Shown in pieces: positions 1-37,967 of a stretch of 37,967 bases of DNA. The DNA is from Saprospiraceae bacterium. GTDB taxonomy: Bacteria; Bacteroidota; Bacteroidia; Chitinophagales; Saprospiraceae. The notes under the pieces are model-generated. The model was not told where the DNA came from. It saw only the letters and a list, made by a program, of their open reading frames with translations, and made no database searches. The translations under genes and the position numbers were made by a program. The DNA lies in NCBI GenBank assembly GCA_020631635.1, contig JAHDGW010000003.1, positions 1-37,967 of the forward strand, given 5' to 3'. The first letter of the stretch is position 1, and every line of letters begins with the position of its first letter.

Positions 1-2
1 AT

Positions 3-125
3 CAATTCTCTTTCGAGATTTGGAAAGGAATTGGTGTTGGAGTAGGCTTTGGTCTAAGGAACAATGAATTTGAATCAACAGATACACAGTCTTATACTTC
101 ACTAGGACTCTCTTATGGGTTCTAA
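3..125 (+). CDS. C-terminal fragment of a probable outer-membrane beta-barrel protein (5' end outside window)
   Basis: Frame 3 reads QFSFEIWKGIGVGVGFGLRNNEFESTDTQSYTSLGLSYGF*; alternating beta pattern with terminal Phe, typical of OM barrels; followed by a strong terminator. Confidence 0.6.
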   Translation, partial: QFSFEIWKGIGVGVGFGLRNNEFESTDTQSYTSLGLSYGF

Positions 126-145
126 TTGAACATATAAATTTACAC

Positions 146-177
146 AGCCCGACTAGTTTTAGTCGGGCTTTTTTTTT
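146..177 (+). terminator. Rho-independent terminator
   Basis: AGCCCGACTA-GTTT-TAGTCGGGCT perfect 10-bp stem followed by a run of T. Confidence 0.92.
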
Positions 178-225
178 GGATGATCATTTAGGCTTATCTT
201 ACCTCGGCAAAATGAAGTAGAGAGA

Positions 226-3015
226 ATGTCAGAAAAAAAATTATTTCTTTTAGATGGTCATGCCCTTGTATATAGAGCACATTATGCGTTTATCAATCGC
301 CCACTGATCAACTCCAAGGGGCTAAATGTAAGTGCCATTACAGGATTTACCCGAACCCTTTGGGATATCATCAAAAATCAGAAACCAAGTCATATTGCAG
401 TAGCTTTTGACCCTAAAGGTCCTACTTTTCGTCATGAAAACTACCCTGCATATAAAGCCAATAGGCAAGAGCAGCCAGAAGATATTACCAAAGCACTACC
501 TATTATACATGAAGTGGTAAAAGGATTCAACATCCCCATAGCTACCGTACAAAACTATGAAGCAGATGACGTCATAGGTACATTAGCCAAACAGGCGGAA
601 AAAGTAGGATTTACAGTATATATGGTGACTCCAGACAAGGATTATGCCCAGCTCGTATCAGATAACATCTATATGTACAAACCCTCACGTCAAGGTAATG
701 GTGTAGATATATTGGGAGTAGAAGAAATCAAAGAAAAATGGGACATACAACGAGTAGACCAAGTCATCGATATATTGGGTCTGCAGGGTGATAGTGTCGA
801 TAATATACCAGGTGTACCCGGCGTAGGTGCTAAGACTGCCGTAAAACTATTGAAAGCCTATGATAGCATGGAAGGTATCTTGGATAATGTAGATCAACTC
901 AAGGGTAAGCAAAAGGAAAATTTTATCAATTTTAAAGATCAGGCTATACTTTCGAAAGAATTGGCAACCATTGACCTTGAGGTTCCTATTCAATTCGATG
1001 CAAAGCTCTACGAGCTAGAGGAAGTCAATAAAGAAGCGCTAACATCATTATTCAAAGAACTGGAATTCAGAACTTTAGCTAAATCAATACTAGGGAATGA
1101 CAGTCCTGCACCTCAGCAGACAAGTCTATTTGGATCGGCATCAAGTAATCAAGCTACAGTACAGAAAAAAGCTGCAGTCAAGTCATATGCCATCGTTGAT
1201 AAAAATCTAAGCAATACTGATCATGAGTATATTCTTGTCAATGATATCAATCGTATCAAAGAGCTAAATGATACACTTCTTAAACAAAAAGAATTTTGCT
1301 TTGATACCGAAACTACTGGCCTCAACGCTCATCAAGTAGAGCTCGTAGGTATTGCTATCTCTTATGAGGCGCATAAGGCATATTATATACCCGTGCCTCC
1401 TGACATGGATGAGGCCAAAAACTTGGTAGCTCATCTTAAACCTGCACTTGAACATCCTGAAATAGTCAAGATAGGACAAAACATCAAATATGACATGAAT
1501 GTCTTAAAATGGTACAATATCCGAGTACAAGGACCATTATTTGATACCATGATTGCTCATTACTTATGTGAGCCCGATATGCGGCACAAGCTCGACTATC
1601 TATCCGAGTCATACCTGGGATATAAGATGGAACCCATCGAGAATCTCATCGGTAAACGAGGCAAGAATCAACTGAGTATGAGAGATGTGGATATCGAAAA
1701 AGTCGCTGAATACGCAGGAGAAGATGCCGATATCACATATCAGCTCAAAGCTATCATGGAAAAAGAACTCCATGATAATGAATTGACTAACATCTACTAT
1801 GATATCGAAGAACCTCTCATACATGTACTGAGTGATATTGAGTATGAAGGCGTACGCATCAATCCTGATTTCTTAAATAATTACTCAGCAGTACTAGGCG
1901 ATGAGATAGAGAAACAAAAAAAGAAGATCTATGAAAAAGCTGGAGTCGAATTTAATATTTCTTCTCCACGACAGGTAGGTCAGGTATTATTTGATAGACT
2001 AGAAATACCATATCGCTGGAGAAAAACGAGCTCAGGCCAATACTCTACAGACGTAGAAAAGCTTACAGAACTTGCTCAAAATCATGATATAGTAAGTGAT
2101 ATACTTGAATACCGTAAATATTCAAAACTAAAATCTACCTACGTTGATGCACTACCTTTATTGGTCAATCCTAGAAGCGGCCGTATACATAGTAGCTTCA
2201 ATCAAGCCAGAGCAGCAACAGGTAGACTCAGTAGTGAAAATCCTAATTTACAGAATATCCCAATCAGAGATGATGCAGGTCGAGAGATCCGAAAAGCATT
2301 TGAACCAAGGGACAAGAGTCATATTCTCTTAGCGGCAGACTATAGTCAAATAGAACTAAGGCTTATAGCTGAGATCAGTAAAGACGAAGGTATGCTGGAG
2401 GCATTCATCAATGGTCAAGATTTTCATAGAGCAACAGCCGCTAAAGTATATGGTGTACCATACGATGACGTCACGAGTGATCAACGTAGAAATGCAAAAA
2501 CAGTAAATTTCAGCATTACTTATGGTGCAGGATCTACTAATCTATCGCGTCAGTTAGGTATAAGCCGTGGTGAAGCCAAAGAACTGATAGAAAACTACTT
2601 CTTACAGTTCAAGGGGCTCAAGCGGTATATGGACGAGACCGTAGAATTTGCTCGTAAGCATGGTCATGTACAGACATTGCTCGGACGAAAAAGAGGACTT
2701 CGAGATATCAATTCCCGTAATGCACTCGCTAGATCCAATGCGGAAAGAATGGCTGTAAACACCCCAATACAGGGTACTGCTGCAGACATGATCAAGCTAG
2801 CTATGATCAATATACAGCGTATCTTTAGGGCTGAAGGCTTTAAGTCAAAAATGATCCTACAGGTACACGATGAGCTAGTTTTTGACGTCGTCAAATCAGA
2901 ACTAGATACGATAAGACCTATTGTAGAGAGAGAAATGAAAGATGCCCTACCTGATCTCAAAGTACCAATACTTATAGGTATGGATATCGGAGAAAATTGG
3001 CTGGAAGCACATTAG
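226..3015 (+). CDS. polA: DNA polymerase I with 5'-3' exonuclease, 3'-5' exonuclease and polymerase domains
   Basis: N-terminal LFLLDGHALVYRAHYAF; exo motif FCFDTETTGL; polymerase motifs DYSQIELRLIAEIS, RRNAKTVNFSITYG, LQVHDELVFDV. Confidence 0.98.
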   Translation: MSEKKLFLLDGHALVYRAHYAFINRPLINSKGLNVSAITGFTRTLWDIIKNQKPSHIAVAFDPKGPTFRHENYPAYKANRQEQPEDITKALPIIHEVVKGFNIPIATVQNYEADDVIGTLAKQAEKVGFTVYMVTPDKDYAQLVSDNIYMYKPSRQGNGVDILGVEEIKEKWDIQRVDQVIDILGLQGDSVDNIPGVPGVGAKTAVKLLKAYDSMEGILDNVDQLKGKQKENFINFKDQAILSKELATIDLEVPIQFDAKLYELEEVNKEALTSLFKELEFRTLAKSILGNDSPAPQQTSLFGSASSNQATVQKKAAVKSYAIVDKNLSNTDHEYILVNDINRIKELNDTLLKQKEFCFDTETTGLNAHQVELVGIAISYEAHKAYYIPVPPDMDEAKNLVAHLKPALEHPEIVKIGQNIKYDMNVLKWYNIRVQGPLFDTMIAHYLCEPDMRHKLDYLSESYLGYKMEPIENLIGKRGKNQLSMRDVDIEKVAEYAGEDADITYQLKAIMEKELHDNELTNIYYDIEEPLIHVLSDIEYEGVRINPDFLNNYSAVLGDEIEKQKKKIYEKAGVEFNISSPRQVGQVLFDRLEIPYRWRKTSSGQYSTDVEKLTELAQNHDIVSDILEYRKYSKLKSTYVDALPLLVNPRSGRIHSSFNQARAATGRLSSENPNLQNIPIRDDAGREIRKAFEPRDKSHILLAADYSQIELRLIAEISKDEGMLEAFINGQDFHRATAAKVYGVPYDDVTSDQRRNAKTVNFSITYGAGSTNLSRQLGISRGEAKELIENYFLQFKGLKRYMDETVEFARKHGHVQTLLGRKRGLRDINSRNALARSNAERMAVNTPIQGTAADMIKLAMINIQRIFRAEGFKSKMILQVHDELVFDVVKSELDTIRPIVEREMKDALPDLKVPILIGMDIGENWLEAH

Positions 3016-3037
3016 ACCTCCATACTAATCAAGAATA

Positions 3038-3625
3038 ATGCTTCCTAAAATCAAAACATACATAGAGACTAATTATTGGAGCCACGAGTTGCAAGAGCTA
3101 CGAGCTATTGTACTACAATCCAAACTGGTAGAAACTTTTAAATGGAAATTTCCTGTATACACCTGGAATAATAAGAATATTGTCGGGTTAGGTACCACCA
3201 AAAAAACATACGGTTTATGGTTTTTCCAAGGAGCAACCTTAAGTGATCCTCTAGGTGTATTGGTCAATGCTCAAGAAGGAAAAACACAAGCTATGAGACA
3301 TTGGAGATTTTCTAAAAGTGATACCCTCAATAAAAAACCAATTTTGGAGTACATCCACGAAGCGATAGAAAATCAAAAATTAGGGAATATTGTTATTTTC
3401 AAAAAAGAAAAAGTACTAGTCATACCTCCATTATTAAAAGATGCATTGAGTCAAAATCCACAAGACCAAGCTAGTTTTGATTCTTTCTCAAAATCAAAAC
3501 AAATAGAATTTGCAAAATATATCTCAGTAGCTAAACGAGAAGATACGAAAACCATTCGATTGCACAGGATCTTACCCCTGATCAGGAAAGGAATCGGACT
3601 CAATGATAAATACAAAACAAAATGA
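3038..3625 (+). CDS. YdeI/OmpD-associated (DUF1801-like) family protein
   Basis: WSHELQELRAIVLQ...ETFKWKFPVYTW...GLWFFQGA...KTQAMRHWRF pattern of this family. Confidence 0.7.
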   Translation: MLPKIKTYIETNYWSHELQELRAIVLQSKLVETFKWKFPVYTWNNKNIVGLGTTKKTYGLWFFQGATLSDPLGVLVNAQEGKTQAMRHWRFSKSDTLNKKPILEYIHEAIENQKLGNIVIFKKEKVLVIPPLLKDALSQNPQDQASFDSFSKSKQIEFAKYISVAKREDTKTIRLHRILPLIRKGIGLNDKYKTK

Positions 3626-4542
3626 GATTTAAAGAAGGCATCGCACTCAAACAATTATTATTGCTTATAGATTACCAACAGGTTATTGGTAGTCAGGAGG
3701 ATTTTGTGCTAGGGCTCAATGAAATTCACAAAATTGAGCAAGGAGATCTCAGCTTTGTCGATAATTCCAAATACTATAAAAAAATGCTAGCCTCGGCGGC
3801 AAAATTTATCATAATAGACAGTATACCTAAAGAAACGACCGATAAAACACTTATCATATGTCAACATCCTTTTGAGGCTTATAATACTCTTGTAGGTCAT
3901 TTCCGCCCCACTATACCATTGACTCAAAACCGAGGAGATTACTGCGAGATAGATCCAACAGCCATTATCGAACCTAATGTCATTATTGGACATCATGTCA
4001 AAATAGGCGCCCATTGTCATATACAAGTCAATTGCTATATCGGTAGTCATACAGTCATAGGAGATCATGTCAACATACAAGCGGGTACCGTGATAGGTAC
4101 CGATGCATTTTACTACAAAAAAATAAATGATCAATATACCAAATGGACCTCTGGAGGGCGAGTAGTGATACATGATCATGTAGAGATAGGTGCATGCGCC
4201 ACCATAAATAAAGGTGTAAGCGGTGATACAGTCATAGGCAAAGGCACCAAATTGGATAGTCAAGTACATCTAGGACATGGCGTTGTCATTGGAGAAAATT
4301 GCCTCTTGGCGGGGCAAGTAGGTATTGGGGGTAAGACCATCGTAGGCGATCGAGTTATTATGTATGGTCAAGTAGGTGTAGCACAGAGCCTACTCATAGA
4401 GTCTGATACAGTGATACTTGCAAAATCAGGAGTGTCTAAAAACTTAAAAGGAGGAAAAACATACTTTGGTTATCCTGCAGGTGAAGTGACTACTAAATAT
4501 AAAGAGTTGGCTACGTTGAGAATACTATCTCGTAGAAAATAA
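3622..4542 (+). CDS. LpxD-like UDP-3-O-acylglucosamine N-acyltransferase family protein (left-handed beta-helix)
   Basis: Many hexapeptide repeats (VIIGHHVKIGAHCHIQVNCYIGSHTVIGDHVNIQAGTVIGTDAF), LpxD-type GTVIG.DAF and GYPAGE; ATGA overlap with the upstream CDS. Confidence 0.8.
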   Translation: MRFKEGIALKQLLLLIDYQQVIGSQEDFVLGLNEIHKIEQGDLSFVDNSKYYKKMLASAAKFIIIDSIPKETTDKTLIICQHPFEAYNTLVGHFRPTIPLTQNRGDYCEIDPTAIIEPNVIIGHHVKIGAHCHIQVNCYIGSHTVIGDHVNIQAGTVIGTDAFYYKKINDQYTKWTSGGRVVIHDHVEIGACATINKGVSGDTVIGKGTKLDSQVHLGHGVVIGENCLLAGQVGIGGKTIVGDRVIMYGQVGVAQSLLIESDTVILAKSGVSKNLKGGKTYFGYPAGEVTTKYKELATLRILSRRK

Positions 4543-4546
4543 AAAA

Positions 4547-4565
4547 GCAGGTCGGGGAGACCTGC
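4547..4565. terminator. Hairpin, possible terminator
   Basis: GCAGGTC-GGGGA-GACCTGC immediately after the LpxD-like stop codon, preceded by an A run; weak T tract. Confidence 0.5.
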
Positions 4566-4662
4566 CTTAAGACTTTCTCAAGCCTTATAAAAGGGTTGTT
4601 GTTATGTACCTCAAAGATAATTTTATTTGATACTTAAATGCAAGTAATTTTACTTAAATTTT

Positions 4663-5220
4663 TCATTTTTTCCATTTGATGTTGCATCCCATGCTAGGAA
4701 TCTGATTTTCAGTAGGTTGTTTACCTAAAATAACATCATCAAGAGCTACTCTCAAGTCACTACCGGTGACAGGAATTCCATTCCCTGGTCTAGAATCATC
4801 TAATCTACCTCTGTATTGTAACTTTGATTCGCCATCAAAGACGTAAAAATCTGGGGTACATGCTGCATCATAGGCTTTTGCCACCTCCTGTCTTTTGTCA
4901 TAGAGATAAGGAAATGGGAACTTTAACACCTTTGCTACTATACTCATTTTATCAGGAGCATCTTCGGGGTAGTTCTCGACATCGTTAGAACTTATGGCTA
5001 CAAATGCAACTCCTTTACTCTTATATTCATTTGCGATCTTTACAAGTTCTGGATTGACGTGAATAACAAAAGGGCAATGATTACATATAAACATTACTAC
5101 TGTCGCCTTAGTAGATTTGATATCATCAAAACTTAAATAATTGCCGCTTACGGCATCTTGTAAGTGAAAGTTTGGAGCCTCTGTCCCAAGAGCTAACATA
5201 TTAGAAGGTGTAAGAGCCAT
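4663..5220 (-). CDS. Thioredoxin-like (AhpC/TSA-redoxin) family protein
   Basis: VVMFICNHCPFVIHVNPELVKIANEY...GVAFVAISSNDVENYPEDAP; Cys-Asn-His-Cys-Pro motif. Confidence 0.88.
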   Translation of the reverse strand: MALTPSNMLALGTEAPNFHLQDAVSGNYLSFDDIKSTKATVVMFICNHCPFVIHVNPELVKIANEYKSKGVAFVAISSNDVENYPEDAPDKMSIVAKVLKFPFPYLYDKRQEVAKAYDAACTPDFYVFDGESKLQYRGRLDDSRPGNGIPVTGSDLRVALDDVILGKQPTENQIPSMGCNIKWKK

Positions 5221-5226
5221 TTTTTG

Positions 5227-6015
5227 CTAATTTTTACATTTTTGATTGATCCCTAAGATATAGTTAGATTTTACATCAAGATCAGTAGCTGTTTCGGCAC
5301 CATCAAAGCCTTTGATCATATGATTGTCAAACTGGTCTTCGGCTAGCTGTGTCAAGTTTTTTGATACTGGTAAGTATGACCAATGCCATTTTTCCTCATT
5401 ATAACCTACAGGTCGTGCCTCGCCTTTGGCCGTATAAGGTTGTCCATATCCATAGAGTTGAGCATTACTCAACATCCAATTATACAACTTCAGTCCTTCT
5501 CCATTTTCAAACCATTCATTATTAAATGAATTGAGATCAATATCAGTACCCCAATGATGCCTTGATGTACCCGGCATAGAACTATATTCTAAGATTTTCA
5601 TTGCTTTTTTGACCGAGGTAGGCAAGGTTCTTATATTAGTGCCATCACTGATCTTTGTTTGACCAGACCATTTACGTTCCCATATTCCTTTCTGATAATC
5701 GAAGTTACGAGCTGCAGATTTGATCTGCAGCTGAATGCCTTCTCGCTGTGCAGCATCATACATTTTAATAAATGAAATATAGGCCTCCCGATGCATATAA
5801 CGATCGCCACGGTCAGCATATTTAGCGTCAATATTAACAAAATCAGGATGGTCACTGGGATCAAATTTACCCATAAGAAACTGAAGGTCATAGCGCGGTA
5901 ACTCAGTCGTAATTTCTTGCTCTTTCTCCATCACTGGTTTTGGTTTTTCAGTATTTGGTTCTCCGCATGAGTAATATGTTACGAAGGTCAAAACACAAAG
6001 TAGTAGTCTGATCAT
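5227..6015 (-). CDS. M15/VanY-like D-Ala-D-Ala carboxypeptidase family lipoprotein
   Basis: Lipobox-like YYSC; SRHHWGTDIDLN and EKWHWSYLP zinc-site motifs. ORF track start (6045) is probably too far upstream; MIRLLLCVLTF at 6015 fits a lipoprotein signal peptide better. Confidence 0.85.
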   Translation of the reverse strand: MIRLLLCVLTFVTYYSCGEPNTEKPKPVMEKEQEITTELPRYDLQFLMGKFDPSDHPDFVNIDAKYADRGDRYMHREAYISFIKMYDAAQREGIQLQIKSAARNFDYQKGIWERKWSGQTKISDGTNIRTLPTSVKKAMKILEYSSMPGTSRHHWGTDIDLNSFNNEWFENGEGLKLYNWMLSNAQLYGYGQPYTAKGEARPVGYNEEKWHWSYLPVSKNLTQLAEDQFDNHMIKGFDGAETATDLDVKSNYILGINQKCKN

Positions 6016-6022
6016 ACAGATT

Positions 6023-7429
6023 TTATGCTTGTTGTTTATATCCAAAATATCCTTCCTCGATTATCATTTTAGCTAGTTTGATAGGCACCTGTGCCTGCCA
6101 GTCATCTTTGCCACTCTTGATAGACCTCAATACCTTAAAAGGAAATATTTTGAGCAACTCTTCGTCATAGTCTTCTACTTCTACAATCTGCTTACTGTCT
6201 ATCAGGTGCTTATATAAAAACTTGATGCCTTCAGGGACTTCAAGGTTAGTCGCAGTCATAAGATCATTATTTTTCTCATTGAGAGCAGGGTATGCAAAGA
6301 TCCTTATATCCTTGGTAAATAATTCTCCAAATGCCACCAATAATCGTCCATCTTGATTGAGATAATATTTTTCGTTGATGATATGATATAGTTCCTTGAT
6401 ACCGATGACTAGTCCGAGATTTTTGATCTTATAATCGGATAGATAATTGATAAGTTTCTGATGATTTACACAGTTAGATATGATTACTTTCATACCCATG
6501 GCATTAATGAGGTTTACACGTTGTATAAAATCTTCATTATCTATTTCACCTTCATGTTTTAAATTTTCCATAGTCATTTCTACGACCATTTCGCATCGCT
6601 CGGGATCCACTTTTGGGTCTTTCTTAAACTGACGAAAGCTTGACTTCAATACATCTTCGGTCACTAAGGTAGGTGGACGATAATGTCCACGTACAACCAT
6701 GAGAGATCTTTTATATAAAAACTCAGAAGCATGTATGCTTTTTTTATCAGCATTAAACATAGAAACCTCGGTTAGTTCATGCTTTACTAGATAGAGGCTC
6801 AGCAGCCTATTATCCACATCATCAAAGTCTGGTCCCGTAAGCCTTACCATATCGATCTCTATCCTACTTTTGAGGTTATCCAAGAGTGACTTGATCAAAA
6901 TCTCGGGATCATAGTGGTAAAAATAACAGGCATAAAGCATATTTACTCCAAGCTCGCCTATAGCCTCTTGTTGAAGTCTATTATCATTATCCAACATTTT
7001 TACATGGAGCACGAGGTCATTTGGTTTACTATTGGGACGTAGTCTAAATCGAAGTCCCATCCAACCATTGCCCTTGATCGTACGCTGGTAATTAATCGCA
7101 GCTACAGTATCGGCAAAAGCAAAATATTTAGAATCCTCTCTTACGTGGTCTAGACGCTCTTCCAACAGTCCATACTCGTGGTCTAGCATTTTATACAATC
7201 GGCTTTCGCATACATATCTGCCAGAATCTTCTGCACCATAAATGGTATCAGAATAATGCTTATCATATGCCGACATCGTCTTAGCTATCGTACCAGCTGC
7301 TGCTCCTGCTTGGAAAAAATTTCTGGCCACTTCTTGACCTGCTCCGATCTCGGCGAAAGTGCCATAGATAGAGTCGTCAAGATTTATTTCAAGAGCTTTT
7401 TGCTCAATTTGTCTTAATTGGTAATCCAT
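6023..7429 (-). CDS. Conserved Bacteroidota protein of unknown function
   Basis: Long ORF starting MDYQLRQIEQKALEINLDDSIYGTFAEIGAGQEVARNFFQAGAAAGTIAKTMSAYDKHYSD, a highly conserved N-terminus I recognise from Bacteroidota genomes, without a firm function. Confidence 0.85.
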   Translation of the reverse strand: MDYQLRQIEQKALEINLDDSIYGTFAEIGAGQEVARNFFQAGAAAGTIAKTMSAYDKHYSDTIYGAEDSGRYVCESRLYKMLDHEYGLLEERLDHVREDSKYFAFADTVAAINYQRTIKGNGWMGLRFRLRPNSKPNDLVLHVKMLDNDNRLQQEAIGELGVNMLYACYFYHYDPEILIKSLLDNLKSRIEIDMVRLTGPDFDDVDNRLLSLYLVKHELTEVSMFNADKKSIHASEFLYKRSLMVVRGHYRPPTLVTEDVLKSSFRQFKKDPKVDPERCEMVVEMTMENLKHEGEIDNEDFIQRVNLINAMGMKVIISNCVNHQKLINYLSDYKIKNLGLVIGIKELYHIINEKYYLNQDGRLLVAFGELFTKDIRIFAYPALNEKNNDLMTATNLEVPEGIKFLYKHLIDSKQIVEVEDYDEELLKIFPFKVLRSIKSGKDDWQAQVPIKLAKMIIEEGYFGYKQQA

Positions 7430-7568
7430 GTTATTTTACTTGTATAGACCTAGGTATAACGAAATGATACTCTAAAGGATTCTGCCGCAATAATATTACT
7501 ATATTTTCTATTTGTAAAGTACTTAACGATCAATACCTCATGTTTCTTTTCAAGAGATCATAAATAGC

Positions 7569-7576
7569 TAACTTTG
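7569..7576 (+). promoter_or_regulatory. Bacteroidota -7 promoter element (TAACTTTG) upstream of mnmG
   Basis: Exact match to TAnnTTTG about 20 nt upstream of the ATG; no clear -33 TTG seen. Confidence 0.5.
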
Positions 7577-7595
7577 TGGTCAAATAAGAAGCTCT

Positions 7596-9461
7596 ATGTT
7601 TCCATTATATGACGTAATAGTAGTGGGTGCAGGTCACGCAGGTTGTGAAGCAGCAGCCGCAGCAGCCAATATGGGATCGAAGGTCCTCCTTGCAACCATG
7701 AATATGCAGACCATCGCTCAGATGTCTTGCAACCCTGCTATGGGAGGAGTAGCTAAAGGTCAGATTGTACGAGAGATCGATGCATTGGGAGGATACTCAG
7801 GCATTGTGACTGATCATACGATGGTACAGTTTCGTATGCTCAATAAGTCTAAAGGCCCTGCCATGTGGAGCCCCAGAGCACAAAGTGACCGTATGTTATT
7901 TGCGGGGAAATGGAGAGAGATGCTCGAAGCTCATGAAAACATTGATTTTTGGCAAGAGATGATTACTGGACTCATCGTCAAAGATGGCATATGCCAAGGA
8001 GTGCATACCGGGATGGGCATCGAGATAAAAGCTAAATCTGTAGTGTTAACTAACGGAACCTTCTTGAATGGACTGATTCATATCGGGGAAAAACAATTTG
8101 GCGGAGGACGTGCTGGCGAACGAGCCTCTACAGGCATCACCGAGCAACTCGAAACATTAGGTTTTGAAGCCGGTAGAATGAAAACTGGAACTCCAGCCAG
8201 ATTAGATGGCAGATCCTTGGATTACTCCAAAATGGAAATACAATATGGTGATGAAGACCCTTCTAAGTTTTCATACACAGATACACCTACTCCGAGCAAG
8301 CAATTGCCCTGTCATGTGACTTATACAAGTCCAGAGGTACATGAGGAGCTTAAAACAGGCTTTGATAGATCACCTATGTTCAATGGCAGAATACGGGGGC
8401 TTGGTCCTAGATATTGCCCATCAATAGAAGATAAAATAGATCGCTTTGCTGATCGTGATCGGCATCAATTATTTGTAGAGCCGGAGGGCTGGAATACCTG
8501 TGAAATATATGTCAATGGCTTCTCTTCCTCTCTGCCTGAAGATGTGCAATACCTTGCCTTGAAAAAAATCGTAGGCTTCGAAAACATGAAGATGTTTAGA
8601 CCAGGCTATGCGATTGAGTACGATTTCTTTCAACCTACACAATTGCAGATCTCCTTGGAGACTAAGCTGGTTAAAAATCTGTTTTTTGCAGGTCAGATCA
8701 ATGGTACCACTGGATATGAAGAAGCTGCATGCCAAGGAATGATGGCAGGGATGAATGCTCATTTAAAAGTCAATAAAAAAGAACCTTTCGTACTCAAAAG
8801 ATCTGACGCTTACATTGGAGTATTGATAGATGACTTAGTCAATAAAGGGACCAAAGAGCCTTATCGTATGTTTACTTCTAGAGCGGAATACCGTATACTT
8901 TTGCGCCAAGATAATGCCGACATTAGACTGAGCCCCATTGCACAAAAACTGGGAATGCAACATATGGAAGATCGTATCAGCCGAGTAGATCACAAGAATC
9001 ATAGTATTAAGGAAATAAAAAAATATCTCGATAAATACAGCGTATCTCCTGATACTATCAATGGGTATCTACAAGAGCAGGGATCGGCGCCACTCAAGCA
9101 AAAGCAAAAACTAAATAGCATACTGAGTAGGCCTCACATGAGTCTTATGGCATTGATGGATATCTTGCCCGAGGCAAAAAAAGGATTATCTAAATATGAC
9201 ACAGAAACTTTACAGATAGCCGAAGTAGAGCTCAAGTATAGTGGCTATATACAGAAAGAGCAGGAAATGGTAGATAAAATGAATCGCCTAGAAACCGTAA
9301 AGCTCAAAAATGATATGGACTACCACCAAATACTATCTCTATCAGCAGAATCAAGAGAAAAGCTGACACAAATAAGACCCGCTACTATAGGTCAAGCAAG
9401 CCGAATAAGTGGAGTATCTCCGTCTGATATTTCAGTACTACTGGTGCATGTGGGTAGGTAA
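7596..9461 (+). CDS. mnmG: tRNA uridine-5-carboxymethylaminomethyl(34) synthesis enzyme MnmG (GidA)
   Basis: YDVIVVGAGHAGCEAA, CNPAMGGVAKGQIVREIDALGG, GRMKTGTPARLD, FAGQINGTTGYEEAACQG, MFTSRAEYRILLRQDNAD. Confidence 0.98.
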   Translation: MFPLYDVIVVGAGHAGCEAAAAAANMGSKVLLATMNMQTIAQMSCNPAMGGVAKGQIVREIDALGGYSGIVTDHTMVQFRMLNKSKGPAMWSPRAQSDRMLFAGKWREMLEAHENIDFWQEMITGLIVKDGICQGVHTGMGIEIKAKSVVLTNGTFLNGLIHIGEKQFGGGRAGERASTGITEQLETLGFEAGRMKTGTPARLDGRSLDYSKMEIQYGDEDPSKFSYTDTPTPSKQLPCHVTYTSPEVHEELKTGFDRSPMFNGRIRGLGPRYCPSIEDKIDRFADRDRHQLFVEPEGWNTCEIYVNGFSSSLPEDVQYLALKKIVGFENMKMFRPGYAIEYDFFQPTQLQISLETKLVKNLFFAGQINGTTGYEEAACQGMMAGMNAHLKVNKKEPFVLKRSDAYIGVLIDDLVNKGTKEPYRMFTSRAEYRILLRQDNADIRLSPIAQKLGMQHMEDRISRVDHKNHSIKEIKKYLDKYSVSPDTINGYLQEQGSAPLKQKQKLNSILSRPHMSLMALMDILPEAKKGLSKYDTETLQIAEVELKYSGYIQKEQEMVDKMNRLETVKLKNDMDYHQILSLSAESREKLTQIRPATIGQASRISGVSPSDISVLLVHVGR

Positions 9462-9462
9462 A

Positions 9463-10023
9463 TTATTTTGAAGACCTCTCTATCAATCTCGCGATTCGCA
9501 TGCGGTGGTATCGCTGTAATATCACTGGATAAAGATTGAAAACTATGTTGATCATCATGGTAATAATGATCAAGACCCAATATCCTTTAACCATCATTAC
9601 TAAGCATAACATCGTAATAAGCAAGAGTGCCAGTACATGACCAATTTCGGATTGCTTAGTCATATAGATCAGTTTTTGAATACCAGCCCTTGTGCCATCA
9701 AAAAAATGCTTTCTATTTTGATCCTTCCCCCAGATGGCTATCAAGAGGTATTTTCTAAATAACTCGACATTCATCAATCGATAGGCTTTCTGTAAACCAT
9801 CAATATTGTAAATCTTATAATAACTAGAGCCTATGACCTTATGAGTAGGAAAAACAAAACCTACAAATGCAAAAATTCCGGTAGCAAATAAGTTGATCAA
9901 GACTGCAAAGACAATGGAAGTCGCTAGTCCCATTTCTAAATTTACGGATAGTAAGAAAAAAACAAGTTTGTAAGTTTGATATCCTAAAAAGAGGGAAAGT
10001 AAGGAAAAGGCAAGTTTTTTCAC
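9463..10023 (-). CDS. Membrane protein similar to glycosyl-4,4'-diaponeurosporenoate acyltransferase (CrtO, staphyloxanthin type) family
   Basis: Hydrophobic segments plus FFDGTRAGIQKLIYMTKQSEIGH...INIVFNLYPVILQRYHRMRI, which matches the layout of the CrtO acyltransferase family from memory. Confidence 0.5.
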   Translation of the reverse strand: MKKLAFSLLSLFLGYQTYKLVFFLLSVNLEMGLATSIVFAVLINLFATGIFAFVGFVFPTHKVIGSSYYKIYNIDGLQKAYRLMNVELFRKYLLIAIWGKDQNRKHFFDGTRAGIQKLIYMTKQSEIGHVLALLLITMLCLVMMVKGYWVLIIITMMINIVFNLYPVILQRYHRMRIARLIERSSK

Positions 10024-10114
10024 TTGACTAAGATAATAAGCTGCATTTGTAATTTATCAGTTAATTTGACCTCCATATGTATGGTAATACCTAAATGACT
10101 TCAACATCCTAGCT

Positions 10115-10354
10115 ATGAAAAATACTCATCAATGCCCTAAATGTAGCTCTACCGACTTGAGTAAACTGGAGGGAGGTAATAATTGGAACAGCCGGCCCAA
10201 TAAAATTTATTATAATTCTTTCAAGACTATTCCCGTTATTAGATTCGTCTGTAATCATTGTGGGTATTCGGAGGAGTGGGTAGATACCCAACACTTGGAA
10301 AAACTTAAATCTAAGTTTGGTTTGCCCGAGCGTGGTGGTAGTGAATTTGTATAA
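10115..10354 (+). CDS. Small zinc-ribbon protein
   Basis: CPKCSS...CNHCGYSEEW four-cysteine zinc ribbon, 79 aa. Confidence 0.7.
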   Translation: MKNTHQCPKCSSTDLSKLEGGNNWNSRPNKIYYNSFKTIPVIRFVCNHCGYSEEWVDTQHLEKLKSKFGLPERGGSEFV

Positions 10355-10486
10355 GGTTATGTTAAGTCCTATCTGATTTGATACGTCATGTGAAGTGAAG
10401 CGTCTTGACTATAAATGAAGTGCTTTACGTATATGATAAAGTCATATATATTATTTCGCTATTTTTACAGTAAAATGTAGATACAC

Positions 10487-11908
10487 ATGTCTCGATATAT
10501 CTCAATAGTCTTATTATTTGGTCTTGGTTTTCTGATCAATACCAGCCAGGCTCAGCAGTCAAATCCTCAAATAGAAGCTGTTAATAATTATGTACAGTTT
10601 ACCAACGAATCTATACATGGTCTGCTCATCGTACACCGACTACTCGAAAACTTTAATCAGGATATCAATAAGTATGTAGATCTAGACGGGCAGCAAATCA
10701 ATTTTTACAGCAACCGCGATATTCAATTTAATATATTTGAAGATCCTGATCATTGGTTTTATGATAAGACACCTACAGAGTGGTACAATAGCGCTAAGTT
10801 AAATAGCAGAAATCTACCTAATGAGCTATCCAGTAATCTATTCGGTATCATATCCGAAATGAAAGATATCTGTACGGAGGTAAACAAGCTGCGATTTGAT
10901 CTAGAAACTACAATCAATAACAGTGATCTCACGGATCGTGTCCAACTGGGAGCCGTATATGACCAGCTAGAGAAAGGGGTAAGTCTGTATGACGAGTTTT
11001 GGGCATTGACAAAGCAACTAAAACGTAAGCTAGACCCTATATATCTAGCCGCTAGAAGTAACTCTACCATAGATAAAGAACTGTACTATAGCCTATCTTA
11101 TCTGCATGATACTAACTGGAAATTATTACAAGGTATAAGAGAAAAACGAGACGGCGATATAGCTCAACTTTTAGACAGCTATACAGAAAGTGTAAATGAC
11201 TTTACTCAAATAAAGGCAAGTACTCGCATCAATGCCAAAAGAAGGCTAGAGAGTATCATGAGTAGATCAAAAGAAGTAGTAGAAAGTGGTAATAGATTTT
11301 ATAAGACTGCTGAGGTAGATCCCGAGTATAAGCTATATGGTAAATTTTACTTTTATCACAATAGTGACATCATCAATAAGTATAATCGTTATGGTAATGG
11401 TTATGTATTTGAGATAAATAAAATGATCGAAGAGCAGCAATGGGATGTTCCATATTTTATAGAAGTCCCACATTATTTTAAAGTCATCTATCCTAAAAAA
11501 CTAAATGAACTGGGCTCTATAGCAAGTACAGACTCTAAAATCACATTACTACCTCGTGAGCTAAAATCAAGAGAAATAAGAGAAGCAGATCATATCATCA
11601 AAGCAGATACAAATATGATTGAAATCAAAGTCTATGATAATATGATACAAGATGATGATATCATATCTCTTAACTTCAATGGCGACTGGGTGCTAGAGAA
11701 AGAAAGTATAAGTGATAAACCTATAAAGTTGAACTTCATACTGAATCAAGAAGGGAAGAATTTTTTATTATTACATGCCGACGACGTAGGAAAAAGACCT
11801 CCTGCAACCATCGCTCTAGAGTATAAATATGCTGGTAATAAAGAACGTCTCTTGCTCAAATCTGACCTCAAACAATCTGAACTAATAGAAATCGTATTGG
11901 ATAAATAG
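10487..11908 (+). CDS. Secreted protein with a long helical N-terminal region and a C-terminal beta-rich domain; function unknown
   Basis: Signal peptide MSRYISIVLLFGLGFLINTSQAQ; C-terminus IEIKVYDNMIQDDDIISLNFNGDWVLE...NFLLLHADDVGKRPPATIALEYKYAGNKERLLLKSDLKQSELIEIVL. Confidence 0.75.
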   Translation: MSRYISIVLLFGLGFLINTSQAQQSNPQIEAVNNYVQFTNESIHGLLIVHRLLENFNQDINKYVDLDGQQINFYSNRDIQFNIFEDPDHWFYDKTPTEWYNSAKLNSRNLPNELSSNLFGIISEMKDICTEVNKLRFDLETTINNSDLTDRVQLGAVYDQLEKGVSLYDEFWALTKQLKRKLDPIYLAARSNSTIDKELYYSLSYLHDTNWKLLQGIREKRDGDIAQLLDSYTESVNDFTQIKASTRINAKRRLESIMSRSKEVVESGNRFYKTAEVDPEYKLYGKFYFYHNSDIINKYNRYGNGYVFEINKMIEEQQWDVPYFIEVPHYFKVIYPKKLNELGSIASTDSKITLLPRELKSREIREADHIIKADTNMIEIKVYDNMIQDDDIISLNFNGDWVLEKESISDKPIKLNFILNQEGKNFLLLHADDVGKRPPATIALEYKYAGNKERLLLKSDLKQSELIEIVLDK

Positions 11909-11929
11909 AGTTACTTAACGTGCATCCAG

Positions 11930-11974
11930 TGCAACAATGTTGCAAATAATCAGTTTTGTAGGTATATTTGCAAC
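11930..11974 (+). promoter_or_regulatory. Palindromic operator overlapping a TTG-N20-TATATTTG promoter of the MerC-family gene
   Basis: TGCAACA-A-TGTTGCA 15-bp palindrome (11930-11944); GTTGCAAATA (11939-11948) inverted with TATTTGCAAC (11965-11974); -33 TTG at 11940-11942 and -7 TATATTTG at 11963-11970, spacing 20 bp. Confidence 0.7.
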
Positions 11975-11978
11975 CTCA

Positions 11979-12362
11979 ATGAGTAAACGTCAAGGAAAAT
12001 ATACAGACATACTAGGCATGCTTGCTTCTATTGCTTGTGCTATACATTGTGCAGCTTTACCCATACTTGCAGCACTTAGTGTAGGTAATGGATGGTTTGG
12101 CCATGATCATACCTTTGATAATATCATATTGATCCTAGCAGCATATTTTATCTATAAGTCATTTTGGAACACTTATAAAAAGGATAACAATGCTACATTT
12201 TTGTGGGTCGCAATACTTGGTTTCTGTACTATTATCATAGGGCGATTTATACCTTTCCCGATAGAAGTACTATGCTCGATAGTTGGGGGTTTGACTATCG
12301 CCACAGCACATATACTACATATCCGATATCAGCAAGCGAAAGTAAAAGCTTCCGCTAGCTAG
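11979..12362 (+). CDS. MerC domain-containing membrane protein
   Basis: DILGMLASIACAIHCAALPILAALSVGNGWFGHDH with conserved CxxHC, plus TM helices. ORF track start 11937 lies inside the operator; MSKRQGKYTD at 11979 preferred. Confidence 0.85.
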   Translation: MSKRQGKYTDILGMLASIACAIHCAALPILAALSVGNGWFGHDHTFDNIILILAAYFIYKSFWNTYKKDNNATFLWVAILGFCTIIIGRFIPFPIEVLCSIVGGLTIATAHILHIRYQQAKVKASAS

Positions 12363-12386
12363 ACTATACCCACTCCTTAAAGTTTC

Positions 12387-13172
12387 TTAAAAAGCATTTT
12401 TGAGATAATAATTGACGCCTACCCTGAGAGATCCAAATGCATTCAACGAGGCCTTATACACTCCCTTATTGTTGATATATCTCCAATCTTGTGCATTGAT
12501 ATCCATCACTCCGATACCACCTACAAATTCAAAATAAAACTGTAGCGTTTCTGTTTTGAAATATTGAAAACCACCACCAAAAAGTATATTAACATCAATA
12601 GACCTATACAAGTCTTTATCATCACTGAAAGCTGATTGCTCTTCTATGATCTGACCGTAGTTTTCATTAAATCCATTCTGATTGATAAAATCAAATAACT
12701 CAACCTCTCCACCTTCTATAAACCATGAATTATCAGCGGAGGTCAATAAGCCCAGCTGTACACCGCCTAAAAGATATTTATTAAGCTTATCATATGCAAA
12801 TCCTCTCTCATCATCAAGACCCCACTTATATGTGACAGGTATATGTAGGTATCCTAGATCTACTTGCTTTTCATTATCTACATTACCGATGACATCTTTA
12901 TAATCTTGACCCAACTGAGTATATTGTATGCCTAGCTGAATCATATGTTTATTATGAATATCTAGACCAGCATGAACCCCAAAGCTCATGGATGTCTTGA
13001 CCATATAGTCAAGCTCACTATATCCATAATTATTTTGGTTGACTATCGCTGGAAGATTAAACCCCACCTGGGCTCCACCATAAAAACGACGAACATCCTC
13101 CTCATAATTCTGAGCTTGCAACGTACCGAATATCAACAATAATAAGCCTATAAATGTAGCAGTTTTCTTCAT
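12387..13172 (-). CDS. PorT-like outer-membrane beta-barrel protein
   Basis: Signal peptide MKKTATFIGLLLLIFGTLQAQ; GGAQVGFNLP...SFGVHAGLDIHNKHMIQLGIQYTQLG; LRVGVNYYLKNAF C-terminus. Confidence 0.75.
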   Translation of the reverse strand: MKKTATFIGLLLLIFGTLQAQNYEEDVRRFYGGAQVGFNLPAIVNQNNYGYSELDYMVKTSMSFGVHAGLDIHNKHMIQLGIQYTQLGQDYKDVIGNVDNEKQVDLGYLHIPVTYKWGLDDERGFAYDKLNKYLLGGVQLGLLTSADNSWFIEGGEVELFDFINQNGFNENYGQIIEEQSAFSDDKDLYRSIDVNILFGGGFQYFKTETLQFYFEFVGGIGVMDINAQDWRYINNKGVYKASLNAFGSLRVGVNYYLKNAF

Positions 13173-13202
13173 TTCAAATTATTTATCAAAAATCTAACGA
13201 TA

Positions 13203-13210
13203 CAAATATA
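13203..13210 (-). promoter_or_regulatory. -7 promoter element (TATATTTG on minus strand) for the PorT-like gene
   Basis: CAAATATA on + strand, 30 bp upstream of the minus-strand ATG (13172). Confidence 0.45.
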
Positions 13211-13249
13211 AGGATAATATTTAATTTATAAATTATTGTTTACCAATGC

Positions 13250-13284
13250 AAAAGGGTCTTTGAGCAAAACTCAAAGACCCTTTT
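13250..13284. terminator. Bidirectional Rho-independent terminator
   Basis: AAAAGGGTCTTTGAG-CAAAA-CTCAAAGACCCTTTT, 15-bp perfect stem with A/T flanks, just past the stop of the YceI gene (minus strand). Confidence 0.88.
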
Positions 13285-13308
13285 CGTACACTAGTATTAG
13301 GCTCTTTA

Positions 13309-13974
13309 CTATTTGGCCATAAGCTCTATTGCTATTTCCATCTTATCATTAATAGCCTTATCTGCGAGGTTATCAAAAAACTTATCGCTGCCATACTTGA
13401 TACCCCATTCTGTGCGGTCAATACCAAATTTAGGCGTCTTCACAGAAACTCCTTTTGCATCTATATCGATCTGTGCTCTAAAACCTATCTGCTTAGTTAC
13501 ATCTTTTAAAGTGAGGTTACCATATACTAAATAATTAGCTGCTGGATCACCATCTACATCAGTCACCTTAGTGATTTCAAAAGAAGATGTAGGATATTTA
13601 TTTACGTTAAAAAAGTCATCTGCATTATCATCAGCTGATCCTTTAAGGTGTCCCTCGAGATATGCTTTTTTATCACCTTCTAGATCAGTAACATTGATAC
13701 TAGTCATATCAATAATGAAATTTCCACCTGTAACTTTACCATCACTTACAGTCACAGCTCCTGAAGACAATTTCATATCACCTGCATGGGTACCGGCTAC
13801 TTTAGAGCCTTCCCACAAAATTTTACTTGATCCTGTATCTACGGTATACTCTTTACCAGTAGCTTTTGACACCTCTGCTGCTGCGGATGTTTCAGCTTTT
13901 TTGACATCTGACTTACAAGAAAAAATCAGACTTACAAATAACATTGTACTTAGTACGTTCAAAAATAATTTCAT
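13309..13974 (-). CDS. YceI family protein
   Basis: YTVDTGSSKILWEGSKVAGTHAGDMKLSSGAV...FEITKV...DRTEWGIKYGS; signal/lipobox SLIFSC. Confidence 0.93.
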   Translation of the reverse strand: MKLFLNVLSTMLFVSLIFSCKSDVKKAETSAAAEVSKATGKEYTVDTGSSKILWEGSKVAGTHAGDMKLSSGAVTVSDGKVTGGNFIIDMTSINVTDLEGDKKAYLEGHLKGSADDNADDFFNVNKYPTSSFEITKVTDVDGDPAANYLVYGNLTLKDVTKQIGFRAQIDIDAKGVSVKTPKFGIDRTEWGIKYGSDKFFDNLADKAINDKMEIAIELMAK

Positions 13975-14077
13975 AAAATAAATTTTTTAAATGATGTTGG
14001 TTTGATAAAATAAAATTTGGGGGACTGGATACCGAGAAATCGGACTTCCAGCATTAGAATACTAATCGGATATGTAA

Positions 14078-14963
14078 TTAACTCGCAACCCGCTGAAAAA
14101 GTTGCTTTACTTCGCTTATTCCTTTTATAACCTTACAGTTTGGCGGTAATTTAAAGCGTTGTTTTATCGTCTGATATCCTGAAAGTATCAATTGTGCTTC
14201 TGGCATATTGGGTGCCATAATATCTATAAACTCCTGAATGGGTTCCTCTGCATAGCTATCGTTAATGATACTAAACACAAAGTCTGGCTTATAGATATTA
14301 TATGCTTCTAAAGCATCCATCACTGGGATACCAAAACCTAGACTTATGGTACGTAGACCTATTTTTTTCAATATGTAATGTAAGAAAAGAAGACTCAACT
14401 CATGGTTTTCATTTTCCGGCAAAAATATCAGACACTTCATATCTTGTCTTTGCTCGGTAGCTGATTCGTCTTCGATTGCTTTGATAATCTTACGTCTGAT
14501 GATATTACTTACAAAATGCTCATGAGCACCCTTGATACTACCTGCTATCCACATGGTGCTCAACTTATCCAACAAAGGATAAATAACCTCATTCATTGTA
14601 TTTTCAAATCCTAAACTTTCTATTTTTTTATTGAGAATACGTACAAATTTATCTTCTTCCATTTCTAAAATGGAAAGGGTCAGGGCGTCTAATTCAGACT
14701 CAAACATGCTATCCACCTCCGTGATCTCAGAGACTTTGTCTATAATCTCCTGAGGCTCCATACTTGATATATGGGAAATTTTGATTCCGCTACGATTGAG
14801 CAGAGCTATATTCAATATAAGCTTGAGGTCATCGTCATCGTAGTATCTAATATTTTTACTCGTACGTTTTGGCTGGATTACTCCATATCGACGTTCCCAC
14901 ATACGGATAGTATGTGCTTTCACTCCGGAGAGTTTTTCGATATCTTTTATTGAGTATACTACC
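14078..14963 (-). CDS. MerR-family transcriptional regulator with CarH/LitR-like B12-binding domain
   Basis: YSIKDIEKLSGVKAHTIRMWERRYGVIQPKRTSKNIRYYDDDDL HTH; WIAGSIKGAHEH matches the CarH Wx9EH motif; downstream Rossmann-like LIFLPENENHELSLL. Start MVVYSIKD at 14963 preferred over 15007. Confidence 0.88.
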
Positions 14964-15014
14964 ATTGTCCGTATGACTACAAATGCTTTAGAGTGATGTA
15001 AGAACAAGACTAAG

Positions 15015-15029
15015 CCACAATTGTTGTGG
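15015..15029. promoter_or_regulatory. Inverted repeat, candidate operator
   Basis: CCACAA-TTG-TTGTGG perfect 6-3-6 palindrome in the divergent intergenic region between the CarH-like regulator and bshA. Confidence 0.4.
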
Positions 15030-15041
15030 TAATTGTATTAA

Positions 15042-15067
15042 AGGACTACCTAATAAACTTTAGTCCT
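15042..15067. repeat. Second inverted repeat in the same intergenic region
   Basis: AGGACTA-N12-TAGTCCT perfect 7-bp arms. Confidence 0.4.
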
Positions 15068-15164
15068 CGAACTTACTAAACGAAAATAGAAATAAATTTG
15101 ACATGCGCTTGAAGCCTTTAGTAAAGTGTTTTTTTAATTCTATTTTCGGCATCAAAACAGAACA

Positions 15165-16292
15165 ATGAATATAGGTATAGTATGTTACCCTACTTTTGGC
15201 GGTAGTGGTGTGGTGGCTACAGAATTGGGGATAGCACTTGCCAAAAATGGACATAAAGTTCATTTTATTACGTATCGACGACCAGCACGGCTCAATGAAT
15301 TTTATGATAACATATATTTTCATGAGGTGTCTTCTATGAAATACCCCTTGTTTGAATATAGCCCTTATGAGACGGCACTAGCCAGCAAACTCGTAGATGT
15401 AGTGAGATATGAAAAACTTGATTTACTACACGTTCATTACGCGATACCTCATGCCGCTGTTGCATTTATGACTAAGTCAGTACTTGCCGCTAAAGGTATA
15501 CATCTACCCGTGGTCACGACCCTTCATGGTACTGATATTACTCTTGTAGGTAATGATAAGAGCTTTGCTCCTGTGGTGGAGTTTAGTATCAATAGCTCTG
15601 ATGGTGTGACTGCAGTATCAGAACATCTCAAACAAGAGACATTGGCGCATTTTGAAATATCAACTGATATTAAGGTTATACCCAACTTTATAGATTTTAA
15701 CCAATTTAAAAGAACCAATCAAGATCATTTCAAAAAAGCCATTGCTCCTCAAGGAGAGCGTATACTGACTCATACTTCCAATTTCAGAAAAGTAAAACGA
15801 GTGCAAGATGTGATCGAAGTATTTGATCGAGTAAGAAAAAAATTACCTTCCAAATTACTGCTCATCGGTGATGGCCCCGAACGACCAGATATGGAAGAAA
15901 TATGCAGATCAAAAGGGATATATGGAGACGTAAGGTTTTTGGGGAAACAACATGCCGTTGCTGAGCTACTAGCAGTGAGCGATCTTTTTATTATTCCTTC
16001 TCAAAATGAAAGTTTTGGTCTTTCGGCATTGGAGGCTATGGCTTGTGAAGTGCCTGTACTTTCAACCAATATTGGTGGTTTACCTGAAGTAAATATTCAA
16101 GGCGAAACTGGCTTTTTATGTGATGTCGGAGATGTGGCAAATATGACTGCACGTGCTTTAGAGGTATTGACCGATGATAAAAAACATCAACAATTTAGAA
16201 GTGCTGCTCTGAATAGAGCTCAACAATTTAACATTGATGCCATACGCCCGATGTATGAGGATCTTTATAGTAGCCTTTTGAACAACAGCTAG
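15165..16292 (+). CDS. bshA: N-acetyl-alpha-D-glucosaminyl L-malate synthase BshA (bacillithiol biosynthesis)
   Basis: MNIGIVCYPTFGGSGVVATELGIALAKNGHKVHFITYRRPARL; GT4 motif SQNESFGLSALEAMACEVPVLSTNIGGLPEV. Confidence 0.95.
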   Translation: MNIGIVCYPTFGGSGVVATELGIALAKNGHKVHFITYRRPARLNEFYDNIYFHEVSSMKYPLFEYSPYETALASKLVDVVRYEKLDLLHVHYAIPHAAVAFMTKSVLAAKGIHLPVVTTLHGTDITLVGNDKSFAPVVEFSINSSDGVTAVSEHLKQETLAHFEISTDIKVIPNFIDFNQFKRTNQDHFKKAIAPQGERILTHTSNFRKVKRVQDVIEVFDRVRKKLPSKLLLIGDGPERPDMEEICRSKGIYGDVRFLGKQHAVAELLAVSDLFIIPSQNESFGLSALEAMACEVPVLSTNIGGLPEVNIQGETGFLCDVGDVANMTARALEVLTDDKKHQQFRSAALNRAQQFNIDAIRPMYEDLYSSLLNNS

Positions 16293-18641
16293 TTATTTTA
16301 CAAGCATAATTTTCGTAACAAAAGCATCAGGATCTGCAAAATTATCTCTACTTGAGCTAAATACTAAATAAACACCTGAGGCAGCTCTTCTACCCGTGTA
16401 ATCATTACCATCCCATATAGCCTGACCACCATTGGCGATAGTCTCATAGATAAGCTTTCCATTAATATCCGTAATTTTCACATCGGCATTTTCTACTAGT
16501 CCTTTGATAGCGATGGGCCCTTGATAATCTGGCCTTACAGGATTGGGAAATGCATATATATTCTCTTCTAGGTGTCTTCGCTCTGGATCAGATGCATCCG
16601 TTCTGTATGACTGTAATCCTCTGTCGCTAAGTATAAACATCTCCCCAGTCTCCCCATTAAATGCCATATCGATAACATTGTCATCAAAAAGTGGTGAATT
16701 ATTTTCATCGAAACGTAATACTTGCGTTTCGCCATCGGCACTTTGTACGAATATGCCTTTACGAGTACCAAACCATTTTCTATTGGCACCATCAACTGCA
16801 ATACAGCGTATATCCTCAGTGATCAATAAATTGCCTAGATCATTACCTTCTAAAACTTTACGTCTGGTACCCTCGCAACCAGAGAGATCAAATGATCCTG
16901 ATCCACACTCAAATACGATCGGACCCTCCGCAGTACCTAGCCATACATCACCATCTAGATCAACTGCTACGCAATTTACTTGACTAGTACTGATGGTACT
17001 ATTGCTTGTATTGAGTAACCTAGTACGGTCATCGGTAGGGTCATTGATGGTACCATTATCGTCATAAATGTATAGACCACCAGAGCTACCTAATGTTACC
17101 ATCCACTTATATCCAAACGGATCGATAGCCAGATCGATAATATTTCTATTGGAGCCTGTACTGAATGAAAACCAATTACCCTCTGGCGTCAACACAGAAA
17201 GTGGCTGATCAGCACCAAAATTGCCTACCCAGAGATTATCCTCATTATCAAATTCCATACTAGTTACCTTTATCCGTGACTGATCACCAAGGTCAAAATC
17301 TAGGGAAGAGTTTTCAGCATTCCAATGCGTAAAATCTCCAGAAATAAGATCTCTTTCAAGGATACCATTCCAAAAACTACCTACATATAATTTGTCTTGT
17401 GAAGGATGAGCCGCTAGAGTGTACAGGTTGATAATTTCTTCTTGGTCGATCAGCCCTACATTGTCTTGATTATACGTGGACCATTCTCCATTTTCAAAAG
17501 CATAAAATCCATTTCTAGTGAATGTATATCCGTATGACTCTGAAGCCCCACCAGAGGCAATGTAAACATTGGAGCCTTTAAAGTCAATTTCTGTACCTTC
17601 TTGTGTAAGCGGACTACTGTAACTGAATCTTGTGCAATCTCCTCCTATCGTATTACTACGTCTTATACCTCTCCATTCATCACCATACCATACTTGCATT
17701 TTATCATCTATAGAGGCATCTCTGAGTCTATTGATACATCCTCCTGCTGACTCAATGATCTCATTGTCATCATCGATAAATAACACCTGACTAGAAGTAC
17801 CATCATCCCTCATACCATACATTACGATGCCCTGCTCCGTTTTTAAAAACTCCGGGTTAAAACCTTCTGGGGTTTCTATTAGTACTTCAAATCCGCTCTG
17901 ATTACCAAAGTATAGACTATCTACAGTCGCTATATACACCATGTCTCCACGAGCTCCTATTACCTGGCTTTCATACAATACAGGCAATCCAAATGTCTCA
18001 TCCAATAAACTCCAAGTACTAAAATCTGCAAGATTGATCGTACCATCAAGATTATTATAGTATACGCCATCATCAGTAGCAGCATAGATATATCCTGCCG
18101 CTGTAGTAATGTCATATACCCGTACATCGGTAAATGATGTAAACCCAAACTCTAGAGCTTGTAAGTCATATTCTACAATACCAAAGGCTGTAGCCAAATA
18201 GCAAAACTGAGCATTGGCTATATGAATGTCTTCTACCGATCGATCTCCTACAATGTTATCATTATTAAGTAAATCTGTGACATTGATGATCTGATCACCT
18301 TTGACTATATCAATATTACTATTGTCGTAAATAACGAATAGCTGATCATTGAAACTATCATACTGAATTAGACTAATTCCTACATCTGATAGTCCTTCTA
18401 CCTTCGATAAGAAATCTACGCTCTCATCGTCCTTATCTATTGTAAACAAAGACCAATCAGTAGCATAGATGATTTTGGTATCACTTTGAGTAATTTTTAC
18501 TCCTTTTTGGTAAGGCAGGTATGATTTCCATGCACCTATTGGAATATTACTCTGAGCCCCAAGATCACTCAAGAAAAAGGCCGAAAAAAAAATCGACAAC
18601 CAAAAGAGAGTAGCTTTTTCAAACATAGAAGTACTAACCAT
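16293..18641 (-). CDS. porZ: PorZ-like type IX secretion protein (beta-propeller, C-terminal sorting-like domain)
   Basis: IPIGAWKSYLPYQKGVKITQSDTKIIYATDWSLFTIDKDD (PorZ-type N-terminus), repeated propeller blades (WVGNFG, WLGTAEG, WFGTRKG), C-terminal NPVRPDYQGPIAIKGLVENADVKITDINGKLIYE...SGVYLVF. Confidence 0.85.
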   Translation of the reverse strand: MVSTSMFEKATLFWLSIFFSAFFLSDLGAQSNIPIGAWKSYLPYQKGVKITQSDTKIIYATDWSLFTIDKDDESVDFLSKVEGLSDVGISLIQYDSFNDQLFVIYDNSNIDIVKGDQIINVTDLLNNDNIVGDRSVEDIHIANAQFCYLATAFGIVEYDLQALEFGFTSFTDVRVYDITTAAGYIYAATDDGVYYNNLDGTINLADFSTWSLLDETFGLPVLYESQVIGARGDMVYIATVDSLYFGNQSGFEVLIETPEGFNPEFLKTEQGIVMYGMRDDGTSSQVLFIDDDNEIIESAGGCINRLRDASIDDKMQVWYGDEWRGIRRSNTIGGDCTRFSYSSPLTQEGTEIDFKGSNVYIASGGASESYGYTFTRNGFYAFENGEWSTYNQDNVGLIDQEEIINLYTLAAHPSQDKLYVGSFWNGILERDLISGDFTHWNAENSSLDFDLGDQSRIKVTSMEFDNEDNLWVGNFGADQPLSVLTPEGNWFSFSTGSNRNIIDLAIDPFGYKWMVTLGSSGGLYIYDDNGTINDPTDDRTRLLNTSNSTISTSQVNCVAVDLDGDVWLGTAEGPIVFECGSGSFDLSGCEGTRRKVLEGNDLGNLLITEDIRCIAVDGANRKWFGTRKGIFVQSADGETQVLRFDENNSPLFDDNVIDMAFNGETGEMFILSDRGLQSYRTDASDPERRHLEENIYAFPNPVRPDYQGPIAIKGLVENADVKITDINGKLIYETIANGGQAIWDGNDYTGRRAASGVYLVFSSSRDNFADPDAFVTKIMLVK

Positions 18642-18758
18642 TACAAACGTTGAATATTGTATAAAGAACGATAATTAGCTTGAGGATAAGGCTATAAATT
18701 ATGCTCCATGACATTTTACAACGCAAATGTCATCTTGTTTTTATAATTTACAATTACT

Positions 18759-20048
18759 ATGAAACACATTACCACTCTTTTATTACTCTTAATAGGTCTA
18801 TCTCCTCTCTGGTCTCAGACCAATATTGCTGAAGCAGCTGATGATATTGAATCACAAGTCATAGAATGGCGGAGAGATTTTCATCAATACCCAGAGCTCA
18901 GTAATAGAGAGTTTGAAACCGCTAAAAAAATTGCCAAAATACTCAAAAGTATGGGGCTAAAAGTCGATGAAGGTATTGCTAAAACAGGAGTAGTTGCCGT
19001 ATTGAAAGGAGGCAAACCGGGACCCACCGTAGGTCTCCGTGCTGATATTGATGGTTTACCTGTAATAGAAGCTGTAGATCTACCCTTTGCCTCAAAAGAA
19101 AAAACTAATTACCTCGGAAACGAAGTAGGCGTCATGCATGCTTGTGGTCATGATACTCATGTTTCTATGCTTTTGGGAGCAGCTAAGATCTTGGTGGATA
19201 TGAAAAATGAACTTCAAGGAACGGTGGTATTTGTTTTTCAACCTGCAGAAGAAGGTGCTCCTCCTGGTGAAGAAGGTGGAGCAAAACTTATGATTAAAGA
19301 AGGGATTATCGACAAGTATGGGATCGATGTTTTTTTTGGTCAGCATATAAGTTCGATCACCGAGGTAGGACATATTAACTATCGTGTAGGTGGACTCATG
19401 GCAGCATCAGATCGATTTGTGATCAAGGTAAAGGGAAAACAAGCTCATGGATCTAGGCCTTGGTCGGGAGTAGATCCTATAGTAACATCTGCACAGATCA
19501 TCATGGGACTACAGACTATCATCAGTAGACAGACAGAACTTACAAAAGATGCCGCAGTCATTACCGTTGGCATGATCAATGGTGGGGTACGTAATAATAT
19601 CATACCAAGCGAAGTAGAAATGATCGGTACGATCAGGACTTTGGACAAAGACATGCAGGCTATGATACACGAAAAAATCAAACATACCGCGGAGCATATA
19701 GCCATTGCTCAAGGAGCTACAGCAGAGGTCGAGATACAACCCTACTGCCCTGTGACTTTCAATAGCCCAGAATTGACTCGAGAGATGATTTCATCTTTAT
19801 ACACAGCTGCGGGAGAGGAAAATGTGCATGTGGTACCCGCCGTGACGGGTGGCGAAGACTTTGCTTTTTTTGCCAATGAAGTCCCTTCTCTATACTATTT
19901 TGTAGGTGGTCGTAGCTCTGATATAAAACCAGAAAATGCCACTAGCCACCATAGCCCTACCTTTGAAATAGATGAATCCGGGATGAAACTAGGAGTAAAG
20001 TCATTGGTACAACTTACCGTAGACTACATGTCAAAAAATGCTAAATGA
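18759..20048 (+). CDS. M20 family amidohydrolase (amino-acid amidohydrolase/hippuricase type), exported
   Basis: Signal peptide; WRRDFHQYPELSNREFETAKKIAKIL; GLRADIDGLPV; HACGHDTHVSMLLGAAKIL; VTGGEDFAFFANEVP. Confidence 0.95.
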   Translation: MKHITTLLLLLIGLSPLWSQTNIAEAADDIESQVIEWRRDFHQYPELSNREFETAKKIAKILKSMGLKVDEGIAKTGVVAVLKGGKPGPTVGLRADIDGLPVIEAVDLPFASKEKTNYLGNEVGVMHACGHDTHVSMLLGAAKILVDMKNELQGTVVFVFQPAEEGAPPGEEGGAKLMIKEGIIDKYGIDVFFGQHISSITEVGHINYRVGGLMAASDRFVIKVKGKQAHGSRPWSGVDPIVTSAQIIMGLQTIISRQTELTKDAAVITVGMINGGVRNNIIPSEVEMIGTIRTLDKDMQAMIHEKIKHTAEHIAIAQGATAEVEIQPYCPVTFNSPELTREMISSLYTAAGEENVHVVPAVTGGEDFAFFANEVPSLYYFVGGRSSDIKPENATSHHSPTFEIDESGMKLGVKSLVQLTVDYMSKNAK

Positions 20049-20671
20049 TTAAAAATATCATTTTTGACTTCGGTGGCATACTGATACATGTAGATTATCG
20101 CATAACCCTCAGAGCCTTCTCGAACTTATTTGGTATAGATTTTTCATTCGATAAGCTGACACAACAACAGCTTGACGTATTCTATGATTACGAAAAAGGA
20201 GTGATCAATACGGAGACTTTCATCTGGAACCTTCAGCACGATTATGGTAAAAACATACAAGCATACGATATCATAAAAGCATGGAATGCTATGCTATTAC
20301 CCATGCCTGCAGAAAACTTGACTTTCTTGGCTGAGATCAAAAAAAAGTACAACACATTTTTGATGAGTAATACTAATGCACTGCACATAGAAGCGGTCAT
20401 GAAACATATCAGAGATGTATATGATATCAATGATTTTGATCATCGATTTTTCACTCAGACATATTACTCCCATATCATGGGCTTGCGCAAACCCGATCAC
20501 AGAATTTTTGAAACTATACTTGCTGATCACCAGCTTCAAGCAGAAGAAACTCTATTTATCGATGATATCTATGAAAACCTAGTACCTGCCAAAGAGCTGG
20601 GCATACAGATCTATAATCATACCAGAAATGCTTCCGTAAACCTCATAAATGAGAAGCTCAGATCACATTAA
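20045..20671 (+). CDS. HAD-superfamily hydrolase
   Basis: NIIFDFGGILIHVDY; LMSNTNALH; GLRKPDHRIFE; LFIDDIYENLVPAKELG. Confidence 0.92.
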   Translation: MIKNIIFDFGGILIHVDYRITLRAFSNLFGIDFSFDKLTQQQLDVFYDYEKGVINTETFIWNLQHDYGKNIQAYDIIKAWNAMLLPMPAENLTFLAEIKKKYNTFLMSNTNALHIEAVMKHIRDVYDINDFDHRFFTQTYYSHIMGLRKPDHRIFETILADHQLQAEETLFIDDIYENLVPAKELGIQIYNHTRNASVNLINEKLRSH

Positions 20672-20686
20672 ATGATCTGAGCTTCT
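20652..20686. terminator. Hairpin terminator spanning the HAD gene stop codon
   Basis: AGAAGCTCAGATCA-CATTAAA-TGATCTGAGCTTCT, 14-bp perfect stem, between convergent genes; the TAA stop lies in the loop. Confidence 0.75.
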
Positions 20687-20720
20687 GGTTATTTTATACC
20701 GTTTATATTATGAAATGGTA

Positions 20721-21554
20721 TTAGTTATTCTGTATCATATTGATATCCATTGTAGGATACGGTATACCTACTCCTTGAGTATCAAATGCTTTTTTTACAT
20801 TTTCTTGCATATAGAACATGACATCCCAGTAATGCTCACTTTTACAGAATGGTCTTGTAGCTAAATTTACAGAGCTATCACCAAGCTCTGCTACTACGAC
20901 TCCCTGTATAGGTTCATCGATTATATGAGGGCATTCTTTCCCTACCTGTAAAATGATCTCACGGGCCTTATCAATACTATCATTATATCCTATGCCAAAA
21001 GTAAGCTCTACACCTACGACTCCTTGACCTGATATATTGGTAATCGTATTACCCGTGACATTACTATTGGCTACATATATCCGCTTATTATCTAAAGTAG
21101 CTAAAGCAGTATTGAATGCATTAATAGCCTCCACAGTGCCTGTATGTCCACCACCTATCGTGACAAGATCTCCTACTTTAAAGGGTTTGAATATCATCAA
21201 CATCACTCCACTTGCAAGATGGCCAATACTACCATTAAGAGCCATACCAATACCTACCATGAGGGCACCTATGATGGCTATAAATGAGGTGGTATCTACC
21301 CCAAATTGCCCAGCCACTGAGAAAAGTAACATAACCTTGAGAGCAATGCCTAGTAATGAGCCAAGAAATTTACGAAGAGAAACATCCATACCTCGGTTGG
21401 CCATGACCTTCTCTAAGAATTTGATGATTCTGCCAATAATCCATAAACCGATAAGTAGTGTAATGATGGCCATCAATACGCGAGGAGCATATTCAATAGC
21501 CATATCCGCTACCTTCTGCATATACCCTGCTAATTGTTCTGATTTTTCTTCCAT
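20721..21554 (-). CDS. Small-conductance mechanosensitive channel, MscS family
   Basis: SLLGIALKVMLLFSVAGQFGVDTTSFIAIIGALMVGIGMALNGSIGHLASGVMLMIFKPFKVGDLVTIGGGHTGTVEAI. Confidence 0.96.
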   Translation of the reverse strand: MEEKSEQLAGYMQKVADMAIEYAPRVLMAIITLLIGLWIIGRIIKFLEKVMANRGMDVSLRKFLGSLLGIALKVMLLFSVAGQFGVDTTSFIAIIGALMVGIGMALNGSIGHLASGVMLMIFKPFKVGDLVTIGGGHTGTVEAINAFNTALATLDNKRIYVANSNVTGNTITNISGQGVVGVELTFGIGYNDSIDKAREIILQVGKECPHIIDEPIQGVVVAELGDSSVNLATRPFCKSEHYWDVMFYMQENVKKAFDTQGVGIPYPTMDINMIQNN

Positions 21555-21601
21555 TTTGGATGTAGTTATGATTGTTTTTCAAAAATTATTAAAAGCTTCT
21601 A

Positions 21602-21609
21602 TACCTTTG
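21602..21609 (+). promoter_or_regulatory. -7 promoter element (TACCTTTG) upstream of recX
   Basis: Match to TAnnTTTG about 10 nt upstream of the recX ATG; no clear -33. Confidence 0.45.
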
Positions 21610-21619
21610 AACGCTATAC

Positions 21620-22108
21620 ATGTCTAAAAAGTCACACAAACCATATATAACTAAGGAAGAAGCCTTGGCAAAGCTACAATATTACTGTTCATATCAGGAT
21701 CGTTGTCATGAAGAAGTACGATCTAAACTCATAGAACTAGGTGTATATGGCCATGATCTCGAAGATGTGATGACCGATCTTATCCAAGAAAAATATCTGG
21801 ACGAAGAGCGGTATGCTAGATCATATGTACGTGGAAAATTTAGAATGAAGCGATGGGGTAAAAACAAGATCCTGCAAAATCTAAAGCTTAGAAAAATATC
21901 CGCTTATTGCATCCGGAAAGGAATGACAGAAATAGATGATGAGGAATACTATCAGGTATTAAAAAATACTTTATCAAAGTATAGAGCTTCTAAAAAGTTT
22001 GTCAATCAGTGGGATCTGCGATCTAAGCTATATAAACATGCCACCTCTAAAGGCTTTGAGTCAAATTTAATCAATATGGCATTAGAGGATCTCAATTTTA
22101 AAGTTTAA
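21620..22108 (+). CDS. recX: Regulatory protein RecX
   Basis: ALAKLQYYCSYQDRCHEEVRSKLIELG...LIQEKYLDEERYARSYVRGKFRMKRWGKNKI. Confidence 0.9.
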   Translation: MSKKSHKPYITKEEALAKLQYYCSYQDRCHEEVRSKLIELGVYGHDLEDVMTDLIQEKYLDEERYARSYVRGKFRMKRWGKNKILQNLKLRKISAYCIRKGMTEIDDEEYYQVLKNTLSKYRASKKFVNQWDLRSKLYKHATSKGFESNLINMALEDLNFKV

Positions 22109-22133
22109 AAAACGAATACATTAGTTTAGCAAG

Positions 22134-23033
22134 ATGAAAGTAAAACTAGCAGAAGTAGGACCAGAAATTTCAGCCATTGTAGCTGGTGTCATGACATGGG
22201 GTGATTGGGGTGCTAAAATGAATACAAGTCAGATCCAAAACCAAATAGATAAATGCGTATCACTTGGCGTCACAACGTTTGATCATGCCGATATATACGG
22301 TGGGTATACCACGGAGAGAGATTGGGGAGCTGCCTGGAGGGATATGTCTATCTCAAGAGAAGAGATCCAAATCGTCACTAAATGCGGAATAAAATATCCC
22401 TGTACCGAACGAGACTACAATCTCAAATCATATCAAACCACAGATGCATATATCACTTGGTCGGTCGAGACAAGCCTGAAAAAACTTCACGTCGATTATC
22501 TAGATCTATTGCTCATCCATAGGCCTAGTCCATTGATGAATCCAGAAGTCATTGCTCACTGTATCGAAAAGCTAAAATCCAGTGGTAAGGTCAAACACTT
22601 TGGCGTTTCCAACTTTACGACTAGCCAGTTTGAAATGCTCAATAGCTATACTCCACTTGCAACTAACCAAATAGAAATTTCAGTACTAGAGCGATCGGCT
22701 ATGCTCAATGGTCAACTCGATCAATGTATACAGCACAAAATAAAACCTATGGCTTGGTCGCCTTTGGGTGGTGCAAAGATGTTTCAGAAGTCAAAGGAAT
22801 ACGATTTAGTAACGTTGAGGTCAAGACTCCAAGATGTAGCCAAAAAGTATGGCTGGGAACTCGATGAATTGGCTTTAATATTTTTAAATCATCATCCCGC
22901 AAATATTATCCCTGTACTCGGTACTACCAAAATAGAAAGGCTAGAAAAAGCAATCGCTAGCTCGAATGTACAAATCTCTGACGAACAGTGGTTTGATATA
23001 TGGACTGCTGCTACAGGTGAGCAGGTGCCTTGA
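22134..23033 (+). CDS. Aldo/keto reductase family oxidoreductase
   Basis: TTFDHADIYGGYTTE; HVDYLDLLLIHRPSPLMNPEVIAHCIEKLKSSGKVKHFGVSNFT; MAWSPLGG. Confidence 0.94.
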   Translation: MKVKLAEVGPEISAIVAGVMTWGDWGAKMNTSQIQNQIDKCVSLGVTTFDHADIYGGYTTERDWGAAWRDMSISREEIQIVTKCGIKYPCTERDYNLKSYQTTDAYITWSVETSLKKLHVDYLDLLLIHRPSPLMNPEVIAHCIEKLKSSGKVKHFGVSNFTTSQFEMLNSYTPLATNQIEISVLERSAMLNGQLDQCIQHKIKPMAWSPLGGAKMFQKSKEYDLVTLRSRLQDVAKKYGWELDELALIFLNHHPANIIPVLGTTKIERLEKAIASSNVQISDEQWFDIWTAATGEQVP

Positions 23034-23070
23034 TTTTATTTTCCCTTTACTAAACCCGAAATATATATTC

Positions 23071-24720
23071 ATGAATACCAACTGGTGGAAAAATGCAATC
23101 ATGTATCAGATCTATCCAAGATCATTTAAGGATAGTAACGGTGATGGTATAGGAGATATCTGCGGCATTATAGAAAAGATTGATTATATCGCTGATCTTG
23201 GCGTAGATCTCATCTGGCTAGGACCCGTGTATGAGTCTCCCAATGATGACAATGGCTATGACATCAGCGATTATTATAAGATTCACCCTGAGTTTGGTAC
23301 TATGGATGACTTCCAAGAGCTACTCTCCCAGTTGCATGATCGAGGTATACGACTCATTATGGATCTAGTAGTCAACCACTCATCTGATGAGCATCGGTGG
23401 TTTGAAGAATCTAGAAAATCTAAAGACAATCCATATCGAGATTATTACATCTGGAAAGATGGTAAACATGGAGGACCACCAAATAACTGGCAGGCTTTTT
23501 TTGGCGGACCAGCATGGGAATATGATGAGCATACCGATCAGTGGTATCACCATCTCTTTACTGTTAAACAACCGGATCTCAACTGGGAAAACCCCAAAGT
23601 AAGAGAAGAGGTATACTCGATGATGCGTTATTGGCTTGATATGGGCGTCGATGGTTTCAGAATGGATGTCATCTCTCTAATATCCAAACGCTTAGAATAT
23701 GCTGATACGCCAGTAGATAACCTCATGTATCAAGTAAATAATTACAATGCAAATGGCCCAAGAATTCATGAGTTTCTCCAAGAGATGAATCGTGAGGTCC
23801 TATCTAAATACGATATCATGACCGTGGGAGAAGGTCCTGGTATTACGAAGGAATTAGCGAATCTATATATTGGTAAAGATCGCAATGAGCTGAATATGCT
23901 CTTTCAGCTAGAGCTTATGTTTATGGATAATGGCCCTGGTGGTAAGTTTGATAAACAAGAGATCAATTTAGAAGATTTCAAAAAACTATTTAGAGAGTGG
24001 GATGAAGCCGTGGGTGATCAAGGATGGAATAATATTTTCTTAGACAATCATGATTTTCCACGTATGGTCAGTCGTTTTGGTAATGACGATAATTATAGAT
24101 ACGAAGCAGCAACACTATTAGCGACGTTCTTACTGACTATGAAAGGTACTCCTTGCATCTATCAAGGTAGCGAAATAGGCATGACCAATGTTGCTTTTGA
24201 AAGCATCGAAGACTATAGAGATATCGAAACTATACATTATTGGGAAGAATCTCTTGCCAATAATGCCGATATGGGTGACGTGATGCGACGCATACATATC
24301 CAAGGTAGAGATAATGTACGTACCCCGATCCAATGGAATGATTCTGAGCATGGAGGATTTACAAGTGGTACACCATGGATCAAGGTTAATCCTAACTATA
24401 GCTCTATCAATGTAGAAGCTGACCAATCCTCAGATAAATCAATCTTAAAGTTTTATAAAAAACTCATCGCACTGCGAAAAGCTAATCCTACTTTCGTCCT
24501 TGGTAGTTTTGATGATTTGCTTCCTGATCATGAGCAATTATATATTTTCGAAAGGAAAGATGAACATGATTCTTACCTCATTGCCCTTAATTTTAGCGAT
24601 GAAACAGTCATAATTCCGATGGATTTAGGTAGTTACGTATCTATTTTTTCTAATTATGAGGAGTACATCGAATCGAATCTTAGGCCTTGGCAAGCTAATA
24701 TTTTAAAGAAAGTCACTTAA
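23071..24720 (+). CDS. GH13 alpha-glucosidase / oligo-1,6-glucosidase-like
   Basis: WWKNAIMYQIYPRSFKDSNGDGIGDICGIIEKIDYIADLGVDLIWLGPVYESP; VDGFRMDVISLISK; FLDNHDFPR; RTPIQWNDSEHGGF. Start at 23071 (MNTNWWKNA) rather than 22966. Confidence 0.95.
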   Translation: MNTNWWKNAIMYQIYPRSFKDSNGDGIGDICGIIEKIDYIADLGVDLIWLGPVYESPNDDNGYDISDYYKIHPEFGTMDDFQELLSQLHDRGIRLIMDLVVNHSSDEHRWFEESRKSKDNPYRDYYIWKDGKHGGPPNNWQAFFGGPAWEYDEHTDQWYHHLFTVKQPDLNWENPKVREEVYSMMRYWLDMGVDGFRMDVISLISKRLEYADTPVDNLMYQVNNYNANGPRIHEFLQEMNREVLSKYDIMTVGEGPGITKELANLYIGKDRNELNMLFQLELMFMDNGPGGKFDKQEINLEDFKKLFREWDEAVGDQGWNNIFLDNHDFPRMVSRFGNDDNYRYEAATLLATFLLTMKGTPCIYQGSEIGMTNVAFESIEDYRDIETIHYWEESLANNADMGDVMRRIHIQGRDNVRTPIQWNDSEHGGFTSGTPWIKVNPNYSSINVEADQSSDKSILKFYKKLIALRKANPTFVLGSFDDLLPDHEQLYIFERKDEHDSYLIALNFSDETVIIPMDLGSYVSIFSNYEEYIESNLRPWQANILKKVT

Positions 24721-24757
24721 GCACTCAACACATTGATTTACCGTATGTTATGCTCTC

Positions 24758-25522
24758 ATGTGGGAATTATTCATACCGTGTTTTCTGATCGTACTAGCAT
24801 TAAACTTTGGATCATTCATATTTGCATGGAGCTTACAGACGGATAAGTTTACAGATATTACGTACTCCCTTAGTTTCATAGCTGTTGCATTATATCTTAT
24901 TTGGACTGCCCTTCCGTTCCCTACGTTGAAATGGTGGATTCCTATTCTTATTATAATCTGGGCATTGCGACTAGGAGGATATTTATTTATGCGTATTCAT
25001 AAGATAGGTGTCGATAAGCGATTTGATGAAATGCGCCCAGGTTTTTTCTCATTCATGAAGTTTTGGATATTACAGACCATAAGTATTCTCATCATAGCTT
25101 TACCCATGATCTTTATGGTAAAAGGATCATCTATGGAGATGAGCTGGCTCGTATATTTGGGTGGTTTTATAAGCACTGTTGGCATATTGACAGAAACCGT
25201 TGCCGACATTCAAAAATCAAGATATAAAGCTGATCGCAACAATCAGGATACACTTATCAAATCTGGACTTTATCGTATCGTTAGGTTTCCAAATTATTCT
25301 GGCGAAATCCTATTTTGGGTAGGTATATTTATTTGTGCTTTAAATTGGTTACATGGTTGGGCATATTTAGCCTTACTCAGTCCTGTATGGATTATAACAC
25401 TACTTACCTCCATAAGTGGAATACCCTTGGTAATCGATGGTCATGAAAAGAAATATGGGGATAAGAAAGCTTATAAAGACTATGTACAAAACACTGCTAA
25501 ACTGATTCCAGGACTCTATTAG
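24758..25522 (+). CDS. DUF1295 / steroid 5-alpha-reductase-like membrane protein
   Basis: Multiple TM segments; SGLYRIVRFPNYSGEILFWVGIF; GIPLVIDGHEKKYGDKKAYKDYVQNTAKLIPGLY. Confidence 0.9.
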   Translation: MWELFIPCFLIVLALNFGSFIFAWSLQTDKFTDITYSLSFIAVALYLIWTALPFPTLKWWIPILIIIWALRLGGYLFMRIHKIGVDKRFDEMRPGFFSFMKFWILQTISILIIALPMIFMVKGSSMEMSWLVYLGGFISTVGILTETVADIQKSRYKADRNNQDTLIKSGLYRIVRFPNYSGEILFWVGIFICALNWLHGWAYLALLSPVWIITLLTSISGIPLVIDGHEKKYGDKKAYKDYVQNTAKLIPGLY

Positions 25523-25712
25523 CGATTCGTCATATAGAGCAAAGCGATACAACTATTTTGAAGCATGGAGAGCATTGAAAACAGGGATTTTTTTAGTATT
25601 ATTTTCGGTTTTAACTAATCCAAACCACGATACTCGACTTGATGAACTTATAATCTCCTCTTTGATTGCCCAGCAGCCCAAATAACGCCTTGAAACCTTG
25701 AAACTTAATCTA

Positions 25713-26606
25713 TCAAACCTCAAGTGTTTTCAAGTAATCATGGCTTTTAGTCACACTAGCTATAGGATCTCCTGACTTGAATGCATCTTGCTCTACATAA
25801 AAATACTGCATACCTGATTGTTTTTGATGAGCAAATACATCACCCCAATCAATGACTCCACTTCCTACCTCTGCAAAAAACTGCTCTTCGGTATCATCCA
25901 TATCTTTGACATGCCATACCGGAAAGCGTCCAGCATGTTTTTTGAAGTATTCCTTATAGTCCGCATTACCCTTTCTGATCCAGTAGAGGTCTAACTCAAA
26001 CATAACTTTATCTGGATCAGTCTCTGACAATAATATATCGTATGGTATCTGACCATCTAACATTTCGAATTCAAAATCGTGATTGTGGTGACCAAAAGAT
26101 AGACCATACTCTTTGGCTTTTTCACCACAACGATTAAACAGCTCTGCAAAGCGCTTATAATCGTCTATCGTCTTGCGTTCATCTTCAAAAAAGTAGCCGC
26201 AGACTATTGATTTTTGACCCATAAAAGCTGCATGCTCACATACTTGCTCCCAGCGATCGTTCATATGATGGGTTGCATCATCACCACGGTTAAATCCCGT
26301 ATGTGTATGACCACTCATCTGTTTGAGTCCAGTATCGCCCAACAGTTTTTTATACTCTTCCTTTGCCATTCCATAGAAAGTACCGTTGCTATAGCCAGCA
26401 CATTCGACGTCAGTGTAGCCGATTTTCGCTAAGGTTTGTAAAGTTCCTTTGGCGTCTTTACTCATAGCATCACGTACCGACCATAGTTGTAGTCCAAAAT
26501 CTCCTACACCCTGTTTTTCTTTCATTTTTTCGGCCTTACACTTGAGCGATAGTAAGGCTCCTACTGATAGAGCCGCGGTGTTTTTAAGAAATGGTCTTCG
26601 TTTCAT
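25713..26606 (-). CDS. Sugar phosphate isomerase/epimerase family (xylose-isomerase-like TIM barrel) protein with signal sequence
   Basis: MKRRPFLKNTAALSVGALLSLKCKA; FGLQLWSVRDAMSKDAKGTLQTLAKIGYTDVECAGY; FGHHNHDFEF; FELDLYWIRKG; HVKDMD. Start 26606 preferred. Confidence 0.9.
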   Translation of the reverse strand: MKRRPFLKNTAALSVGALLSLKCKAEKMKEKQGVGDFGLQLWSVRDAMSKDAKGTLQTLAKIGYTDVECAGYSNGTFYGMAKEEYKKLLGDTGLKQMSGHTHTGFNRGDDATHHMNDRWEQVCEHAAFMGQKSIVCGYFFEDERKTIDDYKRFAELFNRCGEKAKEYGLSFGHHNHDFEFEMLDGQIPYDILLSETDPDKVMFELDLYWIRKGNADYKEYFKKHAGRFPVWHVKDMDDTEEQFFAEVGSGVIDWGDVFAHQKQSGMQYFYVEQDAFKSGDPIASVTKSHDYLKTLEV

Positions 26607-26713
26607 GACTTTAGATTTGCAATCATCAAAATACGGAAAACAAAACAAAATTTTATAATTGCCTTTAATACTAGTCGCATAAAACTCCTAACTTAGGTCA
26701 AAATCGATATGAT

Positions 26714-27556
26714 ATGGATAGCATCATCAATTACTTTTCTGAAATGCCCTCTACGCATAGGTCTCTTGTATTAGTAGGTGGTTTGACCATTTTTTTTCTT
26801 ATTGAAAATGCAGCCCCACTTTTTACCACAAAATACAATAAAGCAAAACATACTGGTACGAATGTATTCTTTACCATCACCACCATATTGGTTAATTTTG
26901 GGATGGCATTCATACTAGTAGGCACAAGCCAGTGGGTAGTGGCTAATGGCATAGGCATCGTGCAGTGGTTGAGTGCTCCGATATGGCTAACTTTGATTAT
27001 TGGGCTTTTGCTTTTAGATCTAATAGGAGCTTGGTTTGCACATTGGACAGAGCATCATGTCAAGTGGATGTGGCAATTTCATGTAATTCACCATACCGAT
27101 CAAAATGTAGATACCACTACAGCAAATAGACATCATCCAGGAGAAAGTGTTATCAGATTTGTGTTCACCTGTATCGCCGTACTAATTGTTGGTGCTCCTA
27201 TGTGGTTGATTTTTTTATATCAGTCCTTATCTGTGGTATTATCTCAATGGAATCATTCCAATCTCAGAATGCCACTTTGGCTAGATAATGCCATGAAGCT
27301 TATCGTATGTACACCGAATATGCATCGTGTTCATCACCACTATAGACAGCCTTATAGCGATATGAATTATGGTAATATATTTTCTTTCTGGGATCGTATA
27401 TTCGGGACATACATCGAAGTGGATAATGAAAAACTTGTGTACGGCGTAGATACATATATGAAACAAGAAGAGGCTGGCAAGATTGGCTCTCTACTCAAGA
27501 TACCTTTCTCAGGATATCGCGATCATATAGAATATCCAACCAAAGAATCACTGTAG
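26714..27556 (+). CDS. Sterol desaturase / fatty-acid hydroxylase family protein
   Basis: Histidine boxes HWTEHHVKWMWQFHVIHHTD, ANRHHPGES, NMHRVHHHYRQPYSDMNYGNIFSFWDRIFGTY. Confidence 0.94.
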   Translation: MDSIINYFSEMPSTHRSLVLVGGLTIFFLIENAAPLFTTKYNKAKHTGTNVFFTITTILVNFGMAFILVGTSQWVVANGIGIVQWLSAPIWLTLIIGLLLLDLIGAWFAHWTEHHVKWMWQFHVIHHTDQNVDTTTANRHHPGESVIRFVFTCIAVLIVGAPMWLIFLYQSLSVVLSQWNHSNLRMPLWLDNAMKLIVCTPNMHRVHHHYRQPYSDMNYGNIFSFWDRIFGTYIEVDNEKLVYGVDTYMKQEEAGKIGSLLKIPFSGYRDHIEYPTKESL

Positions 27557-27562
27557 AATTAT

Positions 27563-28504
27563 ATGAATTTAGAATCGCTAGATTTACGGATTTTAGAACT
27601 CCTAGAGGAGCAAAATCTACAACAAAAACTTCAGAAAAGAATTCTCGAAATCTCAGAAGAACTTGACTCTCTAAAGCAAGGTCTCAAGACAAGTGAGCAA
27701 AAAATGCTGGATGAAAAGAAAGACGTTGAGAGATTGGAGTCCATAAGCATCAAAAAGATATTTACCAATATTATGGGTTCTACAGCCGAAGAGCTTGAAA
27801 AAGAAAAACAAGAATACCTAGACGCCGTATATCAATATAATGCAGTAGTGGACCAAATAGAAATTGTCCAGTATGAAGCTGAACTATTACATGAGAAAAA
27901 GTCATCTCAAATATCCGTAGATGCGGAGCTTGGCTCATTGATCAAAAAGAAGGAATTTTATCTCAAAGGAAGGCCAGGAGTAGTAAGCCAAACGATCAAT
28001 AAGTATGATACCCAGTTGAAGCTTTTGAAATTTCAACTTAACGATATGTCAGAAGCTATGCAAGCTGGGGAGTATGCCCGTGCCGCAGTACTCAACCTAG
28101 AGTCTATTCTCAATCAGCTCTATCGATATATGAATCGACCAAAGCAACATCGTGGTATGATGTCAGGCTTTCAGATGAAGCAACTCGCCCAACAATCCAC
28201 CCAAGTAGCCGCCGTAGTGCAGACTAGACTGAATAACTATGAAAAAGAACTACGGGATGTCTATAAGTCTCTAAACCTTAGTTTTTCATTGGATACATAT
28301 CGACATTTCTTAGAGCAATATTATCGCTTTTTTGTGATGAGCTGGGTCAAAAGGAATAATCTGCGAGAGACTCTTTATAATCTGGAGGATATCCGCAGAC
28401 AGATAGATCATCATCAAAATAACTTGATCCAAAATCAAAAAGCTCATCAATCGGAGATGGATGAGCTTTCTGAGACAAAACGTCTATATGTGATAAATGC
28501 CTAA
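27563..28504 (+). CDS. Coiled-coil protein of unknown function
   Basis: Charged heptad-rich sequence throughout (e.g. LEEQNLQQKLQKRILEISEELDSLKQGLKTSEQKMLDEKKDVERLE). Confidence 0.7.
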   Translation: MNLESLDLRILELLEEQNLQQKLQKRILEISEELDSLKQGLKTSEQKMLDEKKDVERLESISIKKIFTNIMGSTAEELEKEKQEYLDAVYQYNAVVDQIEIVQYEAELLHEKKSSQISVDAELGSLIKKKEFYLKGRPGVVSQTINKYDTQLKLLKFQLNDMSEAMQAGEYARAAVLNLESILNQLYRYMNRPKQHRGMMSGFQMKQLAQQSTQVAAVVQTRLNNYEKELRDVYKSLNLSFSLDTYRHFLEQYYRFFVMSWVKRNNLRETLYNLEDIRRQIDHHQNNLIQNQKAHQSEMDELSETKRLYVINA

Positions 28505-29538
28505 CGAGCAATTCTGATTGTGCTCGTTGCTTGGCCTTTATTTGTTTGTAATTGCACATAGTATATACCCGTTGCCCAGTTGGCAACATTGATACTTGTA
28601 TTCAGTTCTGTCAAATCTTGCTCTTGAATCAATTGACCCGAAGCATTTATGATATTTACTTTTGCAGCAATAGAAGTAAGATCGGCATCCAATGAAATAA
28701 ATAGCTGATCGGCAATCACTTTGGTATCAAAAGTAATATCTGTATTTTCGATTGTCGTGTTGCTTAACAAAATGGCTAAATTTTCAAAAACACCTAGGTT
28801 AAATACTCTATATTTTCCGCTAGAGTCCTTATTCCAAATTACGGCAAGTACTGACATATCTTCATAGCTTACCATGCCATCTTCTAGCTCGAGACTACCC
28901 GTAAATGAGTATTCAGATCCATTGTCTAATGTACCTTCTCCAATGCGCTCTCCAAAAGAATCTTCAAAAAACGAATGTGTCAATATATTTTTATGTTCGG
29001 CATCATTGCCTTGACTTTGTTGAAATGCAACGAGATCATTCTGTATCAGATACATCCCTAGATACATTTCTGTACTCAAATTTTCAAAAATCTTGACCGT
29101 TGCAGTAAAGTCAATAGACTCACCATCTACGATAGATCCTTCTAGCCCTACACCAGCAAATGCAGGAAAACCAGTCAAAAACTCCGCAGTCTCAAATACC
29201 TCATCGAGCTTAGCACTTACATTACCAGAACCTACATCAAGGTCATCTTCATTTAAGAAAAAAAGTGGTTGGCTAAATCCACCGAGATTATCCGTAAGAT
29301 CTTCACTTACTTGTGTCTTAAGACCTCCGCTATAATGAAGCGCTACTGGAAAGACTCTATTTTCAGCATTGGCTCTCTCTACTAGTCCATCCATCATATC
29401 CCAGCCATATTGACCACAAAAGCTACACCAGTCAGCTGAACGCTTACTTACGAGTACCCACTGATCATTGTTGATGTCTTGCGCATAATTAAGCGATGCA
29501 AGACTAGCTATCAAAAGTGTAAAAAGTATTTTTTTCAT
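28501..29538 (-). CDS. Thioredoxin-like/Omp28-like secreted protein with T9SS C-terminal sorting domain
   Basis: Signal peptide MKKILFTLLIASLASLNYAQ; SADWCSFCGQYGWDMM CxxC site; C-terminus VNIINASGQLIQEQDLTELNTSINVANWATGIYYVQLQTNKGQATSTIRIAR. Confidence 0.83.
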   Translation of the reverse strand: MKKILFTLLIASLASLNYAQDINNDQWVLVSKRSADWCSFCGQYGWDMMDGLVERANAENRVFPVALHYSGGLKTQVSEDLTDNLGGFSQPLFFLNEDDLDVGSGNVSAKLDEVFETAEFLTGFPAFAGVGLEGSIVDGESIDFTATVKIFENLSTEMYLGMYLIQNDLVAFQQSQGNDAEHKNILTHSFFEDSFGERIGEGTLDNGSEYSFTGSLELEDGMVSYEDMSVLAVIWNKDSSGKYRVFNLGVFENLAILLSNTTIENTDITFDTKVIADQLFISLDADLTSIAAKVNIINASGQLIQEQDLTELNTSINVANWATGIYYVQLQTNKGQATSTIRIAR

Positions 29539-29564
29539 GTCTAAAACGTATTTTCTATTTTATT

Positions 29565-30569
29565 TTAAAAAGATCCTTCTGCCTCTTTATACAGTACTAC
29601 GGTCACGACCTGTCCTACGGCTTGTAATGTATTTTTGTCAATAATGTTTATGTCGTCTTCATGCGTATGGTGATAATGTCCGAAAGACTTTCCATCTTTC
29701 ATAGGTAAGTTTATGATATCCACCATCGGAAATTTTCTATATTTCATCACATAATAATGATCATCTGTGATGCCACCTACAGGTGTTTTTTTGAAATAAG
29801 CGCCCTTTCCTATTCGATGAGCCCAATCCCAAATCTTGGCTTGAGTTCCTTTGGCATTTTGGTAGCTTATCCCTTCATAAGGAAACTGCGCATCCTTGGC
29901 TCCGACCATGTCCAGTAAGATTCCAAACTTTGCTTTATAGTTTTTTACATGAGGGTTTTTACCCCAATATTGAGAACCTAAACACCAAGTATCAGAATCA
30001 GAATCACTATTAGAAGTCACTCCATTATCTTCTGCATCAAAAAGTACGATATCTACTCCTAGATCGATCGGATTCTCTTTGAGTAGTCTCGCAATCTCAA
30101 GTAATACTCCTACTCCACTACCACCATCATCGGCACCCATGATCGGATCATCTTGCTTAGATTCGTCAGGATCTTTTTCTGCTATCAGTCTAGAATCCCA
30201 ATGAGCCGCTAACATAATTCTGCTATTCAACTTAGGCTTAAACGATGCAATTATATTATAAGACTCTTGATCTTCCAAACCCAGAAAACTTGCTTTGAAC
30301 TCTTGCACTTCTACATCATCAGCGTATTGTTTTAACTCAGAAACCAACCAGTCTTTGCAAGCCTTGTGCTCATCTGTACCGGGTATACGATGACCGAATG
30401 CTAGTTGTTTTTCTACATTACTATATGCATTATCAGCATTGAATGCCGGCACCTTTACTTTGGCTTTAGGTGCAGTAGTTTTGGGTGTAGATTTATCATC
30501 AGATCCACAGCCCATCCATAGAGAAGCAGATAAAAACAAGCACAATAACAATCGAGTATTGAAATTCAT
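29565..30569 (-). CDS. M28-family peptidase / glutaminyl-peptide cyclotransferase-like lipoprotein
   Basis: LCLFLSASLWMGCGSDD signal; QLAFGHRIPGTDEHKACKDWLVSELKQ; IMLAAHWDSR; GADDGGSGVGVLLEIARLL; VLFDAEDNG; PVGGITDDHYYVMKYRKFPMVDIIN. Confidence 0.88.
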   Translation of the reverse strand: MNFNTRLLLCLFLSASLWMGCGSDDKSTPKTTAPKAKVKVPAFNADNAYSNVEKQLAFGHRIPGTDEHKACKDWLVSELKQYADDVEVQEFKASFLGLEDQESYNIIASFKPKLNSRIMLAAHWDSRLIAEKDPDESKQDDPIMGADDGGSGVGVLLEIARLLKENPIDLGVDIVLFDAEDNGVTSNSDSDSDTWCLGSQYWGKNPHVKNYKAKFGILLDMVGAKDAQFPYEGISYQNAKGTQAKIWDWAHRIGKGAYFKKTPVGGITDDHYYVMKYRKFPMVDIINLPMKDGKSFGHYHHTHEDDINIIDKNTLQAVGQVVTVVLYKEAEGSF

Positions 30570-30589
30570 AAACTCTCTCTATTTTAAAA

Positions 30590-32083
30590 TTAATGAATGG
30601 ACCAATCGGTTCCATCTTTTCCGTCTTTTAATGTAATCTCTAGCTCTGATAAAGTATCTCGAATTTTATCTGCCACTGCCCAGTTTTTGTTGGCACGAGC
30701 ATCTGCCCTAAGATCTATGATGAGCCTCATAGCACCGTCTAAGTGATTATGATCATCATCATGATGTGCTTCATCTTTTAGACCAAAAATATCGAATATA
30801 AAACTCTGAAATGCCTTTTTTAGTCGATCTAAAGTTGCACTTCCGAGGTCACTGATTTTTAATTGTCCGCCCTTGAGTTTGTTGACCATACTAGTCAATT
30901 CAAAAAATCGTGACAAGGCTTTAGGAGTATTGAAGTCATCATTCATGTCAGCATGAGCTTGATCGATTAGCGCATTCACCTCTTGATCCAAGCTTCCTTC
31001 ATCAGTATTATTGGTATTCAACTCTTGTAGAGAATAATAAGCGTCCATCAATTTATAGTAGCCTTTCTCCGCAGCTTGAAGGGCATCATCCGTGATATCC
31101 ATCGTAGATCGATAATGTGCCATCAACATAAAAAATCGGATCACCATAGGGCTGTAGCCCTTAGATACATGCTTGCTTGATCCTGTAAAAAGCTGCTCTG
31201 GAGTGATAGAGTTATCTTCACTTTTGGACATCTTTCGACCATTCATCAATAGCATATTGGTATGCAACCAGTATCTCGCTGGGGCACATCCGCAGGCACC
31301 TTCGTTTTGTGCAATTTCATTTTCGTGATGAGGAAATTTGAGATCATTCCCACCACCGTGTATATCAAAGTTACTCCCTAGGTATTTAGTACTCATAGCA
31401 GAGCACTCTAAGTGCCACCCTGGAAAACCAACCGACCAGGGACTCTCCCACTTCATGAGGTGCTCGGGAGCAGCCTTCATCCATATTGCAAAATCAGAAG
31501 CATTACGTTTTTCACTTTGATTCTTAAGTACTCGTGTCTCTTCTAGCAGCTCATCCATGACTCTACCTGATAGCTTACCATATGAGCCTTTATCCTCATT
31601 AAACTTTACCGTATCAAAGTATACAGATCCATTAGATTCGTATCCGTATCCGTTTTTGATAATATCTTGCACCATTTCTATTTGCTCTAGGATATGACCT
31701 GTAGCACGTGGTTCGATACTTGGTCTCTTGACATTGAATACATCCATCATGTCATGGAAACCATTCATATATTTTTGTACGACTTCCATAGGCTCTAAGC
31801 GCTCCTGTTTTGCCTTTACCACAATCTTATCTTCTCCATCTTCGCTATCACCAGTCAGGTGGCCTACATCCGTGATATTTCGTACATATCGTACCTTATA
31901 ACCTAGGAATAATAAGTATCTATAAATGATATCAAAGCTCACGAAAGTACGACAGTTACCTAAGTGGACATCGCTATAGACCGTGGGACCACAGACATAC
32001 ATACCTACGTACCCTTCCTCTTTGGGTACGAAATGATCTTTATCTCGAGAGATGCTATTGTATACGTACAATGGATTATTCAT
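30590..32083 (-). CDS. cysS: Cysteinyl-tRNA synthetase
   Basis: YVCGPTVYSDVHLGNCRTFVSFDIIYRYL; GWHLECSAMS; DIHGGGNDLKFPHHENEIAQ; KMSKSEDNSIT. Confidence 0.98.
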   Translation of the reverse strand: MNNPLYVYNSISRDKDHFVPKEEGYVGMYVCGPTVYSDVHLGNCRTFVSFDIIYRYLLFLGYKVRYVRNITDVGHLTGDSEDGEDKIVVKAKQERLEPMEVVQKYMNGFHDMMDVFNVKRPSIEPRATGHILEQIEMVQDIIKNGYGYESNGSVYFDTVKFNEDKGSYGKLSGRVMDELLEETRVLKNQSEKRNASDFAIWMKAAPEHLMKWESPWSVGFPGWHLECSAMSTKYLGSNFDIHGGGNDLKFPHHENEIAQNEGACGCAPARYWLHTNMLLMNGRKMSKSEDNSITPEQLFTGSSKHVSKGYSPMVIRFFMLMAHYRSTMDITDDALQAAEKGYYKLMDAYYSLQELNTNNTDEGSLDQEVNALIDQAHADMNDDFNTPKALSRFFELTSMVNKLKGGQLKISDLGSATLDRLKKAFQSFIFDIFGLKDEAHHDDDHNHLDGAMRLIIDLRADARANKNWAVADKIRDTLSELEITLKDGKDGTDWSIH

Positions 32084-32087
32084 CTTA

Positions 32088-32095
32088 CAAAAGTA
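32088..32095 (-). promoter_or_regulatory. -7 promoter element (TACTTTTG on minus strand) directly in front of the cysS ATG
   Basis: Minus strand reads TACTTTTG-TAAG-ATGAATAAT. Confidence 0.5.
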
Positions 32096-32204
32096 CGTGC
32101 TTTTTGGTGATAATTAGTGCTAGTTATAATTTTGAGAAATTTTTAATATTACTTTTCACAGCTTGAACTCTGACTATAAAAAGGATGGCTACAAAACGCA
32201 AGCA

Positions 32205-33248
32205 TTATCTCAATGAAGCGGTGCTCAGGACTGGATAATGATCACTCATGGTTGGTTTTACGACTTGATGATTCGTGATGTTAAAATCATCAGAATACAT
32301 CGTGTAGTCTATTCTCAAGAGAGGGATACTACCCGCAAAGGTAGTTCCTAAGCCCTTACCCCGTTTACGAAAGCTATCCTGCAATACATTATTGAGCTCT
32401 CGATATATAAAACTTTGTGGGTGGTCATTAAGATCAGTGCTCAATATCACTGGATAAGGACTCATATTGATATGATCAACTAACTTTTTTACCTGACTTG
32501 ATCGCTTTTGATTTTGATTTTTATACTTCGCTAATATCCATCGTATACTACTCCAAGTCTCTTGACTTTGTAGGTCAGCGGTAGCTGCTAGTTTTTCAGT
32601 CTCCTTTGTAATTTGATTGCTTTGCAAGTGAGCACTATATACTCGTATAGTATCTAAATGGGCAATGACATCAGCCCAGAGACAAGAGTTGGTTCTGGTA
32701 CCAAAATCTATCTGACCAGTAGCTATAATAGGAAATCTACTCAGTATGGAAGTCGCCCGATCTTTTATTCTATGTCGGTAATAATGTCCAAATACTCCAT
32801 GAAATACCTCCATACCAAAATCACTCGACTCTTGTAAACATAGGATATCTGGTTGTGGTACTATGCTCCTGAGGTGCTCTCTAAATGCGGTTACCTTTGT
32901 AGCCTTCTCTTCTTTATTTCGACTATAAGCACTTTTTGCATTATGGATATTGTATGTCAGGCAGTGTATATCCGTTATGGTTTTTTCTGCATCTTGAAAA
33001 TTGAATTGAAGTATTCCTCCTAGTTGAAATGATAGCAATAGCATACAAATAGCTGACATCCACATTCTCTTGCTTTTGATAAAAAACCAAGCTGCTAGAA
33101 ATAGAATATTGAGTATAACTAAATAGGGAAAACCCAAACCTAAGAATGCAATGGGCCAAAAATATTGTGGATCTATACTAGGTGATAAAAGTGAGAGTAA
33201 GCTCAGCACTACGATAAAAATATTACTATACCAGAGTATCTTCTTCAA
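32205..33248 (-). CDS. Endonuclease/exonuclease/phosphatase (EEP) family membrane-anchored protein
   Basis: N-terminal hydrophobic helices; LTYNIHNAK; PDILCLQESSDFG; VYSAHLQSNQ; PVILSTDLNDHPQSFIYREL; MSDHYPVLSTASLR. Confidence 0.92.
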   Translation of the reverse strand: MKKILWYSNIFIVVLSLLSLLSPSIDPQYFWPIAFLGLGFPYLVILNILFLAAWFFIKSKRMWMSAICMLLLSFQLGGILQFNFQDAEKTITDIHCLTYNIHNAKSAYSRNKEEKATKVTAFREHLRSIVPQPDILCLQESSDFGMEVFHGVFGHYYRHRIKDRATSILSRFPIIATGQIDFGTRTNSCLWADVIAHLDTIRVYSAHLQSNQITKETEKLAATADLQSQETWSSIRWILAKYKNQNQKRSSQVKKLVDHINMSPYPVILSTDLNDHPQSFIYRELNNVLQDSFRKRGKGLGTTFAGSIPLLRIDYTMYSDDFNITNHQVVKPTMSDHYPVLSTASLR

Positions 33249-33309
33249 TGTATATTATACAACGTTACTGAATGATAAAAGTAATATAAAAACTAGGAGC
33301 AATTCTCTA

Positions 33310-34215
33310 TCAGGAGTCTTTACTTGCACGATAGAGCACTTCCTTTTCTTCATCGGAGAGACTATCGTAACCTTTTTGCTTAATCTTATCAAGGATACGA
33401 TCTACATCTGCTTGTGTCTCTTGTGATCTCGATGGTTTTGTGGATTTTCTACGATCAGTATTACGTGATGCTACGGTCATTTTAGCTTTTGGCCTTTCTG
33501 GGGGACTAAATAGCGCTTGTACCCAATCCACAATAGTATTGATCCAAGCACCTATGTCACGACCACTGCGTAACTGGCTTACATACATATACCCGATAAA
33601 TGCACCACCTAGATGAGCAAATGCGCCACCCGAGTTACCTCCCGTAGTGCCCAAAAGATCTATAACGATTATGGCCAGCGCAATCCATTTTATTTTGACC
33701 ATACCAAGAAAGATCAACTGGATTGTATAATCAGGAGAAGTAACGGCTGCTCCTAGTACAATGGCACTTACTGCTGCACTAGCTCCTAATGCATGGGCGT
33801 CATTTACACCGTAAATCAATGAATAGGACAATGTAAAAATAACGGCACCCACTAACCCGCCGAGTATATATAAAGGCAATACCCGTCTATCTCCTAATAA
33901 GTCACCAAGTATACGTCCAAACCAGTATAGAACGATCATATTCCAAGCTAAATGCCATACCCCTTTATGCAAAAACATACTGGTAAATAATGTCCAAGGC
34001 TTAACAATCAATTCTTTCCAATAGCCTGAAGTAGACAACCACTCTTGGACTATCTGTGTATATATCCAAGAGTCTTTACTCATCGTAAAGTTGTACGTAA
34101 ATACTTTGAGCAAAACCAAAACAATAAAGATCACCACATTGATCATGATCAACTGAGTGATCATGGTGCCAGTTCGGAAATTGTCTTTAGCGTCTTGTAT
34201 GATGGATTGAAACAT
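33310..34215 (-). CDS. Rhomboid family intramembrane serine protease (with cytoplasmic C-terminal tail)
   Basis: FTSMFLHKGVWHLAWNMIVLYWFGRIL; ALGASAAVSAI (catalytic Ser); AFAHLGGAFIGY (catalytic His). Confidence 0.93.
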   Translation of the reverse strand: MFQSIIQDAKDNFRTGTMITQLIMINVVIFIVLVLLKVFTYNFTMSKDSWIYTQIVQEWLSTSGYWKELIVKPWTLFTSMFLHKGVWHLAWNMIVLYWFGRILGDLLGDRRVLPLYILGGLVGAVIFTLSYSLIYGVNDAHALGASAAVSAIVLGAAVTSPDYTIQLIFLGMVKIKWIALAIIVIDLLGTTGGNSGGAFAHLGGAFIGYMYVSQLRSGRDIGAWINTIVDWVQALFSPPERPKAKMTVASRNTDRRKSTKPSRSQETQADVDRILDKIKQKGYDSLSDEEKEVLYRASKDS

Positions 34216-34221
34216 AATATT

Positions 34222-34941
34222 CTATTTTACAAGTCCTCGTTTCCAATAATATATAAAAGCAAATCCAGCAATGGCACCACCGAGGTGGGCAAGATGGGCT
34301 ACATTGCCATCAAAATCCATCAAAACCCCTCCCGCTAAAGCTACGATAGCCAAATACTTACCTTTAATCGGGATCGGTGGGAATAGTAGCATAAGTCTTG
34401 CATTGGGGAATAATGCTCCAAACGCTGCCACCACGCCAAACAATGCCCCCGAGGCTCCTACCATGGGTATATTGAATACATAATTGAGACTAGCAAGCTG
34501 CTCATTTCTATAGTTCTGATTATTTCTCAGGACATCCGCTCCCTCTTGTGCAACCATATTGACTTGATCAATACCTATCGCATTGAGTATGCTGTAATAC
34601 TCATAATAGTTGTAAGCCTGATGTAAGATCAAGGCTAGTACTCCAGAGGCAAAGTATAGGATCAAAAACTTCTTCAACCCTAAGTATCGCTCTACCATAG
34701 GTCCTAGAAAGTATAAGCCTAGCATATTAAAAAATAGGTGACTTACATCAGCATGCATAAACATATGTGTAAGCAGCTGGAATGGCCTAAATGACTCTGA
34801 CAAAGGAAAATACATTGCTAGTAATGAACTGAGATACTCCGAAACTCCCTCAGACCCCATCGCTGCAGATGCGTATACTCCTATGAATATGATCGCATTG
34901 ATGATAATGATATGCTTTACAGCATCTGTGATTTGATTCAT
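34222..34941 (-). CDS. Second rhomboid family intramembrane serine protease
   Basis: THMFMHADVSHLFFNMLGLYFLGPMVE; MVGASGALFGVVAAFG; AHLAHLGGAIAGFAF. Confidence 0.93.
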   Translation of the reverse strand: MNQITDAVKHIIIINAIIFIGVYASAAMGSEGVSEYLSSLLAMYFPLSESFRPFQLLTHMFMHADVSHLFFNMLGLYFLGPMVERYLGLKKFLILYFASGVLALILHQAYNYYEYYSILNAIGIDQVNMVAQEGADVLRNNQNYRNEQLASLNYVFNIPMVGASGALFGVVAAFGALFPNARLMLLFPPIPIKGKYLAIVALAGGVLMDFDGNVAHLAHLGGAIAGFAFIYYWKRGLVK

Positions 34942-34954
34942 AATCCGAGGATAT

Positions 34955-36769
34955 TTATCCTATGAAACGTTTTTGAAGCTCATCAAGGTCCATCGTGATG
35001 AAACATTTTTTTCCAGTAGGATTTTTAAAAGGAACATTGCAGGCGAATAAAAGATCAATTAAGCTCTGCATTTCGAGTTCATTGAGTTTCTGACCTCGCT
35101 TGATACTAGAGGAATATGCCATAGATCTAGCTAAGTTTTCTTCAATACCGAGTTGCAATTCTATATTATCTACATATTGAGATATGAGCTGTTGTATCAG
35201 TTCTTTGGCATTGGTTATACTTTTTAGGCCCACTGGTATACCTTGTATCACGTAGCTATTACCTCCAAAATGCTTGATATCAAAACCCAACTGATTGACT
35301 CGATCTAAAATATTGGATAACACTTCTGCATGCTGCTGATCTAGCTCAATGGTCGTCGGAAATAACTCTTTCTGCACCAGTTGCTCTGCCGACTCTAGGG
35401 TCTCTAGATGATGCTCATACTGTATCCGCTCCGAGGCATACTGCTGATCAATGAGCAGAAAGCCTGATTTAATCTGACTCACGATATAGCTATTATGTAT
35501 TTGATAGGGTTTAGGTTTGACGGTCTCGGTCAGTGCTGGCATGGGGGAGTTATCCGTATTGACCTTACTCCCTAGACGTATCGTTCCATCTTCGGGTGCA
35601 ATACTGGGCCTTTCGTTTTTCATAGACTTATATACCTTTTCCCATCCCTCTGATGATGGTTTCTCTGGCATATGTACGTAGCCAGCCGCCGCTGGTCTGC
35701 TCGGAGTACTAGCTTGTCCAGTACTCATTCCGCTTTTATGAAAAAAAGTATCCTGACTGAAATCAAGCTGTGGAGTAAGGCTATATTGCCCGATCGCATG
35801 ACGAGTAGCTACCTTGAGGTAATTGTAGACCAACCGTTCATTTTCAAACTTAATCTCTTGCTTCGTCGGATGCACGTTAATATCTATACTAGAAGGGTCC
35901 ATCTCCAAAAACAAAACATACAGTGGATAATGATCTTTGGTAATCAGCTCCTCATATGCTGATCGTACAGCATGGTTGAGGTAAGGACTTTTGATATAAC
36001 GATTATTGACAAAAAAGAACTGATCACCTTTCGTCTTGCGAGCCGCCTCGGCCTTACCAATATATCCTGATATCTGTATAATATCAGTAGTCTCACTTAC
36101 TGGTACTAGCTTATCATTGTAGCTCTTGCCGAGTATCGCTATGATGCGCTGTCTAAGATTTCCCTTTTGCAGATGATAGATCTCATTACCATTATGATGC
36201 AACGAGAAGTATTTTTCTGGGTATGAAAGCGCTACACGGTGAAACTCATCTAAGATATGCTTAAACTCTACAGGGTCTGACTTCAAAAATTTACGTCGTG
36301 CAGGTACATTGTAAAATAGATTTTTTACCGAAAGGCTCGTGCCTGATGGCGTAGATATAAACTCCTGGTTTTTAACTTTAGATCCCTCAATGATGATGTG
36401 ACTTCCTAAATCTTGGTCTTGCGGCTTGGTACGGAGGTCGATCTGTGCAATCGCAGCTATAGATGCAAGTGCCTCTCCTCTAAATCCCATCGTCTGTAGT
36501 CGATTGAGGTCATCGGCACTAGCTATTTTGGATGTCGCATGCCGCTCAAATGCCATACGGGCATCCGTCTCCGACATCCCTTTGCCATTGTCAATAATCT
36601 GTACAAGTGTTTTACCGCTATCTTTGATGATGAGTTGTATCTCATCTGCCTCCGCATCGATTGCATTTTCGAGCAACTCCTTGACCATAGAGGCTGGTCG
36701 CTGTATGACCTCTCCTGCCGCGATCTGATTCGCTATACTATCTGGTAATAATCTTATAATATCTGCCAT
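34955..36769 (-). CDS. mutL: DNA mismatch repair protein MutL
   Basis: IIRLLPDSIANQIAAGEVIQRPASMVKELLENAIDAEADEI; IIDNGKGMSETDARMAFERHATSKI; GFRGEALASIAAIAQ; start MADIIRLL at 36769. Confidence 0.97.
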   Translation of the reverse strand: MADIIRLLPDSIANQIAAGEVIQRPASMVKELLENAIDAEADEIQLIIKDSGKTLVQIIDNGKGMSETDARMAFERHATSKIASADDLNRLQTMGFRGEALASIAAIAQIDLRTKPQDQDLGSHIIIEGSKVKNQEFISTPSGTSLSVKNLFYNVPARRKFLKSDPVEFKHILDEFHRVALSYPEKYFSLHHNGNEIYHLQKGNLRQRIIAILGKSYNDKLVPVSETTDIIQISGYIGKAEAARKTKGDQFFFVNNRYIKSPYLNHAVRSAYEELITKDHYPLYVLFLEMDPSSIDINVHPTKQEIKFENERLVYNYLKVATRHAIGQYSLTPQLDFSQDTFFHKSGMSTGQASTPSRPAAAGYVHMPEKPSSEGWEKVYKSMKNERPSIAPEDGTIRLGSKVNTDNSPMPALTETVKPKPYQIHNSYIVSQIKSGFLLIDQQYASERIQYEHHLETLESAEQLVQKELFPTTIELDQQHAEVLSNILDRVNQLGFDIKHFGGNSYVIQGIPVGLKSITNAKELIQQLISQYVDNIELQLGIEENLARSMAYSSSIKRGQKLNELEMQSLIDLLFACNVPFKNPTGKKCFITMDLDELQKRFIG

Positions 36770-36922
36770 CTCTCTCCTCTCAAGCTTAAGACGAAGATAC
36801 ATTACTATATCTAATTGATAAACACTAGCTCAACTGTTGATTTGCACGAGTTATCCACATACACATTAAAGATTTCGGTAAGGCTAATATGTGAAAAATA
36901 CCATTTATTGGGTATTGCCTTA

Positions 36923-36931
36923 GGGGGGGGG
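36923..36931. repeat. Poly-G (G9) homopolymer tract
   Basis: TTAGGGGGGGGGTAAAG in an otherwise AT-rich intergenic region. Confidence 0.9.
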
Positions 36932-37039
36932 TAAAGTGGTAACTTTAATTTGTTGTTAAAAACACCTTTATACATACGCTTTTTGGAGAAATTCCTGAAA
37001 CGCCATAAAGGGAGTAAGGGTAAATAATGTTATATAATT

Positions 37040-37917
37040 ATGAATAGGTTGGTTATTTTTCTTTTATTTCTTGCTCCAACTTTGTGGAGTCAAGATTATT
37101 TTATTTCTACCGATAACAAAAGTATATCGAGTTTGAACGAGTTAGAGTTAAAAACATATAAATCCATTCTTCAAAGCCCTTTTTATAGTGATTTATCCAT
37201 TGCTTCTGTAGGCAAAATTAAACAAGTCCAAATTGAAGGTTATATCAAAGTTGATATACCTAATGACGACTGTGATGAGCTTATATTCAAAGCTTCTGAG
37301 GTCAACTTTAATAATGATGGAGATTATACATGGGTAGGTAAATTAGAAAATAACAGTTCAAAGGAGGATTGCTTATGTAAACTCGGGAGCATTACTATTG
37401 TATCTTCCAAATCTGGAAAAATAGGGCATATACAAGTTGATGATAAGGTTTTTGAAATTCTGCCGTTGAGCGATTCCTCATATGTAATTGCAGATGTGGA
37501 TGAATCTAAATTCGACGCTCATGAATGTGCAGTAAAAGCTCGAAAACAAGTAAAGATATTTACAGCGATATAGCTTTAGAAACAAGAAGTTTAGGCAATT
37601 GCACTACAAGATGTCTTGTTCTTTTTACAGATAATACTGTAAACATGGAAGGCTCATTAATTGCAGTTGAAAATAGAATAAATCTAGCGATAGCTCAAAC
37701 AAATACGGCCTTACTCAATAGTAATGTAGACGATTGCGAATTGAGAATTGAACTGGCAGCCATCGAAAAACTAAATTTTACTGAATCATTTTCCATTTTT
37801 GATGATGTTACTCGACTAAGAGATAATACGACTATAAATGATATTGTTGAGAATTTACGCAATGTTCATGATGCAGATATAGTAGTTCTTTTAGCAGGTG
37901 AGAATTATTTTGTGTAG
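37040..37917 (+). pseudogene. Frameshifted and truncated secreted reprolysin-like metalloprotease (N-terminal part only)
   Basis: ORF 37040-37573 carries the signal peptide (MNRLVIFLLFLAPTLWSQ) and prodomain-like region; ORF 37525-37917 in another frame continues with CTTRCLVLFTDNTVNMEGSLIAVENRINLAIAQTNTALLNSNVDDCELRI...NVHDADIVVLLAGENYF, like the start of M12-type metalloprotease domains; stop before any HExxH. Confidence 0.6.
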
Positions 37918-37967
37918 ATACCCCCTTTGTTAGGGCAGTTTAGTCAGAATTTTCATTTATAAAACTA
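37913..37967. mobile_element. Possible insertion-sequence terminus (IS3-like) at window end
   Basis: TGTAGATACCCCCTTTGTTAGGGCAGTTTAGTCAG begins where the protease frame is cut off; TG start plus CCCCC...TTAGGGCAG resembles IS3-family ends. Rest of element lies outside the window. Confidence 0.35.

Follow-up and report, generated by a model that had tools for sequence, protein, structure and literature searches.

The merC-like gene and its probable operator

We have analyzed a window of 37,967 nucleotides, that is, the whole stretch of DNA considered here, from the genome of a Saprospiraceae bacterium. Our interest was in the region immediately upstream of a small gene of the MerC family (PF03203). 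The features found there are the following, those of the operator having no strand assigned:

11930..11944, no strand: operator box 1, TGCAACAATGTTGCA, probable site of a Zur-type Fur-family dimer, the sole exact copy in the genome and conserved before orthologues
11940..11942, + strand: -33 element TTG, 20 bp before TATATTTG, part of arm 2 in box 1, in a register (-33) common to many loci
11963..11970, + strand: -7 element TATATTTG, which fits the Bacteroidota consensus TAnnTTTG and shares its TTTG with an operator arm
11967..11974, no strand: one arm, TTTGCAAC, left over from a second operator that has decayed, overlapping the -7 element, at the two-copy spacing seen in relatives
11971..11978, + strand: the 8 nt from the -7 element to the start codon, leaving room for a leader of a few nt
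11979..12362, + strand: merC-like gene, PF03203, 127 aa, Pfam E 2.3e-16, four predicted helices, AlphaFold2 model with pLDDT 81

The gene has as neighbours an uncharacterised 473-aa protein, OMP_b-brl_2 and YceI genes, and no mer genes lie beside it. On the minus strand of the window (14078-15007) there is a gene for a 309-aa protein with an N-terminus that resembles, by eye only, a MerR-type regulator. The MerC-like protein carries a C-x2-H-C motif, located in the first helix, in place of the mercury-type CCFP cysteine-pair motif. In an alignment of 54 C-x2-H-C relatives C20, H23, C24 and P28 were invariant. A search of the AlphaFold2 model against solved structures gave no match (best E 1.1), and a tblastn search for MerC on plasmids gave one marginal match only.

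The 15-bp palindrome that a sequence-only reading of this DNA had singled out is present, as a perfect 7-1-7 palindrome (TGCAACA-A-TGTTGCA, 11930-11944). The same reading also described a larger inverted repeat. The repeat is real, with perfect 10-bp arms, GTTGCAAATA at 11939-11948 and TATTTGCAAC at 11965-11974, separated by 16 bp, but we rejected a single large operator made of two outer arms, given that the paired copies found in relatives are mostly 36–40 bp apart. We prefer to see in it arm 2 of a first operator and arm 1 of a second, decayed one. In the window this second box would begin at 11969, 39 bp past box 1, with one arm only. Both copies, TGCAACAATGTTGCA and CGCAACAGAGTTGCA, are present in the sibling species (G001), where they stand 40 bp apart and one of them has one mismatch.

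Conservation before merC-like genes

We searched for the pattern TGCAAC-N3-GTTGCA in 41 related genomes and found 57 exact occurrences; the pattern reversed, as a control, gave 3. We also scanned the 300 bp upstream of MerC-domain genes, allowing at most one mismatch, together with 70 control stretches of equal length. The box preceded 17/21 of the genes in the relatives and 28/49 of those sampled across the class; the 70 control stretches had no box. Among named genomes, of which the nearest relatives were Saprospiraceae MAGs, it preceded the merC-like gene in 42/47 Bacteroidota versus 1/16 in other phyla, in a set that was fetched with the C-x2-H-C pattern and is biased toward such proteins. 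Conservation in related genomes had been named in the sequence-only reading as one check and its lack as one ground for refutation; the box is indeed present upstream of the orthologues. The sole boxed gene among the 16 from outside the Bacteroidota (L255:5950-6351) is of the C-x2-H-C type, follows an exact box and belongs to a Leptospiraceae MAG, which would reflect either transfer or a binning error.

The MerC matches in the class sample were of two types: proteins of 117–154 aa bearing the C-x2-H-C motif, and longer ones, about 200 aa, in which the motif is CCFP and the tail is rich in Cys. The box preceded 27 of the 36 C-x2-H-C genes versus 0 of the 10 CCFP genes (p = 2e-5); the remaining nine C-x2-H-C genes had no box within one mismatch. 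The restriction of the box to the C-x2-H-C type, with CCFP genes unboxed, argues that the gene of the window is no mercury transporter and supports the earlier suggestion of a role in metal uptake. The CCFP proteins (L158, L160, L165, L166, L177, L179, L180, L185, L188 and L192), none of them boxed, have a GDCCVYCSYG-like tail end and are probably a mercury-type branch. The L165 gene has an ArsR-like gene in front, as judged by eye.

Promoter geometry

The -7 consensus of Bacteroidota promoters is TAnnTTTG (PMC7366714). The Bacteroidota-type promoter that had been proposed under the arms was borne out both by the window, where TTG stands 20 bp before TATATTTG, and by other loci. Among the boxed C-x2-H-C merC-like loci, 61 of 76 had a TAnnTTTG without mismatch at most 80 nt from the ATG, versus 4.5 in mononucleotide shuffles (maximum 11). 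In the fetched regions, 71 of the 76 boxes lie outside ORF bodies. The start of the box relative to the -7 element was mostly about -33, about -22 or exactly +6, and these registers can be read as three ways of sharing sequence with the promoter: at about -33 the TTG of arm 2 is the -33 element, at about -22 the TTTG of arm 1 takes that part, and at +6 the box shares the TTTG of the -7 element. Boxes paired at 36–40 bp thus combine the -33 and +6 registers. In the window the -33 box is complete and the +6 box is cut down to one arm.

The ATG at 11979-11981 is 8 nt past the -7 element, at the coordinates given before. The distance from the start of the -7 element to the ATG was 12–17 nt in 26 of the 61 loci, counted with start codons chosen by rule as the nearest suitable ATG, so that very short leaders recur if these start codons are right. 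Leaders shorter than 10 nt make up only about 3.7% of the 5' UTRs of B. thetaiotaomicron (PMC7366714).

The Fur-family regulator

The host has a single Fur-family protein (PF01475, 120 aa, G000:C97:17414-17773), which is most likely the repressor that binds the box. Its full-length identity is weak to Fur and Zur alike. Among PDB entries, the family profile scored highest with E. coli Zur. Aligned to E. coli Zur (4MTD), with its ligands as given in PMC4219657, C64 falls on Cys88 and H50 on His77, in a numbering worked out from this alignment. Both CxxC pairs, which form site A, are kept, as are the site B ligands including the Cys88 equivalent. Across 13 relatives C81, C84, C116, C119, H76, H78 and C89 were invariant and H50 nearly so. 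Exact boxes were present in 22 of the 29 genomes with a Fur homologue versus 2 of the 12 without one (p = 0.001). The Cys88 equivalent is missing in some related regulators (L125, L126, L130, L110), and therefore zinc specificity should not be assumed for every member.

No box was found before the host's own repressor gene; autoregulation of this kind is frequent in Zur systems but not obligatory. Boxes directly before Fur-family genes were confined to relatives, namely G006, G007 and, with two cases, G018. In G018, G019 and G021 the Fur-family and merC-like genes are neighbours. We also noticed a second Fur-family subgroup (L125:7944-8354, L126:2308-2688, L127:3170-3547 and L130:8319-8714), with an N-terminus like MGIIRKTKSVK. 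Its members have promoters that themselves bear boxes, in register -16, and mostly lack the Cys88 equivalent; this is possibly a separate Zur-like lineage.

Other genes behind the box

In the relatives, the genes directly downstream of boxes included CobW (twice), DUF1826 (three times) and a HisI-type cyclohydrolase (PRA-CH) paralogue. Further boxed genes were ZnuD-like receptors with lipoproteins, DUF4625 lipoproteins and DoxX. CobW, DUF1826 and HisI paralogues are Zur regulon members in other phyla (Haas 2009, PMC2770081), and the boxed target set matches that of a Zur regulon. The sequence-only reading had proposed a search before other zinc genes, and such genes were found behind the box, Fur-family genes among them. 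The same palindrome before orthologues and before classic zinc-starvation genes across the Bacteroidota indicates that this is very probably a Zur repressor switch. The proposal of Fur/Zur-family control of the merC-like gene gains support from this and from the conservation of the operator; binding, repression and zinc as the metal are inferred.

Some boxed genes, FAD oxidoreductases and a Tricorn-like protease among them, are atypical of zinc systems, and one box precedes a NicO/DsbD-like gene. The oxidoreductases, unexpected in a zinc regulon, belong to the FAD/NAD(P) type (Pyr_redox_2/3) and have exact boxes at L104:5074, L105:4979 (G016) and L126:15558 (G018), the first two in register -33/-32. 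At L106:5135-5554 two boxes in registers -32 and +6, at a spacing of 38 bp, stand before the HisI (PRA-CH) paralogue, which in other phyla is a hallmark target of Zur.

The host genome (3.4 Mb in 436 contigs) was searched both by pattern and by stretches. The window site was the only exact occurrence of TGCAAC-N3-GTTGCA, and the reversed control pattern gave none. Two further sites differed by one mismatch from the 15-mer TGCAACANTGTTGCA. The one at C231:3415 precedes a lipoprotein gene, a 777-aa TonB receptor gene and a DoxX gene; the receptor scored highest with haem-type TonB receptor models and matched NF038289, the model of the zinc-piracy receptor ZnuD, with E 2.5e-21, under the curated cut-off of that model. 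The other, at C181:13740 (L007:13740-13754), precedes another TonB receptor gene (14018-15151), divergent from a DUF4856 gene; its mismatch falls in the core, and it is the weakest of the three host sites because its register, -36, is slightly off. In a genome of the same genus (G002) the merC site and the lipoprotein-receptor site are both kept.

Zinc importers

ZIP (PF02535) is absent from the host, and no box was found at the host's ABC-3 locus. Among 30 ABC-3 loci checked there were two one-mismatch matches, none convincing, and among 8 ZIP loci there was none. With these loci nearly free of boxes, zinc control of ABC-3 or ZIP importers by the box is unsupported. In the relatives ZIP was missing in 11/18 MerC-positive genomes versus 5/23 others (p = 0.02), and in the class sample in 17/47 versus 28/200 (p = 0.001), both values being calculated ignoring kinship. 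The genes adjoining the three host boxes offer only the MerC-like protein and DoxX as inner-membrane candidates. We take the direction to be import because of the logic of Zur regulons and these gaps in the pathway, i.e., a host without ZIP and with unboxed ABC-3, and on this analysis we somewhat favour the MerC-like protein as a zinc importer.

A probable zinc switch and its alternatives

We consider it highly probable that a zinc-loaded Zur-type repressor has its operator in the palindrome, at a near-leaderless merC promoter; the C-x2-H-C MerC-like protein is probably a zinc transporter. When zinc is sufficient, a Zur-type dimer on box 1 would cover the -33 TTG and block RNA polymerase, possibly aided by weak binding at the half-box on the -7 element. 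Under zinc shortage the dimer would come off the DNA, and the merC-like gene would be expressed together with the ZnuD-like outer-membrane receptors. The C-x2-H-C MerC-like protein would then most likely move zinc across the inner membrane.

The operator could be that of Zur and the zinc-starvation-induced protein still be something other than an importer, e.g., a metal-sparing, chaperone-like or metal-storage membrane protein. Zur regulons do have non-transport members (Haas 2009, PMC2770081) and no solved structure resembles the model, but this is a membrane protein with an invariant C-x2-H-C in its first helix, the sole inner-membrane candidate besides DoxX at the three boxes of a host that has no ZIP, and MerC-like genes are commoner in ZIP-less genomes; we regard this alternative as possible but rather unlikely. 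That the Fur-family regulator senses iron, manganese, nickel or cobalt, with the gene serving that metal, would agree with its low identity to Fur and Zur alike over the full length and with the box before a NicO/DsbD-like gene. It is improbable given that the targets are the zinc set (CobW, DUF1826, the HisI paralogue and a ZnuD-like receptor), the host repressor keeps the Zur-defining Cys88 equivalent and the ABC-3 loci examined have no convincing box.

A true mercury transporter, with the palindrome as the site of a MerR or ArsR type regulator, is suggested by the Pfam name MerC. We rejected such control as very improbable, since it is the CCFP subfamily of PF03203 that is unboxed (0/10) and that includes the gene with an ArsR-like gene in front, while the window gene has no mer neighbours and its box is shared with TonB receptors and CobW. 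A palindrome arising by chance, or as a general promoter feature, has in its favour that the arms contain TTTG, itself an element of promoters, so that matches close to promoters could be overcounted. However, the 57 to 3 ratio over the reversed control, the strong coherence of the targets, the box upstream of orthologues and its absence before the CCFP type, together with 1/16 before MerC genes of other phyla, leave this hardly credible, and it was rejected as well.

Relation to known systems

Bacteroidota are dominant in guts, soils and seas, and zinc sensing in them is poorly covered. A review of Zur from 2018 does not mention the Bacteroidota (PMC6103462), and a survey from 2009 gives Zur sites for Firmicutes, Proteobacteria and Cyanobacteria only (PMC2770081). 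In the searchable literature, with subscription papers and RegPrecise outside its scope, we found no description of this operator sequence or of a Zur-controlled merC. Zur regulons as such are well known already; the operator type, its overlay on TAnnTTTG and the merC-like member are the parts that, within that literature, are new. A defined operator makes the zinc regulon readable from thousands of genomes. Besides, our results suggest that the C-x2-H-C form of a family named after mercury resistance consists of zinc-starvation genes; many genes automatically annotated as heavy-metal resistance would then have to be relabelled. For a wider proposal the balance is about even: that C-x2-H-C MerC-like proteins are widespread and unrecognised inner-membrane zinc importers of the Bacteroidota, replacing ZIP, and that the Zur operator controlling them is specific to the Bacteroidota, with TTG triplets that also serve as -33 or -7 elements of the promoter.

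The system resembles the Zur regulons of Proteobacteria, Firmicutes, Actinobacteria and Cyanobacteria in having a Fur-family regulator with two CxxC pairs and a Cys88 equivalent, a palindromic operator on promoters, and ZnuD-like receptors, CobW (COG0523), DUF1826 and a HisI paralogue among the targets. It differs from them in its TAnnTTTG promoters, in having a merC-like gene as a main target and in the lack of convincing ABC-3 boxes. To our knowledge, TGCAAC-N3-GTTGCA is unlike the Zur boxes of other phyla. With the MerC mercury transporters (PF03203) the window protein shares the Pfam family, the small size and the four predicted membrane helices, but it has C-x2-H-C and not CCFP, no mer genes nearby and a Zur-type operator in front. 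ZIP (PF02535) and ZnuABC would be its counterparts in inner-membrane zinc uptake, probably at the same place in the pathway, although the MerC-like proteins belong to an unrelated family and are commoner where ZIP is missing.
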